From the IMG/VR virus record IMGVR_UViG_3300046791_000298, positions 1-64,000 of that record: a DNA stretch of 64,000 bases; one strand, written 5' to 3'. Below the pieces are notes generated by a model. The model saw nothing but the letters and a program-made list of their open reading frames with translations. It searched no databases and had not been told where the DNA came from. Each line of letters opens with the position of its first letter. Position 1 is the first letter of the stretch. Source of the DNA: a virus. Positions 1 to 64,000 of the stretch are shown in pieces. Made by a program: the position numbers and the translations under genes.

Positions 1-430
1 TTTTGGCGCCATTGTGCATGCCAAGAAGATTCTCTTTGTCTGATATCTGGTAATCAAAATACACTTTATCTCCGACCTCAACTTTCATTTTGGCTCCAAG
101 GTCCGCCATAGTGATTATCTCAAAGTCATCGAAAGTGCTCGGCCAGTAAACAGGGAGTTTTGTATAACCCTGATTGACCATCGCCTGGATCAGTTCGCTC
201 GGGATGAACTTCCTCTGTTGTGGCATTCCGGTGTCCACAACGTCAAATGGCTTATCAGAAAATATTGCTGGTATTCCAATAACGGTACCCCATTGGCGCT
301 TAAACTTATACTTTGACTCCTGATCATCTTCGAAGTACGCGGCATTCAAGGAACTAAGCCCGCTCTTCAGTTTAATAACCTCAAATTCCTGGTCTACAGT
401 GACCATGTAATCATCGTGCAGGATTCTCAT
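1..430 (-). CDS. GroES-like barrel protein, C-terminus cut by window edge
   Basis: About 143 codons are visible, reading off the left edge. The ATG at 428-430 overlaps the stop of the upstream small membrane gene (ATGA), so the two are co-transcribed. Two segments resemble the co-chaperonin fold: RQWGTVIGIP near residues 45-54, in the place of the GroES GTVvAVG strand, and VEVGDKVYFDYQ near 117-128, in the place of VkvGDrVlf.ky. The long stretch between them is an insertion relative to bacterial GroES. In T4-like phages gp31 is a diverged GroES substitute, so a second co-chaperonin beside the clear GroES at 5356 is possible. The assignment is by eye from short motifs and the end of the protein is not seen. 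Confidence 0.5.
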   Translation of the reverse strand, partial: MRILHDDYMVTVDQEFEVIKLKSGLSSLNAAYFEDDQESKYKFKRQWGTVIGIPAIFSDKPFDVVDTGMPQQRKFIPSELIQAMVNQGYTKLPVYWPSTFDDFEIITMADLGAKMKVEVGDKVYFDYQISDKENLLGMHNGAK

Positions 431-612
431 AAAAGTTTGAATAATTGGATTAATCCGATTCCAATAATAGAGCCGGTAATAAGACACCCAAAAAAAGCAA
501 TAGTAATAATGGCTAGTAGGTCAATCTCATGGCCAGGATAAATTTCATCGTTAAGAGGTTTTCTTATCCAGAATTCAGTGTCTTTCCATGGAGTGTGTCG
601 GGGCGTGTCCAT
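427..612 (-). CDS. small single-pass membrane protein
   Basis: This 61-residue protein has a polar N-terminal half (about residues 1-28, rich in Pro, Asp and Lys) and a hydrophobic C-terminal helix (about 31-61) containing several Gly residues. It is probably anchored in the inner membrane with a short cytoplasmic head. The ATG lies four bases downstream of a -7 promoter element, TATATTTG, which supports this start and suggests an mRNA with almost no leader. Its stop overlaps the start of the GroES-like gene. The family is not recognised. Confidence 0.6.
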   Translation of the reverse strand: MDTPRHTPWKDTEFWIRKPLNDEIYPGHEIDLLAIITIAFFGCLITGSIIGIGLIQLFKLL

Positions 613-616
613 GGGA

Positions 617-647
617 CAAATATATAATAATTAGATTTTAATACTAA
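617..647 (-). promoter_or_regulatory. Bacteroidetes-type promoter, near-leaderless
   Basis: On the minus strand the -7 element TATATTTG (617-624) matches the TAnnTTTG consensus exactly. A TTAG at 644-647, 19 bases upstream, is a one-mismatch -33 TTTG. Only TCCC separates the -7 element from the ATG of the gene starting at 612. Confidence 0.6.
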
Positions 648-670
648 TATAATTTATGGTATAATTGTGT

Positions 671-701
671 AAAAAAACAGCCACTCATTTAAAATGACTG
701 T
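671..701 (-). terminator. intrinsic terminator
   Basis: On the minus strand ACAGTCA pairs with TGGCTGT (seven pairs, one of them G-T) around an 11-base loop and is followed directly by seven T. It ends the single-gene transcript of the 91-residue protein about 20 bases after its stop codon. Confidence 0.75.
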
Positions 702-720
702 TCTACAAAGCCTTCTACGA

Positions 721-996
721 TTAAGATGCCGATACAGTACCGTTGCACTGAGCTACAAGTGCTGCAGCAAGTTCATTGGTATAGATCACTTTGCCGGTCG
801 GATCATTCCTGTACGTAATCTTAGAACGTACTCCATCGGAATATTTAGGGTCTTCAGAGTCCAATGCGAAAATTTGCGCATCTGGAGTTGGAAAACTCCT
901 AACAAGGGTTCCTTGAAGTGCTTCTGGGGCTGTCCCTGCTCCTGCACCACCGTAAACATATTCGGTGATAAGAACTTGTGCTACTGCTGCTGCCAT
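721..996 (-). CDS. small protein of an isolated transcript, possible virion protein
   Basis: This 91-residue protein starts MAAAVAQVLITEYVYGG, followed by a Gly-Ala-rich stretch and then a segment rich in beta-forming residues. It has no signal peptide or membrane helix. It stands alone between a full-consensus promoter (1021-1052) and an intrinsic terminator (671-701), an arrangement typical of abundantly made products. A capsid decoration or minor structural role is an inference from that arrangement and from its composition only. The family is not recognised. Confidence 0.6.
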   Translation of the reverse strand: MAAAVAQVLITEYVYGGAGAGTAPEALQGTLVRSFPTPDAQIFALDSEDPKYSDGVRSKITYRNDPTGKVIYTNELAAALVAQCNGTVSAS

Positions 997-1020
997 GGTT
1001 AAAACGTTTTAAAGTTGAAT

Positions 1021-1052
1021 CAAATGTATATAGTCAAAATTAATTAAACAAA
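1021..1052 (-). promoter_or_regulatory. Bacteroidetes-type promoter, full consensus
   Basis: On the minus strand TTTG (1049-1052), a 20-base spacer and TACATTTG (1021-1028) match the Bacteroidetes primary-sigma promoter. The -33 element sits in the block CTACTTTG, which is also found in the promoter at 11738-11769. The leader to the ATG at 996 is about 20-25 bases. Confidence 0.75.
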
Positions 1053-1058
1053 GTAGGT

Positions 1059-1688
1059 ATGGTAATGACATTAGATGACCTAGCTATCAAGCACGGAGCC
1101 GACAAAGCGAGCACCACTCACAACTATACGCCAGTATATGAGAGGTTCTTTAGCCCTCTCAGGGACAAGGAATTGACGCTATTTGAAATTGGGTTTGGTG
1201 GATACAACTTCCCAGACAGGGGAGGGGCCGGAGCAAAAATGTGGCATGATTACTTCCTTCGCGGTAAAATTATCACTCTCGATTTGCATGAAAAGAATCC
1301 ATTAAACTACGATCGGATCAAATTTTACAGAGGTAGCCAGGAAGATGCACCCTTTCTGCGTAGTGTTGTTGATATTGAGGGTGCGCCTGATATCATCGTG
1401 GATGACGCCTCACACATTAGTCCTCTCACAATTCGAACATTTGAAATTCTTTTCCCATTGTTGAAATCTGGAGGCTGGTATATTATCGAGGATCTCCACG
1501 CCAGTTATTGGGATGTTCCCGCTACCGATGGGACTGATTTCAAGGGCGGTATCAATAACCCCAAGGCAGTTCTGAATTTCCTTAAGTCATTGGTTGACTC
1601 ACTTAACCATGTCCACTGCCCTATACCTAGCCAGAAAATCCACGGCATCCATTTCTTCGAAAAAATAGTATTCATCCAAAAATCCTAA
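1059..1688 (+). CDS. class I SAM-dependent methyltransferase, sugar or small-molecule type
   Basis: This 209-residue protein has the plan of the macrolide/cephalosporin-type methyltransferases (MycE-like). It has an N-terminal HGADK...YTPVYERFF segment, motif I LFEIGFGGY (about 41-49) followed by a Gly-rich loop, an acidic motif II TLDLHEKN (about 74-81), and the metal-binding DIIVDDASH (about 111-119). A conserved GGWYIIEDLH follows. It is the first gene of the glycan operon, which suggests O-methylation of a sugar on the virion or on a cell-surface glycan. Translation could begin at 1059 or at the second ATG at 1065. Another enzyme of the same fold cannot be excluded. Confidence 0.8.
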   Translation: MVMTLDDLAIKHGADKASTTHNYTPVYERFFSPLRDKELTLFEIGFGGYNFPDRGGAGAKMWHDYFLRGKIITLDLHEKNPLNYDRIKFYRGSQEDAPFLRSVVDIEGAPDIIVDDASHISPLTIRTFEILFPLLKSGGWYIIEDLHASYWDVPATDGTDFKGGINNPKAVLNFLKSLVDSLNHVHCPIPSQKIHGIHFFEKIVFIQKS

Positions 1689-1691
1689 CCT

Positions 1692-2399
1692 ATGCTTGTA
1701 CCATTAAAAAGACAATTACTGGACCTCGACAATGTTGAAGGTCCTGACATGCTCATGAGAAGAACTGAGGGACTTGATTGGCCCGCGAAGGCGGAGACAA
1801 TGATTGGGCTTAAGCGAATGGATAATATCATGTTCTGCTTGATGGAAATTATGGCTAAGGATATCCCTGGTGATGTTCTGGAGGCTGGCGTTTGGCGGGG
1901 GGGAGCCTGTATATTCATGAAGGCTATCCTAAACGAATACAGGAGTGACAAAAAAGTATTTGTTTGTGATTCTTTTGAAGGACTCCCGGCCCCAGAAGTT
2001 ATTCAGGACGCAGGTTCACAACTCCACACTTTCACAGCTTTGGCGGTCCCTCAAAGTGAGGTTGTAAAGAATTTCGAGAAGTATGGACTTCTTGATAACA
2101 ATGTAGTTTTCATTAAAGGGTGGTTTAAGGACACCTTGCCAAAATTAAAAGGGCACACATTTTCACTTATCCGCCTGGATGGAGATATGTACAAAAGCAC
2201 AATTGACCAACTTGAAAATCTGTACGATGGAGTATCAGTTGGTGGGTTCATTATTATCGATGATTGGGCAATCGCAGAAGTCAGGATGGCCTGCGAAGAG
2301 TTTCGCGCTAAACGTGAAATTACAGATGAGGTAATACCGATCGATCAGCTTGGTGTTTACTGGAGGAAGACATGGAGTTTAACCAAAATCGGAGAATGA
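1692..2399 (+). CDS. TylF/MycF-like macrocin O-methyltransferase family protein
   Basis: This 235-residue protein has the features of the TylF family (PF05711): GLKRMDNIMFCLMEI near residues 38-52, motif I DVLEAGVWRGGACIFM (about 62-77), VCDSFEGLP (about 95-103), the metal-binding DGDMYKSTIDQLENL (about 162-176), and GGFIIIDDW (about 182-190). The family O-methylates deoxysugars with SAM and a divalent metal. It lies three bases after the preceding methyltransferase and its stop overlaps the next start (ATGA). Tandem sugar methyltransferases suggest that a specific methylated glycan is made. Confidence 0.88.
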   Translation: MLVPLKRQLLDLDNVEGPDMLMRRTEGLDWPAKAETMIGLKRMDNIMFCLMEIMAKDIPGDVLEAGVWRGGACIFMKAILNEYRSDKKVFVCDSFEGLPAPEVIQDAGSQLHTFTALAVPQSEVVKNFEKYGLLDNNVVFIKGWFKDTLPKLKGHTFSLIRLDGDMYKSTIDQLENLYDGVSVGGFIIIDDWAIAEVRMACEEFRAKREITDEVIPIDQLGVYWRKTWSLTKIGE

Positions 2400-4639
2400 T
2401 CACATTTAAAAAATTAGGGACCCATGGGCGCCTGGGCAATCAATTGTGGCAGATCGCATTCATGATCGGTCTTGCTAAAAAGCATGATCTGGTAAAAGTT
2501 CTTCCTGCATGGAAATACTCTGAGTACTTTGAGAATCCGGTTACATCGGATATCCCAGCTGACCAATTGACGACTACACATAAACTCGAAGAGCAACACT
2601 TCCACTATACTCCTAAATTTTGGGATCAGTATGCTGATGAGTTTAGAAATAAAAAATACGACATTACCTGTTGGGGCCAGTCTGAAAAGTACTTTGAAGA
2701 TTATAAGGTATATGTTCATACAACCTTTCAATTCAAGGATAGCTTCAAAAAATCAGTCATTGAGAAAATGCCGTCTCTGATGGAAGAAGGTAAGAGCCAT
2801 ATCGCTATCTCTGTACGCCAGGGTGATTACGTTGGTAATCCGAATTACGAATTAATCCCTATCAAGTTTTATCTGATGGCGTTATTTGAATACTTCCCTG
2901 ATTTCAGAAAGGATGCAATACTCCATATTTTCTCTGATGATATTCAATATTGTAAACTCCATTTCGGATGTCTTGATAATGTTGTATACGCAGAAGGAAT
3001 GAGCGACATAGAACAACTTTGTGCTGGCTCAATGTGTGACCATGCTATCATCGCTAATTCAACTTTCTCCTGGTGGATGGCTTGGCTGATTGAATACGGT
3101 CTTGAGAGTATCACAAAAATCATTTGCCCTAATTTCCTATTCAAAGGAGCGATGGCAAAGACCAACGATTCATCAGACTTCTATCCGGAACGATGGATTA
3201 AGTTGGACCATAAAATTAAGCGCATTGATCTTAAGAATACAACCTTTACTATTCCTGTTTACATGGATAGCCGTGATCGTAAACAGAATGTCGATCTATC
3301 GATTAAGTATTTGCGCGAAAATTTTGATACGAATATTACTGTAGGAGAGCAGGGACACCAGGATTTTTCGTACCTGAAAGACATCGTTGACTACCGGTTC
3401 TTTGAGGGGATGGCTGATTTCCACCGGACGAAGATGCTAAACGATATGGCTGGCGATGCCAAGACCCCCGTTGTGGTCAATTGGGATGGCGATATTATAA
3501 TCTCCCCTCTCCAGATTGTAGAGGCTACGCGGGCAATTGTCGAAGATAAGCAAGAGATGGTCTATCCGTATGATGGACGCTTCGCCAGGGTGGCGCGCCA
3601 TACATTCTATCAAACACTTGAAGAAAGAATGGATGTTGGTTGTTTAAGCCGAATTATTTTTAATGGCATGCGATCAGAGGATCCACCATCTGTCGGTGGG
3701 GCTATCTTCTGGGATTCCATGGCTTTCCTCCGTTCAGGACTTGAGAATGAGAACATGGTCTCTTATGGACCCGAGGATGCAGAGCGTTACGATCGGGCTA
3801 CCATGCTTGGAGTAAAGATACATCGCATTCCAGGGGTGCTTTACCATATCGATCACATTCAATCGATTAATTCAAGTGTGAAGCATCCCAAGTATCCAGA
3901 TAATGTTACTGAACTTGAGAAGATCCGCTCACTGACTAAATTACAATTGGAAACATATATTGACACATGGTCGTGGGCCCGGAAATATACGCCATCGTAT
4001 TACGAGTCAATTTTTGAAGAGTCAGTGAAATCGAGGGATATTGTTTTTGGTCTGCTTCATGACCTTGGATATTTAGATGGAAGGACAATTATAGATGTTG
4101 GATGTGGATTAGGGCAGTGGGGATTTGATGTGAAAGAGAAATTCGGAGTGGCTTATAAAGGAATAGACTTTGGTGTGCCACAGCATAAGTTAAAAATTCC
4201 AAATGGCCTTTATATTGATCATGATTTGAGGGAGCCCATTGCCCCTGGTTGTACTCGTTTTGGATTAGCCATCTGTTTGGAAGTGGGGGAACATTTACCA
4301 AAGGAATCAGCAGACCAATTAATTGATACCTTAACTTTATTAAGCGATACTATTTTGTTCTCCGCAGCAATTCCAGCACAGGGCGGTCTTGATCATATCA
4401 ATGAACAGTGGCAAAGTTGGTGGGCTGAGAAATTCATAGAGCGCGGATATCGCCCCCATCATTGTGATATTAGAGATGAGATTTGGGGTATTGAAGATGT
4501 GGGGGTTTGGTACCGACAAAATATGATTCTGTATGAAAAAGATGAGTTAGCCCATATCAACAAAGCCCTGTATCCACTCGATCGAATTCACCCACAGATG
4601 TACATGAACCTGATGAAGCATTACAGAATTTTAAAATAA
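2396..4639 (+). CDS. three-domain fusion: GT11 fucosyltransferase, GT7-like glycosyltransferase, methyltransferase
   Basis: The start is taken as the ATG at 2396, coupled to the upstream stop, giving 747 residues. The N-terminal third is an alpha-1,2-fucosyltransferase-like GT11 domain with HGRLGNQLWQ (about 9-18), SVRQGDYVG (about 138), FSDDIQYCK (about 180) and NSTFSWWMAW. The middle third (about 285-515) resembles GT7-type galactosyltransferases, with PVYMDSRDR, a DGD motif in VVNWDGDIII, GGAIFWDSMAFL and SYGPEDAERYDRA. The last third (about 525-745) is a class I methyltransferase with IIDVGCGLGQWGFD and later LEVGEHLPKE. It could build and cap two sugars of one glycan. The domain calls are strong; sugar identities are not visible. 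Confidence 0.88.
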   Translation: MITFKKLGTHGRLGNQLWQIAFMIGLAKKHDLVKVLPAWKYSEYFENPVTSDIPADQLTTTHKLEEQHFHYTPKFWDQYADEFRNKKYDITCWGQSEKYFEDYKVYVHTTFQFKDSFKKSVIEKMPSLMEEGKSHIAISVRQGDYVGNPNYELIPIKFYLMALFEYFPDFRKDAILHIFSDDIQYCKLHFGCLDNVVYAEGMSDIEQLCAGSMCDHAIIANSTFSWWMAWLIEYGLESITKIICPNFLFKGAMAKTNDSSDFYPERWIKLDHKIKRIDLKNTTFTIPVYMDSRDRKQNVDLSIKYLRENFDTNITVGEQGHQDFSYLKDIVDYRFFEGMADFHRTKMLNDMAGDAKTPVVVNWDGDIIISPLQIVEATRAIVEDKQEMVYPYDGRFARVARHTFYQTLEERMDVGCLSRIIFNGMRSEDPPSVGGAIFWDSMAFLRSGLENENMVSYGPEDAERYDRATMLGVKIHRIPGVLYHIDHIQSINSSVKHPKYPDNVTELEKIRSLTKLQLETYIDTWSWARKYTPSYYESIFEESVKSRDIVFGLLHDLGYLDGRTIIDVGCGLGQWGFDVKEKFGVAYKGIDFGVPQHKLKIPNGLYIDHDLREPIAPGCTRFGLAICLEVGEHLPKESADQLIDTLTLLSDTILFSAAIPAQGGLDHINEQWQSWWAEKFIERGYRPHHCDIRDEIWGIEDVGVWYRQNMILYEKDELAHINKALYPLDRIHPQMYMNLMKHYRILK

Positions 4640-4642
4640 CCT

Positions 4643-5359
4643 ATGGATAACCCCATTGATGTTGTAATCCCTTTGAATCACCGGTCTTTCTGGAACGATA
4701 ATGAATTGAAGTATGCACTTCGATCGGTCCAGAAGCATTTGAAGAATTACCGGGATATCTTCATCATTGGGAATAAACCCAGGGGAGGCATTTTCAATGT
4801 AGGTCACATTCCCTTTCCAGATCAATTCATTTACCCGGCCAGGAACATTTTTGCCAAGGTTATGAAGGCTTGTAAGGTTGAGGCTATCTCGGATAATTTC
4901 TTGTTCATGAATGATGATCACTTTCTACTTCACAATTTTGAGGCTGACAAATTCCCGTTCTTCTTTAAAGGATTTTTAAGAGAAGACTTGAATAACCAGA
5001 CAGATTATAAGCATACTATTGAGAACACAATCAACGTGCTTAATGGATCGCATCCACTCAAAAATTTCGATACGCATACTCCGATACTTTACAACAAGAA
5101 ACGGTTCGTTGAGACACTTGATCTTTACGATTGGGACATCCCACATGCGTATGCTATCAAAAGTTTATATTGCAACGTCCAGAATATCGTTGGCGTTTAC
5201 GAACCTGACGGTAAGATAAGACGGGCTAAGGAGACTACGATGCTAAGGAATTACCTGTCTAGTAAAAAGGTATTCAGTATCGATGACACGGCTATCAACT
5301 CTGACCTTGAGATTTATTTTAAACACTTATATCCAGACAAATCTAAATATGAACTATGA
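4643..5359 (+). CDS. Stealth-like sugar or sugar-phosphate transferase
   Basis: This 238-residue protein starts with a strand-rich DVVIPLNHR segment. A RDIFIIGN strand follows, and then the motif DNFLFMNDDHFLL (about 87-99), which is like the NDDfFl motif of Stealth proteins and related capsule phosphotransferases. The C-terminal half has conserved-looking aromatic and acidic residues but no further motif that I recognise. It belongs to the same operon as the fusion glycosyltransferase, starting four bases after it. A role in glycan transfer is inferred. A plain GT-A glycosyltransferase is the main alternative. Confidence 0.65.
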   Translation: MDNPIDVVIPLNHRSFWNDNELKYALRSVQKHLKNYRDIFIIGNKPRGGIFNVGHIPFPDQFIYPARNIFAKVMKACKVEAISDNFLFMNDDHFLLHNFEADKFPFFFKGFLREDLNNQTDYKHTIENTINVLNGSHPLKNFDTHTPILYNKKRFVETLDLYDWDIPHAYAIKSLYCNVQNIVGVYEPDGKIRRAKETTMLRNYLSSKKVFSIDDTAINSDLEIYFKHLYPDKSKYEL

Positions 5360-5739
5360 AAACAACAGTATTAATTCCAATTGAGGACAGAGTTCTCATC
5401 GATCCAGACCCAGCCCCCACAGAACTTGGCGGGCTTAAGATTGCCGACACACATAAGAAAGCACATCAACCACCGAAAGGCACAGTCATTGCTGTCGGTC
5501 CTGGGAAGGCTGATAAATTATTTTTGAAGCGTGTAGGTTCACAAGATTTAGATGGAGAATTAACTCCAGTTGTATCTGATGGAGGTGAACCTATTTATAC
5601 AACTACAACGATGCCGCTCAAGCCTGGCGATAGAGTAATGTACGGAGCTTACGCTAACATGGAAGTGGAGGATCCAAAATCAAAAGAAAAATTTCTGTGT
5701 CTGCGCTTAGCAGATTGCTTCATCTTACTGGATGAGTAG
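5356..5739 (+). CDS. groES: co-chaperonin GroES with an insertion
   Basis: This 127-residue protein has the GroES plan. It shows IPIEDRVLI (8-16), a mobile-loop region with TELGGLKIAD (22-31), PKGTVIAVGPG (40-50), KPGDRVMYGAYANMEVE (89-105) and a closing LRLADCFILLDE. Between the GPG turn and the KPGDRV strand it carries about 40 extra residues, while bacterial GroES is about 95 long. It would cap a GroEL ring in the cytoplasm, with the phage GroEL at 29007 as the natural partner, although the two genes are 23 kb apart. Its start overlaps the stop of the glycan gene before it. Confidence 0.93.
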   Translation: MKTTVLIPIEDRVLIDPDPAPTELGGLKIADTHKKAHQPPKGTVIAVGPGKADKLFLKRVGSQDLDGELTPVVSDGGEPIYTTTTMPLKPGDRVMYGAYANMEVEDPKSKEKFLCLRLADCFILLDE

Positions 5740-5762
5740 ACGCAAAAAGAAAGCCTATAAAT

Positions 5763-5789
5763 AAAAAAGCCACTCTCCAGTGGCTTTTT
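5763..5789 (+). terminator. strong intrinsic terminator, probably bidirectional
   Basis: A perfect stem GCCACT-CTCC-AGTGGC is extended by A/T pairs and followed by TTTTT on the plus strand; the mirror A-run gives T's on the minus strand. It lies between the convergent GroES operon and the VRR-NUC operon and can end both. Confidence 0.85.
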
Positions 5790-5826
5790 CTCCTTGATAA
5801 GTAAATATGAAAAAATCTAACTCCAA

Positions 5827-5850
5827 TTCCCGGTCCGCCTGATCGGGGAA
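5827..5850. other. G/C-rich hairpin in the convergent gap
   Basis: TTCCCGGTC can pair with GATCGGGGAA (nine pairs, one G-T and a one-base bulge) around a five-base loop. It lacks an adjacent T-run, so it may be an RNA-stabilising 3' hairpin for the minus-strand transcript and not a terminator. The rest of the gap 5740-5877 holds nothing else I can see. Confidence 0.35.
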
Positions 5851-5877
5851 ACTATGTTTTGCTGTTTTAAATGTAAA

Positions 5878-6150
5878 TTATTTTAGGTTAAGAGCCAAAT
5901 AGGCTTCCCACGAATCTACCATGTAAACCTCTCCACCTTTGGCTTTTATTTTAGCGTGGATGTATTTCTGGAGTGGGTCAAGTGTCTCTCCTGGAGCCTT
6001 CATCTCAATCCTCACAGTTTTTTTATCCTTAATTGCTTCTAAATCTGGCCAGCCGTTCTGACTGCAGAGTATAACTTTAATGACAAGCCATCCTTTGTTT
6101 TTCAGGTCGGCTCGAACTCTCTTTTGTAGTTTTGATTCTTTACCAGGCAT
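5878..6150 (-). CDS. VRR-NUC domain nuclease
   Basis: This 90-residue protein is a stand-alone VRR-NUC domain (PF08774, PD-(D/E)XK superfamily). It has an N-terminal ESKLQKRVRADLK helix, a Gly-Trp-Pro-Asp motif QNGWPDLEAI with the first acidic residue (about 31-40), the catalytic RIEMKAP strand (about 47-53), and LDPLQKYIHAKIKAKGGEVYMVDS. Phage stand-alone VRR-NUCs cut branched or Holliday-type structures in the wider family. It overlaps the helicase gene by 11 bases, so the two probably act together. Confidence 0.9.
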   Translation of the reverse strand: MPGKESKLQKRVRADLKNKGWLVIKVILCSQNGWPDLEAIKDKKTVRIEMKAPGETLDPLQKYIHAKIKAKGGEVYMVDSWEAYLALNLK

Positions 6151-7369
6151 GCAGGTCCTTTTCGAAAAACTTCAATGTATAGTTTTTCTTGTTGCTGACA
6201 GCTTTGTAAATCTTATACTCAATACCGCGCTCGCTCATGAGCCAGTATATTTTACAGTCCTGTTCACGATTCTTATTCTGCATTCGCTCACGAACTTGGA
6301 AATAAGTAGTGGCTGAAAACCCGATATTGTACATAACGATACAATCTGCGGTCATTAGGTCTACTCCTTCCCGGCCAGATATCATCTGGCAAATAAAGGT
6401 AACATCGTCATTGTTCTTAAAGACTTCCGGATTGTCGGTATGGTTCGTAAAGATTCTACGTAGTAGTTCGCCCTCGGCAATGAAGTTGTAGTATATCGCT
6501 ATTTTCTTGCCGCTGAATTTATCTTTAATAAACCTAGCCTTTGACTCATCAACGACATGGGTTTGATTTTCTCCAATGATTGTGCCGCTACATAACTGAT
6601 GGAATACACTCTGCATTTTTACTGGAGTATCAGCGATGATATGATCCCCGTTCTTCATCTGGTAGATTTTGTTCTTCTTCAGATGAGCCATTAGTTGGTA
6701 AAGGCGTTCATCAATCTTCACAAATAAAAATTCCTCCAGAACATTTGAGGTGAACCCCGCTTCCTTTTGGCTGAGAGTTACCATGTAGTGTTTAGTAAAC
6801 TCGGTTATCAGATCAGCCTTTGCATTTGAGTAGTCGTTGATCGAGAATCCGCGGACCCATTTCTTTTTTATATTAACATAATCAGCGGCCCATTTGTAAA
6901 AGTTGGTGTAAACAAAAGGAGAGTAATCCGACATCCAAAATTGGTGGAATATTTGTGAGGGTGATTCTGGATGAGGCGTCCCTGACATTAAAACCATTGG
7001 CCTCATCCTGGCTAACTTCTTTATTACTTTAGTGCGGAGGGTTGGTTTTGCGAAAGCTCCACATGAATGCGCTTCGTCAACAATATAGATGTCATAGACT
7101 GGCACTTCTTTTTCCAGTTGCTCAAAGTTGATTACTTTAAACACATCGAACTTTAATCCAGAGTCGTGCAAATCACCAATGACACTATCGATCGCTTTTT
7201 TCTTTGTGATAAAAAGAACTCGCCTGTATCCGCACTCATGAACGAGATTCATACTCATGAGTGATTTGCCGGTCCTGGGCTGGGCAGCCAGATATACCAA
7301 TTTGTAACGCTGTAGGATTGCTTTCGATTTATCTACCGCTACACGCTGTTCCGGTCGGAGTGTTTTCAC
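6140..7369 (-). CDS. SNF2/DEAH-type superfamily 2 helicase
   Basis: This 409-residue protein shows a Q-like RPEQRVAVD start, Walker A AAQPRTGKSLM (about 28-38), the DEAH box VDEAHSCGAF (about 96-105), motif III LMSGTPHPESP (about 131-141), a second RecA lobe with KIAIYYNF, and an SF2 motif VI with QVRERMQNKNREQD. The small size and SGTPHPES loop fit phage SNF2-like helicases that remodel replication or recombination intermediates. It is embedded in the minus-strand recombination operon between the VRR-NUC gene and a small unknown gene, with start and stop overlaps on both sides. Confidence 0.9.
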   Translation of the reverse strand: MKTLRPEQRVAVDKSKAILQRYKLVYLAAQPRTGKSLMSMNLVHECGYRRVLFITKKKAIDSVIGDLHDSGLKFDVFKVINFEQLEKEVPVYDIYIVDEAHSCGAFAKPTLRTKVIKKLARMRPMVLMSGTPHPESPSQIFHQFWMSDYSPFVYTNFYKWAADYVNIKKKWVRGFSINDYSNAKADLITEFTKHYMVTLSQKEAGFTSNVLEEFLFVKIDERLYQLMAHLKKNKIYQMKNGDHIIADTPVKMQSVFHQLCSGTIIGENQTHVVDESKARFIKDKFSGKKIAIYYNFIAEGELLRRIFTNHTDNPEVFKNNDDVTFICQMISGREGVDLMTADCIVMYNIGFSATTYFQVRERMQNKNREQDCKIYWLMSERGIEYKIYKAVSNKKNYTLKFFEKDLHAW

Positions 7370-7587
7370 GCTTTTTTAAATTTCAATTTGAATTCACTCA
7401 GCGGCATGCTGTGACGAATGTGCTTCTCCATGTTGACAAGTCCGGCCCTGAAAATCACATCCGGATCCTCCAGTTCTTTCTCAACACCATCGATCATTTT
7501 GTGCGTGACGATGTCAGATACAACGATCGTAATATCGTCAAACACGTAAACGCCAGGGTCTACGTGAAACTGATTATGATAAAGCAT
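7366..7587 (-). CDS. small protein of unknown function in recombination operon
   Basis: This 73-residue protein has a short beta-rich N-terminal half containing DDITIVVSDIVTHKMIDG and a basic C-terminal tail (FKLKFKKA). No signal peptide, membrane segment or metal motif is seen. It overlaps the helicase start by four bases and follows the RRM gene by one base, so it is co-translated with both. The family is not recognised. Confidence 0.6.
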   Translation of the reverse strand: MLYHNQFHVDPGVYVFDDITIVVSDIVTHKMIDGVEKELEDPDVIFRAGLVNMEKHIRHSMPLSEFKLKFKKA

Positions 7588-7588
7588 T

Positions 7589-7837
7589 CTACTGCCCTTT
7601 CGGCTTGGCTTTTGAGACAGCTAAATCCCTGCCCATGAAATCAACACCATTCAACTTATCAATAGCGTGCTGAGCTTCCCCATCATCTGGCATTTCTACA
7701 AATCCATATCCTCTGGATTTGCCGTTGTCCCTGTCTTTGATAATCTTACAAGAATCCACTTTTCCATATTTTTCGAAAAGTTCCTGAAGTGTTTTTTCCT
7801 TACCTGCGTAAGAGATGTTTCTGACGAAAATATTCAT
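7589..7837 (-). CDS. RRM (RNA recognition motif) RNA-binding protein
   Basis: This 82-residue protein is a single RRM domain (PF00076). It has RNP2 NIFVRNISY at residues 2-10, then helix 1 TLQELFEKYG, the RNP1 octamer KSRGYGFVEM at about 44-53 with both aromatic positions occupied, helix 2 EAQHAIDKLNG, and a final strand. It resembles the cold-inducible RRM proteins of cyanobacteria and Bacteroidota. It lies in an operon of DNA-recombination genes and overlaps the RecE-like nuclease gene by four bases, which is unusual. It could bind single-stranded DNA or regulate the operon mRNA. That role is inferred. Confidence 0.93.
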   Translation of the reverse strand: MNIFVRNISYAGKEKTLQELFEKYGKVDSCKIIKDRDNGKSRGYGFVEMPDDGEAQHAIDKLNGVDFMGRDLAVSKAKPKGQ

Positions 7838-8472
7838 AATTGTTCTGTTAAAAATGTTTCATCTGCATTAATGCCTCGAGCCTTATCTCCAAAAAAATCC
7901 TTCCATGCACTTGTCCATAACTGAGCTTTCAACTCTCCGCGCTTATAAATTATATGGTCACGATCAATTAGTCTCTTAAATACTTTGTCCGGTTGCTTCT
8001 TGCTTGCCGCCCCAATAATAATATATTTTTGCTTAGAAGTATCAAGGTACCACGCGGCACCCAGGTCATAGTCGAAGTTATAAATAGCTTCATCCAGTTG
8101 TTTATCGCGAGTAATACCAAGCCCCTTGTACTCAAAGATACTCGATAATACTCTGGACCATCCGTCTGTTTCACACCGCGCAGGAAGGCCATATAAATCA
8201 TGCTTGTAGAATTGCCATTTGCGTTTGAAGTCATACATCATGATTAAATTCCGAAGAAGGTTGTCCTTTAAGACTGTATTAGCCATCACCTTTGCTAATT
8301 CATAATCATCGGAACCAAGGTTGGATAGATGAGGCTCTAATAGCGTTGTGTCGATGAGAGTCCCTAATTCAAATATTTCCTCCAGGTTTTCCGGCTCAGA
8401 AGAGCCCTCCATCTGCTTTTTGAACTTGACCAGATTGCTCTTGCTAACGTAATGATGACTGAGATAACTCAC
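7834..8472 (-). CDS. RecE-like PD-(D/E)XK exonuclease
   Basis: This 212-residue protein has the plan of phage RecE/YqaJ-type nucleases (PDDEXK_1, DUF3799-like). An N-terminal helical part has FELGTLIDTTLLEP (about 33-46), then a core with CETDGWSRVLSSIFEYKGL (about 98-116) gives the catalytic Asp and Glu-x-Lys. It continues with LDEAIYNFDYDLGAAWYLD (about 123-141), the usual Q/Y-rich helix position. It would resect double-stranded ends and hand single strands to the RecT annealase encoded two genes upstream. Both ends overlap neighbours by four bases. Confidence 0.75.
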   Translation of the reverse strand: MSYLSHHYVSKSNLVKFKKQMEGSSEPENLEEIFELGTLIDTTLLEPHLSNLGSDDYELAKVMANTVLKDNLLRNLIMMYDFKRKWQFYKHDLYGLPARCETDGWSRVLSSIFEYKGLGITRDKQLDEAIYNFDYDLGAAWYLDTSKQKYIIIGAASKKQPDKVFKRLIDRDHIIYKRGELKAQLWTSAWKDFFGDKARGINADETFLTEQL

Positions 8473-9722
8473 TTTCTAACGATTACTTTAGCCTGATCTG
8501 TCCAGGTGGCCCCCTCAACTGTTCGGTCTTTGCAATGAGTCTCAAAGAACCGAACAAACCACCCGACAGCATCAGTATACTCCTCTTTGTCTTTTTTGTA
8601 AAATAAAAATTTCTCGTTCAGCATCACGTGATAAACGATGCTCATGAACGCCTGGCCTTGTTCCTCCTTCTTCTCGCTGAACTTCAGAACCTTCTTTGAT
8701 GGTCCCGCATCTTCGAGTAGCTGGTTGGATGCCTGCTCCACGAAGTTATTTTTCATCCGATCTACCTCTGCTTGGCGATCAATCTCAGCCTGCTCCGCCT
8801 TCTGGAGTCTATCGGCTTCGGTCTTCCTTCTTTCATCTTCGGCTTTAGCCTGGGCAGCGTTCTTTGTCTCCAGTACTCTCTTCTCATCTTCGTTGGCTCT
8901 TGATAGTTCGATTTTTTGGCGCTTGATGTCTGGGATTTTTGCTCTCCATTCATTCAAAATTGGAGTAACAGCAAGTTCAATCTTCTCTACCCATTTATCG
9001 TATGGTTCGTCCAGCCTTGCTTGATTAATCAATTTAGCAAACGCATCCGCAGCAACTTTAGTGTTGTCATAAAACACATCAAAGCATTTCTCGTAATCCT
9101 CTTGTTTGAGTTTTGGCCGAGCGCTGGTGAAAACAGTTACGGCATTGTCCCATTCCTCCAAAGTAGTTTTATCAAAGAATGCCCTGCTGTTGAGATTCAC
9201 TTTGTCAATTTTTGCAGAGATCAAATCCAGAAGATTCTTCTTCATGGCTGTAACAAGATCAACTTTGTAATTCTCGATCTCCCTCTTCCTAGCGGCCGCT
9301 TCTTCTGCTTTTTTCTTATTGTCCAGTTCCGCCTGTTTGAATTGCTGGATAATATTACGGATATGGTTATAACCAGTGTTTGCTTTGGCATCATACGATA
9401 GGTCCTTCTCGAACTGCATCAAATATTCTTTGATCTGATCAGTCGTATCAGTAATGCCTTTACGCATTGCATAAATTCCATCGTAAGTTGTTTTAACTTT
9501 TACGAGTAAATCATTTGCCTCCTGGACCATGCCGTCCATTGTATCTTTCAAACCTGGGTCCTGCTGGTACTTCTTGAATAGTTCATTGAACTTTACATAA
9601 AATTCTCTCATGGCCACAACGGCTCCGTCCCGTGCCTTCTGCATCTTGGGGACCTTCTCCTGCACAAGAGCAACGATTGGCTCAATCGCTACAGGAAGTA
9701 GTGGTTGCTGGTGGGTTTCCAT
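8469..9722 (-). CDS. coiled-coil protein of the RecE/RecT module
   Basis: This 417-residue protein is strongly helical. Its N-terminal half has heptad-like runs, and residues of about 135-150 and 275-330 are very rich in Lys, Glu, Ala, Asp and Arg, with R/K-E-A repeats typical of long coiled coils. The C-terminal 80 residues look globular and aromatic (EKFLFYKKDKEEYTDAVGWF). Phage coiled-coil proteins of the DUF1351 kind sit beside RecT in other genomes and this may be an analogue. It lies between the nuclease and annealase genes with overlap or a four-base gap. Function unknown. Confidence 0.7.
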   Translation of the reverse strand: METHQQPLLPVAIEPIVALVQEKVPKMQKARDGAVVAMREFYVKFNELFKKYQQDPGLKDTMDGMVQEANDLLVKVKTTYDGIYAMRKGITDTTDQIKEYLMQFEKDLSYDAKANTGYNHIRNIIQQFKQAELDNKKKAEEAAARKREIENYKVDLVTAMKKNLLDLISAKIDKVNLNSRAFFDKTTLEEWDNAVTVFTSARPKLKQEDYEKCFDVFYDNTKVAADAFAKLINQARLDEPYDKWVEKIELAVTPILNEWRAKIPDIKRQKIELSRANEDEKRVLETKNAAQAKAEDERRKTEADRLQKAEQAEIDRQAEVDRMKNNFVEQASNQLLEDAGPSKKVLKFSEKKEEQGQAFMSIVYHVMLNEKFLFYKKDKEEYTDAVGWFVRFFETHCKDRTVEGATWTDQAKVIVRK

Positions 9723-9726
9723 TTCT

Positions 9727-10668
9727 TTAGTCTAAAAAGCTAACTGGTTTTTCGCCTGCTGGTTTTTTTGCGCCAAGGTCTTCCTTGATCTTCTCCGGCT
9801 TCTTCCCTGGCACTTCTGTCTGTTCAACAACCTCCGCAGTAACAGTGAGTGGTGGTTGTTCTTCTGCCACGACTGTAGGCGCTGGAGTATCTGGCATTTC
9901 TGAGTGTGGGACATCTACGATGGTATCATCACCTTCTGCCGTATTAGCCGTTTCTCCCCCAAAGTCAACAACCCCATCCGGCAGTCGGTAATGATTTTTC
10001 TTTGCTCTGTGATACGAAACCTTCTTAGCCATTTCCAGCGGCCACTCTTCCCAAACACTATTCGGGCCAAGGTTTTTACTCTTCGATTTGGCTTTTGCAA
10101 TTTCATCGTGGCTTACAAAAGTATCGGTGATTCTTCCGTCCTTCCATTCGATGCGTGTGTAAACACCAAACACATCATCCAAACTATTTCTAGTTGATGA
10201 ATCCTTCGTCCCCTTATGTTCAAGTACCTTTCCGCTCAGTTTATCCTGAACGAAGTGGTCTCCCTTCATTACCACAACTGCCTCATTAACAAACTTGACC
10301 CCACTCATCATTCGAAGCATCTCTTTCTTACCGTGAGCACCAATCTGCACTTTAACCTTTCCTCCCATCGGAACTGGATAGAGATGTCCATCTGATGCAA
10401 ATGAAAGTCCGGTGGTCGCGGCTTTCATTACTGCCGCGAAGTGACTGAACTTTTCAACTGATTGAAGTTTAGGATTATCGTTCACAATCTCCAGGTAATT
10501 GAGCAGTTCGCTTTGGAAGCGCTGATCTCCATCTTTCTTACCTGTTACGAGTTCGTAGTTCTTTTTGAACCTGTCCTGGGCTAACAGAATGACTCCACGA
10601 ACATTAGGAGCCGCCTCAATCTCCTGGTTCAACTTAGTGAGTGCATTCACTTTCTTTTCTTCTGCCAT
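9727..10668 (-). CDS. recT: RecT-family single-strand annealing protein
   Basis: This 313-residue protein matches the RecT family (PF03837). It shows FKKNYELVTG, NPKLQSVEKFSHFAAVMKAA (about 57-76), LYPVPMGGKVKVQIGAHGKKEMLR (about 97-120), a VFGVYTRIEWKDG core, and SVWEEWPLEMAKKVSYHRAKK (about 204-224) where RecT proteins have the conserved W...P..M..K. The C-terminal 70 residues are Pro/Glu/Thr-rich and disordered, ending in a hydrophobic-acidic SFLD. It would anneal strands resected by the RecE-like nuclease. It opens the recombination operon. Confidence 0.92.
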   Translation of the reverse strand: MAEEKKVNALTKLNQEIEAAPNVRGVILLAQDRFKKNYELVTGKKDGDQRFQSELLNYLEIVNDNPKLQSVEKFSHFAAVMKAATTGLSFASDGHLYPVPMGGKVKVQIGAHGKKEMLRMMSGVKFVNEAVVVMKGDHFVQDKLSGKVLEHKGTKDSSTRNSLDDVFGVYTRIEWKDGRITDTFVSHDEIAKAKSKSKNLGPNSVWEEWPLEMAKKVSYHRAKKNHYRLPDGVVDFGGETANTAEGDDTIVDVPHSEMPDTPAPTVVAEEQPPLTVTAEVVEQTEVPGKKPEKIKEDLGAKKPAGEKPVSFLD

Positions 10669-10712
10669 AACTTTTTTATTTCAAATGAACAATTACTTTA
10701 AGACAATTACTG

Positions 10713-10895
10713 TCAATCCAATACATCAATTTCATCAGGGCGGCATTTAACCTCAACTCCCCCATCGAGTTCAATAAGAAATGTAACTGCAACAACGCCT
10801 TTTGGCCGACTCACATGGATTTCTTTAATTACTCCGGTGGCTCCTGTGCTCTTTAATGAGACTTTTTTACCTGTGAAATTTGGTATTCCTGACAT
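10713..10895 (-). CDS. small beta-rich (KOW/SH3-like) protein
   Basis: This 60-residue protein looks like one small beta-barrel: GKKVSLKSTGATGVIKEIHV, then VVAVTFLIELDGGVEVKCRPDEIDVLD. The pattern of a Gly-turn after two strands and a closing P-x-E-I-D-V-L resembles KOW/SH3-like modules, but the match is weak. It is the most upstream gene of the minus-strand recombination block. Its upstream region has a partial -7 element (TAGTTTTT) on the minus strand. Function unknown. Confidence 0.55.
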   Translation of the reverse strand: MSGIPNFTGKKVSLKSTGATGVIKEIHVSRPKGVVAVTFLIELDGGVEVKCRPDEIDVLD

Positions 10896-10975
10896 AGTGG
10901 TCGTAAATAAAAACTAAATTATTTTATGTTACAAGGTTTTTTTTACAATATTTGCGTACAACAAAAACAACACCT

Positions 10976-11500
10976 ATGAAACACGCATCGATACCACAGT
11001 CATTAACTCCCGAAAATTTAGCTTCCTGGATTCTGGATAACAAAGACAGCACCTTCCAGCACATCGAAAAAACGGAACTCAATGAAGAGACAATCCGTGA
11101 TTACGAGCACAAATCATCACTTGCCTCCAGGGCTATTGACCGACTTAATGAGGTAAAGGACAATTTTATGGAGATTCTTAACAATGGCACTCCAGATCAG
11201 GAGAAGCCCGTTGATGTTACTATCCCGATGACTAAAGGGTTGAAGGTCCTGAAAGCCAACCGAGAGTTTGCCGACAAGCAACTTGAGCAGGGATTCTCTG
11301 AGGAGTTTATCGATATTTATATGATTGCTGATCCTGAGAATGGCAGAATGGTGGCCATGGATATTGAGGGAAATGAATGGGCAGACTTCTCAACAGACAT
11401 GAACGAAGAGCAGACTAAAAAGTACGGTAAACTCTTCGCAAAAGGAAAAAAAGAAAAGAAAAAGGTTGCTGGCCAGGTAGCCCCGGAACTTGATATCTAA
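10976..11500 (+). CDS. unknown phage protein, acidic-helical
   Basis: I start it at the ATG at 10976, giving 174 residues; a TTG at 10952 would add eight. The first 75 residues are helical with SLASRAIDRLNEVKDNFMEIL, the middle is mixed, and the tail has a Lys-rich run (KGKKEKKK). No domain is recognised. It is transcribed away from the recombination operon and its stop overlaps the stop of the convergent regulator candidate by four bases. A role in early phage-host takeover would be a guess. Confidence 0.6.
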   Translation: MKHASIPQSLTPENLASWILDNKDSTFQHIEKTELNEETIRDYEHKSSLASRAIDRLNEVKDNFMEILNNGTPDQEKPVDVTIPMTKGLKVLKANREFADKQLEQGFSEEFIDIYMIADPENGRMVAMDIEGNEWADFSTDMNEEQTKKYGKLFAKGKKEKKKVAGQVAPELDI

Positions 11501-11733
11501 TTTATCCGGTCGATCGTAACTTTAAATCCCAGCGTCTTGAAAGACTTCTTTAATTCTATAATGAGAGCATTAGCGAGAACGGTTTTCTCGTTGATTGTAA
11601 GAGAGTCGTATAATTTCAACACGAGATTTTCGTAAAGGCGCTGGTACTTGATCCCAGTCAGTTCAGAGAGATACTTGATACTGATGATTGAGAACTCGCC
11701 TTTGTTTGTTTTTGATTTTATCTTTTCCGCCAT
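11497..11733 (-). CDS. small putative HTH regulator
   Basis: This 78-residue protein contains a segment like a helix-turn-helix (about 20-55): YLSELTGIKYQRLYENL, then SLTINEKTVLANALI, similar in rhythm to XRE-type regulators of Bacteroidota phages. The two parts fit recognition and following helices, but the match is by eye. It is divergent from the 221-residue gene at 11780 and has its own promoter only four bases before its ATG. A divergent regulator with overlapping control sites would suit a lysis-lysogeny or early-late switch. That is inference. Confidence 0.5.
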   Translation of the reverse strand: MAEKIKSKTNKGEFSIISIKYLSELTGIKYQRLYENLVLKLYDSLTINEKTVLANALIIELKKSFKTLGFKVTIDRIN

Positions 11734-11737
11734 GAGG

Positions 11738-11769
11738 CAAAACTATACTAAAATATTTTACTATACAAA
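11738..11769 (-). promoter_or_regulatory. Bacteroidetes-type promoter, leaderless
   Basis: TTTG (11766-11769), an exact 20-base spacer and TAGTTTTG (11738-11745) are followed by CCTC and then the ATG of the regulator candidate. The block CTACTTTG is shared with the promoter at 1021-1052. The spacer has an AT-rich palindromic look (ACTAAAATATTTTACT region), a possible operator. Confidence 0.75.
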
Positions 11770-11779
11770 GTAGGTCTTT

Positions 11780-12445
11780 ATGGAAAACATACAATTAACC
11801 GCGCTTATTCCTCATGATATGGAGCCAGCGCAGAAACAACTAATTGGCTGGTGCGAAAATAAGATTGCCAGCCTGAAAGCAGATGTTAAGGAGATGGAGG
11901 ATGCAATGTACCAAGCATCAACCATGAGATGGGCATTACAGCCCTTAAAAAATCAATTCAAAAAACTTTCAAAGAGAGTTCTGTTTTTTGAGAAGATGAA
12001 GATGGCTCTGGATAACGGTTATACAATTGTTCCTAATTTCCCCGTCCAGATTTTTGCTATCCGAACAACGCGAGAAAATCCGTTGTCTAAAACTAATAAC
12101 TCAAGATGGGATAATAAGGTTCAGGACGCTATGGAACTTCCGGTGGGAAAAGGAGAGTATCAAAATCCATTCCCAATTGTTGAGGTTGAGTCTTATAAAA
12201 GCGGAGATAGGACCGATTATATTTCTAATGCTACAGACTGGGCAGAGATGGAATTCCCATTGACCATGGCAAAGCCGGAAATTATCGAGGCCACTAATCG
12301 CGCAATGCTTCTTGAGTGCTTTGATCAATTTGGGATTATGCCAGCAACACGCAATGATGACCCAATTATTATTGGTCAGCTTGTAAATGGAAAAAAAACG
12401 CTTTCATTTATGATTGCTTGGCACTTCGATACAAAAGTTCTTTAA
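11780..12445 (+). CDS. unknown protein of the replication region
   Basis: This 221-residue protein has an N-terminal helical third with a likely coiled coil (KIASLKADVKEMEDAM, then LKNQFKKLSKRVLFFEKMK) and a mixed alpha-beta C-terminal part containing FPVQIFAIRTT and KTLSFMIAWHFD. No signal or membrane helix is seen. It opens the plus-strand replication and methylation operon, opposite the putative regulator, and is followed two bases later by a 35-residue membrane peptide gene. The family is not recognised. Confidence 0.6.
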   Translation: MENIQLTALIPHDMEPAQKQLIGWCENKIASLKADVKEMEDAMYQASTMRWALQPLKNQFKKLSKRVLFFEKMKMALDNGYTIVPNFPVQIFAIRTTRENPLSKTNNSRWDNKVQDAMELPVGKGEYQNPFPIVEVESYKSGDRTDYISNATDWAEMEFPLTMAKPEIIEATNRAMLLECFDQFGIMPATRNDDPIIIGQLVNGKKTLSFMIAWHFDTKVL

Positions 12446-12447
12446 TC

Positions 12448-12555
12448 ATGAAAGAGCCAGAGAATAACTATCAAGCAAGCGGATGGATATGGGTTGCCCT
12501 CATCTTCGCTATCATTATTATTTTTCTATCAATATTTTTAGACTCCCTCAAATGA
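12448..12555 (+). CDS. 35-residue single-helix membrane peptide
   Basis: The peptide starts MKEPENNYQASG and continues as one strongly hydrophobic helix (WIWVALIFAIIIIFLSIF) ending DSLK. It starts two bases after the upstream stop and its own stop overlaps the Pol X-like start (ATGA), so it is translationally coupled. This exact packing supports it as a real gene. Tiny membrane peptides of this kind in phages often affect the host membrane or superinfection; nothing specific can be said. Confidence 0.55.
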   Translation: MKEPENNYQASGWIWVALIFAIIIIFLSIFLDSLK

Positions 12556-13130
12556 AATTAGAAATAGCTAGGCGCTTAGTCACTGAGATCACCAGAAAAG
12601 TCCACCCCAATTGCGATCGTTTTGAAATCGCGGGCTCCATACGAAGGTGTAAGCCTGACGTTAAGGATATTGAGGTCGTGTGCATTCCGAAAACATTCAC
12701 ATCGTCTCAGGCTCTCCTGGGCGGTAAAGATGTAACAGTTAGATCAGATGGATTTATTAGAACTGTTAACCAGTTCGTTAAGATCAAGGGCGATGCTCGT
12801 GAGGGGAAATACATGCAGCGTCAGTACGAACTCGACAGAGAAGACTTCCCTGGCATCACGGACATTCGTAAAATCAATATCGATATCTTCGTTGCCACCA
12901 TCAGTAATTGGGGTATTCAATTCTTAACCAGAACCGGTGATAGTGATTTCTCCCGGTTATTCTTAGGGACAATTTTACCCAAGCACGGATATAAGGCTCA
13001 TGACGGGTACGTGTGGCTTGGTAATGATGTCATTAATCTTCCCGAAGAGCGTGATGCTTTTGCGCTCGTGAAAATTCCATTCATTGAGCCACAATTCAGA
13101 AATGCTACTGCACTAAATCAATATTTATGA
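12552..13130 (+). CDS. DNA polymerase X-like nucleotidyltransferase
   Basis: Translation is taken from the ATG at 12552, coupled to the membrane peptide, giving 192 residues. FEIAGSIRRCKPDVKDIEVVCIP (starting near residue 24) carries the GS...D-x-E metal-binding motif of the Pol beta superfamily palm, and KINIDIFVA near residue 112 gives the third acidic residue. The C-terminal part ends with FALVKIPFIEPQFRNA, matching the Pol X thumb end (lG.p.ipPelR). An HhH/fingers part is absent, so it is a minimal palm-thumb enzyme. It may fill gaps or add nucleotides during repair. Other minimal nucleotidyltransferases are the alternative. Confidence 0.82.
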   Translation: MKLEIARRLVTEITRKVHPNCDRFEIAGSIRRCKPDVKDIEVVCIPKTFTSSQALLGGKDVTVRSDGFIRTVNQFVKIKGDAREGKYMQRQYELDREDFPGITDIRKINIDIFVATISNWGIQFLTRTGDSDFSRLFLGTILPKHGYKAHDGYVWLGNDVINLPEERDAFALVKIPFIEPQFRNATALNQYL

Positions 13131-13393
13131 AAAGAGAAAATTTAGAACTTGCTCAAAAAATTATTAAGGAGATTGAGCAATACGAACGAATTGCGCATAA
13201 GATTAAAGACCTCGTTGCCTCTCCGGGTATTATGGAGATTACTATCAGTAAATATATTGAGAATACATGCTCAAGTAGAGTAGAATTACCTGGACAATTT
13301 TGGAAAGACGATATCCTAAAATTTTTAGAGGGGGCTAAAATAAAAGCTGATGCCATGGTCGCCTCTTTAGAGAAAAAACTCGATGAACTATGA
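13127..13393 (+). CDS. small helical protein, unknown
   Basis: This 88-residue protein is mostly helical and highly charged, with two helices suitable for coiled-coil pairing (NLELAQKIIKEIEQYERIAHK and ILKFLEGAKIKADAMVASLEKKL). It overlaps both neighbours by four bases. No family recognised. It might assist the Pol X-like enzyme next to it, but only its position suggests so. Confidence 0.55.
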   Translation: MKRENLELAQKIIKEIEQYERIAHKIKDLVASPGIMEITISKYIENTCSSRVELPGQFWKDDILKFLEGAKIKADAMVASLEKKLDEL

Positions 13394-13563
13394 ACATGCG
13401 CATCAATGGCATCAAGGCCACCAACATCAAAACAAAAGTGCGTGAGTTCGTAGCCCGTAACCTGACACTCAGCGAGGCAGAGACATGGCTGGTGATGAAT
13501 AAATCATCATTCGTTAAAACACATAACAAATTTCGTATCGCTACCACTCATGCCAATGACTGA
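13390..13563 (+). CDS. 57-residue basic protein, unknown
   Basis: It starts ATG at 13390 (overlapping the previous stop) and ends TGA at 13561-13563. The protein, MNMRINGIKATNIKTKVR then a helix with NLTLSEAETWLVMNKSSFVK, is basic and looks like a small DNA- or RNA-binding fold, perhaps with a helix-turn-helix in its second half. The coupled start and overlap with the next gene support it. Confidence 0.45.
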   Translation: MNMRINGIKATNIKTKVREFVARNLTLSEAETWLVMNKSSFVKTHNKFRIATTHAND

Positions 13564-13756
13564 CACTGAACTTATAAGATATCTGAATGATCGTAAAAAA
13601 ACGTTGGATGGGTTTATCGAGCAGCACCGAAAACGAATATCAAATTGCGCGCCTGACGATTCAGAAACTATGCGTATTGAAATGGAATCAATCGGGAAAC
13701 TCCAGGCCAGAAAACAAGAATGCCAGGTATTACTTGATGTTATTAAATATGGATGA
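13556..13756 (+). CDS. small coiled-coil protein, unknown
   Basis: About 66 residues from the ATG at 13556 (an in-frame ATG at 13550 would add two). It has a helical hairpin look: TELIRYLNDRKKTLDGFIEQHRKR then a D-rich turn, then a second helix ending in VLLDVIKYG. It overlaps the genes on both sides. No family recognised. Confidence 0.5.
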   Translation: MTDTELIRYLNDRKKTLDGFIEQHRKRISNCAPDDSETMRIEMESIGKLQARKQECQVLLDVIKYG

Positions 13757-13853
13757 TATCATACCAACAGTCCTTGGTATCATCGCTGGCGCTGCCGCTG
13801 GGCTTTCTCTCATTGCGCTTATTTTGAGACTCGGAAAATATTTTAAAAAATGA
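13749..13853 (+). CDS. 34-residue single-helix membrane peptide
   Basis: MDDIIPTVLGIIAGAAAG begins a single hydrophobic helix that continues to about residue 26 and ends with basic GKYFKK. Its start lies inside the end of the previous gene and its TGA overlaps the methyltransferase ATG. It is the second tiny membrane peptide in this operon (compare 12448-12555). Function unknown. Confidence 0.5.
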   Translation: MDDIIPTVLGIIAGAAAGLSLIALILRLGKYFKK

Positions 13854-14584
13854 ATCACGGTTCAATATTTTCCGGAATTGGCGGAGATGATCTTGCCGCG
13901 GAGTGGATGGGGTGGAAAAATATTTTTCATTGTGAGATAATTGAGAGTAAAAGAAAATGGTTACAAAATCGTTGGCCTAATTCAATAAGTTATGAAGACA
14001 TCAGAAAGACAGACTTCTTTGTTCACAGGGGGGGGCTTGACATCCTCACAGGAGGAGACCCGTGTCAGGTTAGTAGTAAAATTGGGAAGAGAGAAGGTAA
14101 GAAAGGAGATTTATACTTATGGCCACAGTTTTTCAGGATCGTTGGCGAAGCTCAACCCATTTGGGTGGTTAATGAAAATGTGGACGGAACAATTTCTAAT
14201 GGAATTCTCGACCAAAAGATTAATGACTTGGAAAGTATCGGCTACACCTGCTGGCCGCCCCTTGTTGTCCCTGCAAGTTTTGTTGGCGCCTCACACAGAA
14301 GAGATAGAGTTTGGCTGGTTGCCTACTCCGCTGAAAGACGACTGGAAAGGGGGAAGTGCATCTCCGAGGAAAGACAACGGGAAATTAAGATTAGACCAAT
14401 TACGGCATTGGTGGAAAATAAAAACGGGACGATCATGCCCAAACCCGAGTTTCTACAGAATAATGATGGGCTATCCGACTGGGTGGATGAGATTAAGGGA
14501 TACGGAAATGCAATAGTTCCACAGGTTGCTTTAAAAATTTACCAAGCAATTGAAGTATTTGATAAAGTCAATATTGCATGCTAA
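13850..14584 (+). CDS. dcm: C5-cytosine DNA methyltransferase
   Basis: This 244-residue protein carries the ordered motifs of the C5 family. Motif I is GSIFSGIGGDDLAAEWMGW (4-22), the catalytic loop is TGGDPCQVSS (67-76), motif VI is VVNENVDG (about 103-110), motif VIII is ASHRRDRVWLVA (about 143-154), and motif X is GYGNAIVPQVALKIYQAI (about 216-233). It is shorter than bacterial enzymes because the target-recognition part between VIII and X is only about 60 residues. It may protect phage DNA from host restriction. A second open frame inside the gene is described separately. Confidence 0.93.
   Translation: MNHGSIFSGIGGDDLAAEWMGWKNIFHCEIIESKRKWLQNRWPNSISYEDIRKTDFFVHRGGLDILTGGDPCQVSSKIGKREGKKGDLYLWPQFFRIVGEAQPIWVVNENVDGTISNGILDQKINDLESIGYTCWPPLVVPASFVGASHRRDRVWLVAYSAERRLERGKCISEERQREIKIRPITALVENKNGTIMPKPEFLQNNDGLSDWVDEIKGYGNAIVPQVALKIYQAIEVFDKVNIAC
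13992..14516 (+). CDS. candidate overprinted frame inside the C5 methyltransferase gene
   Basis: A 174-residue frame shifted by one base lies wholly inside the methyltransferase gene. Its second half reads MTWKVSATPAGRPLL, then FGWLPTPLKDDWKGG, then NPSFYRIMMGYPTGWM near the end. From memory, this order (W-K...TP-GR...WLPTP..D.KG...NP.F...MMG-P.GW) is the signature of the C-terminal region of another group of phage cytosine methyltransferases and their partner proteins. The first half has no such resemblance. It could be a truly overprinted gene, a relic of an ancestral frame, or chance. No separate ribosome signal is evident. Confidence 0.35.
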   Translation: MKTSERQTSLFTGGGLTSSQEETRVRLVVKLGREKVRKEIYTYGHSFSGSLAKLNPFGWLMKMWTEQFLMEFSTKRLMTWKVSATPAGRPLLSLQVLLAPHTEEIEFGWLPTPLKDDWKGGSASPRKDNGKLRLDQLRHWWKIKTGRSCPNPSFYRIMMGYPTGWMRLRDTEMQ

Positions 14585-14635
14585 AATATTTTTTGTTACG
14601 TTCGACTCCCCACTTTATTTTTTTCGCCTGAAAAT

Positions 14636-16603
14636 ATGGATATCGTCTCAGCCCTCCAGGAACTAGGTATTGATACCAAACAATATGCTTCAGGCACCCA
14701 CTACGTTCAATGCCCACAAAATGAATGCAGAGACCGTAAAAAGAAGAATGCTAAGTCCCTTCTGATCCGCCTGGATGACGGCTATTATGAGTGCATGCAT
14801 TGTCACTGGAAAGGATTTGCGAAAGGTGGCGGCAATAGTCAGGCACCGCAACGCATAGCCCCTCCGCCAAAGAAAGCACAGAAATTCCTTGATGAACCGG
14901 TGTTCAACTGGATATTCCCTGATACCACGATCGAGCCTAAGCCAGCGGATCCTACTCGGCTACAAGGAAAGTACACAATCACATTCTATTATCGGAATGC
15001 AAAAGGACGGCTCACCTCAGCAAAGCGCATGCTTTACAATTTCGAGGGCCGCGAGATGCGAAGGGATAAAGAATTTAATCCCATGTTCACAACGACACGC
15101 GATGAAGGATACTATCCGTGTCTTTTTTATGAGAAGCATCTAACTGAATTTCCGAATGCCACTGTCGTCCTTGTCGAGTCTGAGAAGACCGCATGCATGC
15201 TCACGCATAAATTCAAAAATCATCTCAATGAATTTATCTACCTAGCCACCGGTGGGGCTAATGGTCTCAACGATGAGAAGGTTCCGGTTTTAAAGAACCG
15301 CGATATCTGGATTGCTTATGATTGCGATAATGGAGATGTGCAGCCTGACGGCTCGGTAAAAAATCCTCGCGGCCGGGAAGGAGCTCAAGGGGCACAATCA
15401 AAACTTGAGAAGATGTCCAACTCAAGGGTGATAGATATCGACCCGAGCAAAACAGACGGCACTGATTTAGCCGACATGCTCCGCGAGATCGACATAGAGT
15501 TTATCCGTAATCTCCCAGAGCGCGTACCCCAGGCGGTCCGTGACATGTGGGCTGACGTCATCATGGATACCGAGCCTCCAGCTGAGGTGCCAATTATCCA
15601 AAGAGATGGTATCACTTACGCAACACTCGGTAACAATAGCCTTGTAACTGGTAAAAAGAAATCCAGAAAAACTCTCTTCCTCATCATGATGGTCCAGTGG
15701 TTTTTAGAAAATAATTCTGAGAACTCCATCCTTCTCTTCGACACTGAGCAGGGGAAATCGCATGTGTGGAAGATCAGAAAAAAAATTCATCAGATTACAG
15801 GTAAGTGGGTCCCTGTTTTCTTCCTGCGCGGTCAGTCATACCAGGAGCGCCAGGCAATCATCCAAAAGACTGTTCAGTACTGGCCCAATAAATTAAAGTG
15901 GATAGTGATAGATGGTATCCGTGACTTACTCTCCAACATTAATGACCCGGATCAGTGTACTGACCTAGTAACCTGGGTAGAAAAAATAAATGTTCGCTAT
16001 AACATTCACATCACAAACGTCCTTCACTTAAATAAAACAGACAACAACGCACGCGGTCATATCGGCACCGAACTCTCTAATAAGGCAGAGATGAATTTTG
16101 AACTTGAGAAGGATGAGAAGACAGATGTCACAATCGTAAAGTGCGAGAGTTCGCGCGACAAACCCTTCGAGACTTTCGCCTTCACGCACGGCCAAGATGA
16201 TCTGCCTGAGCTTGTACACGTTCCGATCAAAGGAGTTGTATTGCCTGACGCTGAACGAAAGAAGCGCCTTAAAGAAATTTTTGAAAATGATATTATCTCA
16301 TACGGTCAATTCCTAGAAGGGGTCCGCGAGCAATTCGACTGCGGAGAGAAGAAAGCGAAGTCTCTCATTGCTGAGTTTAAGCGTATCAACTGGGTCATCA
16401 AAGGCGGTGGCGATGGTGCAAAAGGAGCGAACTACAAACTAACGCTCAGTGATAACGGTCATGAACCAAAGGCGGTAATGGAGGTGGTAAAAAAAGAACC
16501 TATACAGCCGGACCTGTTCATTGAGTCAAGAAATAAATTGCATGAGAAAGAAGAGCCCGCTCCACCGCCAGCTCTGGCCGACAATCCTGATCTCCCTTTT
16601 TAA
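14636..16603 (+). CDS. primase-helicase (zinc finger, TOPRIM-like, RepA-type ATPase)
   Basis: This 655-residue protein begins with a CHC2-like zinc finger. CPQNEC (about 25-30) and CMHCHWKG (about 53-60) supply the Cys ligands. A TOPRIM-like middle follows with VVLVESEKTACML (about 177-189) and DIWIAYDCDNGD (about 222-233). The C-terminal ATPase resembles RepA/AAA_25 helicases: a P-loop-position GKKKSRKTLFLIMM (about 338-351), Walker B-like LKWIVIDGIRDLLSN (about 421-435), and a THVL-like sensor. The P-loop has Arg where Gly is usual (GKKKSRKT). The tail (about 530-655) looks winged-helix then disordered. It would act at the phage fork. Confidence 0.85.
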   Translation: MDIVSALQELGIDTKQYASGTHYVQCPQNECRDRKKKNAKSLLIRLDDGYYECMHCHWKGFAKGGGNSQAPQRIAPPPKKAQKFLDEPVFNWIFPDTTIEPKPADPTRLQGKYTITFYYRNAKGRLTSAKRMLYNFEGREMRRDKEFNPMFTTTRDEGYYPCLFYEKHLTEFPNATVVLVESEKTACMLTHKFKNHLNEFIYLATGGANGLNDEKVPVLKNRDIWIAYDCDNGDVQPDGSVKNPRGREGAQGAQSKLEKMSNSRVIDIDPSKTDGTDLADMLREIDIEFIRNLPERVPQAVRDMWADVIMDTEPPAEVPIIQRDGITYATLGNNSLVTGKKKSRKTLFLIMMVQWFLENNSENSILLFDTEQGKSHVWKIRKKIHQITGKWVPVFFLRGQSYQERQAIIQKTVQYWPNKLKWIVIDGIRDLLSNINDPDQCTDLVTWVEKINVRYNIHITNVLHLNKTDNNARGHIGTELSNKAEMNFELEKDEKTDVTIVKCESSRDKPFETFAFTHGQDDLPELVHVPIKGVVLPDAERKKRLKEIFENDIISYGQFLEGVREQFDCGEKKAKSLIAEFKRINWVIKGGGDGAKGANYKLTLSDNGHEPKAVMEVVKKEPIQPDLFIESRNKLHEKEEPAPPPALADNPDLPF

Positions 16604-16607
16604 ATTT

Positions 16608-17897
16608 ATGGCATACAATGTACTTTGTGGCGATGCGTTCATCAAACTGAAAGAGTTTCAGGACAATTATTTTGATTCGTGTATCCTAGATGGACCTTAT
16701 GGACTTCGGTTTATGGGAAAAACATGGGACACTTTCGATATAAAATCCAAAGGTGAGCAGCGCGATTCTTATGCTGTAGGAGAAAAGAGATTAGCAAAAG
16801 GACGAACTACTACTGGGTTTGGTAACTCTATTGAGGCTGGTAAGTATGATCAATCAAGAGAAGCTAATTTAAATTTTCAACGGTGGTTTGAGCAACTTGC
16901 TCGTGAGATCATCCGAGTACTCAAACCAGGTGCCTATTTCCTGAGCTTCGGAGGAACTCGTACCTATCATCGGATGATCTGCGGTATCGAGGATGCTGGT
17001 TTTGAAATTCGCGACTGCATCATGTGGACATTTGGCTCTGGATTCCCGAAATCTTACAACCTTACTGACGATTTGGGAACAGCGCTTAAGCCAGCATGGG
17101 AGCCAATCTGTATGGCGCGTAAGCCGTTGGATGGAACAATTGAGCAGAACTTCAAAAAATATGGAACAGGAGTTTTAAACATCGGAGCCACTCGTATTCC
17201 TGGTGAACCATGGACATTTGGAACACAAACTGATATAAAAGGTGGTAATTACGGTACGAACAGACCTTCAAACGGTAATATTTTAGCAAAAAACGTAACA
17301 GGAGGAGAGGATGGCCGTTGGCCAGCCAACCTTATCCATGACGGATCCGATGAGGTCATACAAGAATTCCCTGATGCGCCTGGGCAGATGGCAGATGTGA
17401 GAGGGACTGAGCCCTCAATGGCTAACAGTGGAACAACTTCAATGGGGAAAATGAATCGTGTTGGTTCACGACCAAAACGTGCTGATTCTAACAAATCAGG
17501 AGCCCGATTTTTCTACTGTGCCAAAACTTCGCATAGTGATCGCAACGAAGGACTAGAGTCCTGGCAAAAGAAGACGCTCAACTGGTCATCTGGCACCCAA
17601 AATCCAGGTTCATTTCAATCGCCAAATACCGATCGGACACACCAAAACAATCATCCGACCGTAAAGCCAACTAAACTCATGCGATATCTCGCGGTTCTTA
17701 TAACTCCTCCAGCTGGGAAAATTATTGATCCGTGTTGCGGCTCGGGCTCAACCGGAAAAGGAGGAATTATTGAAGGCTTCGATGTAACTTTAATCGATCA
17801 AGAACAGCAATGGGTGGATGTTGCGATTGCTCGGTGTGCACATGCTACAAAAGTTCGTCTCAAACTTGAGAGGACAGGTAAGCAATTGAGTTTATAA
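16608..17897 (+). CDS. beta-class DNA N6-adenine/N4-cytosine methyltransferase
   Basis: The ATG at 16608, four bases after the primase stop, gives 429 residues. Motif IV comes first, as DSCILDGPYGLRFM (about 24-37), and motif I last, as IIDPCCGSGSTGKGG (about 381-395), so the order is that of the beta class (DpnA/N4 type). The catalytic tetrapeptide reads D-G-P-Y where D/S/N-P-P-Y/W is expected. NNHPTVKPTKLMRYLAVLI (about 358-376) is the usual HpTvKP..L motif. The long Gly- and Ser-rich middle (about 190-350) is the target-recognition region. It could protect phage DNA or mark it. Confidence 0.9.
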   Translation: MAYNVLCGDAFIKLKEFQDNYFDSCILDGPYGLRFMGKTWDTFDIKSKGEQRDSYAVGEKRLAKGRTTTGFGNSIEAGKYDQSREANLNFQRWFEQLAREIIRVLKPGAYFLSFGGTRTYHRMICGIEDAGFEIRDCIMWTFGSGFPKSYNLTDDLGTALKPAWEPICMARKPLDGTIEQNFKKYGTGVLNIGATRIPGEPWTFGTQTDIKGGNYGTNRPSNGNILAKNVTGGEDGRWPANLIHDGSDEVIQEFPDAPGQMADVRGTEPSMANSGTTSMGKMNRVGSRPKRADSNKSGARFFYCAKTSHSDRNEGLESWQKKTLNWSSGTQNPGSFQSPNTDRTHQNNHPTVKPTKLMRYLAVLITPPAGKIIDPCCGSGSTGKGGIIEGFDVTLIDQEQQWVDVAIARCAHATKVRLKLERTGKQLSL

Positions 17898-17898
17898 T

Positions 17899-17914
17899 TG
17901 TTCCACGTGAAATA
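17899..17914. other. parS-like palindrome
   Basis: TGTTCCACGTGAAATA matches 15 of 16 positions of the bacterial chromosomal parS consensus TGTTNCACGTGAAACA, centred on CACGTG. A second half-site, TGTTCCACGAATTA, follows at 17918-17931, 19 bases from the first. The site sits in the 31-base gap between two convergent genes, where neither coding nor promoter constraints apply. Confidence 0.55.
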
Positions 17915-17928
17915 AAATGTTCCACGAA

Positions 17929-18123
17929 TTAGTTCTTCAAAAATCGTTCTTCTAGTCGCCTTAAATCACCCATTGTTGCTGGTCGCCTATCCATCTCGGC
18001 TTGATATTTTTTACGCTGATCTTCATCTTCAATTTTACGGATAGCTTCCAAAAGTTCCTTCCTAGATACCTTCTTCGGATTTGGATTGATGTAGTCTGGT
18101 CTCATACAAGAGTATGTTACCAA
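17929..18123 (-). CDS. small charged helical protein, unknown
   Basis: Up to 64 residues from the ATG at 18121-18123; the internal ATG at 18103-18105 gives 58. It is helical and highly charged, with PKKVSRKELLEAIRKIEDEDQR and a C-terminal TMGDLRRLEERFLKN. It overlaps nothing and faces the methyltransferase gene across the parS-like site. The family is not recognised. Confidence 0.5.
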   Translation of the reverse strand: MVTYSCMRPDYINPNPKKVSRKELLEAIRKIEDEDQRKKYQAEMDRRPATMGDLRRLEERFLKN

Positions 18124-18145
18124 CTCGGGGGAAATCGCGGGTAGA

Positions 18146-18304
18146 TCACTTCTTTTTTTTCTTCCGAATTGGAATCTTTCTCACGTTCTTCTCTGGAATT
18201 TTTATGAGTGGTGTTTTAAACATCCGGCTTAAACCACATGTGCATGCTTCATCTCCGCAGTAAATAAGGCACATTTTCCCGGGTTCATACAATTCGATTA
18301 CCAT
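18146..18304 (-). CDS. 52-residue Cys-rich basic protein
   Basis: It is read from the ATG at 18302-18304. The N-terminal half holds four Cys (C-x4-C, then C-x-C: KMCLIYCGDEACTCGLS), a plausible small metal-binding knuckle, and the C-terminal half is very basic, ending RKKKKK. It could bind nucleic acid. It sits in the same orientation as its neighbours with short gaps. Confidence 0.45.
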   Translation of the reverse strand: MVIELYEPGKMCLIYCGDEACTCGLSRMFKTPLIKIPEKNVRKIPIRKKKKK

Positions 18305-18348
18305 AGGCTTTTACTACCTATACCAAGAAGTGTGACAAAAATCAGTTT

Positions 18349-18687
18349 CTATGCCTCAGCGCCAGGAATACCAGAAGGAGCATCTCGAATTTCTTCGTCT
18401 CGATTTTCGGCTTCTCCTTGGTCTTCATGAGGGAAATTACTCGCAATTAACCGGCTAACCAAACTCCCCTGACACTGATGCATGTGGATGGCCCGCTCGA
18501 TGATCGGAGGTATTCGCACGTTCCACATTCTCTCACCCTCACTCACATCAAAGGGGAATTTCACTAATTTTTTCTTGCATCTCGCGCACGAGAGCGTGCA
18601 CTTCTCCCATTCCTCACCCGGATAATCAAACGGGCTTTTCGGTTGGATCCTACTACTCTCCGACTCCTGGACCGTCCTGTTGCGCAC
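18349..18687 (-). CDS. unknown protein with CxxC motif
   Basis: This 112-residue protein has a polar N-terminus, then CTLSCARCKKKLVKFPFD (about 30-47) with a C-x3-C-x2-C arrangement, then a helical part with HMHQCQGSL, and ends in an acidic disordered tail. The Cys and His spacing could hold one zinc ion. It follows the zinc-ribbon gene by one base. The whole 18.3-19.5 kb block is richer in G+C than its surroundings. No family recognised. Confidence 0.5.
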   Translation of the reverse strand: MRNRTVQESESSRIQPKSPFDYPGEEWEKCTLSCARCKKKLVKFPFDVSEGERMWNVRIPPIIERAIHMHQCQGSLVSRLIASNFPHEDQGEAENRDEEIRDAPSGIPGAEA

Positions 18688-18688
18688 C

Positions 18689-19162
18689 TTACATAATATA
18701 AAACTTCACCGGATCATGCACGGAAAAGTACTCCCGTTCGTCAACTCCGCCCCGTCCTGGGTTCACCCGAAACAGCTCATTCTTCTCATTTCTCCAATAG
18801 AACATCAGCCAGGGAGATGGTCCTCCACCGATATCCCAGCCGCATTTCGAGTTATGACAGTGATAAATCCGAGGGGTTATAATCAGCCCACTGTGATGCG
18901 GCCGCGCGAAATTCAGCGTCCCGCACCCGTCACAGATCCACTTTAGATTCTCGATCGGCTGTTGTTTATTGAATTCCCGATACTCGTTCCGCTCCTCGAT
19001 CTGCTCCCTGGAATAGTTATCAGCTACTCTTATTGGTGGATTTGATTGTATTGCTGCCATCATAAGTGCCTGTTGTATTGTAAAATTCCCATGATTATCA
19101 GGGTTATGCTTTCCAATCTGCCGCTTCTGCGGGTCAGACAGCCAGGGGTTCGCCTCAGCCAT
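18689..19162 (-). CDS. zinc-ribbon protein, unknown
   Basis: I start it at the ATG at 19162, which overlaps the stop of the LAGLIDADG-like gene (157 residues); an upstream ATG at 19204 would add 14. After a helical N-terminus (NFTIQQALMMAAIQSNPP) comes a zinc ribbon with CDGCG and CHNSKCG (about 75-102), then a beta-rich end. It could be a DNA- or RNA-binding adaptor. No specific family recognised. Confidence 0.55.
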   Translation of the reverse strand: MAEANPWLSDPQKRQIGKHNPDNHGNFTIQQALMMAAIQSNPPIRVADNYSREQIEERNEYREFNKQQPIENLKWICDGCGTLNFARPHHSGLIITPRIYHCHNSKCGWDIGGGPSPWLMFYWRNEKNELFRVNPGRGGVDEREYFSVHDPVKFYIM

Positions 19163-19487
19163 TTTGCTCAAATAGTTTCTCCCATGTTGCCAAGAACACA
19201 TCAATCTCCTTTTGCCTGGCGATCGTGTTATTCCGTATCGCCCGCAAAAACTTCACTGCCTTCCCATAAGACACCGTGATCTCGAATGCCTCCCCGCGCT
19301 TAATCACAGAACCTCCCCACTTCTTTCTTATCACCTCAAGCGCATACTCATGTCCTCTCCTGATCCGCACTATCGGGACCTCCTTCTTATTCTTCCCCAC
19401 AAGGATCACTCCTATCGTCCCCCCAGAGTCGAGCATCCCCCCGAAATACGATAGCGCAACCTTCTCTTTTATCTCCTCGTCTGTCAT
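19155..19487 (-). CDS. LAGLIDADG-like protein with altered catalytic motif
   Basis: This 110-residue protein has one LAGLIDADG-like segment, LSYFGGMLDSGGTIGVILVG (about 12-31). An alpha-beta-beta-alpha-beta-beta pattern follows: IVRIRRGHEYALEVIRKKWGG, SVIKRGEAFEITVSYGKAVKFLRAI, and a final helix. That is the plan of single-motif homing endonucleases and related DNA-binding proteins. The motif reads D-S-G-G where D-x-D-G is usual, so the catalytic acid is replaced by Gly. It may have become a non-cutting DNA binder. It is first in a minus-strand block beside the repeat-rich region. Confidence 0.65.
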   Translation of the reverse strand: MTDEEIKEKVALSYFGGMLDSGGTIGVILVGKNKKEVPIVRIRRGHEYALEVIRKKWGGSVIKRGEAFEITVSYGKAVKFLRAIRNNTIARQKEIDVFLATWEKLFEQNG

Positions 19488-19758
19488 CTTTTAGTACTGT
19501 TCCAACATGTGACAAAGGTGCATTTCTTCCCTGTACCACACAAGCAAAATATTACTTATTTAGTACTGGTGCAAAGTGGCTCTGGTATCCGGTGCAGTGG
19601 GGTGTATACACACCCCCCCACTGCCCCAGTTACCGGTATAAACCAGCGTTTGGGGTAACACCACTGGAACCCGTCACTGCACCACTGCACCACTCATGTT
19701 CTACACCAGTATGTATTTACAGTTGACTTTCTCCTCTCTTTTCCCTTCCTTCGTCCCC
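19488..19758. repeat. non-coding repeat-rich stretch, possible origin or control region
   Basis: This gap holds TTTAGTACTG twice (19490-19499 and 19559-19568), and a hairpin-forming block around the perfect palindrome GTGTATACAC (19602-19611) flanked by G-run and C-run arms (CAGTGGGG and CCCCACTG). A tandem 8-mer CACTGCAC lies at 19675-19690. GGTGCAGTG (19591-19599) is the inverse of the 8-mer block. Direct and inverted short repeats with a GC-rich cruciform between divergent transcripts are typical of phage origins or switch regions. No replication initiator site was recognised. Confidence 0.4.
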
Positions 19759-19926
19759 ATGTCGCACCTGGACAAACTCATCAAAAGAAACCCCGCTGTA
19801 CTCGATCTCGTCCGTCGATTCGACCTGGGTGAATTCAAAACTACTCCCCTCAATCTCTCAATCTCAGAACAAGTATCCCAACGCGTCCGGAAGCTCATCC
19901 TTAAACTCCAGACCCCTCAAGCATGA
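19759..19926 (+). CDS. possible 55-residue protein
   Basis: From the ATG at 19759 the frame gives SHLDKLIKRNPAVLDLV then FDLGEFKTTPLNLSISEQ and a helical end. An upstream in-frame ATG at 19696 would add 21 residues that read as translated non-coding sequence. The helical composition and the ATGA overlap with the next frame give modest support. Base composition is C-rich and unlike the neighbours. Confidence 0.3.
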   Translation: MSHLDKLIKRNPAVLDLVRRFDLGEFKTTPLNLSISEQVSQRVRKLILKLQTPQA

Positions 19927-20111
19927 CACCCCTCACACACGCCACTGCGCCAACCGGTATAAAGCCCCCCGTCACCGGCTCAACTGGGAAATCAAAATCC
20001 CGCGACCGAGGGGGTCTGGTTTTGACTTTTCAGTTTTCAAAGCATATAAAGGCCGTTTCCAAGCCAAATTCGCACAAACTATTGTTTAATAATTTGTATT
20101 ATGTTAAGTAG
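19923..20111 (+). CDS. doubtful 62-codon frame
   Basis: The ATG overlaps the stop of the previous frame, but the product (Thr/Pro/Lys-rich, no clear secondary structure) looks low in coding quality and its end runs into the following gene. The stretch 19927-20100 otherwise holds nothing I can recognise beyond a second copy of ACCGGTATAAA (19955-19965, first copy at 19632-19642). Confidence 0.2.
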   Translation: MTPLTHATAPTGIKPPVTGSTGKSKSRDRGGLVLTFQFSKHIKAVSKPNSHKLLFNNLYYVK

Positions 20112-20244
20112 AACACAGATAGACACAAGCTGTCACCCGTCAGGGGCTGAATGCGACAATCATTGTATCAACACGCGTGCGGATAAACCAAGTTGGCACG
20201 TGGGTGAGGTGCGAGGGTTCAATAACCAAATCGAAGTTCGGTGA
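20101..20244 (+). CDS. 47-residue Cys/His-containing protein
   Basis: It runs from the ATG at 20101 to TGA at 20242-20244. The protein has CHPSGAECDNHC (about 12-23), three Cys and two His in close spacing that could bind a metal. The stop is coupled to the GTG at 20241 of the next gene. A TAATTTG sequence ends four bases before the ATG, similar in placement to the leaderless promoters elsewhere in the window but with one base missing from the consensus. Confidence 0.4.
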   Translation: MLSRTQIDTSCHPSGAECDNHCINTRADKPSWHVGEVRGFNNQIEVR

Positions 20245-20759
20245 ATGGGATAAACATATTTACGTTTTCTATGTTTGAAAGGCGTTCGGCTAAGGTCGTG
20301 ACGTATCAGTATAGGATAAATCGCTTTGAGTTGTGGATGCTCATGGGGCTTGTTGCGGTGTTGGCATTACAGGGTAGGAAGGCGATAAGTCGGGATGAAT
20401 GTTTTAATCTCATTACGGCTAATTTGCGGGCACGTATAAAGATGCGAACGTATTGGTATGGGTTGCAGGTCAAAGGTTGTTTGGTAGAGTTTAAAAGGCC
20501 ACAATACCCGAATGCATCGAGTTGGGGTATTACTCCACTAGGCTGGCAGGTGTGCCAGGTGTTCGAGAAAGAGATGCAAAGGTTAGAATTGGCATATCCA
20601 AAGCGAAAGAGAGTTGAACCAATTGAGGTCGTGATAAAGGACGGTGACGCGGCACCCAAGGGTTACAGTTACGCGAAGGAACCAATACAAAGGCGCAAGG
20701 AATACATTGAGCACATTGATTTGGAGGATAAGGCGAAGCGTCACCGGTCGAACAACTAA
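20241..20759 (+). CDS. unknown protein with possible winged helix
   Basis: The frame opens with GTG at 20241, coupled to the preceding stop (172 residues); the ATG at 20271 would give 162. The N-terminal half (YRINRFELWMLMGLVAV then ISRDECFNLITANLR) and GLQVKGCLVEFKRP followed by WGITPLGWQVCQVF have the order of a winged helix-turn-helix, with a wing-like strand pair and then a T-x-x-G helix. The tail is charged and disordered. It may regulate the early genes downstream. Confidence 0.5.
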   Translation: MNGINIFTFSMFERRSAKVVTYQYRINRFELWMLMGLVAVLALQGRKAISRDECFNLITANLRARIKMRTYWYGLQVKGCLVEFKRPQYPNASSWGITPLGWQVCQVFEKEMQRLELAYPKRKRVEPIEVVIKDGDAAPKGYSYAKEPIQRRKEYIEHIDLEDKAKRHRSNN

Positions 20760-20887
20760 AATATATTAGGTTTATTGTAACCCTGATTAGGTGTGCACGT
20801 ATAAAGAAGTGTAGGGCATTTAAAAGCCTTTTTTATTTGGCTTGTTCCCTAAATTAAATTAGTATTGTATAACAAAAACCGATAATT

Positions 20888-21007
20888 ATGAAGACCGAAA
20901 CGATTAACAATGAGATTTTTATTAAGGTGATAGTTGCGTGCGTGGTTGGATTTGTGACCATGTTCGCGCTGTTCGTAGTGTTTGTACATGGAGGCAACAT
21001 AAACTAA
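20888..21007 (+). CDS. 39-residue single-helix membrane peptide
   Basis: It runs from the ATG at 20888 to TAA at 21005-21007. After a polar start (MKTETINNEI) it is one hydrophobic helix with FVTMFALFVVFV and a short tail. It opens the long plus-strand run of accessory genes. The sequence upstream (20760-20887) has no clear promoter match; AGTATTGTATAAC before the gene is a weak candidate. Confidence 0.45.
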   Translation: MKTETINNEIFIKVIVACVVGFVTMFALFVVFVHGGNIN

Positions 21008-21013
21008 AAAGCC

Positions 21014-21376
21014 ATGCTGAGAATTAACTACACGATAACGAAAACTGACAAGCCGATGGTTCGGGCTTATTGGAAGAGAGAGAACACGGTTAACGAGGAC
21101 ACGCAAACAGTAAAGGCGTTCGAGGGCACGCGTGACTTTGAGAGTGACAAGGACGCAAACAAGTTTTTGGAACGCCTTGCCATGTTCAAAATGAAATTAG
21201 CCTTTAGGGGCGCGCACGAAAACTTTACCAAGATGAGTGACGGGTTTAAAAGAAAGACGTTTGCAAGTGGTATTACCTTCGGGAGTTACGATTACAAAAA
21301 GCCCGCGGTCAAAGCGATTGAGGCGAACACGTACAAGATGAGTGTAAGTATTGAACATTTAAAACAAGCGGCATGA
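21014..21376 (+). CDS. unknown accessory protein
   Basis: This 120-residue protein is alpha-beta mixed and charged, with MLRINYTITKTDKPMVRAYW, then a helix DKDANKFLERLAMFKMKLAF, then strands. No signal or membrane segment. Its stop overlaps the start of the next gene by four bases. Family not recognised. Confidence 0.55.
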   Translation: MLRINYTITKTDKPMVRAYWKRENTVNEDTQTVKAFEGTRDFESDKDANKFLERLAMFKMKLAFRGAHENFTKMSDGFKRKTFASGITFGSYDYKKPAVKAIEANTYKMSVSIEHLKQAA

Positions 21377-21738
21377 AAGCATTAGTATTGACAGGCGGAC
21401 AAATGACAAACGCACACCAAAGGGTTGAAGCGTTTTTGAGTGGACCTATCAGGGCCATCTACATTGACAATTGCAGTCACGGATATTTAGCCGTGAGCAT
21501 GGCGGATTTTTTGAGAGTAATGACACCCGAAACAGCGAAACAAATCACGGGTTACTCAGGGATGAACAGCGCACGCGTTTACTTGGAGGAAGATTGTGAC
21601 GCGGGTACATTCATGAATGAAGCAAAGGCGAAAGGTTACGAGATTGAGGTAACCAATGAGTACAATGAGAGGTTTGTGTGTGCAAAGAATTACAGTGCGC
21701 GCAAACTGAAATTTCAGGCTGAATTTATAGCAAACTGA
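21373..21738 (+). CDS. unknown accessory protein
   Basis: This 121-residue protein starts MKALVLTGGQMTNAHQRV, suggestive of a small alpha-beta fold with an N-terminal Gly turn, but no nucleotide-binding motif follows. It continues with AIYIDNCSHGYLAVSMADFLRV and a Cys/Asp-rich YLEEDCDAG. The end falls in the recurrent junction sequence GCAAACT. Family not recognised. Confidence 0.55.
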   Translation: MKALVLTGGQMTNAHQRVEAFLSGPIRAIYIDNCSHGYLAVSMADFLRVMTPETAKQITGYSGMNSARVYLEEDCDAGTFMNEAKAKGYEIEVTNEYNERFVCAKNYSARKLKFQAEFIAN

Positions 21739-21740
21739 TT

Positions 21741-21941
21741 ATGAGAAAACCGAAAATTACATCGACACAATACCTCTTTGAGGTATACGGACTTGAACCG
21801 AGTGACTTGGATTTGCAGGACGGGACCTTTGACATTGCAGAGGTTGAACGATTGGCAGAGAAATATAATCTGACAAAGCGCGAAAACATGACGCTTGAAA
21901 AGGCCAAGTCTCTTAACATTTACCAAGTAACATACCATTAA
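21741..21941 (+). CDS. small unknown protein
   Basis: This 66-residue protein is helical and charged (ITSTQYLFEVYGLEPSDLDL, then a Lys-rich region and AKSLNIYQVTYH). It follows the previous gene by two bases. No motif is recognised. Confidence 0.45.
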   Translation: MRKPKITSTQYLFEVYGLEPSDLDLQDGTFDIAEVERLAEKYNLTKRENMTLEKAKSLNIYQVTYH

Positions 21942-21964
21942 CAGCAAACTAAAAACCGATTGAT

Positions 21965-22180
21965 ATGAGTAATGTAGCAAGACCAGAGCATGCACGGCAA
22001 ATCTTGGACGATCTTTATGCTGATGTAGAGCGATTAACAAAAGTAAACGCTGAATTATTAGAGGCTTTGAAGAAAATTAAAAAATTAGCCGACTATGAAA
22101 ACAAAAAAACTGAATGCCTTTTGTATTCAAGATTTTCACAATGGGCAACTCAAGCCATAGTTAAAGCAGAAGCAAACTAA
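21965..22180 (+). CDS. small coiled-coil protein
   Basis: This 71-residue protein has a central heptad-like helix (LYADVERLTKVNAELLEALK) typical of a short coiled coil. It is preceded by the recurrent element GCAAACTAAAAACCGA (21944-21959) and followed by another copy. Function unknown. Confidence 0.5.
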   Translation: MSNVARPEHARQILDDLYADVERLTKVNAELLEALKKIKKLADYENKKTECLLYSRFSQWATQAIVKAEAN

Positions 22181-22193
22181 AAACCGAACTAAA

Positions 22194-22820
22194 ATGAAAA
22201 ACAAGACAAAAGAATTAACAATTGAAGAGGTAATCCGCGCTGGCAATGATGGCAAAAATCAAGACATCAAAGGCCAATTTGTAGGTAAGCATGTTTATTG
22301 CAATGTTAATAGCATGGCTGAATACATTATCAGTAAAGGATTTGAGGACAGAGAAGCACCCTTCACGCTTGATGATGTAGAAAATTATTATTCATACCCT
22401 GAGTGGTCCAAAACTGTATTGGGTGAAAGCCTTTATTTTGGTGGTGGCTCTCAGGATAATAAAGATGAATTTTTAGAAGAGTTTGATAGGCTCGAAGAAG
22501 AGAGTCAGGAACTTTTTGACGCTGGCGATATTAGCGCGGCCACGCACGAAGCAAACATTGACCAAGTATCAAAAGCTAAGGAGGAATTTGAAGAGGCAAC
22601 AGAAGACACCGAGCCCGCGGAAATTTTTGAATGGTGGGCAGTCTCTTCTTTCCTCTTCGAGAAACTTCAGGAGAAGGGGTTTTGCGTTGTTGATGCAGGA
22701 TCCTGCTACGTATGGGGAAGAACGACCACAGGGCAGGCTATTCTTTTAGATGGGGTTATCACACACATCTGCGCTGAACTGGAAATCTTGGAAGGGCAAA
22801 CTAATTCTTGGGCGCGATGA
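22194..22820 (+). CDS. conserved phage protein of unknown function, acidic
   Basis: This 208-residue protein has a beta-alpha N-terminal part, an acidic middle with FLEEFDRLEEESQELFDAG, and a C-terminal domain with FEWWAVSSFLFEKLQEKGF then YVWGRTTTGQAILLDGVI. From memory, the WAVS...L...L...VW-RTTTGQAI..D.VI pattern recurs in many phages and integrative elements without a known function. It is often paired with a small protein ending in L..EsAavLvkWL, and the next gene has exactly that. A shared task of the pair is therefore likely. Confidence 0.7.
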   Translation: MKNKTKELTIEEVIRAGNDGKNQDIKGQFVGKHVYCNVNSMAEYIISKGFEDREAPFTLDDVENYYSYPEWSKTVLGESLYFGGGSQDNKDEFLEEFDRLEEESQELFDAGDISAATHEANIDQVSKAKEEFEEATEDTEPAEIFEWWAVSSFLFEKLQEKGFCVVDAGSCYVWGRTTTGQAILLDGVITHICAELEILEGQTNSWAR

Positions 22821-23002
22821 CAAGTCCTGAGTATTATACCTATGAACTTAACAAGGTTAAGGTAGGGCTAACGGAATACGCACCGACTATCAAAGTCTTT
22901 GCGAACGGGAACGGTGACAACACAAAGAATTTGAGTTTGAACAAAGAGAGTGCCGCGGTTTTAATTAAATGGCTGACGGATAATTTCCTAGGCGCAAGCT
23001 AA
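22817..23002 (+). CDS. small conserved phage protein, partner of the previous gene
   Basis: I start it at the ATG at 22817, which overlaps the previous stop (ATGA), giving 61 residues. It reads VKVGLTEYAPTIKVFANGNG then LSLNKESAAVLIKWLTDNF. Small phage proteins with this C-terminal ESA-x-VL-x-WL motif commonly follow genes like the one before. Function unknown. Confidence 0.65.
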   Translation: MTSPEYYTYELNKVKVGLTEYAPTIKVFANGNGDNTKNLSLNKESAAVLIKWLTDNFLGAS

Positions 23003-23007
23003 ATTTT

Positions 23008-23205
23008 ATGAAGCACTATGAACTTGGCGAAGTTAAGATCATTGAGTATGGGCGTGGCCTTGCCGTCATTGGTGAAACGAAGCCCCTCCGCGAGAAATTA
23101 AAATTAATAGGTGGGCGGTTTAACCCAAAATTATCGTGCGGTATGGGATGGATTTTCAGAAAATCAAAACTTGAATTGATAATTAAAACAATTTATGAAC
23201 TTTAA
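23008..23205 (+). CDS. small conserved phage/mobile-element protein
   Basis: This 65-residue protein has LAVIGETKPLREKLKLIGGR then FNPKL...GMGWIFRKSK. The pattern ViGdTkp.k..Lk.lGGrfn..l..G.GWiF.k.k is frequent in phage and conjugative-element proteins, usually as a module in larger polyvalent proteins. Here it stands alone. Function unknown; a small nucleic-acid-binding role is possible. Confidence 0.65.
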   Translation: MKHYELGEVKIIEYGRGLAVIGETKPLREKLKLIGGRFNPKLSCGMGWIFRKSKLELIIKTIYEL

Positions 23206-23485
23206 CCCTACAACTATAGAAGACATGGAAAAATCAGACTTTGAAGTAATGAGTGAGATGTCAGAAAAGAATTTAGACATCGCATGTGCCCTCGATATAA
23301 CAAACTATCAGCGGCAAGAAAAAAAGGGAGGAGGATTAGTAACAGTGGGCGTAGCCTCTCCTCAATTTGATTACCTGATTAATCAGGCGGCAAGCGGGAA
23401 GACTACACACTATGCGATTTTATACATAGTGAACAAAGAACAGTTCGATAAGATTAAGAAGGCACCAAAAACATTGGCGGTTTAA
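23195..23485 (+). CDS. small accessory protein, unknown
   Basis: This 96-residue protein overlaps the previous gene by 11 bases. A helical start (NFNPTTIEDMEKSDFEVMSEMSEKN) leads to a beta part with GGGLVTVGVASPQFDYLI and HYAILYIVNKEQF. It may start later, at the ATG of MEKSDFEVM at 23225. It is followed by an intrinsic terminator. Function unknown. Confidence 0.55.
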   Translation: MNFNPTTIEDMEKSDFEVMSEMSEKNLDIACALDITNYQRQEKKGGGLVTVGVASPQFDYLINQAASGKTTHYAILYIVNKEQFDKIKKAPKTLAV

Positions 23486-23503
23486 TCGGTTTAAGTCCGC
23501 CAC

Positions 23504-23545
23504 AAGAGTCCGGAGGGTTATATTCGGTTTCCTTCCGGCTCTTTT
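23504..23545 (+). terminator. intrinsic terminator within the accessory run
   Basis: AGAG-T-CCGGAGG pairs with CCTTCCGG-CTCT (11 pairs with single-base bulges) around a 14-base loop and is followed by a T-run. It divides the accessory genes into at least two transcripts, so a promoter may lie in the next 25 bases, although none matches the consensus well. Confidence 0.7.
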
Positions 23546-23570
23546 TAAAGAAATTAATTGCAAACTAAAT

Positions 23571-23903
23571 ATGATTACTCAAGAACTTAAAGAACATTTG
23601 GAAGCAGAAGGCTACAGCGAACTAAGAGAAATTGAAGGGCGTGGAGTGTGTGGAGTTTTTCGGTTTCTGTTTACGGTGGGTATAGTACTCGGCATTGACA
23701 GCACTGGATACAAAGGACGATATTGCTATGGCTCCCATATCGAGGCGTCATTTGCAATCAATTTATGGGACGGACAGAGTGATCCCCCTGGCGATTGGAT
23801 AAAATACAAAGGGGAAGGAGGAGAACGTACTAATGATCAAAAGGAATGTTATGCATGTAAACACGGTGGAAGGGCTATGCATACATGTATGAAATATCGA
23901 TAA
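23571..23903 (+). CDS. small conserved phage protein with CxxC
   Basis: This 110-residue protein includes YSELREIEGRGVCGVFRFLF, RYCYGSHIEASFAINLWDG, PPGDWIKYKGEGG, and a C-terminal ECYACKHGG. Phage proteins with 'Y.RWCY.....A..AL..WdG..dPPGdWIK.KG' are common in mobile elements with no known function; this looks like one, with an added C-terminal zinc-like pair. The gene follows a terminator and the recurrent GCAAACTAA element. Confidence 0.65.
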   Translation: MITQELKEHLEAEGYSELREIEGRGVCGVFRFLFTVGIVLGIDSTGYKGRYCYGSHIEASFAINLWDGQSDPPGDWIKYKGEGGERTNDQKECYACKHGGRAMHTCMKYR

Positions 23904-23915
23904 CGCAAACTAATT

Positions 23916-24152
23916 ATGAGAAAGCAACGGTACAAGCTCAGCATCTACAACGGGAGAGTAAAGATTTACATCGATGGCCTTGTGTTTCTCTCCTTCAATC
24001 AGATCGACTTTAAAGGCTATTACGCTTTTAAGGATGATAGCAAATTGTATGGCATTGACTTCTACTTGGCCAATGGCGTGACCATTGAGACATCGTATAA
24101 GACGAAGGAAGTATGGATTGATATATTGAAACTACTTGACAAAGAATTATGA
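23916..24152 (+). CDS. small beta-rich protein, unknown
   Basis: This 78-residue protein is dominated by strands (YKLSIYNGRVKIYIDGLVFL, then FKGYYAFKDD and VTIETSYKTKEVWIDIL). Its start is preceded by GCAAACTAATT. Its stop overlaps the next start by four bases. No motif recognised. Confidence 0.5.
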   Translation: MRKQRYKLSIYNGRVKIYIDGLVFLSFNQIDFKGYYAFKDDSKLYGIDFYLANGVTIETSYKTKEVWIDILKLLDKEL

Positions 24153-24373
24153 CCAAGCGCAACAGATGGCTAAAAAAGAAGGCGCGTAAAAATCGTTACA
24201 TCGATAAAAAGACACGTGCAGAGATTCGTGCTTGGAGTTTACAATGTGCTAAAGCAATCTTTGAAGAGAGCAGAGTTAAGTTTCCTGATTTGGTTGAGCA
24301 AGCGGTGGCTTATGCGTTAGGAACGCAGGATAACTATGAAGAGTACAAAAGACTTTTAACACCAAAATTATGA
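24149..24373 (+). CDS. small basic protein, unknown
   Basis: This 74-residue protein begins with a very basic segment (TKRNRWLKKKARKNRY), then helices including AWSLQCAKAIFEESRVKF. It may bind nucleic acid. It is coupled to both neighbours by four-base overlaps. Confidence 0.5.
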   Translation: MTKRNRWLKKKARKNRYIDKKTRAEIRAWSLQCAKAIFEESRVKFPDLVEQAVAYALGTQDNYEEYKRLLTPKL

Positions 24374-24567
24374 GACCACGCCCACTATACGTAATCAAGT
24401 ACTACCAGGACCAAGGGAAGTTTTTGATTGAGACCATTGGTAAGGATTTACCAATGAGCAGGCTTAAAGCACGAAACACGCTGGCCCAGCTCAGGAGAAC
24501 TACACATAAGACCGGTGTCTTGATCATCGAGCGCGCAAACAAATTTCTAAACCATCAGAAGCAATGA
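24370..24567 (+). CDS. small basic protein, unknown
   Basis: This 65-residue protein has a beta-hairpin start (LYVIKYYQDQGKFLIETIG) and a basic helix (MSRLKARNTLAQLRRTTHK) then a strand. Such size and charge fit phage host-takeover proteins, but no family is recognised. It overlaps both neighbours by four bases. Confidence 0.5.
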   Translation: MRPRPLYVIKYYQDQGKFLIETIGKDLPMSRLKARNTLAQLRRTTHKTGVLIIERANKFLNHQKQ

Positions 24568-25082
24568 AGACAGAGAATCCTAAAATCTACGTCAACGATG
24601 GCACGAACAAAGACCATGCGGTAGGCACACTCTTGTATATTCAAGATTGCCCGATTGAGCCAGATGTGAAAGACTTTCCTTTCTCAATTACTCGTTTGGG
24701 TTTTGTTGATCGGCCAGCTTACGACTCAGCAAAAGAAGCCTACCAATCATCCTTAGAGCTTGCTATTAAAGGAGGGGTGGAGTTTAAGGATCAGGAAGAA
24801 ATTAGAAAATTAGTTTTGATCGAGAATAAATCAACTCCACAACTAAATTCTTTTTTATCCATCCCATCTGGCTATAGTGTTGAGGTGGAGCCATTATGTT
24901 TGTGTGGTCAGGATTCGTGCGAAAACTCACATAAGAAAGTAGCAATTCTAAAGCCCTCAGATAACAGCGCACACAGTAAGGAAGAGGTAAACGAAGCTAT
25001 TAAATTTGCAACATGGTATTCAGGAATGGAGCAATCAAAAGTTAAAAAGGCTTACGAACGATTTAAAAGAGAGAACCTATAA
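24564..25082 (+). CDS. unknown accessory protein with Cys cluster
   Basis: This 172-residue protein ends its first half in a FVDRPAYDSAKEAYQSSLEL helix and contains PLCLCGQDSC (about 109-118), three Cys in close spacing, then a helical C-terminus. The cluster could be a small metal site. It follows the previous gene with a four-base overlap. Family not recognised. Confidence 0.5.
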   Translation: MKTENPKIYVNDGTNKDHAVGTLLYIQDCPIEPDVKDFPFSITRLGFVDRPAYDSAKEAYQSSLELAIKGGVEFKDQEEIRKLVLIENKSTPQLNSFLSIPSGYSVEVEPLCLCGQDSCENSHKKVAILKPSDNSAHSKEEVNEAIKFATWYSGMEQSKVKKAYERFKRENL

Positions 25083-25093
25083 ATAAAGAAGAT

Positions 25094-25687
25094 ATGGAAA
25101 GGAAACCCGAACTAAAATCTGTTATTGAAGAAAGAATTTTGAACGCAGTACATAAATCATTACAGTGGGATAGTGGTGAAATTACAGGTATTAATATGCA
25201 TGAGCTTGAACAAAAAGTTAAAGGAATATTACAGTTGTTCAAATTCTCAGAACCCTCCCTCCCCACAGAACCGAAGCAAGAGGATGGTAACTTTAAAAAA
25301 TTCTCTTTACTGAAAGAAACGCCAACGGTAGCATCGGCAAATACTTCTTATCCTGTTAATCTTTCAGGTGAGCAACAAACAGCAGAGATCGAAAAAATAA
25401 TAGTTGATTGGCTAAAGAGTGAGAATGAAAATGCTACTTATTGCGCACACCTTATTTCAGAACACATTAAACTCAAATCATCTCAAGCCAGAAGAGAAAT
25501 TTTAAATACTCTTCCAACAAGGAAAGCGCAAATAATCGCTGAGGTTTTAGATTTGAGGGAACAAGTTAAGGTTGCCAGAAGAGAAGTTATTCAGGAGGCG
25601 ATAGATAAGTTCAATTCTTTATTCGAAGAAGGACATAGGGATTTACAAACATTTAAAGAAGAGCTTGAGAAACTAAAGCAGAAGTAA
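25094..25687 (+). CDS. unknown helical accessory protein
   Basis: This 197-residue protein is mostly helical. It has a disordered Pro/Ser/Thr stretch at about 52-92 and a long terminal helix (VARREVIQEAIDKFNSLF, then LQTFKEELEKLK) suited to a coiled coil. No known motif. Confidence 0.5.
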   Translation: MERKPELKSVIEERILNAVHKSLQWDSGEITGINMHELEQKVKGILQLFKFSEPSLPTEPKQEDGNFKKFSLLKETPTVASANTSYPVNLSGEQQTAEIEKIIVDWLKSENENATYCAHLISEHIKLKSSQARREILNTLPTRKAQIIAEVLDLREQVKVARREVIQEAIDKFNSLFEEGHRDLQTFKEELEKLKQK

Positions 25688-25689
25688 AA

Positions 25690-26013
25690 ATGACAGAGTT
25701 TAATGCACTGACTATTAAAATTGCTGAGAAGATAGCGGAGTATCTGGCTTTACTCACGCAACTTGATGTCAAGTCACCTCCGGAATTTTTCAGACGAGCA
25801 AACCAGCTGTCGTGGGAACTAGCAATGATATTACCGGAGGAGATTTATCTTGAGATTGCGATTGCTGCAACAAACAGTGGGACAGAGCACAATCACTGCA
25901 CAGCAATAATTTTAGCACGTAAAGCAATGCTTGGTGTTGTGGCTGGGAAATTATCTCCAGATCATATTGTAGGACATTCACCGAAAGCAGGGAATAAAAC
26001 ATCGGATAACTAA
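25690..26013 (+). CDS. unknown small helical protein
   Basis: This 107-residue protein starts two bases after its neighbour, is helical through residue 80 (IAEKIAEYLALLTQLD, then RANQLSWELAMILPEEIYL), and ends in a polar tail. Function unknown. Confidence 0.5.
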   Translation: MTEFNALTIKIAEKIAEYLALLTQLDVKSPPEFFRRANQLSWELAMILPEEIYLEIAIAATNSGTEHNHCTAIILARKAMLGVVAGKLSPDHIVGHSPKAGNKTSDN

Positions 26014-26207
26014 TGAAGCAGATCATCGCCAGCCTTTTGTTTATGTATTGCCTGAGCCAGGAAGAGCAGCCTCCGCCTCGGGTCCAGTGTCACGGCTATC
26101 AGAAAATAGCGTATGGGGTGGGAATAAATTGTAAGGGCGACACGATCAAGATTGAAGAGGCGGCTGAGTTTAATAGGAAGTATTACAAAAAAACCAAAAT
26201 AAAATGA
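26013..26207 (+). CDS. small secreted or lipoprotein-like protein
   Basis: This 64-residue protein has a short signal-like start MKQIIASLLFMYCLSQ with a Cys at position 13 that could be a lipobox cysteine. It is followed by a Pro/Glu-rich stretch (EEQPPP) and a short mature part with two more Cys and a basic tail. The lipobox is poor, so secretion is uncertain. It is fused by overlap to both neighbours. Confidence 0.45.
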   Translation: MKQIIASLLFMYCLSQEEQPPPRVQCHGYQKIAYGVGINCKGDTIKIEEAAEFNRKYYKKTKIK

Positions 26208-26935
26208 CACAACAAGATAGGCTACACCTTAAATGGATTTACGATCGTCTTTTGTACATGCATAATGAGAATCCGCGCGTTGATTATATGCAAAAGTTTC
26301 GCAGTATTCTCGATGACCTTATTCGAGCAGAAATTGAAGAAGAGGAATTCAACCGGAAGGCTGATGAGGCCATCAAAGATACTGAGCACGCTAGGGAATA
26401 TCTGATCAAGGAAGGATTCGACCCTGATGAGATTGGCAAGCAAGGCGCTACATTTGTTAAGTTACTTATGCGCAAGACGGTCCTGGAGAAGGAGGATAAG
26501 GAAATCAGGGAGATTATCGGAGCCGATGAGAACGAAGCAACCACCGATGAAGTCAGGAGCCTAATGTTGAATTATAAGCGCGCGAAAGAGCAGATGGCTA
26601 AAGTCAAGGAATTGATCGATGGCGTTGCTGATGAATTTACTGCGTTAGTTAATATCGTTATACCTGAAGAGAGCGGAGTAAGTCCAGTGGAGGTACGTTT
26701 TGATTACAACGAGAGCAATGCCGCGAAGGATGAAGAAGCTAATTTGATTGCTGGTCTCATTAAAAAACTCCCGAAGGATGGGATTAAGATTATTGTCGTT
26801 GGTGATGATAAGACCGCTCAAGTCCATAGTAATATTCACGGCAAATATTTTGATGTATCGGTGGATATTAACCCGAATGTTTCCATTGAGAATAGAACGG
26901 TTCGACATGATGAAGAATTTTACAGAATCGACTAA
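26204..26935 (+). CDS. unknown accessory protein
   Basis: This 243-residue protein is helical in its first 150 residues with many charged positions (DLIRAEIEEEEFNRKADEAI, then LMLNYKRAKEQMAKVKELID). It then becomes alpha-beta with GIKIIVVGDDKTAQVHS and a final strand region. The strand IKIIVVGDD near residue 197 could be the start of a nucleotide-binding fold, but no P-loop is present. Function unknown. Confidence 0.5.
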   Translation: MTQQDRLHLKWIYDRLLYMHNENPRVDYMQKFRSILDDLIRAEIEEEEFNRKADEAIKDTEHAREYLIKEGFDPDEIGKQGATFVKLLMRKTVLEKEDKEIREIIGADENEATTDEVRSLMLNYKRAKEQMAKVKELIDGVADEFTALVNIVIPEESGVSPVEVRFDYNESNAAKDEEANLIAGLIKKLPKDGIKIIVVGDDKTAQVHSNIHGKYFDVSVDINPNVSIENRTVRHDEEFYRID

Positions 26936-26938
26936 GCC

Positions 26939-27016
26939 ATGACAATCCCATACAAATTCAAGAAGATCAAGCGCGGCACGAACATGACACCGAAAAAGAA
27001 AAAACGTAAGAAATGA
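26939..27016 (+). CDS. 25-residue highly basic peptide
   Basis: It runs from the ATG at 26939 to TGA at 27014-27016, with that TGA overlapping the next ATG (27013). About half its residues are Lys or Arg, ending KKKKRKK. It might bind DNA or RNA, or be an expression leader for the following gene. Confidence 0.35.
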   Translation: MTIPYKFKKIKRGTNMTPKKKKRKK

Positions 27017-27585
27017 TACTAGGATTCAAAGAATTTTTTAACGCGAAGAAAACGCAACCGACTTATTTTCGGGAGAAGATATTAGCTGGTGTTCACCCAA
27101 ATCTTGCCGCGGTCGGCTCGGAGAAGTACCCAATTACATACCCGAGAACAATTTTATTATTACCTGAACCCAAACTACACACTTTTCGCGAGGATAAGTA
27201 CGATCGATGGAGGGCAGGCATGAGTATTCAAATGGTTTATCGCGGGCCAAAGTACAGCATCAAAGATCACTTCAATATGGGCGATGATCTGGCTGGGTTA
27301 CAGAAGTGTAAATCTATTCAGAAAGTAGAGATTAAGTGGCGCCACGAAAAAGCACTGTGTACTCGGATGACAGATAAATCAATTTTCATTATGAAAATTG
27401 ATGGTAAGGATTTTTTTGAAACGACCATCCATAAAGGAGTTCAGTTCTTGAGATTTGGACCAAAGGGTCAATTGATGGCACAGTTAATTTCTAATGATGG
27501 ATTCAGTAACATCAATTGGTTCTTCAGATACTTTAAAAAAGACTTCACTGGTAAAATTATTCATTGGACAGATTTAAGATATTGA
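27013..27585 (+). CDS. ASCH/PUA-like domain protein, tentative
   Basis: This 190-residue protein includes PEPKLHTFREDKYDRWRAGMSI (about 52-73), resembling the start of Bacteroidota proteins that read ..KiHTiReD...RWk.G..I.., which I associate with ASCH/PUA-like RNA- or nucleotide-binding folds. A later KSIQKVEIKW strand also fits. The match is from memory and weak. It starts inside the basic-peptide gene. Confidence 0.45.
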   Translation: MILGFKEFFNAKKTQPTYFREKILAGVHPNLAAVGSEKYPITYPRTILLLPEPKLHTFREDKYDRWRAGMSIQMVYRGPKYSIKDHFNMGDDLAGLQKCKSIQKVEIKWRHEKALCTRMTDKSIFIMKIDGKDFFETTIHKGVQFLRFGPKGQLMAQLISNDGFSNINWFFRYFKKDFTGKIIHWTDLRY

Positions 27586-27615
27586 AATGACAATCGAAAA
27601 ATAAAAAATAAACCC

Positions 27616-28347
27616 ATGAAAATACATTTAACCTACATCCTGCTACTGCTGGCGCTTGTCGTCGCCCTGCTATACTTCTACGATCAGAACCGGAAGCACA
27701 TGGCCGAGAGTAGCCGTAAAGACTCTGTTATCGCTGAGAAAGAAGCCGAAATCAAGTACCATGTGTCTGTAACCGGCAGGATGACCTCAGAGAAACGAGC
27801 GGCAGAGGCCACCACCAAGGAAGCCATGGCGGCTTACAATGAGGTCATTGAGGAGATCAAACGAGAGTTTGATGTAAAGGCCAAGGACATTAAGGCATTC
27901 GTCAGCGCGTCCTTCCGGGCGCAAGGGAGCGGCACAGGGACCACTATTATCCATAACCACTATGATTCTGCGTCCAGGCTGACAATCATTGACAGCGCGG
28001 CCTTTAACACGGATCAGGATAAGTTTTTAAAGTTCAACGTCACCTACTATCCTGGCAAGGCTAAATTCTCACCTTATCATTATACCTATTCGGATGAAAT
28101 TCTGATGGCCTTCCATGCAAAAAAGAGATGGAAGCCATTTGGGAAGGAAGAGATATTTGCTTCCGCCAGCTTCGGTAATCCCAATTCAATGGTGACAAAC
28201 CAAACAAGTGTGCTGATCAAAGAAGCGCGGGATAAACGGTGGAGTTTAGGGATGAGTGCAGGCTGGGGATTACTTAAAGTGGGGGATGAGGTCCATACTG
28301 GGTTTTTCCTGGGCCCGTCAGTACATTATGCATTGTTTAAATTTTAG
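27616..28347 (+). CDS. membrane-anchored coiled-coil protein with beta-rich end; spanin-like candidate
   Basis: This 243-residue protein has an N-terminal membrane helix (LTYILLLLALVVALLYFY, about 4-21), a helical periplasmic segment with many charged heptads (residues about 25-95), and a beta-rich C-terminal half ending FFLGPSVHYALFKF. A C-terminal Phe after an amphipathic strand recalls outer-membrane barrels. The plan (inner-membrane anchor, coiled coil, outer-membrane-facing end) suits a spanin or other envelope-bridging protein. The endolysin genes lie on the opposite strand 3.3 kb away. Function inferred from architecture. Confidence 0.5.
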   Translation: MKIHLTYILLLLALVVALLYFYDQNRKHMAESSRKDSVIAEKEAEIKYHVSVTGRMTSEKRAAEATTKEAMAAYNEVIEEIKREFDVKAKDIKAFVSASFRAQGSGTGTTIIHNHYDSASRLTIIDSAAFNTDQDKFLKFNVTYYPGKAKFSPYHYTYSDEILMAFHAKKRWKPFGKEEIFASASFGNPNSMVTNQTSVLIKEARDKRWSLGMSAGWGLLKVGDEVHTGFFLGPSVHYALFKF

Positions 28348-28350
28348 GAT

Positions 28351-28578
28351 ATGAAAAGATTCATCATTATTCCACTTCTCCTGATTACAGTTTCAGGATT
28401 TTCGCAATCTTTCTTCCACAAAAGAATGAAGAAAGTAAACAAGAGTGAGTCTGAATACAGGTGCGAGGCTGTTCAGATTAAGAAGACATTCGCACACAGT
28501 TTGACACAGAGGCTCTCCTACCAACAAAAACGCGCAGAATACAGGCGTAAGCCGAAGAACAAAAAGCCTGTTACCTGA
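28351..28578 (+). CDS. small secreted basic protein, possible spanin partner
   Basis: This 75-residue protein has a clear signal peptide (MKRFIIIPLLLITVSGFSQS) cut near residue 18-20, then a basic mature part with many Lys and Arg. It follows the membrane-anchored coiled-coil gene by three bases, so the pair could act in the envelope together. It lacks a lipobox Cys, unlike typical outer-membrane spanins. Confidence 0.5.
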   Translation: MKRFIIIPLLLITVSGFSQSFFHKRMKKVNKSESEYRCEAVQIKKTFAHSLTQRLSYQQKRAEYRRKPKNKKPVT

Positions 28579-28617
28579 TTGCAAAAAGTGTAAATTTAAA
28601 AATCTTAAATTGCTGAC

Positions 28618-29004
28618 ATGGAGAATCTAACAAAAGAGAATTTCTTTAATGAAATGAAAGAGAAGTACCCAAAGGCTATGGAGCACTTCTGCGCCTGGAT
28701 TGATCAGTATAAAATTCAGGTAAAATGGGATGAACTCTTCTCGTGCCATCCATGGAGTTTAATCCACAATCGGGTCGCTACGGAAGCGGATTACGACACC
28801 CACCAAAGAGGCCAGATTGCACCGCATCGATATAAATATCATGATCTTCCGATTGGGATGCAGGTCGGTATATTTCTTGAATACCTGTTTAAGGAGCATC
28901 AATTACCAGATGAACCAGAAAAGGATTTACACAAATTTGCCTCTGAAGAGTTCACCACACAATTCAAACGCATCGAAGAAAAATTGACAAACCCTAAATT
29001 GTAA
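28618..29004 (+). CDS. unknown accessory protein before GroEL
   Basis: This 128-residue protein is helical with many aromatic residues, including NFFNEMKEKYPKAMEHFCAW, IQVKWDELFSCHPWSLIHNR and MQVGIFLEYLFKEHQLPDEP. It starts 39 bases after the secreted protein and ends two bases before GroEL, so it is likely co-transcribed with GroEL. Family not recognised. Confidence 0.55.
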   Translation: MENLTKENFFNEMKEKYPKAMEHFCAWIDQYKIQVKWDELFSCHPWSLIHNRVATEADYDTHQRGQIAPHRYKYHDLPIGMQVGIFLEYLFKEHQLPDEPEKDLHKFASEEFTTQFKRIEEKLTNPKL

Positions 29005-29006
29005 AT

Positions 29007-30659
29007 ATGAACAAACTCATAATTCCTAAGCACGAGTATTTTAAAAAACTGCAAATTGGTCTGAATAAAATTGCAGATGCCGTCAAATCAACTCTCGGCC
29101 CCCAAGGACAGAATGTAATGATCCAGCACGCTGACGATAGCGTCACAGTCACAAAAGACGGTGTTACAGTCGCAAGCATTGTAAATTTTAAAGATCGCCT
29201 GGAAAATATTGGTGCTAGGCTGATCAAAGATGTGGCACAAAAAACCGTTGACTCTTCAGGGGATGGGACAACAACAGCAACCGTCCTAGCCCAGGCAATC
29301 ATCAATGAAGGATTTAAAAACATTGCTGCAGGCGCAAACCCGATGGAGTTGAAGAAAGGTATTGATCTGGCCGTAGGTCACGTAGTTCGCTGGTTAAAAG
29401 CAGAAAGCCAGCCTATTAAAACAAATGATCAACTCAAAAGCATTGCTACGATTGCAGCTAACAACAATGAAGAGATTGGAAAATTGATAGCTCAGGCATT
29501 CGAGAAAGTTGGTAGTGATGGTATTGTGACGATTGAAGACGGCAAGACCGCAGACACCGAGGTTAGATTTCTGGAGGGCATGCAGTTTGAACGCGGATGG
29601 CAAACGCCACATTTTGTGACTGATAATGGTAAAATGGAAGCGGTTTTGGAGAATCCATTTATTCTGATCCACGACAAGAAAATTACAAACATCAAAGAAC
29701 TCATGCCTGTGATGGAGGCTGTACATGCGGCCAAAGGTTCTATTTTATTAATCTCTGATGATCTTGAGGGGGAGGCGTTCGCTACGATGGTGATGAATAA
29801 ATTACAACACGGACTTAAAATATGTCCAGTCCGTGCTCCGCTGTTCGGAGAATGGAGAAATGCCATTCTGGAGGATTTAGCCATTGTCACAGGAGGCACC
29901 GTGGTAAGCGAGATTTTAGGCATGCGGCTCGATACAATTGATGAGAAAGTGCTTGGGAGGGCTGAAAAGGTAGTTATTAGCCGTGAGAAGACCGTAATCT
30001 TCAAAGGAGCAGGCAAAGAGGAGGCTGTCCAGGCGCGAATAGAGGCGATAAGAGCCCAGATTCCTCAAGCAGTCTCGGAGGTTCAAAAGAACCAGCTGCG
30101 TGCAAGGCTGGCCAAGCTAACTGGGGGCATTGCCATAATTTCAGTTGGAGCCGCGACTGAGATGGAGATGGGCGAAAAGAAGGATCGAATTGATGATGCT
30201 CTGCAGGCCACACGGGCGGCTAAGGAAGAAGGTATCCTGCCAGGCGGAGGTGTCTCGTATTTGAGAGCTAGTGAAGAACTAAATGATGGTTGGGAGAAAT
30301 TGAGCAGAGATGAAAAGACTGGAATAGAAATTGTAAAAAAGGCTTTACGTACCCCCATTGAAACTATACTTGAGAATGCTGGAGAATCAAAGGATGTAAT
30401 AATTAATCAGATTAGAACACGCGATGCTCACGGACCTGAATTGGATTACGGCTACAACGCTAAAACCAGACAGTTCGAGCACTTTATGGAAACTGGCATT
30501 ATTGACCCGACTAAAGTTGCTCGGCTATGCTTGGAGAACGCAGCCAGTGTTGCAGGGATGCTATTGACATCAAGGACCATTATTTACAACGATATCATGC
30601 AAGCACCCCAGGAGCAAATTCGGCCGGATGGTCGTAGCTTTGAGGAACTAGCCAATTAA
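29007..30659 (+). CDS. groEL: chaperonin GroEL
   Basis: This 550-residue protein spans a full GroEL. It shows VKSTLGPQGQNVMIQ (about 25-39), the ATPase loop VDSSGDGTTTATVLAQA (about 78-94), TIAANNNEEIGKLI, an apical domain with VRFLEGMQFERGWQTPHFVT (about 183-202), GAATEMEMGEKKDRIDDALQATRAA (about 384-408) with the ATP-hydrolysis Asp, and LPGGGVSYLRA. It lacks the usual C-terminal GGM-rich tail. It would fold phage or host proteins in the cytoplasm, capped by the phage GroES at 5356. Full-length phage GroEL genes are uncommon. Confidence 0.97.
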   Translation: MNKLIIPKHEYFKKLQIGLNKIADAVKSTLGPQGQNVMIQHADDSVTVTKDGVTVASIVNFKDRLENIGARLIKDVAQKTVDSSGDGTTTATVLAQAIINEGFKNIAAGANPMELKKGIDLAVGHVVRWLKAESQPIKTNDQLKSIATIAANNNEEIGKLIAQAFEKVGSDGIVTIEDGKTADTEVRFLEGMQFERGWQTPHFVTDNGKMEAVLENPFILIHDKKITNIKELMPVMEAVHAAKGSILLISDDLEGEAFATMVMNKLQHGLKICPVRAPLFGEWRNAILEDLAIVTGGTVVSEILGMRLDTIDEKVLGRAEKVVISREKTVIFKGAGKEEAVQARIEAIRAQIPQAVSEVQKNQLRARLAKLTGGIAIISVGAATEMEMGEKKDRIDDALQATRAAKEEGILPGGGVSYLRASEELNDGWEKLSRDEKTGIEIVKKALRTPIETILENAGESKDVIINQIRTRDAHGPELDYGYNAKTRQFEHFMETGIIDPTKVARLCLENAASVAGMLLTSRTIIYNDIMQAPQEQIRPDGRSFEELAN

Positions 30660-30665
30660 AACTTT

Positions 30666-30848
30666 ATGGGAGAATTATTGAAGTATATCAAGAATAATCC
30701 AGCATACGCAGTCGTGATGGTTGGATTGATCGTATTATTCCTGTACGTCTTATACGAAGAGGTTCAACCTCTGATTTATCTATTAGGCGCAACCATTCTT
30801 GTTGGTATCTGCTTTACAATTTTAAACATCAAAGGGAAATGGCACTGA
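30666..30848 (+). CDS. small two-helix membrane protein
   Basis: This 60-residue protein has two hydrophobic helices (AVVMVGLIVLFLYVLY and LIYLLGATILVGICFTIL) joined by a short EEVQP loop. It follows GroEL by six bases. It could be a holin-like or membrane-modifying protein. Its stop overlaps the next start by ten bases. Confidence 0.5.
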   Translation: MGELLKYIKNNPAYAVVMVGLIVLFLYVLYEEVQPLIYLLGATILVGICFTILNIKGKWH

Positions 30849-31246
30849 AATTAATTTTTGTCATTCTTGCGGCCGCTTGCTGGGGAGTGATGTCGAAATA
30901 TTTATTCCACGGAATTGCTGTACGTCCATATAGTTTTTGGGGCAAAGAGTCCTGGAGGAGAAAATATAAAAGATACATCAATGTGGAACACATGAAAACG
31001 TATACATTGATTAATGCTCCAGATACTCCATATTATCGATTTTTCAAACTCAAATATAAGGAAGCATTTCCGTGGAGTGCAACGTTACTAGTATTTGTAA
31101 CTGATGGATTCCATCTTACTCAATGGTTCATGATCAAATTCGTGATAGCGGCAATCACGCTCGATTGGAGATGGTATTTAGTTTACTGGATTACCTGGAC
31201 TGTAGGATTTACAATCACTTATACATGGCTGAAATGGAGAGAATAA
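30839..31246 (+). CDS. membrane protein, unknown
   Basis: This 135-residue protein has an N-terminal membrane helix (LKLIFVILAAACWGVMSKYL) and a C-terminal set of two or three aromatic-rich helices (WSATLLVFVTDGF, WFMIKFVIAAITLDW, YLVYWITWTVGFTITY). The loop between is basic. It ends one base before the convergent end of the lysis gene at 31248. No family recognised. Confidence 0.5.
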   Translation: MALKLIFVILAAACWGVMSKYLFHGIAVRPYSFWGKESWRRKYKRYINVEHMKTYTLINAPDTPYYRFFKLKYKEAFPWSATLLVFVTDGFHLTQWFMIKFVIAAITLDWRWYLVYWITWTVGFTITYTWLKWRE

Positions 31247-31247
31247 A

Positions 31248-31634
31248 TTAGCCAGCTGGTGGGTTTTCTTTCTTATCTTCTTCCGAGTCAGTTCCTTTTT
31301 TCCAATGCTTAACACCATCGATGGCTCCTCTAATTCCGAGTGCAGCAAGCAGAATGGTATCGATAATGAACATCACTTTCTCATCTATTTGCCACTTTAG
31401 AAAAAATGCGCTGATAAGTACTCCAGGAAGAAGATACAGAAAAGCATAACCTATGGCCTCCGGCAGTTCCCAATTTTCATTATCACCCTTAAAGCCTCGC
31501 CTTATTTCTTTGTCTTCACGAAAGAGAATGAAATAAATCAACAACATCATAATCAACCACGCAAGGAACCGTTCCCACGATTCGTTATCGTGAGACGTCA
31601 GAAAATCCATAATGCTATCGATTAATTTTTTCAT
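31248..31634 (-). CDS. holin-like membrane protein
   Basis: This 128-residue protein has two or three membrane helices (RFLAWLIMMLLIYFILF near 22-38, AIGYAFLYLLPGVLISAFFL near 60-79, VMFIIDTILLAALGI near 87-101) and a charged tail. It directly follows the endolysin gene with a four-base overlap, the usual place for a holin. Holin function is inferred from topology and position. Confidence 0.6.
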   Translation of the reverse strand: MKKLIDSIMDFLTSHDNESWERFLAWLIMMLLIYFILFREDKEIRRGFKGDNENWELPEAIGYAFLYLLPGVLISAFFLKWQIDEKVMFIIDTILLAALGIRGAIDGVKHWKKGTDSEEDKKENPPAG

Positions 31635-32299
31635 GCATTCAAGACGCTGAACATCTTATTTTTAGTAGCACGATCGTAAATGCCGGTTTGTGGTATTCCT
31701 TGATTACGTTGGAATTCAACAAGAGCCGCCCGGGTCTTCTCACCAAAGATTCCATCCGCATTTCCAATATCAAAATTCAACTCCTTCAAAATAAATTGGA
31801 GTTTCTTTACATTCTCTCCTTTGGATCCTACGCGTAATTCCATCTCAGGGAGCTCAGTTGTTTCTACCGCAACGCTGGCTCTACGGAAGGAAGTAATTTT
31901 ATCGACACCATATTTTGCAATACTCACAGCATTACCCTGGTTGCCTCCAATACAGAATACGTGCGTTTTGGTGTGATTGTATCCAATAAAAAATGATACG
32001 TGTCCTTTCCCACTTTCAAGCCCATCACGCTGAAAGACTACGATATCTCCAGGTTCAGGATCATCGGTAGCCATTCCATACAATTCGAAATCTCTGGCTC
32101 TGGCACTACTTGAGAATCCATATTTTGCTTCACGCAATACCCAGTTTGCGAATATCCCGCACCATGGAGTCTCATCATCATTAATCCAATTCGCTCCAAT
32201 GTCGTGAGCATACTGTACGATTGCCTTATTATTCTCATCACCAGCAATTTCTTTTATACCGAGTTGACTTGCTGCAATTTTTACGATTGTTGAATTCAT
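31631..32299 (-). CDS. endolysin: CHAP/NlpC-type peptidase with peptidoglycan-binding domain
   Basis: This 222-residue protein has an N-terminal Cys-peptidase domain. TPWCGIFANWVL (about 44-55) holds the Cys, GDIVVFQRDG (about 84-93) follows, and GHVSFFIGYN (about 99-108) supplies His. A C-terminal PG_binding_1 domain (about 153-222) has LRVGSKGENVKKLQFIL, GIFGEKTRAALVEFQRNQG and TGIYDRATKNKMF. There is no signal peptide, so export would need the holin-like protein next to it. It would cut peptidoglycan cross-links at lysis. Confidence 0.92.
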   Translation of the reverse strand: MNSTIVKIAASQLGIKEIAGDENNKAIVQYAHDIGANWINDDETPWCGIFANWVLREAKYGFSSSARARDFELYGMATDDPEPGDIVVFQRDGLESGKGHVSFFIGYNHTKTHVFCIGGNQGNAVSIAKYGVDKITSFRRASVAVETTELPEMELRVGSKGENVKKLQFILKELNFDIGNADGIFGEKTRAALVEFQRNQGIPQTGIYDRATKNKMFSVLNA

Positions 32300-32303
32300 G
32301 ATT

Positions 32304-32546
32304 TTAGTGGTTCAGTGCTTGGATAAGTAAGACTATACCTTCAAGGGTAACTAATCCTCCTAATCCGTAAATGATTTTTTCTAAACGATCAACCTTGGTA
32401 TCCATGACGGCTATTCTGTTGGAGGTGTGCTGGGCATGATCTGTTCTCATTTCATCGAGTTTTATATCCATACCGTCCACCTTCGAAGTTAGGGCTTTCA
32501 AAGATGTAGTAAGCTCTACTAACTTCTCAATTGTGACCCGATCCAT
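32304..32546 (-). CDS. XhlA-like coiled-coil membrane protein
   Basis: This 80-residue protein has an N-terminal coiled coil (LVELTTSLKALTSKVDGMDI, then RIAVMDTKVDRLEKIIYGL) and a C-terminal hydrophobic helix (GLGGLVTLEGIVLLIQAL). That is the plan of XhlA-type haemolysin/holin accessory proteins. It lies four bases upstream of the endolysin and overlaps the structural gene before it by one base, so it is part of the lysis cassette. Confidence 0.65.
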   Translation of the reverse strand: MDRVTIEKLVELTTSLKALTSKVDGMDIKLDEMRTDHAQHTSNRIAVMDTKVDRLEKIIYGLGGLVTLEGIVLLIQALNH

Positions 32547-33091
32547 TACTTATGAACTGTGAATTCAAGTGTCCCTCCTCCAGCCTGATTGTAGGTAACA
32601 GGCGCTCCTCCGTTAACAAATCTTTTCCCTGGGCCAAGAGTGGCCTCCTGAACAAGAGCGGATGTGGTAGCGTGGACATTCTCAATAACAATTTTCTTTA
32701 AATCCTGGCGAGCGCAAACAAGAACAATTGAGGCATTGATATCCACAGAAAACGCTTGCTTTAATTTGATCAGGGTTCCTTCAATTGATTCAATCTCCCG
32801 GACCTCATGGCTTCCGCCTGCACCGCCATTGTACAGCCAATCACTTACTTTTATGGTTGTTGGGAAATCTGCACTTCCGCGAACGTCAACTCCATGTGTG
32901 GATAAAGTTAACCCCTCGACTTCTCTAGCGAAAGGAATTGTACCTGCGGCAGGGAAGGTCTGGCCAGAGCCTCCACTCCCGTCACCTTTCCGTATCGATC
33001 CGTCACCCATCGGGAAATTGTAAGCGCCACCCGCTTTCGCCCTGTAGGTTCCCCGTTCATCATGAAAAATCGTTTCGTTGAGCAATGTCAT
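32546..33091 (-). CDS. structural-like protein before the lysis genes
   Basis: This 181-residue protein is beta-rich and Gly/Ser-rich near its start (DGSIRKGDGSGGSGQTFPAAG) and ends NQAGGGTLEFTVHK. No enzymatic motif. Its place between the large internal virion protein and the lysis genes, and its composition, suggest a minor structural or tail-spike protein. Confidence 0.55.
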   Translation of the reverse strand: MTLLNETIFHDERGTYRAKAGGAYNFPMGDGSIRKGDGSGGSGQTFPAAGTIPFAREVEGLTLSTHGVDVRGSADFPTTIKVSDWLYNGGAGGSHEVREIESIEGTLIKLKQAFSVDINASIVLVCARQDLKKIVIENVHATTSALVQEATLGPGKRFVNGGAPVTYNQAGGGTLEFTVHK

Positions 33092-33121
33092 GGCTGTAGT
33101 ATTTTAGGCTTAAATTTATAC

Positions 33122-36100
33122 TCAAAATAATTCGTAGCCAAACAGGGTATCACGAGCCTCTTTCCTGGCATCGCCTTTAATTCTCCTGATCTCATCCCTA
33201 ACTTCTTCCTTATCCTTTATCTGGCTCAGATTGTAATATTCCAGAAGTAATTTCTGCTTAGTCAGTTTACCCGCGAGTAAAGAGAATTCATCGTACTCCT
33301 CGTCAGTTAATCCTTTCCCATTCGGCTTTAATGTCCCGCGGCCAGGTCTTCCTATCCATGCTCCATTATCAGCTATAAGAGTCCAAAGATTATCCTTTTG
33401 CTCGTTGGCTTTGCTCGGCTTTAATGGAATGAATCGTTCTATTTGATTAGGTACAACTGGGTCGCCAAGCGCATCATAAATATTACCGAGACGGTCACGT
33501 AAAATCGGCAAATCGCGTATGATCTGATCTCCAAACTCATTAGCCCTTTTAACCGGCAAATCCATTACTTCTTGAACAGACCTACTAACCTGGGTGAAGG
33601 CGTTAGGCACCACAAATGATTTTACGGTTGATTCGGTGCGCTTGGTTGCCTTCTTAAAAAAACTGTCAGCGGATGAAGCAGTGTCTTTGCTGAACGTGTC
33701 GAAAAAAGCACTTAGCGATTGTAGAAAGCTCAGGTCCATAATATACTTCATGGTACCGAACATGACTATACTCACTTTCGCCTCGATATCCTTCTGTCCT
33801 CTGTACTTCCCTAGATCACGCAAATACCCTAGAGTGGCCATGGGAATAGCTATAGGGGTATTTTTGTACTCATACCATGTCCCATTAATTTTAATGCTAT
33901 ATGGTCGCCATCCAGTTTCCTGGAGTTCATAATTTTTAAATATGTCTCCGGTCCCGTCAGCTGTAATTTCAAATGGACCATCATCATCATCCGATAATGC
34001 ATACAAGGCAGTGAACCCGATGATTCCAGTCATCGCCCTGGTTAATACTTTTTGCCGTTCTTCCGGGGTATATTCACGGTGAAGATTTTCTCCAAGAGTT
34101 TCAAATCCTATTCCCCCCTTAGCGGCCCGGAGTAATCCAACAGGAGTCCAGTCCAGATACCGGTTAGCTACGTTTGAAATAATCCTAGTGAATGGAATTA
34201 TAAATTTGATAGGCTTTAATCCTCCGATGTTCACTTTCTCAGAGGCTAGATTTACAAGCGATGTTAACGCGCCAAGCGTTCCTTCCGGATCATAGTTGAA
34301 TGTACCACGAGCCGCGGCATCATTGCTGTCTCTGATCAAAAACTCAGGACGTTGCTGTTCAAGTATCTCGTAAGCCCTCCGCTTCAAATCCCTGCCGGTC
34401 CAGCCCTCCATTTTAGCATCTTCCAGCGCATCTACCCATGGCTTTTCGCCTTTGTAGATCATCTGCTTTGCCGTCTTAATTGCGGACTGACCAGCCTTAT
34501 ATTGACCGTCTTTCTTCGCGGTCTTTACAGCAAGTTCACGAGAACGCATTTCATTAAGGCCCTGGTAAAAGAAGATATCGGCCGCATTCATCAAACGCGA
34601 TACGTGCTTGAGATAATTATACGGATTCCATGGTCCACCTTTAAAAGTTACACGCTCAAGTATGGGACTTGAGGAAATTTTCTGCTCAAATTTTGTGGGT
34701 TGATGGCCATGCTGCATTGTATCCATTGCCTCCAGGAACCCCCGGCCCCAACCACTGAAAAGTCCTTTGAATATCCAGCCGAACTCTTTGGGGCTTGTTA
34801 CTGCAGTTAGATATGCTTCTCCCATTGTTTCAGTAAAGTTGGCACTGATGTTTAGAACCTGGGTGCTGATCCCTGACAGGATGTTTGCATACCAGATAGC
34901 CATTCCAACATCAAGAGGGCTATACCCGTCAATCTTTGAAACATAATTTAACAGATTCTCTGTTGCTCTACCTTTCGCAAATCCCTCTTGGGCTTTCTGG
35001 ACCCGAGAAGCCAGTTCAGTTATTTTTTTTGCCTCCTCAGCACTCATTGACTTAACTCCTATCTTTTCACTGATAGCATCGCGATACTGCTCATCGGAGA
35101 GAGCCCCAACATTAGAAGCATCCGTGATTGTTTTGATCAGATCATTCTTTGCGCCTCTCTCGGCTGATTTCTTCTCACGTGGTAAATATTTTCTTAGTGC
35201 TTTTTCTTTAGCCGCACTAGTAAGTCGATCGAATTCTTTTTCCAAATCTTTTGCCACAACCTCAGCCTGAGCAGGATCCAAATTGGCGTCCTTAACTAAC
35301 TTATCAACTAGTGTGCGTTTCTTTTCATCAACAACAGTGTAATGCTCACGGATGATATTATCAATTTTATCATTCTGAGAACGTAACTCTTCTTTGATAG
35401 CAAGTTCAGGATCGAGAGATACTCGGTAATCTTTTAGTTTGTCAGATAAGAAAGTCTTTGCGCCAGATTCATCAAATTCTTTTGTTTTGACTTTCGCCAC
35501 TCCTTTATTGATTGCCTGGCTGATTGTGAGACCGGCCTCTAACCCTTTTTGAACAACAGTAATCAGCGTGTTCCAGGCTTCTGCGGTAATCCCGTATGTT
35601 ACATCCAGGACCTTGCCCTTTGTATCAATCTTTAAAGTTTCAAGGAAATCAATGGCTTGTTTAACACGACCCTTTTTAACCTCAGATGAAATACGACTTC
35701 TTACTTTTGGATCATTAAGGACTTTATCAAGCGCAGATTTATTGATTGAATCAATTGCATCCCTCGATTGCTTTCGTTTACCCGCTGTCTTCCGGCTATA
35801 ATCTGCTTTGGCCTTTGTAATCTCCTTGCTGACATAACGAAGCGTCCCCTCTGGAGTAAGCAATTCAAATACTTTTCCAGCGTTCACAGCCCGGCCAAGA
35901 TCAGTAAACCATTTAGAAAGATTGTCCGCAACCTTAACAGCATTATCGAAATCCTGGGTTTGGTTGAAATGGCGGATAAGATTCTGACCAAGTACAGCAC
36001 GCGTGTCTTCCGGGATTTCATTGGAACGATCAAGGAAGTCAGCCATTGCCTGTTCGGGCCCTTTTGTTTCAATGATTGCTTTTGCCTCTTCGTCCGTTAT

Positions 36101-36436
36101 CCTGATTCCTTTTGGGATATATGATTTTGCGTCCTCAGATAATCCTGAACGAACCTCCTTAGACAGTTCTCTGTCTTTTAGTATCTGTTGGGTAAATTTT
36201 CTTTTCTTTTTGGATGGCTCCGTAGTTTTATTTAGGGGTGCCCCAGCGGTCTTATAAATTTCATTTAATGCATTGTCAACTTCTGAGAGGGCACCATTAG
36301 CGGCATCGAGTAAGGCCGTTTTTTGTTCCGGTGTTAAATCATCAGCGGTTGCCACCGACTCATCAAGCCCAGCCTTTTTAGCAAGAGTAACTCTATCGTC
36401 ATGCCTTAATCCTGATGATCTTAAACAATTCCGCAT
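33122..36436 (-). CDS. large internal virion (polyvalent-type) protein
   Basis: This 1104-residue protein is largely helical, with long charged stretches through residue 540 (for example EKEFDRLTSAAKEKALRKYL). A hydrophobic patch at about 800-830 (RAMTGIIGFTALYAL) sits inside the second half. The C-terminal 300 residues have WRPYSIKINGTWYEYKNTPI and a closing WIGRPGRGTLKPNGKGLTDE then YDEFSLLAGKL. That ending recalls the large polyvalent protein-associated domains (LPD38-like) at the end of ejected phage proteins. It is probably packed in the virion and ejected. It is in one operon with the lysis genes. Confidence 0.6.
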   Translation of the reverse strand: MRNCLRSSGLRHDDRVTLAKKAGLDESVATADDLTPEQKTALLDAANGALSEVDNALNEIYKTAGAPLNKTTEPSKKKRKFTQQILKDRELSKEVRSGLSEDAKSYIPKGIRITDEEAKAIIETKGPEQAMADFLDRSNEIPEDTRAVLGQNLIRHFNQTQDFDNAVKVADNLSKWFTDLGRAVNAGKVFELLTPEGTLRYVSKEITKAKADYSRKTAGKRKQSRDAIDSINKSALDKVLNDPKVRSRISSEVKKGRVKQAIDFLETLKIDTKGKVLDVTYGITAEAWNTLITVVQKGLEAGLTISQAINKGVAKVKTKEFDESGAKTFLSDKLKDYRVSLDPELAIKEELRSQNDKIDNIIREHYTVVDEKKRTLVDKLVKDANLDPAQAEVVAKDLEKEFDRLTSAAKEKALRKYLPREKKSAERGAKNDLIKTITDASNVGALSDEQYRDAISEKIGVKSMSAEEAKKITELASRVQKAQEGFAKGRATENLLNYVSKIDGYSPLDVGMAIWYANILSGISTQVLNISANFTETMGEAYLTAVTSPKEFGWIFKGLFSGWGRGFLEAMDTMQHGHQPTKFEQKISSSPILERVTFKGGPWNPYNYLKHVSRLMNAADIFFYQGLNEMRSRELAVKTAKKDGQYKAGQSAIKTAKQMIYKGEKPWVDALEDAKMEGWTGRDLKRRAYEILEQQRPEFLIRDSNDAAARGTFNYDPEGTLGALTSLVNLASEKVNIGGLKPIKFIIPFTRIISNVANRYLDWTPVGLLRAAKGGIGFETLGENLHREYTPEERQKVLTRAMTGIIGFTALYALSDDDDGPFEITADGTGDIFKNYELQETGWRPYSIKINGTWYEYKNTPIAIPMATLGYLRDLGKYRGQKDIEAKVSIVMFGTMKYIMDLSFLQSLSAFFDTFSKDTASSADSFFKKATKRTESTVKSFVVPNAFTQVSRSVQEVMDLPVKRANEFGDQIIRDLPILRDRLGNIYDALGDPVVPNQIERFIPLKPSKANEQKDNLWTLIADNGAWIGRPGRGTLKPNGKGLTDEEYDEFSLLAGKLTKQKLLLEYYNLSQIKDKEEVRDEIRRIKGDARKEARDTLFGYELF

Positions 36437-36654
36437 ATAAAGGCTTTAATGGCCACTAAGATACTTTCTTCATCCTCCTCTTCAAAGTCTGCATGCTCGA
36501 TCTTCTTACCGCCACCGGTTTTAAAGAAGGTAGAGCGTTGTGGTAATCCTCCGTCATCGTCCGGTACCGATGAGAATAAGTACCCGTCTAAAACAAATAA
36601 TAGTGGTGATGAGTGATTAGAGAAATACCCATCGAAGATAAAGGTTAGTTCCAC
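36421..36654 (-). CDS. small structural-like protein
   Basis: This 77-residue protein has an aromatic N-terminal part (LTFIFDGYFSNHSS then LLFVLDGYLFSS, two near-repeats) and an acidic middle (FEEEDEESI). It overlaps the large virion protein by 16 bases. The twin FDGYF/LDGYL segments suggest an internal duplication. Function unknown. Confidence 0.5.
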   Translation of the reverse strand: MELTFIFDGYFSNHSSPLLFVLDGYLFSSVPDDDGGLPQRSTFFKTGGGKKIEHADFEEEDEESILVAIKAFICGIV

Positions 36655-36657
36655 ATC

Positions 36658-37056
36658 TTATACTCTTTGAACAGTTGTTGCTGGGCCGCCATAGCCAGAA
36701 ATATCGAGTTCAATATCCCCAGCTTCTCTAGTAGTTGATGTTGCGCTCATAGGAGCATCCGCATTAAGGCCAGCAATTTTATGGAGTTCATCGAGTTTGG
36801 TGAGATTACCGGTTTGTAATATATTATCTATGAATTGCACTTCACTGGACCCCTTGATCGTTGCAGTATTAGTCTCAATTATTAAAACGTAAATGCCATC
36901 TGCGATAGAAACAGGGGCATCTCCGTAGTAGTGACCAGTTCGGTTTGAATTCTCCGTCATGGTTATATTGGAGCCTATTTGTGTATTCCCCTGCCAAAGT
37001 TTTGCCACAAGGGTTAGCCCTGTTTCAGCAATGACAATATTGATTTCATTGGCCAT
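36658..37056 (-). CDS. small beta-rich structural-like protein
   Basis: I start at the ATG at 37056 (132 residues, MANEINIVIAETG); an ATG at 37065 would add three residues but would lie inside the -7 promoter element. It is beta-rich, with LTLVAKLWQGNTQIGSNITM and a Gly/Ala/Thr-rich end. The pattern, strands with short Gly turns, recalls tail-fibre or baseplate-type domains. It opens the minus-strand lysis operon. Confidence 0.6.
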   Translation of the reverse strand: MANEINIVIAETGLTLVAKLWQGNTQIGSNITMTENSNRTGHYYGDAPVSIADGIYVLIIETNTATIKGSSEVQFIDNILQTGNLTKLDELHKIAGLNADAPMSATSTTREAGDIELDISGYGGPATTVQRV

Positions 37057-37062
37057 TGAGAA

Positions 37063-37070
37063 CAAAAATA
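37063..37070 (-). promoter_or_regulatory. probable -7 element for the minus-strand operon
   Basis: TATTTTTG matches TAnnTTTG and lies six bases before the ATG at 37056. No clear -33 TTTG is found at the expected distance, so the call is moderate. It is divergent from the promoter at 37087. Confidence 0.5.
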
Positions 37071-37086
37071 GTATAATTTATTCATG

Positions 37087-37118
37087 TTTGCTCGATACGT
37101 ATGGAATCCATATATTTA
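37087..37118 (+). promoter_or_regulatory. Bacteroidetes-type promoter for the second glycan cassette
   Basis: TTTG (37087-37090), a 20-base spacer, and TATATTTA (37111-37118), one base off TAnnTTTG, followed by TCGC and the ATG at 37123. This supports the ATG at 37123 over the frame-extending one at 37084 and implies an almost leaderless mRNA. Confidence 0.65.
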
Positions 37119-37122
37119 TCGC

Positions 37123-37266
37123 ATGAATGAGACTGTCAGAAAGGAAATACGCCTCCCGATCAAGACCGTTCAGGATCTTGAAAAATTAGCAGCCATCGAC
37201 CAAAGGAAACTGAAACCATACATGGAGAAGGTATTGAGAGACCACGCTGAAAAACCAAAAAAGTAA
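37123..37266 (+). CDS. small ribbon-helix-helix-like protein
   Basis: This 47-residue protein (start chosen by the promoter) begins MNETVRKEIRLPIKTVQDLE and continues with two short helices and a basic end. The R-K-E-I-R-L-P strand followed by two helices is the size and order of an Arc-type ribbon-helix-helix regulator. It precedes the glycan genes and could control them. Tentative. Confidence 0.45.
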   Translation: MNETVRKEIRLPIKTVQDLEKLAAIDQRKLKPYMEKVLRDHAEKPKK

Positions 37267-37269
37267 TTT

Positions 37270-38709
37270 ATGAAGAGAATGTCGTTAGGCGTTTGCGTCA
37301 TCGCAAAAAATGAGGAAATTCTTATCGCTAGAATGTTAGAGTCATGCAAATGGGCAGATCAAATCGTGGTATGTGATACTGGGAGTATTGATCGGACAGT
37401 TGAAATATTAAATGGATATCCTAACGTAGAATGTCACAAAGATTACATCTGGGACGATGATTTCGCATCGTGTCAGAACCATGCTAAGGCCAAAATGAAA
37501 ACTGATTGGATCCTAAGTCTGGATTGTGACGAAGTTTTGCTTTCATCTGAAGAAGAAGTTCGTAGTGCAATTGAACTTGGAGAAAAATACATCAGATGCT
37601 TCATGATTGCGGAGGGCAGCAGCCGTCTTGAATTTAATTTCTCCAGGTTATTCCGTAATACTCCAGACATCTATTGGTGCCAACCGATACATAAACATTT
37701 GAATTTACCTGGCGAAGGTGAAGCAATTGGTAACGTTCGTATTATGTTTGGTTATAGCCCAGCACATGCGCTCGATCCTGACAGGGCCTTAAGAATTCTT
37801 GAAAGAGTTGTTGCCCAGGAAGGAGATGCGGCTGGGAGAAATCTATATTACCTCGGTAGAGAGTATTGGTACAAGCAAAGATACAAGGAGTGCACAAAAA
37901 CATTGGGTTGGTATGTTCAGATTGCTAATTGGCCAGCGGAAAAAGCAGAAGCGTTTTTAATAATGGCTCAATGCTACTCAGCACAAGGACTCGATGAGGA
38001 TGCTCGTGATGCATGCCTGCAGGCGATAAAAATTAATTCAAATTTCAAAGAAGCTATTGAATGGATGGCGGGGATATCTACACCTGCCAATGCAGCGCAG
38101 TGGACTCGCATGTCGCGTACAGCAAATAATCAGGATGTGCTGTGGGATAGATCACCAGCCAAGCCGGTTCATGACATTATCTTTTTATCTCCTCATAACG
38201 ATGATGAAACTCTGTATTGCTCGTATACGCTTATGCGTTATCATCCCCTAGTGATTGTGATCACAGATTCACACATCCAACCAGAAAGGGGAGACTTAGG
38301 ATGCACAGCAGAGATCAGAAGAAACGAAACAATAAAAGCAATGAACTTACTCGGGTGCCCAGTGTTGTTTATCGGCATTAAAGATACTGAACTTACTGAA
38401 GAGAATTTACGAGAACGTTTGAAGTTGTTAAATCCCGAAATAATTTATGTGCCAGCCATCCAAGGGGGTAATGCACAACATGATCTTGTTGGGAAGGTTG
38501 GGCTTGAATTATTTGGCAAGAAGTGTGAGAGGTACACGACTTACACTAAAACGGATTTATACACTACAAGCAATTGGGAGGTAAAGCCAACACAGACCGA
38601 AATGGAATTAAAAAATAAAGCGCTTGATTGTTACGAATCTCAATTGAATTTAAGATCAACTGCTCCACACTTTCAAGCGGTAAGAAACCGATCAGAATGG
38701 CTAGTTTAA
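37270..38709 (+). CDS. GT2 glycosyltransferase fused to TPR and a LmbE/PIG-L deacetylase domain
   Basis: This 479-residue protein has three parts. The first 160 residues are a GT2 domain (VCVIAKNEEILIARML near 8-23, CDTGSIDRTVEI near 36-47, ILSLDCDEVLL near 77-87). A TPR-like helical stretch follows (about 175-270; RYKECTKTLGWYVQIANW, EAFLIMAQCYSAQGLDEDA). The end is a LmbE-like domain with IIFLSPHNDDETLYCSYTL near 301-319 (the H-x-D-D metal motif of PIG-L/LmbE), VIVITDS, RRNETIKAMNLLG, and AQHDLVGKV near 400. The pairing suggests a sugar is added and an N-acetyl group removed. Confidence 0.88.
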   Translation: MKRMSLGVCVIAKNEEILIARMLESCKWADQIVVCDTGSIDRTVEILNGYPNVECHKDYIWDDDFASCQNHAKAKMKTDWILSLDCDEVLLSSEEEVRSAIELGEKYIRCFMIAEGSSRLEFNFSRLFRNTPDIYWCQPIHKHLNLPGEGEAIGNVRIMFGYSPAHALDPDRALRILERVVAQEGDAAGRNLYYLGREYWYKQRYKECTKTLGWYVQIANWPAEKAEAFLIMAQCYSAQGLDEDARDACLQAIKINSNFKEAIEWMAGISTPANAAQWTRMSRTANNQDVLWDRSPAKPVHDIIFLSPHNDDETLYCSYTLMRYHPLVIVITDSHIQPERGDLGCTAEIRRNETIKAMNLLGCPVLFIGIKDTELTEENLRERLKLLNPEIIYVPAIQGGNAQHDLVGKVGLELFGKKCERYTTYTKTDLYTTSNWEVKPTQTEMELKNKALDCYESQLNLRSTAPHFQAVRNRSEWLV

Positions 38710-39332
38710 CTAAGATAATGATCTGCCCATATTTCGGGACTATGCCAGAGTGGATTGAGAAGTTTAAACTCCCAAAAGGGTATGATATTATTTTAGACCT
38801 CGACATTGAGGGCTTCAAAAAAAGGGTGAAGGATAAACTTGGCATTGATTATCCTGGCGTTATTGGATCAGGAAAAGTTTGGGATTATCGCTGTGCACTA
38901 GGGTTACTTTATGAAGACGAGATCAAGGATTATGACTTCTGGGGCCATGTGGATTTTGATTGCGTTTTTGGAGATGTCGATAAATGGGTGACTGATGAAT
39001 TTTTGTCAGGGTTGGATGTACATAGTAATCATCACAGTTATGTAAATGGGTGTTGGAGTTTATATCGGAATACCCAACAAGTTAATACCCTGTTCCAGCA
39101 ATATCCGGACTGGAAAGAAAAAATGATTCACCCTGAACCTAATGCGTGGGTCGAGAAAGAATTCTCCAGAACATTAGAGAATTCAGGATTACGGTATAAG
39201 TATACATTTTGGCAGGGATGGCCGTATACATTAACTCCAAATTTATATAAAGATGCAGAAGGAAGACTATACCAAGATGGAGAAGAAGTGATGATGTATC
39301 ATTTTAAACGCAGCAAACGCTGGCCATTATGA
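38697..39332 (+). CDS. DUF6625-like glycosyltransferase-family protein
   Basis: From the ATG at 38697 (overlapping the upstream stop) it has 211 residues; the ATG at 38718 gives 204. MICPYFGTMPEWIEKF near the start matches the cpYFG..P.W...f pattern of a glycosyltransferase-like family (DUF6625-type), and YDFWGHVDFDCVFGDVDKW near 76-94 holds a D-x-D motif. A galactosyl- or hexosyltransferase role in the cassette is inferred. Confidence 0.7.
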   Translation: MASLTKIMICPYFGTMPEWIEKFKLPKGYDIILDLDIEGFKKRVKDKLGIDYPGVIGSGKVWDYRCALGLLYEDEIKDYDFWGHVDFDCVFGDVDKWVTDEFLSGLDVHSNHHSYVNGCWSLYRNTQQVNTLFQQYPDWKEKMIHPEPNAWVEKEFSRTLENSGLRYKYTFWQGWPYTLTPNLYKDAEGRLYQDGEEVMMYHFKRSKRWPL

Positions 39333-39757
39333 ACTTAAGACCAATGACAATGGATGATGCCGACTTTATGTTGGAATTGAAGAACGATAATGTAACAAGG
39401 AATTTTGCGCTTCTCACTTCGGAAGAAATAAAAAAAGAAGACCATTATAAATTTCTTGAAAATAACATCCAATATTTTCAAGTCATTGAAGATGGGGGTT
39501 ATAACATGATAAGAGTTGGTGCTTTTCGTATTCAGGATAATGAAATAAGCATTTGGATAGCGCCTAAATTTCGTAATTGTGGATACGCAACATCAACTTT
39601 AAACAAAGTTAAAAAAGATGGTATGACGGCTAAAATTATGGTAGGGAATATCCCATCAATTAATGCTTTTATTAATGCTGGGTTCAGGCCGCATGATTTA
39701 ATACAAGTACCCCTAACGCATTACATTCTCACTTACACGGCAGAGCGATGGGGATGA
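39329..39757 (+). CDS. GNAT-family N-acetyltransferase
   Basis: This 142-residue protein has the GNAT plan: an N-terminal MNLRPMTMDDADFMLELKND, a core with FQVIEDGGYNMIRVGAFRI, then ISIWIAPKFRNCGYATSTL (about 72-90) in the acetyl-CoA loop position, and INAFINAGFRPHD near the end. In a glycan cassette it probably acetylates an amino-sugar. The usual Q/R-x-x-G-x-G/A loop reads R-N-C-G-Y-A, normal for the family. Confidence 0.8.
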   Translation: MNLRPMTMDDADFMLELKNDNVTRNFALLTSEEIKKEDHYKFLENNIQYFQVIEDGGYNMIRVGAFRIQDNEISIWIAPKFRNCGYATSTLNKVKKDGMTAKIMVGNIPSINAFINAGFRPHDLIQVPLTHYILTYTAERWG

Positions 39758-40317
39758 AAATAATTCTAATTGGATATCCAGGCTCTCAGAAGATAGTGCC
39801 AGCCAGTAAATACCTGACATCGAAGTACCTGCCAGGGTTTGATATTACGTATCTTAATTACAAAGGGGATATTAATGGGTGGGCACAGTATGTTGCAGAT
39901 TTTTTGGAGTACTTGACTGACGGCAAAATTATTTTTGCATTAGATGATTATTTAGTGTGTGGACCCCTTGATGAGAAAATTTACAAAGAGGCTAATAGTG
40001 CTGTCGGCACTATCGATGGGAGGCTAGTGTGTGTTAAGTTATGTGAATGCTCAGAACAGGAGCACGAAGAATATCCATCGACAACACAATATACAATTTG
40101 GGATCGTCTGTTTTTAATTAAACTACTTAGGCAAGTCTCTACACCATGGCAATTCGAGATTGAAGGAAGTAAAATTATGAAGCAAATTGGTGTACATACT
40201 ATTGTAAAATCATGTATCCCATATTTTACTAACTCATCACTTTCAAATCGATGGAGTGGAATAAGATGGGATGGTTTAAAAGAAGATGATATTAGAGAGA
40301 TAAACCAATCTTTATGA
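39748..40317 (+). CDS. putative glycosyltransferase-like protein
   Basis: This 189-residue protein starts MKIILIGYPGSQKIVPASKYL (after two residues) and has IIFALDDYLVCGPLDEKIYK near 70-89, a DDY/DD acidic motif, and a C-terminal HTIVKSCIPYFTNSSL. The pattern of a leading strand with GYPGS and a later LDDY motif resembles small GT-A-like or capsule-synthesis proteins. No firm family. It overlaps the GNAT gene by ten bases and the HNH gene by four. Confidence 0.5.
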   Translation: MGMKIILIGYPGSQKIVPASKYLTSKYLPGFDITYLNYKGDINGWAQYVADFLEYLTDGKIIFALDDYLVCGPLDEKIYKEANSAVGTIDGRLVCVKLCECSEQEHEEYPSTTQYTIWDRLFLIKLLRQVSTPWQFEIEGSKIMKQIGVHTIVKSCIPYFTNSSLSNRWSGIRWDGLKEDDIREINQSL

Positions 40318-40736
40318 AGGAGATAGCATTTAGCGGAAAAATTGGTGCTGGATTAAAATTCAAAGTAAGTGATAAATCATTCAAAAAAGTATCGAAACGG
40401 ACTCTTATTACTCTTCAAAGATATCTAAAGAATTTTCCAAAGGGAGTTGAAACCGACCATCGTGACGGAGATAAATTAAATTACCAATTAGCTAATCTTC
40501 GGCCAGCTACTCATCAACAAAATGCGATGAATAGAGGTAGACAAAAAAATAATTATTCATCAAAATATAAAGGTGTATGCTGGCACGATCAGCGCCAAAA
40601 ATGGTATGCACGAATACATATATCAGGGAAACAAATTAGTTGCGGACTTCATTCTTCTCAGAAAAAAGCGGCAATTGCTTACGATAAAAAAGCAAAAAAA
40701 TTGTTTGGTAACTTCGCAAAACTTAATTTCCAATAA
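40314..40736 (+). CDS. HNH endonuclease with AP2 DNA-binding domain (homing type)
   Basis: This 140-residue protein has an HNH_3-type nuclease core with ETDHRDGDKLNYQLANLR (about 44-61) and THQQNAMNRG (about 64-73). An AP2 domain follows (about 82-140: YKGVCWHDQRQKWYARIHI, then GLHSSQKKAAIAYDKKAKKL). This HNH-AP2 pair is the plan of phage homing endonucleases that copy themselves into allelic sites. It lies between two glycan genes with tight overlaps, so it is an insertion into the cassette. Confidence 0.9.
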   Translation: MKEIAFSGKIGAGLKFKVSDKSFKKVSKRTLITLQRYLKNFPKGVETDHRDGDKLNYQLANLRPATHQQNAMNRGRQKNNYSSKYKGVCWHDQRQKWYARIHISGKQISCGLHSSQKKAAIAYDKKAKKLFGNFAKLNFQ

Positions 40737-40737
40737 T

Positions 40738-41610
40738 ATGAAGCGCATTTGCATCTTTGGCGGATCCGGATTCCTTGGCACCGCACTAATTGAGAAATTG
40801 ATCTCAATGGGAGAATTAGATATTGTAACCGTGGCTAGGAATGAAGGAGGGCTCGTAAAATTGAAAGAGAGGTTCCCAACCGTTGAAATAATAGTTGGGG
40901 ATATCGCTGATCGATGGGTTGTACAAAAAGCCATGAGTTGCGCTAATGATGTCTATTTACTGAGTGCTATGAAGCATGTTGGTCTTGCTGAGACTGATGT
41001 AAATACATGTGCCAAAACAAATATTATCGGCACAATGAATGTAATAGAAGAATCGATCATCACAGTGCCAGATATTTTAATGTTTATTAGTTCCGATAAA
41101 GCCGCCCAGTCAACAGGTGTGTATGGATGCACAAAAAAGATTGGAGAGAAATTAATGAAGGAAGCTGAGGGGATAAATCGTTACACGAAGTATAGAGTTA
41201 TCAGATATGGCAATGTGTGGGGGAGTACAGGAAGTATCAGCACAAAATGGAAGCCTAAAATGTTGGCTGGAGAAGAGGTGATAATAACGGATCCGGAAGC
41301 CTCAAGATTCTTCTGGGAAGTTGGCGATGCTGTTGATGTAATTTTTAAATGTATTGATGTGGCCATTAATGCAACTCCATCAATACCAATTATGAAGGCA
41401 GTAAAAATGGGTGTTGTTTTAAATGCATGCATGGAAGTTTGGGGTCAGTCACCCGTAAAAATCATCGGCCTTCAACCAGGAGAGAATAAAGTTGAGACCA
41501 CTGATGGCATCACATTCAGTGATAGTGTAGAACAGTTTACCCGTTCTGAATTCATTGATAAGTTTCTGAAAAAGAGAGCAAATGAAAGTAAGCGCAGTAC
41601 TGATCACTAA
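40738..41610 (+). CDS. PseB/CapD-like UDP-GlcNAc 4,6-dehydratase (extended SDR)
   Basis: The ATG at 40738 gives 290 residues. The Rossmann start KRICIFGGSGFLGTALIEKL (2-21) binds NAD(P), VGDIADRW follows near 55, DVYLLSAMKHVGLAE near 75-89 is the conserved AA-KHV segment, and FISSDKAAQSTGVYGCTKKI (about 116-135) carries the Y-x-x-x-K (YGCTK) catalytic pair. GENKVETT near the end resembles the C-terminus of PseB/FlaA1-type dehydratases. It would make a 4-keto-6-deoxy sugar nucleotide for the cassette. Confidence 0.85.
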   Translation: MKRICIFGGSGFLGTALIEKLISMGELDIVTVARNEGGLVKLKERFPTVEIIVGDIADRWVVQKAMSCANDVYLLSAMKHVGLAETDVNTCAKTNIIGTMNVIEESIITVPDILMFISSDKAAQSTGVYGCTKKIGEKLMKEAEGINRYTKYRVIRYGNVWGSTGSISTKWKPKMLAGEEVIITDPEASRFFWEVGDAVDVIFKCIDVAINATPSIPIMKAVKMGVVLNACMEVWGQSPVKIIGLQPGENKVETTDGITFSDSVEQFTRSEFIDKFLKKRANESKRSTDH

Positions 41611-42118
41611 AGAACCTGAATATCCTAAACTGGTATTGGAGAGAATTCAGACAGGCTTCTTTGATGAGGTTCTTATTGGAACAAAAAGTCCATCAGTTTA
41701 TAGGCGGTACCAAATCGCTGGACAAGCAAAAAATGACATCATTTATTTCCAGGATGACGATTGCTTTACAAATTATCAAATGCTCTTCAAGCAATACAAT
41801 GGCCAAATTACAAACTCGATGACCAAATCATTTCAGGATTTTTATGAACCGCTAGGGTGTACGCTTATGGGTTGGGGCTCCTTCTTTCCAAAAGAAATGC
41901 TGAGGGTATTTGATCGCTACATTCAAGTACATGATGACGATGAGCATCTGCTCCGTGAGGCCGATAGAATCTTCACTTATCTTAATAAACCATTCAACAC
42001 TGTGATCATGCCTCACCAAGATTTACCACAAACATCAGATAGGATGTCTTCTCCAAAAAATGTGGACTTTCATTTTAAATCAATGCATGAAGCATTAAGA
42101 AAGTGTAGTTTACTTTAA
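41582..42118 (+). CDS. small GT2-like glycosyltransferase
   Basis: This 178-residue protein begins MKVSAVLITKEPEYPKLVLE and has DIIYFQDDDCFTNYQMLFKQ near 52-71, holding the DDD metal-binding motif of GT-A transferases, then CTLMGWGSFFPKEML near 92-106. It is shorter than usual GT2 proteins and may act on a preassembled acceptor. It overlaps the dehydratase by 29 bases and ends three bases before the convergent fibre gene cluster. Confidence 0.7.
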   Translation: MKVSAVLITKEPEYPKLVLERIQTGFFDEVLIGTKSPSVYRRYQIAGQAKNDIIYFQDDDCFTNYQMLFKQYNGQITNSMTKSFQDFYEPLGCTLMGWGSFFPKEMLRVFDRYIQVHDDDEHLLREADRIFTYLNKPFNTVIMPHQDLPQTSDRMSSPKNVDFHFKSMHEALRKCSLL

Positions 42119-42120
42119 GA

Positions 42121-42564
42121 TCACAAATCAAACCTAAATGGCGGAGTAAATCCTGCTCGAAAATCTGGGCCTAATGCCTCTTCTAGAGTTATGACTTGAA
42201 GATTGAATGGTTCTGGGTCATCTGTTAAACTAGTACAGACTTCTGATGTAGATATACTTAATACATTAATTATTTGCGGTGTAACTCCATCTGGATGTCT
42301 ATTTATCCACCCGAAGGCAGATAAATTGTAATATGGGAGTACTAATCCAGCATCGGGATTATATGCGACATACGCTTGTCCGGAACAGTTTGGTTCATCA
42401 TAATAAAGTTCTAAATTTTCTTCTTCCCCTATTTTATCTCCAAAAACAGGCATGATATAATTCTTACCGCTTACTTTGAAATTAACAAAGGCGGTATCGT
42501 TGCCAAAGAATGAAATAAATGTCCCAACTGTTTTCCCTGTTGAGTCGATAATTTTTGATGCCAT
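42121..42564 (-). CDS. small structural-like protein after the collagen-like fibre
   Basis: This 147-residue protein is beta-rich and moderately acidic, with KTVGTFISFFGNDTAFVNFKV, NLELYYDEPNCSGQAYVAY and a hydrophobic strand-rich middle. No signal peptide. It follows the collagen-like fibre by 17 bases and probably is a fibre tip, assembly or small tail protein. Convergent with the glycan cassette. Confidence 0.55.
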   Translation of the reverse strand: MASKIIDSTGKTVGTFISFFGNDTAFVNFKVSGKNYIMPVFGDKIGEEENLELYYDEPNCSGQAYVAYNPDAGLVLPYYNLSAFGWINRHPDGVTPQIINVLSISTSEVCTSLTDDPEPFNLQVITLEEALGPDFRAGFTPPFRFDL

Positions 42565-42581
42565 GATTTTTTATTTTTATT

Positions 42582-43661
42582 TTAACCTATTAGTCTATTA
42601 AGTAGTACCCATCTATTAAGATTATTTGCTGTATCATATTGGAATTGCATTACCATTCTTTGACCTTTCTTAATTTGCATGGGCAGCATAATAGGCAATA
42701 ACCCTGCACTACCACCCTGCGTTCCCCCTGTAGCGGCTGCTAGATAAAATGCAGTGTACCCGAATGTCGCATCCACCCACGTTATATTTTGTGTTGCAGC
42801 AGTAGCAACTATACATATATCCAAATACTGTCCATCATTAGCCGTACCGGATGTTATCTTAAAATTGGCAGCCGTTGCCTGAGCTGTTAGTTTATATATA
42901 TTATCTGTAAGCGCATTCGGTTGCGGGGTATTTGTACTCCCAGTTGCCGCAACAACTGGACTTATAAGATTATTAGTTCCGACTGAACCTTGTGACCCCT
43001 GTGATCCAAGAGTCCCCATAGTTCCTTGTGTCCCCTGTGCGCCTGTAGGACCTGTAGGACCAGGCACCGTTGAAGCAGAACCAATACTTCCTTGCGTGCC
43101 TTGTGTTCCCTGCGGACCAGTAGGGCCACTCACTGTTGATGCTGAGCCAATACTACCCTGAGTCCCTTGAGCACCTTGAGCACCCGTAGCACCAGTTGGG
43201 CCTAAACTTCCTTGCGTACCCTGAGTACCTTGCACCCCCTGGATTCCAATTGATCCCTGCGTTCCTTGTGGACCAGTAGGACCCGTAGGACCTGTAACAG
43301 TTGACGCTGACCCCTGGCTGCCCTGCGTACCCTGAGCACCAGTGGCGCCTGTAGGACCAAGACTACCCTGTGTCCCCTGTGTGCCTTGTGGCCCGGTTGG
43401 CCCACTTACAGTAGACGCAGAACCCTGACTTCCTTGAGACCCCCTAGTGCCCTGTATCCCCTGTGATCCAGTCGCTCCAGTTGGACCTAGTGGTCCTTGT
43501 ATTCCAATTGAACCTTGAGTCCCCTGTGGTCCTGTAGGACCCGATACTGTCGAGGCCGATCCTTGACTGCCCTGGGTTCCGTGTGTCCCTTGAGGGCCAG
43601 TAGGACCAGTATGTCCGGTTCCTCCGGTTGGGCCAAGTACTATGATGGGAGTAGCAATCAT
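42582..43661 (-). CDS. collagen-like tail fibre protein
   Basis: This 359-residue protein has a short N-terminus (MIATPIIVLGPTGG), a long Gly-X-Y collagen-like stretch of about 210 residues (units such as GPTGPQGTQGSIG, GPTGATGAQG, interrupted by SASTVSGPTG), and a C-terminal globular domain of about 125 residues (AATQNITWVDATFGYTAFYL) that probably trimerises. The repeats are rich in Pro-Thr and Gln-Gly. Collagen-like regions are known in phage tail fibres. Thr in Gly-Pro-Thr is the usual O-glycosylation site in bacterial collagen-like proteins. Confidence 0.92.
   Translation of the reverse strand: MIATPIIVLGPTGGTGHTGPTGPQGTHGTQGSQGSASTVSGPTGPQGTQGSIGIQGPLGPTGATGSQGIQGTRGSQGSQGSASTVSGPTGPQGTQGTQGSLGPTGATGAQGTQGSQGSASTVTGPTGPTGPQGTQGSIGIQGVQGTQGTQGSLGPTGATGAQGAQGTQGSIGSASTVSGPTGPQGTQGTQGSIGSASTVPGPTGPTGAQGTQGTMGTLGSQGSQGSVGTNNLISPVVAATGSTNTPQPNALTDNIYKLTAQATAANFKITSGTANDGQYLDICIVATAATQNITWVDATFGYTAFYLAAATGGTQGGSAGLLPIMLPMQIKKGQRMVMQFQYDTANNLNRWVLLNRLIG
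42985..43640 (-). repeat. Gly-X-Y coding repeats of the collagen-like fibre
   Basis: The DNA repeats short 9-base units coding G-P-T, G-T-Q, G-S-Q and G-A-T triplets, with larger blocks separated by a recurring SASTVSGPTG unit. Such repeats allow length change by recombination or slippage. Confidence 0.8.
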
Positions 43662-44270
43662 TTAGACGGCTTTCGCTTTAATTTTATTAATCCTATTATA
43701 TTCTCTCTCAACTGTAAACTCCCATTCTCTAGGGCGTTCTGCAATTGCAACAGCGATTGCCTTAAATTGTTCGGTGTTGTCTATTGATTTAATGCTCCGA
43801 TCAACAATAGAAGAATTATTTGCGATCAATTTAGGTAATTGTTTGATCAGTTCTTCAACCGCACTATTATCAGGAGCCTGGGGAGTTGCAACTTTAGTGA
43901 GAAGATCGATAATCTGTAGATTTTGTTTATTGACAGAGTCAACGATTTCAGAAATATTATCATTGCTCTCTGTGATTGCCCTGCTTAAAACAGTAAAATC
44001 AATTTTTTGGGGCTGTTGAGATTTAATCAATTGAATTAACGACTCAGACATTTTTGTAAGTGCGTCCCCAATAGTTTCACCTAAAGACCCATCAAAATAT
44101 TCCTTATCGTCTTCGTGCTTAATTAACTCCTGCCGGGTATCGATCAACTCGTCTACCAATTTAGCAAGAATGCCAATAGAGACGTTATGCCTTGTTTTGC
44201 TTAACTCTTTTCGAGCAGAGATCAGTTCTAAAATCTCTTTGGAATATAGATTTTCTTTTTCTTCTGCCAT
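43662..44270 (-). CDS. helical coiled-coil structural-like protein
   Basis: This 202-residue protein is helical. It has heptad-like stretches LAKLVDELIDTRQELIKHED, LLTKVATPQ, VEELIKQLPKLIAN, and a positively charged end. It lies between the collagen-like fibre and the polyvalent protein with short gaps. A fibre-adaptor or internal scaffold protein is plausible. No family. Confidence 0.5.
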   Translation of the reverse strand: MAEEKENLYSKEILELISARKELSKTRHNVSIGILAKLVDELIDTRQELIKHEDDKEYFDGSLGETIGDALTKMSESLIQLIKSQQPQKIDFTVLSRAITESNDNISEIVDSVNKQNLQIIDLLTKVATPQAPDNSAVEELIKQLPKLIANNSSIVDRSIKSIDNTEQFKAIAVAIAERPREWEFTVEREYNRINKIKAKAV

Positions 44271-44274
44271 GGCA

Positions 44275-47200
44275 TTAAGTTTTTAAGCACGCCACCAATT
44301 TACTTATTTTTTTGCGCACACCCATGAGGGTATCGTGGGCACTCCCAGCATTGATTTCCTCATGGATATATTTTAAAGAAGGGACCGATACAGATACAGT
44401 GGTTTCCCTAGCTTCTGGGGATAGAATTTGATTCTCTGAAATTTCTTGAGTTAGTCCCTCAGAGCCGCCTTGTTGAGGCTTTCCAGCATTCGTTTGCTGC
44501 GTGCTCTCATTGACTGCCTGGTTGGAGACGTTGGACGTTGATACAGTTTTTGTTTCTCCAGTGGAAGCTGGTCGTACTCCTTCTGCGTAATCGCGTCTTT
44601 TGATGGTGAGTCCTTCGTACTGAGATTTTGTGATTTTTCCTTCATTATATAGCTTTTCTGTGATTCCTGTGAGCTTTTTCTCCAGTTCTTTAGCAGTATA
44701 AGGAATTTCAGGGATTTTAGCAATTCTTACCTCCTTTGCATTCCCAGCCCCCCTGCTATTATCAATAACGGTAAAATGGACTTTACTGTTACCTTTATAT
44801 TGCCTCATTAACTGATCAATATTTACCCGGGAACCGATATGAGTTTGGGCATGTATAAAAATAGGAACCGTCCGCCCGAAACCGTCAGATTTTTTATCCA
44901 ACATTCTTTTGATAACACCGTTTTCAAAGGCTTCAACTGGATCACGATATGTGTATCGGATATCGATATCTTTAACTCCAGCATTAAGAGCTTTATCAAT
45001 TTTCTCTTTAGCGGTTTCAAAATGATCAAGATTGCCGTCATAAATAAAACGAACACTGTTTGGATCCTCACCCTCTAAGGAAACAGTCTTACCTGAACCA
45101 GTTCCTCCACTTGTAAATATTCCAGTATTCTCTTCGCCCTTTAAGAACCACTCAGCATCAAGTTTCTCCTGGTATAATTTTCTTATAAAGGCCGCGGCAG
45201 GTTCGTGTACTGCGGATGATAACGCGCGATTATCCTCATAATCCTTTGAAAGTTCGCGTGCATTATCGGCATTCAGGACATTGCCAAATTTCTCTTTATA
45301 GGTCTTCTTGGCCTCCCCAAAATTCTCATTCAAGTACTTACCGAACTTAGTTTCAACTGCTTTTTGCTCTGGAGAAAGTGATGGTTCTGGAGTATATGGG
45401 ACAGGTTGCTTTTCTTTCAGCTTGTAAGCAAATGCCTTTTCTCCGTTGGCCAGAGTGATTTCCTCGCGTTGATATTTATTTTCATATTTATCTAGCTTCT
45501 CTAATTGCTGAGGGCTCAATTCCATAACCTGGCCAGGGACCTTATCTTCTCCTGATTCAAGTGTGGTATAACCATCTCCAACATCCTTCACCTTGCCGGT
45601 TGTTTCCGCGGATGTAGTTGTCACATCTTCTCCTAATGCTTGTTTCCTTGTCTCCGCATCTTTTAGTGTTCCATAAACGAATACCTTTTTTACTCCTTCT
45701 TTGACCACCGGCTCTTTGGCCGTTTCTTTTTCTCCTTCGAGATTCGCTTGGGCAGTTTCTTTCCCTTCGACGCCTGGTTCCACTCGTCCACGTTTACTCC
45801 CTGGGACTCCAGCTTCTCCCTGTTCGCGTTGAAGTAACCCCTCTGTGCTTGGCTTTTGTAAGGCATTTTGTATCCCCTCCTCGGATTTTATTTGTTCAGA
45901 GTTATCTACACTTTGTTGAATAGCCTCGGCTGATTTATCAAGAGCATTGATATCGTTCGGATCAACATTTTTTTGTTCTTCTTTAATAACAGTAGTTGCA
46001 TTCTTTCCAAGGTCCCCAGCTGGAACCGATAAATTATTTTCATTGAATTCAGAAATAGCTGTAACTGATCCGAAGACTGCTCCAGGAGCGAACCCCTGCA
46101 TCCCTGCATTGAATGCACGCTGATGATTAACATTAGCCATTGCCTCTGTAAGAGTCATGCCATTTGCTAGTAATGCTCCAACCTGTTGATCAACGTCCTG
46201 TAAATATTCAGTTGCAAATTCTCCACCTCCGGCTATTCCGATATCTTTCAGCGCTCCTTTAACACCAAATTTTACAACCTGTTCAAGTACTTGTTTTTTT
46301 GCTGATTTTAGAAAGACTTGTTTTATGGCTTTCCCTGCTCCTGCTAAAAAACCAAGACCCTCAAGCCCCATACTGATTAGACCGACAGTGTTGGCGATAT
46401 TTTCATCCGATTGATTCTCTTCTTTCGTCTGAATCTTTTCAAGACTTATCGGTGTGATCTCTGTTCCAAATTTTTCGCTTAAGTTTTGCGCCTTCTTTGC
46501 TCGAATTTCATCAAGAGCATCGTAACGCTCCATCTTAAATAGAATAACTGGAGATGTGGCAAACCCAATTGAACTAGCAACTCCTTGCCCAACACTTCCT
46601 TCTAACCATTTCTCGAAATCTTTAGCCGATTTGATCGAAGTAAAATCTTGAGGTATGCCTTTTAAGTTTTCTTGTCCTTGTGTCTGATTGGCAACAATTT
46701 TTTCTTTCTCAAAGGTATCTCTGGTCTTTTGGATCAATCGGTTTACTTCGTCTTTGTAAAATCCCATCACTCTTTCAGGAGAGGTATTTGATGATTTCGA
46801 GGCGCGAAGTAAAATATTGTATGTATCCTTTGCTGCTCTATTTTGATTAGGATGAAGTTGCGTACCGGGTTCTTGTGCGGCTCTTTCTTTGTATTCAGCC
46901 AATAGGTCTTTTAATGGAGTTGACTTAATCTTCTCCATTGTCAGAATCCCTGTCTCTTCAGCATCGGTTGGTCCCTGGTCCGCCTTCTTCAATAACTCCT
47001 CATAATTTGTAGGCATACTTTTTAAAGCCTCACGATGGATAACTAGGGGAGTCGCAGTTGTAAAAAAATTAACAAATGATCTTACTAGAGCATCTCCAAT
47101 CCCTGTTGGGTTTAATGGATTATAGCCTGTATGGAGTTCCCCTCCCGTATTCTTTTCGGAAGGCTTTGGCGAAGGCTCTTGAACCACTGATGATACCCCT

Positions 47201-47397
47201 GTAGAAACGACCGGCTTTTGTGCGGTGAAACCATCTGAGGATTTTTGGTCTTCTGTAGTAGGCTCTTTTTTTTTTACTTGGTTGAGTTGCCGAAGGATTG
47301 GATCCTCTTCCTCGGACGTAGTCTGTTCCTCAACCTTTTTTTTTGGCTTCGATCCGTTTAATTTCTTGAGAATGGGGTCATCTATCTCTTCTGCCAT
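44275..47397 (-). CDS. polyvalent internal protein with AIG2/GGCT-like and zeta-toxin-like domains
   Basis: This 1040-residue protein starts with a doubled short motif (DPILKKLN at residue 7 and DPILRQLN near 32), then a disordered Pro/Ser/Glu region. A helical middle follows, with a Gly/Ala hydrophobic stretch near 345-365. Near 575-665 an AIG2/gamma-glutamylcyclotransferase-like domain (FVYGTLKDAETRKQALG, then LEKLDKYENKYQREEI) follows. Near 760-900 a zeta-toxin-like kinase follows: GIFTSGGTGSGKTVSLEG (P-loop), FIYDGNLDHF, YTYRDPVEAF, GRTVPIF, VIDNSRG. The layout fits the 'polyvalent' proteins ejected by phages. It could disarm or kill host processes on entry. Confidence 0.8.
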   Translation of the reverse strand: MAEEIDDPILKKLNGSKPKKKVEEQTTSEEEDPILRQLNQVKKKEPTTEDQKSSDGFTAQKPVVSTGVSSVVQEPSPKPSEKNTGGELHTGYNPLNPTGIGDALVRSFVNFFTTATPLVIHREALKSMPTNYEELLKKADQGPTDAEETGILTMEKIKSTPLKDLLAEYKERAAQEPGTQLHPNQNRAAKDTYNILLRASKSSNTSPERVMGFYKDEVNRLIQKTRDTFEKEKIVANQTQGQENLKGIPQDFTSIKSAKDFEKWLEGSVGQGVASSIGFATSPVILFKMERYDALDEIRAKKAQNLSEKFGTEITPISLEKIQTKEENQSDENIANTVGLISMGLEGLGFLAGAGKAIKQVFLKSAKKQVLEQVVKFGVKGALKDIGIAGGGEFATEYLQDVDQQVGALLANGMTLTEAMANVNHQRAFNAGMQGFAPGAVFGSVTAISEFNENNLSVPAGDLGKNATTVIKEEQKNVDPNDINALDKSAEAIQQSVDNSEQIKSEEGIQNALQKPSTEGLLQREQGEAGVPGSKRGRVEPGVEGKETAQANLEGEKETAKEPVVKEGVKKVFVYGTLKDAETRKQALGEDVTTTSAETTGKVKDVGDGYTTLESGEDKVPGQVMELSPQQLEKLDKYENKYQREEITLANGEKAFAYKLKEKQPVPYTPEPSLSPEQKAVETKFGKYLNENFGEAKKTYKEKFGNVLNADNARELSKDYEDNRALSSAVHEPAAAFIRKLYQEKLDAEWFLKGEENTGIFTSGGTGSGKTVSLEGEDPNSVRFIYDGNLDHFETAKEKIDKALNAGVKDIDIRYTYRDPVEAFENGVIKRMLDKKSDGFGRTVPIFIHAQTHIGSRVNIDQLMRQYKGNSKVHFTVIDNSRGAGNAKEVRIAKIPEIPYTAKELEKKLTGITEKLYNEGKITKSQYEGLTIKRRDYAEGVRPASTGETKTVSTSNVSNQAVNESTQQTNAGKPQQGGSEGLTQEISENQILSPEARETTVSVSVPSLKYIHEEINAGSAHDTLMGVRKKISKLVACLKT

Positions 47398-49205
47398 TTG
47401 CCACTTGTGCTATCGTAAAAATAAATATTATTACCAACTTTGTATTGATTATCAGTAGTCCACTGGTCTATATCTGCACCAGTGCTTTTAATCGATACGC
47501 CACGCTCTTCAACAGGTAATCTTTTAGCAATATTTTTAGTTGATTGAGTAACTCTATCCTGGTATTTCTTCTCAAACTCAAGCATCTCAGGACTCCAATT
47601 CTTTTTATTCCTTAAGTCTAATCCCCCGGAGCCATCGCCTGCTTTTGTGGCACCCTTCAACCTTCCGTAGTCGGCTTCACTCGGTTCTAATAATTCATCG
47701 TACCGAATTCCGGAAGTTTTAATATTACTATTTCTGACAGAACTCATAATTTCTTCATCCGATGAATCATCATTAGAAACAGCCTGTTGTGCGTTCTGAA
47801 CTAATGCTAATTGACGTTGTATTTTATTGATAGTTTCCTGGTCTCCACTTTCAACGGCCTCTCCTAACTGAGTCTCAAGAGAACCCTTTTTCCGATTAAT
47901 ATCACCCATAACAGTATTCTTATCAATGGAATGACCACGGAAAACTACTTGAAGATCAGGATTCATTCCAGCCACATCCTCATCCGATAAATTATCAATA
48001 TTAAAAACAGGTGTTCCGTTTTGCCTTTTTGCCATCAATTGATAGCCAGTCACATTAAAAGGTGCCTCTCCTGCTCGTCTGCTCTTTTGTCCTGAACGTA
48101 AATCATAACTGACCTTACCATCAACCTCAAATGATAATGGCTTACCATTTTTTTGCATCAATGTTCCTCCTGGACTTACAAATTTTTGATCACCAACATC
48201 ATTATCGAAAGTTGTAAATTCGTGACGCTGATCAGTGTTTACATTATTGACCGATTTAGGCTCTTTGTAATTGACATCAGTCTTAAGGGTGATCTTAGCC
48301 GCTTCCTCTAATTCTTTTTTGGCTTTCTCCCGAATACGCTCGTTGTAAGGCTTATTGTTGATGACATTGTCCTTTTCATTTGAAATTAAATGTAACATCA
48401 GTTGGCCATCATTCAATCCCTTCAATTTTTGGACTCTCTCATCTCCTTGGGCAATTAATTTTTTGACTTGGTCAGCCTCATCAGATATCTCATTCTTTAC
48501 ATCAAATGCTATAGAATTTTGAACATCATCCCGGCTATTTAAATAGTCTTTAACGTGTGTGTCTGTTACGCCAGGTGCTCCAGTCTTTTCATCCCAGAAG
48601 GGAGAACTCCCGTATTTTGTTGAGTCAACATTGGTATTCCCATATTTTCTTTCCGCCTCCTTATCTCCGTAAAGTTTGACCCAATCCGAAACATAATTTT
48701 TTCGTTTAAAAGCTAGAGGGTTATCTCCAATGGTATTGGCCACATCTAATAGTCGGCCTCCTCGGGTCCTAAAATCGATATCCCCATCGTCTCCAAAAGC
48801 CGCAGTCTGGAGTGTCTTTTTATCTACCTCCGGATCGTAGTACTTGTCGTCAGTTGCCTTTTTATCAATTCTGGTATTTAGATTAGTAAAAAGTTCATGC
48901 TGAGCTTTTTGATCTGCCGCGTATCTTTTACCCTGTTCTTCCATCTCAACAAGTTGCTGTGAAGGAGAACTGGATTTTCTGAAATTTTCTCTGGCTAGTT
49001 TTGTTACACTCTTTACATAAGCCTCGTTGAACTTATTATCATTCTCAAACTTGCTGTAATCGAGGGCGTATTTGTATTGATCAGCAGTAGCTCTTCTTTT
49101 ATTATAATCGGAAGCAACTCCTCTAAAGAAATTAGATAACCCTTGAGCGACAGGGGAAAAGTCCGTTTGGATTATTTCTTCAGGTTTGTAAAATTCTCTG
49201 TACAT
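47382..49205 (-). CDS. internal virion protein (cargo-like)
   Basis: This 607-residue protein is mostly helical in its first 250 residues (for example YNKRRATADQYKYALDYSKF, KFNEAYVKSVTKLARENF) and then mixed with charged turns. No enzymatic motif. It overlaps the polyvalent gene by 16 bases and follows a Gly-rich protein by four. In crAss-like phages such large helical genes near the tail genes encode cargo proteins ejected with DNA. Confidence 0.55.
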   Translation of the reverse strand: MYREFYKPEEIIQTDFSPVAQGLSNFFRGVASDYNKRRATADQYKYALDYSKFENDNKFNEAYVKSVTKLARENFRKSSSPSQQLVEMEEQGKRYAADQKAQHELFTNLNTRIDKKATDDKYYDPEVDKKTLQTAAFGDDGDIDFRTRGGRLLDVANTIGDNPLAFKRKNYVSDWVKLYGDKEAERKYGNTNVDSTKYGSSPFWDEKTGAPGVTDTHVKDYLNSRDDVQNSIAFDVKNEISDEADQVKKLIAQGDERVQKLKGLNDGQLMLHLISNEKDNVINNKPYNERIREKAKKELEEAAKITLKTDVNYKEPKSVNNVNTDQRHEFTTFDNDVGDQKFVSPGGTLMQKNGKPLSFEVDGKVSYDLRSGQKSRRAGEAPFNVTGYQLMAKRQNGTPVFNIDNLSDEDVAGMNPDLQVVFRGHSIDKNTVMGDINRKKGSLETQLGEAVESGDQETINKIQRQLALVQNAQQAVSNDDSSDEEIMSSVRNSNIKTSGIRYDELLEPSEADYGRLKGATKAGDGSGGLDLRNKKNWSPEMLEFEKKYQDRVTQSTKNIAKRLPVEERGVSIKSTGADIDQWTTDNQYKVGNNIYFYDSTSGKWQKR

Positions 49206-49209
49206 GGGT

Positions 49210-49791
49210 TTAAGCTACTGTTCCTGGTAAAGTATTAGTAGCATCGATATTTGTGAATCCGCTTCCAGCCGCGCCTCCACTTATTCCTCCACCACCACCA
49301 AGAAGACCACCAGAGAGTAACGAACCAGCACCAGATAAAAGTCCTCCAGCTATGTTACTCCACAATGCATTACGATTGGCTTTTTGTTCTTTAAGGGCCC
49401 TGAGTTTTGCTTCCCATGGCGCATAAATATTTTGGTACCAAGCCTTATCCTTTTCTTCCGCCAGAGCAGTTTTTGCTCCGTATAAATCTTGCGTGTTTTG
49501 TCGTCTTATTGCAGATTCGTCCTGGGCCAGATTTCTAACTGCCGTCTGTTTGTTCCCTTCGATAGCCGCCAATGTTGAAAGTAACGCAGATGTACTTGAT
49601 GAATAATCCTTAGCCTGGCCAAGAGCATCAGCCTCTCCCTGATTTAAATTTTCTTCTGCTATCTGAATTTCCTGTGGTCTTCCAAATGCCTTAGCAGTCG
49701 CCAGCGCCACATTTTCGTACGCTTCCGGCTGGACTGCATACTTAGGCATGGTCGTCAGTTGCTTATTTATTTGCTTCTTCAGGTTTGCCAT
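49210..49791 (-). CDS. internal virion protein with Gly-rich end
   Basis: This 193-residue protein has a helical region (residues 20-140) with many Ala, Glu and Gln, then a hydrophobic Gly/Ser-rich end (SNIAGGLLSGAGSLLSGGLL then GGGGGISGGAAG) that could insert into or cross a membrane. That plan, coiled helix then Gly-rich amphipathic segment, fits ejected internal virion proteins. It follows the stabilization-like gene by 25 bases. Confidence 0.55.
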   Translation of the reverse strand: MANLKKQINKQLTTMPKYAVQPEAYENVALATAKAFGRPQEIQIAEENLNQGEADALGQAKDYSSSTSALLSTLAAIEGNKQTAVRNLAQDESAIRRQNTQDLYGAKTALAEEKDKAWYQNIYAPWEAKLRALKEQKANRNALWSNIAGGLLSGAGSLLSGGLLGGGGGISGGAAGSGFTNIDATNTLPGTVA

Positions 49792-49816
49792 AATCTCACT
49801 GTTTTAGCCAAAGTTA

Positions 49817-52800
49817 TTAAGTTTTAACCGTTTTCTCACTTAGGGTATAATATAGCGCTAGCCAATTGAAAACAGATAAATAAGTCACTGCTGGATTAAG
49901 TTTTAACCGAACTAGTAATGCTTTACTTCGCATAACATCACCATTAATTTTCGCATCGTCTCCCGTTTTATTAGCAGTATTTACATCTCGCATGATATCA
50001 GCCCAAAACATATCTTCCTTGTCAGTCAGATCATCTAGATTGATGTATGTTCCCTGGATAGTTGCTCCATTACTTTTCCAATCTCCTTTAATTGAGGGCA
50101 AAGACCATTTATCGGAAGCAATATGCCCTTGTGCCTGCCATACTTTCTTTTTTCTGAAACTAGGATTTGCAATCAATTCAATTTCACAATCTTTTTTCAC
50201 TCCATAGAAAGTGCTGAAATTATCCTCATCGGCTTCATGAATATGAATTTTACCTGTTGTCATTGAATAAACCTCATTATCAAGCGATTCGAATCCTTCT
50301 GCCGCAAAATCAAAAAATTCCTTCCAACGTGGTCCCGTCGGAGTTTCTTCATGGAATGATATGCATTTATAAACAGAATACCCTTTAAAGGTTCCAGGTA
50401 AATCAACATGATCCAGGTACATTAACCATCTATCGTGATAATTATCCCAAGTTGAAATAATTTTAACTGGAGTATCGGATGCTGCATTGATGCCCGCAAT
50501 TATTATCGATAAATCCTTGAACCAGTTTTTCATTTTATATTTACTGCTGATCTCAGTCAATCCGTCCTGGGCATAACGAATCCATGAGCCTGCTTTTTGA
50601 TCCCAATAAATCAATCGACCTCTTTCTAAGCTAATACTCTCCGGGTTTAATGTCCCATGACTCCCTAAAAGTGTATTGAATGAACCTAGAACACGATCGC
50701 TCAGTGCGATTTGTTGCCTTCCGGATAAGTCTTCAAGGACAGTCCTGTTAACATAAATACTCCAGGTTTCAGATTCACCAATAGCAAGCAGGATGTTACC
50801 AACCGATTCAACTTGCGCATGGGATATATTTACAAGGGCTCGTATTCTACCGTATTCAGCAGGGTATATAAATTGATCTCTATCATTAAATCTATTAATT
50901 TGATTAACGAAAGAGTCTTGAACCAATTTCCCCCCAAACCTAGCCTGTGTTTGTATAAATGTCGCTTCTGGCAGATCAAGATATGCGATTGAAGGTCGTC
51001 CGTTATTCTTTTCCCAGAACTCGTATGTCTTTTCAACATCAGGATTCATTGAAGTAGCAACCCCCGTGCTGATAATTGATAAATCCCGAAAAATTATTTT
51101 TTGGATAGAAAAACAATCCCCATAAAACAATGGCATTTTATTGAAGATATCAAATGGACCCTGTTGTGATAATTCAACGGAGGTATTATCGATATAAACC
51201 CAATCTCTTTTACTGAAATCACGACTTGCTGTGCCGGGGAATAAAATAGGGTACCATTCTCCGCATTCGTGAAATATAAAATTATTATCATCCGGGATTT
51301 CATTCGGAGTATATACCTCCATGTCATATTTTGAACCCCATACAGCACCGTCACCAGTAGGGAGACTTAATAGGGTGCTTGGTTTTTCTACGATAATGCC
51401 AGCCCCAGTGAATTCTAATATTTCAAGATCATATATTCTAAGGTCAGCCGAGGATGCCGGGGAAGCTAACTCACTACCCCAAAACCTTACTCGATCTCCT
51501 TCACGAAAATTATAAAATAGTTTAGCGAGCGGCTTATTTTTAGTGGATGATTGCCTGGCCGCATTGTACCAGTTATTGATATCAATGTATATTCTGCTTG
51601 CATTAGTTACAGCGATTGAAGTAGATGTGCTAACACGGATTTCTGGCCCAATCTTAAATCTCATTTTATTGAAATCCAGATAACCAGCTTTCGATTTATC
51701 TCTGAATAAATTAATACTGATTTGATCTGTCTTGCTAAGGATTTCACTTGTGCCAAGTTTTGCTTTCTCAATCTCCTGAGCTACTTGATAGCCATCAACG
51801 ATATTTGAATTCTCAAAATGTTGAGCAAGTTTGTCTTTTATAGCCTGTGGCAAAGAAGTTGCCCCAATTAAAGTAGATGCCGAATCGAGTAAGGGCACAA
51901 ATTTATTAGCAATCCCCCTCATGAAGGAGTTGATATTAATAACATTGCTTCTCACTATCTGAAAGCAGGTTGCCCACTCTGGGGGTACTACTGAATCTGG
52001 TATTTTAAAAGTGAGAGCATGTAAACGAAACTGACTTGTCACCGGCAATTCGTAAATCCAATTATCAGTAGTATAGGTTAGGCTTCTCCATCCAGTATGA
52101 TCACCATAAATGATACCACCTTTGTAAAGCCCTCTATCCTTAAAATTAAATTGGCTAAGCGCATTTAACTTCAATAATTTTTCTCTTGGTGTAGGATCAA
52201 ATTGAGGGAAAGAACTACTCGGATCAGCATCATTCCAGTCTGCGCCTGGATCAATTACACTTCCAACATCTTCAACAGCGAAATCAGTAACAGGCTCATG
52301 TTCATTTAAACAATCACCAAAAACAAATCTGTTATCAATTGCCTCAACAGTGCCAGCTAAAAAGGGGACGCTATCGAACTGCTCATTAAATTCAGCACTA
52401 GGGATAATCCTACCGTCAACTGATCCATCAAAATAATGGTATGGCTCGAATACTCCACCGCTTTCGTAAATACGTTTCCATAGTCTCCATGGACTTCTTT
52501 CTCCTTCACGATAAGCTAGTTCAATATACTCTACAGCTTCAGTGAATTTTATACTATCATGACCAAAATAATTGTATTCCGCCAGCGTGCCAGGAACATC
52601 TAAGATGCTTCCACGGACCTCAACTTCAATTGCAGTTATAACTTTGTTAGCATAATAATTTGTGAATACACTATTCACATCTTCAACGTATGCAGCCTTA
52701 CTCACTGGCCCCCATCTTGATTTCAGTTTGCCTTTATAAACATATTTGTGGGTAAACTGAAAGACCTTATTCGAGAGCTTCTCCCAATTATTAATCGATC

Positions 52801-53392
52801 CGTCATAATAAATTCTTGGTATCGAAGGAGCAGTTGGAGCCCATTTAACGAAAGAGATATGAAATTCTCTAAGATTACTACCTAATGTAAATGCGGTTTG
52901 GTAAATAGTATTGACGTCAACCAGTCTGGGAGCATTTATACGATCAGTAAAAGCCAGCCAGTTGTTGATTAGGGCGGCCTTTATAAAAGTGCCGAAGTTA
53001 AGTATACTATTTTCAACTAAAAGATAGGTTGTACGTTCTGCTTTAACATACATCTCAATGCGATCGGTGGTGTCTTCCCAGAAGATAAATACTCGCCCAT
53101 TAGCAACATCTTTAAGTTTCCCCCTCTCAATACCAGAGGATGGATATGTTGCGCTAACCCAGGCGGATCCGTTCCAAGATTTATAGAGAGTAACTTGAGT
53201 AGTCCCCGCAACAGTCTCACTCCCTCCTGTATTGTTTTCAATACTGGAGCCATTATTCATGTTGCGCATATATGTGTAATCACCTAACTCAAAAAGGCTA
53301 CGTCCTTCAGCCCCGAGCGGGGGTGAAAGAGGGCTGTCATCATGGTTCAGCCCGCCACGAGGCGATAGTAAGACTTCTGTTAATTCTGGCAT
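49817..53392 (-). CDS. large tail protein resembling crAss-like 'stabilization protein'
   Basis: This 1191-residue protein begins with PRGGLNHDDSPLSPP, then GDYTYMRNMNNGSSIENNTG. A GG-x-N-x-DDS followed by G-D-Y...R-N-x-x-N-G-S-S and then a run of short beta strands is how crAss-like 'stabilization' (tail tubular) proteins start. The rest is beta-rich with many aromatic residues, as in podoviral tail tubes and hubs. It is the largest tail gene here. Confidence 0.6.
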   Translation of the reverse strand: MPELTEVLLSPRGGLNHDDSPLSPPLGAEGRSLFELGDYTYMRNMNNGSSIENNTGGSETVAGTTQVTLYKSWNGSAWVSATYPSSGIERGKLKDVANGRVFIFWEDTTDRIEMYVKAERTTYLLVENSILNFGTFIKAALINNWLAFTDRINAPRLVDVNTIYQTAFTLGSNLREFHISFVKWAPTAPSIPRIYYDGSINNWEKLSNKVFQFTHKYVYKGKLKSRWGPVSKAAYVEDVNSVFTNYYANKVITAIEVEVRGSILDVPGTLAEYNYFGHDSIKFTEAVEYIELAYREGERSPWRLWKRIYESGGVFEPYHYFDGSVDGRIIPSAEFNEQFDSVPFLAGTVEAIDNRFVFGDCLNEHEPVTDFAVEDVGSVIDPGADWNDADPSSSFPQFDPTPREKLLKLNALSQFNFKDRGLYKGGIIYGDHTGWRSLTYTTDNWIYELPVTSQFRLHALTFKIPDSVVPPEWATCFQIVRSNVININSFMRGIANKFVPLLDSASTLIGATSLPQAIKDKLAQHFENSNIVDGYQVAQEIEKAKLGTSEILSKTDQISINLFRDKSKAGYLDFNKMRFKIGPEIRVSTSTSIAVTNASRIYIDINNWYNAARQSSTKNKPLAKLFYNFREGDRVRFWGSELASPASSADLRIYDLEILEFTGAGIIVEKPSTLLSLPTGDGAVWGSKYDMEVYTPNEIPDDNNFIFHECGEWYPILFPGTASRDFSKRDWVYIDNTSVELSQQGPFDIFNKMPLFYGDCFSIQKIIFRDLSIISTGVATSMNPDVEKTYEFWEKNNGRPSIAYLDLPEATFIQTQARFGGKLVQDSFVNQINRFNDRDQFIYPAEYGRIRALVNISHAQVESVGNILLAIGESETWSIYVNRTVLEDLSGRQQIALSDRVLGSFNTLLGSHGTLNPESISLERGRLIYWDQKAGSWIRYAQDGLTEISSKYKMKNWFKDLSIIIAGINAASDTPVKIISTWDNYHDRWLMYLDHVDLPGTFKGYSVYKCISFHEETPTGPRWKEFFDFAAEGFESLDNEVYSMTTGKIHIHEADEDNFSTFYGVKKDCEIELIANPSFRKKKVWQAQGHIASDKWSLPSIKGDWKSNGATIQGTYINLDDLTDKEDMFWADIMRDVNTANKTGDDAKINGDVMRSKALLVRLKLNPAVTYLSVFNWLALYYTLSEKTVKT

Positions 53393-53610
53393 TATACTTT
53401 AGCAAGCGGATTTTTCTCACTGAAATATTTTTTTGATTCCCATCCTTCTTTTCCTTCACCAGATTTAGTTACAAGAAATCCATTTTCAATTTTCTCAACC
53501 GAAACACTCATGTTTTCAGATGGTGTTGGAAGAGTAATTTCTTCTGCCTTGTCTTCTTTTTCCTCAGATTTGGATTCTTTTTTCTTAGATGTTCCTGATC
53601 TTACTTTCAT
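53392..53610 (-). CDS. small charged protein
   Basis: This 72-residue protein has a very acidic-basic N-terminal half (KKKESKSEEKEDKAEEI) and a short beta end (VSVEKIENGFLVTKSG). Its stop touches the start of the stabilization-like gene. A virion or assembly helper is possible; no family recognised. Confidence 0.45.
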   Translation of the reverse strand: MKVRSGTSKKKESKSEEKEDKAEEITLPTPSENMSVSVEKIENGFLVTKSGEGKEGWESKKYFSEKNPLAKV

Positions 53611-53621
53611 ATTGGTATGGG

Positions 53622-54413
53622 TTAAACCTTCGATCTCAGAGCGTAATATTTTCTTGAAATATGGACCATATCCTTCGGACGTAAATTCGATGTACGACCT
53701 CTTACTAAAGTCATTGCATCAGCGACTTCTCTGCCAGTTCTGATAATTGACGATTCACTCCGTTCACGAACTGGACGAGTGCGTTCAATTTCATGCTCAA
53801 TATATTTTTTCACATAATCGGCTAAATATGCATGTACAATCGTTTCACCGCATACATTTATTCCATCAGAAATTGTTTCAATCACTAATTCAGTTGCGTT
53901 CAGTGGAGCATCTAAAAGTATTTCCTTACAGCCGCCACCACGATCAACGAATTGGAATAATCCTTGAGAGGGGATGCCACCACCAACACTGAATAAACTA
54001 TTGCCATTATAGTTAGCAAAAAAGTAACCTCCGTATGATCCGAAGTCGAGGCCATTTGGGAGAGAATCGGGTGGCCAGTGTTCTGTAAATTGAGGATTAC
54101 CAAGCGTGCGCTCTTCTTTACTGAGGTCGGCATTAACTGAGAGTGTTCTAAGGTATTGACCACATGGAACCGCAACTTTAATCCAATCCACACAGCCCGT
54201 ATCCAATGTAACTGTTTTTACATCAGATATCGTTTTACGGACAGTCTTTACTTCCTGGGCTTGATCGAGTTTTAATTCTCTGAATCCCCATTTCGCCATC
54301 CCGAGAAATTTGGCAAAGTACGCCTGAGTCAAACCGTGGTTCTCGATAACCTGATCCACGATGGACGAAATCTTATTGTATTGGTCCGTGGTATTTATTA
54401 AATCCTCAGCCAT
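53622..54413 (-). CDS. tail or head-tail structural-like protein
   Basis: This 263-residue protein has an N-terminal helical part (HGLTQAYFAKFLGMAKWGF), a beta-rich middle with Cys (DTGCVDWIKVAVPCGQYL) and Gly-rich loops (YFANYNGNSLFSVGGGIPSQ), and a basic helical C-terminus. It overlaps the next structural gene by eight bases. The order and composition fit a tail or head-tail connector protein. No family confirmed. Confidence 0.5.
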   Translation of the reverse strand: MAEDLINTTDQYNKISSIVDQVIENHGLTQAYFAKFLGMAKWGFRELKLDQAQEVKTVRKTISDVKTVTLDTGCVDWIKVAVPCGQYLRTLSVNADLSKEERTLGNPQFTEHWPPDSLPNGLDFGSYGGYFFANYNGNSLFSVGGGIPSQGLFQFVDRGGGCKEILLDAPLNATELVIETISDGINVCGETIVHAYLADYVKKYIEHEIERTRPVRERSESSIIRTGREVADAMTLVRGRTSNLRPKDMVHISRKYYALRSKV

Positions 54414-55083
54414 CTTTTCTTAGGTTAGCAGTATCAATACTTTCTCTTACTGTATCGGCTCCTTGATTTTTGCGTTCTCTAAACCATTTAACTGTCTCCC
54501 TGATAACATAATCCTCCATACCTGCGTCAATTGGGTAAGGAGCATCGTCATTAATAGCGGAGGCGTCTCTTATCACTAATTGTAATCCAGCGCCACCAAA
54601 CTTAGACGAGATATCCTGGCGACCCTTAAAATAAAATCTGCTGCCCTGTAGATAAACCCCCAGCCTTCCCTCAAGATTACCGGCCAGTGTATTTCTAATA
54701 GTAACAGCCTCTGATGGTGTTAATATTGCTATTGGATCGAAATAATTCTTCTCCAGGTAAACTCGCACAATACCTCCATTTCTTGGAAGGACTACATAAT
54801 TCGATGGAAGCGCAAAATAACTCTCACCATTATCGGTTACATCAGTAATCGGTAGCCATGAATTAAGTCGTCCGTCCCACGTGGTTATATATTGATCATC
54901 AATAGACTTTTCGCCCAGATTCCAGCTCTCAAAAATCCCCATCTTGGCACCATAATTTACGATCTGATCCATGCGAAGTATCACTTCACGTTGATCAATT
55001 TTTTCATCGCGATTACGGAACTGGCTATTGAGTTCAAGTAAAACTTGTTCTGAAAAATATAATTTTGTTTTAACTGTTGCCAT
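54406..55083 (-). CDS. tail or head-tail structural-like protein
   Basis: This 225-residue protein starts MATVKTKLYFSEQVLLELNS, then mixed beta with MDQIVNYGAKMGIFESWNLG, and a basic helical end (VIRETVKWFRERKNQG). No catalytic motif. It lies in a block of structural genes with one-base gaps, so it is probably a tail-ring or completion protein. Confidence 0.5.
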   Translation of the reverse strand: MATVKTKLYFSEQVLLELNSQFRNRDEKIDQREVILRMDQIVNYGAKMGIFESWNLGEKSIDDQYITTWDGRLNSWLPITDVTDNGESYFALPSNYVVLPRNGGIVRVYLEKNYFDPIAILTPSEAVTIRNTLAGNLEGRLGVYLQGSRFYFKGRQDISSKFGGAGLQLVIRDASAINDDAPYPIDAGMEDYVIRETVKWFRERKNQGADTVRESIDTANLRKDG

Positions 55084-55084
55084 A

Positions 55085-55759
55085 TTACACGCCCTCCTTT
55101 TCTTTAATCATCGCATACTGTGTCAATTCAGCAAGACTTAAGTTCACGCCAAAGAATTGAAGAATGATCATAATTATTTCGAGATGCGTGATATCCGCCA
55201 ATTCAAAATCTACGCTATTCCCGGCTCCTACTACTCCTCCAGTAGCGGCATAGATTGGCTTACCGCTGACCATAGTATAATTCCAGATGGGTGTCTCGGG
55301 CTGACGTAGATAATTTAATTTTATCGGTGTAAGCGAAGTTGGATAGATATGAAAGCCCGCCTCAGATACAACGAACTTAGGGAATGTCGCTGTCGGTGGA
55401 GCAATCACACTTCTATTCATGATGGCAATCTCATCAGGAGTAGCCTCTTGGATTAAAATACCACCGTTTGTAGTAAGTGAATCCCAGTCGATGTACTCTC
55501 CTGGCGGTACCGCTATCCCTCCAGAGACAGTGATTGACTCATTGAGTTTAAGGATATTACTCAATTCTCTACGAATTGTCTGATCAGATTGCCAGCCAGT
55601 TTTTATTCCTTTCGCATCATACTTAGGGGTGATACGTCCGTTGATAAAAGAAATCTGAGCCCGTGGAGCAACAAGGTTGAATTGCTCAGGGGCAATATTC
55701 CCATTCTGCTCTTTATTGTAAAAGAATTGAGTAATTCGATATATTTCGTCAATAGTCAT
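55085..55759 (-). CDS. tail or head-tail structural-like protein
   Basis: This 224-residue protein has a helical start (TIDEIYRITQFFYNKEQNG), then beta-rich parts (ISFINGRITPKYDAKGIKTG, FPKFVVSEAGFHIYPTSLTP) and ends in a helix (LSLAELTQYAMIKEKEG). One base separates it from its neighbour. Family not recognised. Confidence 0.5.
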   Translation of the reverse strand: MTIDEIYRITQFFYNKEQNGNIAPEQFNLVAPRAQISFINGRITPKYDAKGIKTGWQSDQTIRRELSNILKLNESITVSGGIAVPPGEYIDWDSLTTNGGILIQEATPDEIAIMNRSVIAPPTATFPKFVVSEAGFHIYPTSLTPIKLNYLRQPETPIWNYTMVSGKPIYAATGGVVGAGNSVDFELADITHLEIIMIILQFFGVNLSLAELTQYAMIKEKEGV

Positions 55760-55767
55760 TAGTCATT

Positions 55768-56211
55768 TTAATCGTTTTGTTCTTCTTCCTCCTCCTCTTC
55801 TTCCTGTTCAATTTCAACCACAGGCATTGCAGGAATAACAACCGACTGAAATGCTCGCTTCATATCGAAAGTAATGCCATCGGTAGGATATTTTTCGATT
55901 ACATGACATGATATCATCACCTCTTCCTTATCAATTTCATCCATTTTTGCCCAAATTTTCTTGGTGTCCTCCTCAGTATGCTGATACCGGCCATTCTTAT
56001 CGAGATCAATGTGTTTTGAGTTTGTTTTCTTAGCCAGGCTTATCTTAAACAAATCTCTCTTACGATCTACTTTCTTCAATTTTTCAATAGCTGATGGCAA
56101 AATTGCTTCAATTGCTTTTGACAGGTCTGATTCCTCTGTATTGCTCAGATATTGCTTGCTGGCAAATACGAATAGATTCAATTGCTCTTTAGTGATTGTC
56201 GTTTTGTCCAT
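55768..56211 (-). CDS. acidic-tailed protein, unknown
   Basis: This 147-residue protein is helical (ITKEQLNLFVFASKQYL, DLSKAIEAILPSAIEKLKK), with a charged middle and a C-terminal run of about ten Glu residues. Poly-acidic tails occur in assembly or chaperone-like phage proteins. No family. Confidence 0.5.
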   Translation of the reverse strand: MDKTTITKEQLNLFVFASKQYLSNTEESDLSKAIEAILPSAIEKLKKVDRKRDLFKISLAKKTNSKHIDLDKNGRYQHTEEDTKKIWAKMDEIDKEEVMISCHVIEKYPTDGITFDMKRAFQSVVIPAMPVVEIEQEEEEEEEEQND

Positions 56212-56247
56212 AACACATTTTTTTATTATAAAGTTAGGGATTAGATT

Positions 56248-57798
56248 CTAAACTCCTACAGGCTTTCTGTCTGTATAACTCTGAATATTTGTACAATCAG
56301 TAATTGTTCCATTGAATGTATTTATTGTTCTCCCTCCACTAGCATCTATTCTTGTAAAAGAAGCTAATAAGTTACAATTATTATTGCCATTATTTGGCAT
56401 TAAAATGTTGGCTTTCGTGCTTGCATGAGAGGAGGTGAAAAGCACTATTGATCCTGTCCTTGATTTAAAGCAACTGAAAGATGCCGTAATTGTGTAGGTA
56501 ACAGATTCTTTAAAATTCACAGTTATTGCCGTTGTTACTACACAAGTAACAGTTGCGGCTGTGAACCCAGATGAACCAGCAAAAGTCGTTGTTGCTCCAT
56601 TACCAATAGTTAAAGTAGCCGAAATAGATAACAATGAATTAATTGTATATGTTTTCCCTGTCGTATTTGTCAATGTTACATTGTTCCAAGTTATACCATT
56701 GGTATTCAGAGTGCAGGTTCCTAAAAGTGAAAGTGTTGAAGATGTGGTCGTAATCGTTCCGCTGGTGTAAGTCAGTGTGCCGGTATTGTACAGAACAGTA
56801 CCGCTAATTGTAATAGCCCCCCCAACTAAAGTTAGGTTATTTGAAACGCCACCTCCTCCCCCAGTATCAGACCATGTTCCTGAATCCAGTTCAATATCCG
56901 CAGTCCCAGTCATATTGACACCACAGGTAATCCCATTGCAAAATACTTTTTCACTTGCTGTTTTGTTAATAACAAGACCAGTAGTACCAACAACGAAAGA
57001 TGACAATGTTGCACCAACATGCAAATCTTCTGTTAATGTAATGGATGCAGATAAATTTTGACCACCTTCAATATTATTAAAGGTGACAGCATTTGCTTTG
57101 ATTGTAACCGAACCATTAATTGTCATTTTTCCAGTAACCGTAACCGTCCCTGAAACGTACTCCATCAAGGCTCCTCCATACACCGTATCCCCGATAGAAC
57201 TATTACCATCAAGATATAATGTCGTAGTTAAACTTCCTGTCCATGTTCCACCCTTTAAATACACTAAAGCAGAGCCACTCAAACCTTCAATTAACGGCAA
57301 TCCACTTACATTTAATTTCTCTGCCGTTGTTTTATTTACCGCATTCGTACCCGTTCCTGCTGATGTAGAGAATGTCCCGCTAACGGTAAAATCACCGACA
57401 AGCGTAATTGTTTTATTAACATTGCCGAGTAGGTTTATATTATTCGGCCATGTTTTACCACCACTTGTAACCGTACCTGTTGCTGTAAGAACTATCCTTG
57501 AGCTTCCCGCAATAGTAAACCCAGTGTGCATCGTCCAATTACCGCCTATCCGGAGTTCAGCATTATGAGTTATGGTTTGCGTGTACCCTGCCGTAATGTT
57601 CAAAGAGAGTACATCAGATATTGCATTGACGGTAGCATTAGAATTTCCCAATACGCCACCACCATCAAATGTAACATCATCCGTAGAAACTGGTACAGAG
57701 GCATTGCCTACACCACCGGAAGTTGCAGACCAATTAGTTGGCACTGTTGCATTCCAGTTTGCTGATGACCCGCCTCCAACCCAAAATCTAGCTGCCAT
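56248..57798 (-). CDS. beta-helical tail fibre or adhesin protein (paralogue 1)
   Basis: This 516-residue protein starts MAARFWVGGGSSANWN and is made of beta-solenoid-like repeats, short Thr/Ser/Gly-rich strands such as GTLTYTSGTITTTSSTLSL and NTNGITWNNVTLTNTTG. There is no signal peptide. It is closely similar, over its first 130 residues and in repeat style, to the C-terminal part of the gene at 57980 (ASRFWVGGGSNANWN onward), so the two are paralogues. A fibre, spike or receptor-binding role is probable. Confidence 0.7.
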   Translation of the reverse strand: MAARFWVGGGSSANWNATVPTNWSATSGGVGNASVPVSTDDVTFDGGGVLGNSNATVNAISDVLSLNITAGYTQTITHNAELRIGGNWTMHTGFTIAGSSRIVLTATGTVTSGGKTWPNNINLLGNVNKTITLVGDFTVSGTFSTSAGTGTNAVNKTTAEKLNVSGLPLIEGLSGSALVYLKGGTWTGSLTTTLYLDGNSSIGDTVYGGALMEYVSGTVTVTGKMTINGSVTIKANAVTFNNIEGGQNLSASITLTEDLHVGATLSSFVVGTTGLVINKTASEKVFCNGITCGVNMTGTADIELDSGTWSDTGGGGGVSNNLTLVGGAITISGTVLYNTGTLTYTSGTITTTSSTLSLLGTCTLNTNGITWNNVTLTNTTGKTYTINSLLSISATLTIGNGATTTFAGSSGFTAATVTCVVTTAITVNFKESVTYTITASFSCFKSRTGSIVLFTSSHASTKANILMPNNGNNNCNLLASFTRIDASGGRTINTFNGTITDCTNIQSYTDRKPVGV

Positions 57799-57976
57799 TT
57801 ACTTCTTCAGTTTTAATTTCTTCCTTTTTCACTTCAGGTTTAAATCTGACTTTACCTTTACATCCACGCACTCCACAATTTATTATAATCCCTTTTTCGG
57901 TTTTGATATTCGCTTTGAATAAAAACTTTGGTGGTATAATTCTATGATGTGCCGTATCGCAAAATAAATGTTTCAT
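57788..57976 (-). CDS. small basic protein between the two fibre paralogues
   Basis: This 62-residue protein has a CGVRGCKGKVRFKP segment and is basic, ending in a charged KKEEIKTEEVNGS. It overlaps the downstream fibre start by 11 bases and lies three bases from the upstream paralogue. It could be a small adaptor for the fibre. No family. Confidence 0.45.
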   Translation of the reverse strand: MKHLFCDTAHHRIIPPKFLFKANIKTEKGIIINCGVRGCKGKVRFKPEVKKEEIKTEEVNGS

Positions 57977-57979
57977 AGT

Positions 57980-59929
57980 TTAATTCGCTACTGTTAATAA
58001 ATCATGGAATTCTTGAATATTAATACAATCCGTTATAGTTCCATTAAAAGTTCTGATAGGTCTTCCTCCACTCGCATCGATACGAGTAAAATTTGCAAGT
58101 ACATTGCACGCTGCTCCATTTTGTAAAGTTAAAATTGTTTTTGTTGTGGCATGTGCTGAAATAAAAGTTAATGAAGCCCCATTACTGGAAGTGCTGCAAT
58201 TAAAATAAGATGTTACAGTATATGTTATAGATTCTTTCAGAGTAACTGCGGCCGTAGTAACATGACTCGATACTAATGTCCCAACCGTCCAACCCGCACT
58301 TCCTGTAAAGGTTGTTGGATTTATTTGCAAATTTAAAGTTGTAGAACTCAATAAAGAATTAATAGTTATCGTTAAGACAGAAGATGAATTAGCCATGTTC
58401 ACAGTCTCCCAACTCATCCCATTTGTACTAAGTGTACAATCGGATGTTAATAATAAAATTGATGAGGTAACTGTGATGGTGCCTGAATTATAAGTAAGCG
58501 TACCAGTTTTATATTGAACAGTCCCACTTATGGTTACATTGCCTTGTAGAAATGTATTATTACTTAACCCAGTAACACTCCCACCTGTCCATGTTCCACC
58601 AGTTAAATAAAAATCAGCAGTTCCTTGGGTTGCTGATGTCACGGTGATCCCTCCACTTATTGTAACAGTTTCGGCTGTTGTCTTATTAATAGTAACACCA
58701 GCTCCAGCATTTAATAATAATAATCCAGAAATTGTCAAATTAGATGTTAAGGTCATATTAACCTGTCCACCAGAAGTCGAACAACTAAAATTGTTCCAGG
58801 TTATTCCATTAGTATTAAATACTGTTGATGCGGCAGAAATGACCCTTATAGTTGAGCCAGTTGTAGTGATTGTGCCACTAATATATGTTATGGTTTTTTC
58901 TCCAAAATTTACTGTTCCCGAAATAGTAACGTTTCCCTGTAAATCTAAATCGGTTTGAATTTGACTTGGAGAACCTCCAGACCATGTTCCACCAGTTAAA
59001 ATTATCTTAACTGTGCCTGATATATTAGCACTTACAGTAATCCCGCCAGATAAAGTTAATGTCTCTGCTGCAGTAGGGGTTAAGGTTGTTGTAGAGGAAA
59101 TGGTAAGAAGACCGGAAATCGTAAAATTACCACTTAGCGTCTTGGTGCTGGATAGCGACCAAGTCATTGCATTAGGCCAAGTCTTCCCTCCACTCGTTAT
59201 CGTTGAAGTAGCATTAATAGTAATAGAACTCGATCCTGCTATTGTATAAGAGGTATTTAAAGTAAGATTACCAGAAATAGTAAGCGCCGCATTGTGAGTC
59301 ATAGTCTGTGTATATCCGGACGTAATGGTTAAGGAAAGTACATTAATGGTAGCTGATATTGTGCTATTACTATTTCCACTAGCACCTGCACCATCGAATG
59401 TTACATCATCAGTTGAAGTTGGTACAGAGGCATTGCCAGCCCCTCCAGAAGTACCAGACCAATTAGTATTTGATGTTGCATTCCAGTTAGCATTACTTCC
59501 ACCACCTACCCAAAATCTCGAAGCATTATGAACAATTAATCCATCAGCAATGTAAACATGATCACCATCAACCCTTATCAACCACCAAGTTTCATCAGGT
59601 GAAGTTTCTTCTATAGAAGTTATAACTACTTCCTGCCTATCTTCATCATAGATAATATCTCCAATCTGTAATAATTTGGCATGAGTAATCCCACTTTGCT
59701 TGGTAGGTATTGATTGGTTTTTAAATAATTTGTATGTACCGTTAATTAAATAAAAAATGAACTCACCATGATGCTCCTTAAAATCGGGATCTGTTTTGGG
59801 TGAGAGTCTCTCCTTACTGATTAAAAAGTTTGAAATAGTAATCCCTGTATCTTCATCGTAGGCAAGAAGTTCATCACCAACAAAGATATCTTCAATATTT
59901 TTATAGCCGTAAGGAGTACGTAGACGCAT
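57980..59929 (-). CDS. beta-helical fibre paralogue 2 with N-terminal Hint domain
   Basis: This 649-residue protein has a Hint (intein-like) domain at residues 1-135, then ASRFWVGGGSNANWN starts a beta-solenoid fibre matching paralogue 1 from its second residue. The Hint part shows TPYGYKNIEDIFVGDELLAY (5-24), LLQIGDIIYDEDRQEVVITS (86-105) and ends DHVYIADGLIVHN (123-135), giving the C-terminal His-Asn. The N-terminal Cys/Ser is absent and the block-B His position reads Gln. Asn cyclisation could release the fibre with an A-S-R-F-W N-terminus, as in paralogue 1. The fold call is by motif. Confidence 0.8.
   Translation of the reverse strand: MRLRTPYGYKNIEDIFVGDELLAYDEDTGITISNFLISKERLSPKTDPDFKEHHGEFIFYLINGTYKLFKNQSIPTKQSGITHAKLLQIGDIIYDEDRQEVVITSIEETSPDETWWLIRVDGDHVYIADGLIVHNASRFWVGGGSNANWNATSNTNWSGTSGGAGNASVPTSTDDVTFDGAGASGNSNSTISATINVLSLTITSGYTQTMTHNAALTISGNLTLNTSYTIAGSSSITINATSTITSGGKTWPNAMTWSLSSTKTLSGNFTISGLLTISSTTTLTPTAAETLTLSGGITVSANISGTVKIILTGGTWSGGSPSQIQTDLDLQGNVTISGTVNFGEKTITYISGTITTTGSTIRVISAASTVFNTNGITWNNFSCSTSGGQVNMTLTSNLTISGLLLLNAGAGVTINKTTAETVTISGGITVTSATQGTADFYLTGGTWTGGSVTGLSNNTFLQGNVTISGTVQYKTGTLTYNSGTITVTSSILLLTSDCTLSTNGMSWETVNMANSSSVLTITINSLLSSTTLNLQINPTTFTGSAGWTVGTLVSSHVTTAAVTLKESITYTVTSYFNCSTSSNGASLTFISAHATTKTILTLQNGAACNVLANFTRIDASGGRPIRTFNGTITDCINIQEFHDLLTVAN
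59525..59929 (-). other. Hint (intein-like) domain region at the N-terminus of the fibre gene
   Basis: It covers residues 1-135 of the fibre gene. Just before the ATG, the same frame reads S-G-K after a TAG stop at 59939-59941, so a former longer N-terminus (in many Hint domains C-x-x-x-G-T-K-V-R-T-P) may have been cut off. The following gene junction and the exact match of the residues after His-Asn with paralogue 1 mark the domain border. Confidence 0.7.
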
Positions 59930-59930
59930 T

Positions 59931-60308
59931 TTACCACTCTATCGCTTTTGTATCATCCCCTGGCAAAACACCAGCAAAATTATCAAAAGTAATTCCTGAC
60001 GTTGGTCCCGATGTTCCCAATTCACTATCAGCTAGTTCATTATTCACATCAAGAACAGGAGTTGCGGTAGTATATTCATTCAACAGAAATTCACAAATAG
60101 CTTTCTGTGAACCAAAATTACTACCCTGGGAAAGTATCTGCTTCGCATAACGCTTTCTCTTTTGAAGTCTGGCGTTATAATCTACTAGTGCCGCTGGGGT
60201 AGTATTAGTATGGTATGTTGCAAGAGATTTAAAACCCATCCACACTCTTTGTTGGAAGGTTTCCTTTGCGGCCATGACCGCTTTTTCAGAATATGTTAGT
60301 GCTGCCAT
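59931..60308 (-). CDS. small structural-like protein before the fibre gene
   Basis: This 125-residue protein is helical (YSEKAVMAAKETFQQRVWMG, then NARLQKRKRYAKQILSQ) and ends with GDDTKAIEW. Its stop lies one base before the Hint-fibre ATG, so the two are co-translated. Role unknown; possibly a fibre-anchor or small tail protein. Confidence 0.5.
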   Translation of the reverse strand: MAALTYSEKAVMAAKETFQQRVWMGFKSLATYHTNTTPAALVDYNARLQKRKRYAKQILSQGSNFGSQKAICEFLLNEYTTATPVLDVNNELADSELGTSGPTSGITFDNFAGVLPGDDTKAIEW

Positions 60309-60328
60309 TGTATTTTTATTTTAAGGTT

Positions 60329-62818
60329 TTATGAGTACAAGTCAAATGTTATGTAGGTAGCTCCAGTATTAGTCAAAACGCTGATCTCAAAAATATCATC
60401 AGCAGCAAATGAAGTTGTCCAGCCTGACAATGAAGTAGACTTCACCGCATTACCAGTTGTTAAATCTGGAGGATCGGATGCTACTATCGATGAAGAAGGG
60501 AGGGCTGTACCTGTGGCAATTTTTTTAATTTCCAATGTCAGATTAGGGCTTGTTCCTGCCGCAATAATCGACCATGCTGATATTGTTCCTCCTGATTTGG
60601 CACGTATATATGTTTTAGTGCCTACTAATACAATTCCGCCCTGACCATCAAATTTTGCTGGGCCCGTTCCAACAGAACTAATTACACTCTCAATTTTATC
60701 GTATACTGCATTCTTTGAAGGTGCAATTGTTGTGACTCCATCCCATGATGAACCATAAGCTGTATTGTCTGCTGATTCAACAATCTTCCATGTGCCATCT
60801 CCGCACCAAAATGTCGTTGCTGATGCTAACGTACCGGAATTTAAATGTGAGACATCAAGGTTACCGGTAACCCCATTACTTAAATCAACTTGTGACCATT
60901 CTGGATTATTAGAAGATCCACTATTGCTTAAATATCGCGTAGCACTTGTATTTTTAGGAAGTGCCACAATATTATCTGTAGCATCTGAATATAAAATATC
61001 TCCCTGGGTTACGGTCGATAACCCTATTCCTCCTCTAACAACTGATAATGTTCCACTCCATCCAACCGCAATTGAGGCGGCAGTTAATAAAGCTGTAGTG
61101 GGGCCTCCTCCTAAAGTGAGGGTTACATTCGTATCATCAGATTTAGTGAGTGCAGCACCATTCCCAGATCCTCCCAACAATGCAATTGTTCCTGATACAT
61201 CTGGGGCTGTTAATGTGCGGGTAGTGCCTCCAGCTATTGCAGATGCCTGGAATTTTAAAATTTTTGTAGGGTCAACATTATCAAGAATAGAAAGATTATT
61301 ATCTAAGAATGAATGTGTCCCTGTCCATGCTTTATTAAGAGATGCACTGACTGTAAAGACGGTGCCTGTTCCAGAGACAACAATGTCTCCATAGTTACCA
61401 TCCGAAACACCTGCCGAAGAGACTGCCCATGTAGGAACACCGGCGGCAAGAGTTAGTACATATCCATTAGTTGTCGCAACTAATTTTGTTAATGTTGTAG
61501 TTGTATTGGCATACAACATATCTCCAACGGAAAATACACTGAACCCAGTTCCTCCATTATCAGCATCCAAAGTACCGGCCATGGTAATGGTACCGGTTGT
61601 TGTAATTGGCCCTCCTGAAAAAGTTAATCCGGTGGATCCTCCAGCAACTTGAACTGATGTAACTGTTCCTCCACTGCCTGGTGTTTGCCATAATGGAAAT
61701 CCTCCTATCATTGTAAGGACCTGTCCAGGTGTACCCGCACTTAAAGAAATTGCTGTTCCGGAACCATTCCCATAAATAAGAGAGCCAGCACCAATAGCGG
61801 TCGATATTTTATTATTAAGTTGAGTCTGCGCATTAGACAAAAGTCCGATTGTATATTCAAGATGAGTGGTTGTTAAACCCAACCCATTTGTTCCTAGTAA
61901 AACATTTATATCGGCAGCGCTGGGAGTAATATCCGAGACATCAGCGATAGTTAAAGTTTTCCAATCTGAATCGTATGGCGACCCAGATACTTTATATAAG
62001 AATTGATTCGTCGTACCTCCAGCGGGTAGACCGGTTATAATCGGATCAGTTAAATTCCATTCTCCATTAGCAAAATCCCATGTTAAAGCGAATCCATCTT
62101 CTGTTATAGTTGGATTTTTTGCTAGTGCACTTGCTGGGATGCCAAGGATATTATTATTCAATTGTGATTGAACGTTGCTTGTTAAGGTTGATAAGAAATT
62201 TCCTTGAGTCATGGTGGTGGTGAGCGAAACTAACTGCCCATTACCATCTGATCCAATTAATCTTGAGGCCGTCAACCCTGCGTTCTCTCCCATAACGCCT
62301 AATGAATTATTTGCTAAAATTCGGTAAGCTGTACCGCTTGCAAGTTTTGATCTTGCTATTGCGGCATTGCTCAGGATATGAGTATTAGAAATTACAGAAC
62401 TCTTAATAGCAAGTCCTCCGCCAACGGTTCCAGCTATATCTCCAAGCGTAGAGGTATTAACTGCCTGTGCGGTACCATTTCCAATGAATATAAACCCAGC
62501 AGCAAGAGAACTTGAGAGTTTATTATTGAATGTATTCCAATCCGTTGAACTTAAATATCCAGATTGAGATGTGGTTGCTTGTTTAACCTGGATGGAGGCA
62601 TTACTTAATAATGATGCTGATCCTCCTGTAATTGTAAGGACTGAGGATGTCGCCTCGGTAAGATTACCTCCAGCGGAAACGCGGCTTGCTGGCACAGACG
62701 AAGTTTGAGTAACAAGTCCTGTTGTCGAATTACGCATCAGGAATGCGTCAGTACCTCCTCCGGTTGCCGGGAGAAAATCAAGCGCTAATCCATTTACTAC
62801 TCTAAATTCGTTTGCCAT
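60329..62818 (-). CDS. long tail fibre protein
   Basis: This 829-residue protein starts MANEFRVVNGLALDFLPATG and continues with many Gly/Ser/Thr-rich beta repeats (for example LSSSLAAGFIFIGNGTAQAV, GAGSLIYGNGSGTAISLSAG, VTQGDILYSDATDNIVALPK). The regular repeats recall the shaft of tail fibres with triple-beta-helix or beta-spiral folds. It ends with a more compact C-terminal part (LSGWTTSFAADDIFEISVLT) that may be the receptor-binding tip. Confidence 0.75.
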   Translation of the reverse strand: MANEFRVVNGLALDFLPATGGGTDAFLMRNSTTGLVTQTSSVPASRVSAGGNLTEATSSVLTITGGSASLLSNASIQVKQATTSQSGYLSSTDWNTFNNKLSSSLAAGFIFIGNGTAQAVNTSTLGDIAGTVGGGLAIKSSVISNTHILSNAAIARSKLASGTAYRILANNSLGVMGENAGLTASRLIGSDGNGQLVSLTTTMTQGNFLSTLTSNVQSQLNNNILGIPASALAKNPTITEDGFALTWDFANGEWNLTDPIITGLPAGGTTNQFLYKVSGSPYDSDWKTLTIADVSDITPSAADINVLLGTNGLGLTTTHLEYTIGLLSNAQTQLNNKISTAIGAGSLIYGNGSGTAISLSAGTPGQVLTMIGGFPLWQTPGSGGTVTSVQVAGGSTGLTFSGGPITTTGTITMAGTLDADNGGTGFSVFSVGDMLYANTTTTLTKLVATTNGYVLTLAAGVPTWAVSSAGVSDGNYGDIVVSGTGTVFTVSASLNKAWTGTHSFLDNNLSILDNVDPTKILKFQASAIAGGTTRTLTAPDVSGTIALLGGSGNGAALTKSDDTNVTLTLGGGPTTALLTAASIAVGWSGTLSVVRGGIGLSTVTQGDILYSDATDNIVALPKNTSATRYLSNSGSSNNPEWSQVDLSNGVTGNLDVSHLNSGTLASATTFWCGDGTWKIVESADNTAYGSSWDGVTTIAPSKNAVYDKIESVISSVGTGPAKFDGQGGIVLVGTKTYIRAKSGGTISAWSIIAAGTSPNLTLEIKKIATGTALPSSSIVASDPPDLTTGNAVKSTSLSGWTTSFAADDIFEISVLTNTGATYITFDLYS

Positions 62819-62819
62819 A

Positions 62820-64000
62820 TTAATGAGTCCAGAATTCTACATCACTTATAACATACGTTGCTGCAGTAAACCCAAACAATTTTATATCTCCATTTGTTTC
62901 AGCAAAGAAAGCAATAGAGGCATCAACTACATTAGATTGAGTTTGTTGTGTTGGTCTATAACCAGCAGGCAAATTAGCGAAGATAGCGTTAGTAGCATCG
63001 GTGCCATCAACATCCCCACGGAAATGAACCGCTCCCAATGAATCTTTAAAGTATTGAGGTGTTACCGACCCAGAAACCCACCCATTGATTAATGTAATAT
63101 CTATCCATGCTTCTTGTGGAATTGCTATTAATTGTTCGTATCTCACAGCATCCCCGTTATTGGTTGCAGCGGCAAGACCCGTAACTTTATTTCCCCCCAT
63201 GGCGATACTACCGGACATTGTCCCGCCAATGAGTTGGAGGAAAACACCAATGACTTGTTCATAACGAAGCGAATCTCCGTTGCCAGTGCCCACTCCTAAT
63301 CCTGTTATTTTATTCCCACCAGCTGGAAGATTACCATTCATAGGGATTGACCCATCACGAGAAAGTTTTTCACCAAGTGCGGCAACCAGACCAATTACTT
63401 CTGCCATAAGAACATCAGCAAATTGGGCATCGAAATCATTAGACGATGATTTCCTTAAATATTGCCCTACAGTCCCGCCTGCTGGAAGAGGTCCCTGTGC
63501 ATTCTGAAAAGATACATTCTCAAATGAAATCCTCGATCCCCTTACTACCCATCCATTTGTGGGTACGTTACAGGTTAATTCTAAATTTCCACCAACGATT
63601 GCGGCAGAAAAATTAACTGCATCACCAACGGTTCCTCCAACATCATTCCCTCTATAGTTTGTTATCACTGGGTCTGACGAGCCCCTCCAGTTTATCCCAA
63701 GGATATCCAGGCGTGAACCTTCACCAGTACCAGTACCTCGAATATTGATTATGTAAAAAGCGTATTCGCTTGATGAGGCATCGAGTGAATCAACAACCTC
63801 TCCTGGAGACTGTACATTTATATTTTGAAATGTTACTCCGCCAGGGACCGCAGGACCACCAGTTACAGGGGCTCCAGTACTGCCAGCTGTCGAAGGGAAG
63901 AATGCTAATGGTATCCGCTTACCGGTGAGTAAAGGGATTGCGGCTCCTCCGTAGAATTGACTGAGCCGAGCAATAGCATCGAGTAATTTATTAAACTTCT
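62820..64000 (-). CDS. tail fibre protein, N-terminus cut by window edge
   Basis: The frame is open to the right edge, so the true start lies outside; an internal GTG at 63668 should not be taken as the start. At least 393 codons are visible. The visible start (KFNKLLDAIARLSQFYGG) leads to a Gly/Val/Thr-rich beta region. A later part holds a duplicated MNGNLPAGGNKITGLGVGTG and IAMGGNKVTGLAAATNNG, then a C-terminal tip (INGWVSGSVTPQYFKDSLGA). Such N-K-I/V-T-G-L repeats are typical of tail-fibre shafts. Confidence 0.75.
   Translation of the reverse strand, partial: KFNKLLDAIARLSQFYGGAAIPLLTGKRIPLAFFPSTAGSTGAPVTGGPAVPGGVTFQNINVQSPGEVVDSLDASSSEYAFYIINIRGTGTGEGSRLDILGINWRGSSDPVITNYRGNDVGGTVGDAVNFSAAIVGGNLELTCNVPTNGWVVRGSRISFENVSFQNAQGPLPAGGTVGQYLRKSSSNDFDAQFADVLMAEVIGLVAALGEKLSRDGSIPMNGNLPAGGNKITGLGVGTGNGDSLRYEQVIGVFLQLIGGTMSGSIAMGGNKVTGLAAATNNGDAVRYEQLIAIPQEAWIDITLINGWVSGSVTPQYFKDSLGAVHFRGDVDGTDATNAIFANLPAGYRPTQQTQSNVVDASIAFFAETNGDIKLFGFTAATYVISDVEFWTH

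What the first reader, a model, noticed from the sequence alone, without database searches (positions are those of the whole stretch)
57980..59929. Fibre protein with a Hint domain that keeps only its C-terminal cleavage residues
The sequence shows two paralogous fibres, one with a 135-residue Hint-like segment in front. It ends in V-H-N and is followed at once by A-S-R-F-W, matching the other paralogue's A-A-R-F-W start. The N-terminal nucleophile is missing (the gene starts M-R-L-R-T-P) and the block-B His position reads Gln. In established intein chemistry these residues serve N-terminal cleavage, while His-Asn drives C-terminal release. I infer a self-removing N-terminal cap that lets the fibre assemble or turn active only after cleavage.
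Basis: partly seen in the sequence, partly recalled or inferred. Interest (0 to 1): 0.85.

Follow-up and report, generated by a model that had tools for sequence, protein, structure and literature searches.

The report
Self-cutting cap on phage fibre protein
Some uncultured phages make a fibre-like protein with an intein-like domain at its front that has lost the parts for cutting at its own start but always keeps the parts for cutting at its end, so it probably cuts itself off and leaves the fibre with the same first residue as ordinary capless fibres; the cutting itself has not been tested.

Summary
The ORF at 57980-59929(-) is a 135-residue Hint domain joined at V-H-N|A-S-R-F-W to a fibre body 53% identical to a capless paralogue beside it (M-A-A-R-F-W). 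AlphaFold plus Foldseek give a Hint fold; best matches are bacterial intein-like domains and the gp41-1 intein. Ten more IMG/VR records carry the same fusion. In all 11, translation starts at the residue matching intein position 6, so Cys1 and block A are absent; the block-B Thr and His positions read mostly Phe and always Gln; His-Asn|Ala-Ser-Arg is invariant. The cap is under purifying selection, sits on several divergent fibre bodies, and stands exactly where abundant capless fibres have the Met of M-A-x-R-F-W. Ser at +2 occurs in 11/11 capped against 15/112 capless fibres. Best explanation: a natural C-cleaving mini-Hint without motif A that removes itself by Asn cyclisation, leaving the fibre starting with Ala as Met removal would. 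An engineered intein lacking motif A is known to C-cleave spontaneously. Cleavage here is inferred; why the phage uses a cap, and whether cleavage gates assembly, are open. New variant of a known kind.

The parts
59525..59929 (-). N-terminal cap: Hint domain without block A (residues 1-135)
   Evidence: Pfam PT-HINT / Intein_splicing weak hits; AlphaFold + Foldseek to BIL 2lwy and gp41-1 6qaz, TM by target length 0.74; 11-member family
59927..59929 (-). Start codon at the residue that matches Hint position 6; Cys1 and block A absent
   Evidence: Start ATG/GTG at the same position in 11/11; our residue 3 pairs with residue 8 of a complete Hint
59711..59716 (-). Gln72-Ser73, invariant, in place of the block-B His (the Thr position is Phe69)
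   Evidence: 11/11 Q and S; register from hhalign
59558..59560 (-). Block-F His124 (His in 8 of 11, Ser in 3)
59525..59530 (-). His134-Asn135, predicted C-terminal cleavage residues; cut predicted between 59525 and 59524
   Evidence: Invariant in 11/11
59516..59524 (-). Ala136-Ser137-Arg138, predicted new N-terminus of the fibre; Ser at +2 follows the cap
   Evidence: 11/11 capped against 15/112 capless with Ser at this place
57980..59524 (-). Fibre or appendage body (residues 136-649 and stop)
   Evidence: 53% identical to the capless paralogue; all-beta model for the body of relative L014, pLDDT mostly above 80
56248..57798 (-). Capless paralogue, starts M-A-A-R-F-W

Best explanation
The gene encodes a self-cleaving N-terminal leader fused to a phage fibre or appendage protein. 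Shown: the leader is a Hint domain that starts at position 6 of the canonical fold, so it has no N-terminal nucleophile and nothing upstream to splice; it lacks the block-B Thr/His pair; it keeps the C-terminal His-Asn and, in most members, the block-F His. Inferred: after translation the domain folds, Asn135 cyclises to a succinimide and breaks the Asn135-Ala136 bond, leaving a free Hint fragment and a fibre that begins A-S-R-F-W, equivalent to the N-terminus that methionine aminopeptidase would make on capless M-A-x-R-F-W fibres. Likely benefit (inference, weakest step): a removable expression, folding or timing module that leaves an exact N-terminus.
For: Hint fold in two models. Eleven records with start codon at the same Hint position and invariant HN|ASR. 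Cap plus HN replaces exactly the Met of abundant capless fibres. dN/dS 0.13-0.27 in the cap. Cap on several divergent fibre bodies; Ser+2 follows the cap. The engineered Ssp DnaX intein without its 11-residue motif-A part cleaves spontaneously at its C-terminus (PMC3443213 citing Qi et al. 2011), and C-cleaving DnaB/DnaX inteins work as removable N-terminal modules (PMC10127266).
Against: No cleavage data. The Ssp DnaB equivalent lacking the N-part is not active on its own. The block-F His is Ser in 3 of 11. The junction (residues 131-139) has pLDDT below 50 in the L014 model. Members are metagenomic contigs and related to each other.
Confidence: 0.75

Rival explanations
1. Conditional cap: without its first strand the Hint is inactive on its own and cleaves only when a partner (virion protein, chaperone, the folded fibre trimer, or an N-intein-like peptide) completes or reshapes the pocket, so that cleavage is coupled to assembly.
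For: The C-part of Ssp DnaB needs its N-part in trans to cleave (PMC3443213). The cap always sits on a fibre, and no other passenger was found.
Against: No conserved partner gene beside the cap: upstream genes differ. No credible N-part in the window's record; the one look-alike is antisense to a methyltransferase gene. Ssp DnaX cleaves without a partner.
Confidence: 0.17
2. Non-cleaving domain: the Hint is kept as a structural or docking head of the fibre and never removed.
For: Loss of two of the three catalytic regions; block-F His not invariant.
Against: His-Asn at the exact junction invariant in 11/11, and the residue after it matches the mature N-terminus of capless fibres.
Confidence: 0.07
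3. Decayed intein: a remnant with no function.
For: Missing block A and block-B residues.
Against: Same truncation in 11 records, purifying selection (dN/dS 0.13-0.27), invariant C-terminal residues, no frame damage.
Confidence: 0.02
4. C-part of a natural split intein that trans-splices the fibre to another protein.
For: Atypical split inteins with a short N-part exist; record G008, which carries a cap gene, also holds what looks like the C-part of a split terminase intein.
Against: +1 is Ala in 11/11, so there is no Cys/Ser/Thr nucleophile for transesterification; no credible N-part in the window's record.
Confidence: 0.01

Closest known systems
A-type bacterial intein-like (BIL) domains (structure 2lwy, C. 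thermocellum)
   Same: Hint fold (best Foldseek match), C-terminal His-Asn, no Cys/Ser/Thr at +1, cleavage rather than splicing
   Different: BIL domains keep block A and can cleave at both ends; here block A and the block-B Thr/His are gone and the domain is the very N-terminus
PT-HINT pretoxin Hint (PF07591)
   Same: Best Pfam match; sits just before the module it is thought to release
   Different: Internal in long secreted toxins; here N-terminal, truncated, passenger is a fibre body, and all scores that were printed lie below Pfam's cut-off
Engineered Ssp DnaX intein without motif A (Qi, Meng and Liu 2011, as described in PMC3443213)
   Same: Hint domain lacking the N-terminal motif, C-cleavage only
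   Different: Man-made; 11 residues removed; a C-extein of choice; here natural, about 5 residues missing, dedicated to one protein type
SIGER removable intein expression modules (PMC10127266)
   Same: Self-removing N-terminal intein in front of a protein of interest
   Different: Synthetic; built from DnaB and DnaX inteins
Class 2 and class 3 inteins
   Same: No standard Cys1 nucleophile; fold and C-terminal motif
   Different: They keep block A (with a changed residue 1) and have an N-extein and a +1 nucleophile; here none of these is present

Membership tests
Hint superfamily | Hint horseshoe fold | tested here: met
   AlphaFold models plus Foldseek, TM by target length 0.74 to 2lwy and 6qaz
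Intein (protein splicing) | N-terminal block A with Cys/Ser (or class 2/3 substitute) and an N-extein | tested here: not met
   Start codon at Hint position 6 in 11/11; no Cys in the short upstream open stretch
Intein (protein splicing) | Nucleophile at +1 (Cys/Ser/Thr) | tested here: not met
   Ala in 11/11
Intein (protein splicing) | Block-B Thr-x-x-His | tested here: not met
   Phe/Tyr/Asn and Gln at these columns
A-type BIL domain | C-terminal His-Asn with a non-nucleophile at +1 | tested here: met
   HN|A in 11/11; definition from PMC7765530 and PMC7664689
A-type BIL domain | Complete set of N-terminal Hint motifs | tested here: not met
   Block A absent, block B altered
A-type BIL domain | C-terminal autocleavage | not testable with these tools
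   Needs expression and N-terminal sequencing
PT-HINT (PF07591) | Score above Pfam's curated cut-off | tested here: not met
   21.1 bits against 27.7 for the window; 8 of 11 members match below E 0.1
Phage tail fibre | Gene in a virion/tail gene neighbourhood | tested here: met
   Neighbours match tail or virion structural PHROGs in the window and in L013, L017, L019
Phage tail fibre | Body matches a known fibre family or fold | tested here: inconclusive
   No Pfam or PHROG match; confident all-beta model of L014 but no significant PDB match to the body

The most novel reading that the evidence does not exclude
The cap is a natural assembly-coupled switch: a Hint domain that has given up its own first strand cleaves only when the fibre folds, trimerises or docks, so that phages time fibre maturation by Asn cyclisation.
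Probability: 0.2. Interest if true: 0.85.

Novelty: new variant of a known kind. Interest (0 to 1): 0.68.

Why it matters
It would be a natural, conserved case of an intein-like domain reduced to a single reaction, C-terminal release, by deletion of block A, and used to set the N-terminus of a phage structural protein. Protein engineers made the same kind of truncation independently. The family offers ready-made C-cleaving tags and a direct test of whether phages time fibre maturation by self-cleavage. I found no description of it in the papers searched and no relative among 50,697 phage records.

Tried and rejected
Frameshift or readthrough from the upstream gene to supply block A: rejected, because upstream C-termini differ among relatives and the short in-frame extensions lack Cys. 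The LPGDDT at the end of the window's upstream gene: treated as coincidence. N-intein peptide elsewhere in the window's record: two pattern hits; the better one (C-L-F-N-G-T-S-I-G at the end of a TTG-started ORF at 1685-1951(-)) is antisense to a clear TylF methyltransferase gene and was set aside. INPHARED tblastn with three cap queries and the whole protein: no match. First single-sequence scan of IMG/VR: nothing confirmed; the family appeared only through a DNA pattern across the junction. GTDB genome scan: only complete Hint domains in two MAGs. Caps on other passengers: the search patterns came from the family itself, so such caps could have been missed; everything confirmed with a start at position 6 was on this fibre type, and L161 proved to be an ordinary intein. 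Literature searches found no report of such a cap.

Full report
What was checked. The window lies in an IMG/VR virus record of 76,829 bases. Its body is 53% identical to the next long ORF, 56248-57798(-), which begins M-A-A-R-F-W. Upstream of the Met only three codons are open.

Is it a Hint domain? Alone, residues 1-135 score weakly against PT-HINT (E 4e-4) and Intein_splicing (E 0.0019), below curated cut-offs. An 11-sequence alignment gave an AlphaFold model that is confident over most of the Hint part and poor over the truncated fibre part. Foldseek returned bacterial intein-like domains, gp41-1, Mtu RecA and DnaB inteins (E down to 5e-7; TM by target length 0.74 for 2lwy and 6qaz). A second model, of the whole relative L014 (mean pLDDT 84), again gave 2lwy as best hit. 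Profile alignment with the complete Hint of L020 (probability 98%, 132 columns) pairs our residue 3 with its residue 8. Our Met1 is therefore Hint position 6, and only about the first five residues, with Cys1, are missing. It pairs Phe69 and Gln72 with the block-B Thr and His.

A family. A DNA pattern across the junction (H-N-x-x-R-F-W-V-G) and three alignment-based scans of IMG/VR found ten further records. All 11 have ATG or GTG at the same position, M-[QNR]-[VIL]-[LR]-T-P-x-G-Y, with no Cys in the short open stretch before it. Column counts over 11: Met1 11, Gln72 11, Ser73 11, His83 11, Trp115 11, block-F His 8 (Ser 3), His134 11, Asn135 11, then Ala 11, Ser 11, Arg 11. Upstream genes differ from record to record where they could be read. 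Nearby genes match phage virion or tail families in several records.

Capped against capless. In alignment the cap with its HN stands exactly where capless fibres have Met. After Asn cyclisation the capped protein would begin with Ala, as a capless one does once its Met is removed (own knowledge of methionine aminopeptidase). The residue at +2 is Ser in 11/11 capped but 15/112 capless fibres (Fisher p 5e-9, not corrected for relatedness). For the window, L019, L026 and L029 the nearest capless fibre has Ala instead, so Ser follows the cap across fibre lineages, either as part of a moving cap module or because it helps the reaction. The cap therefore sits on several divergent fibre bodies.

Selection. 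Nei-Gojobori dN/dS for the cap is 0.13-0.27 in five pairs with usable dS, although dS is near saturation in four of them. A decaying remnant is unlikely.

Mechanism. Shown: fold, truncation, loss of the N-terminal cleavage residues, invariance of His-Asn. Inferred: Asn cyclisation cuts between 59525 and 59524. Precedent: PMC3443213 reports that the Ssp DnaX intein without its 11-residue N-part cleaves spontaneously at its C-terminus (Qi et al. 2011), whereas the Ssp DnaB equivalent does not without the N-part. PMC10127266 used C-cleaving DnaB and DnaX inteins as removable N-terminal expression modules. The phage family looks like a natural counterpart. Whether release is spontaneous or coupled to assembly, and what the phage gains, cannot be decided from sequence.

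Membership. It is a member of the Hint superfamily by fold. It is not an intein: block A, the N-extein, the +1 nucleophile and block-B Thr/His are all missing. It works like the C-terminal half of an A-type BIL domain (definition in PMC7765530), but it lacks the N-terminal motifs that A-type BIL domains keep, so it is filed as a variant and not as a plain member.

Limits. All members are uncultured or provirus-like IMG/VR records; some are short; the sequences are related, so counts are not independent events. The fibre role rests on gene neighbourhood and on an all-beta model without a clear solved relative. No cleavage data exist.

Noticed in passing
L162:1415-3112(-) (record G008, the same record as cap gene L030): Terminase-like protein that begins with what looks like the C-part of an atypical split intein (starts M-Y-K-I, ends H-H-N|T-T-V); the N-part was not looked for.
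   Followed up: partly
L020:4161-5495(+): Glycine-rich phage protein with a complete BIL-like Hint inside (C-F-P-A-G-T ... T-G-N-H ... V-H-N|G-G-G-G); closest full-length relative of the cap found here.
   Followed up: partly
L021:4567-6147 and L022:4591-6135 (MAGs titled Bdellovibrio sp. and Proteobacteria bacterium): Lipoprotein-like proteins with a complete Hint near the C-terminus, G-D-H-S-Y-I-A-D-G-Y-K-V-H-N|V-Q-N.
   Followed up: no
L017:5001-5591(+): Cap with a partial internal duplication of the middle of the Hint domain (197 residues instead of about 140); the first copy reads A-L-H-S-L where the second has R-E-Q-S-V.
   Followed up: no
window 59931-60308(-): The gene just upstream ends G-V-L-P-G-D-D-T-K-A-I-E-W, which resembles block A without its Cys; not seen in relatives, judged coincidence.
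   Followed up: partly
L161:2096-4288(+): Helicase-like phage protein with one full intein and the start of a second; the second has Met at Hint position 6 (C-F-D-G-N-M-R-V-L-T-P-H-G-Y), showing how a new start codon could arise there.
   Followed up: no
window 29007-30659(+): Phage-encoded Cpn60 chaperonin, Pfam E 3e-77.
   Followed up: no
window 44275-47397(-): 1040-aa protein in the virion gene region with a gamma-glutamyl cyclotransferase-like domain and a weak zeta-toxin-like match.
   Followed up: no
window 1059-4639(+), 37270-38709(+), 40573-41610(+): Sugar- and methyl-modification genes: TylF methyltransferase, glycosyltransferase family 11, PIG-L deacetylase, polysaccharide epimerase.
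   Followed up: no
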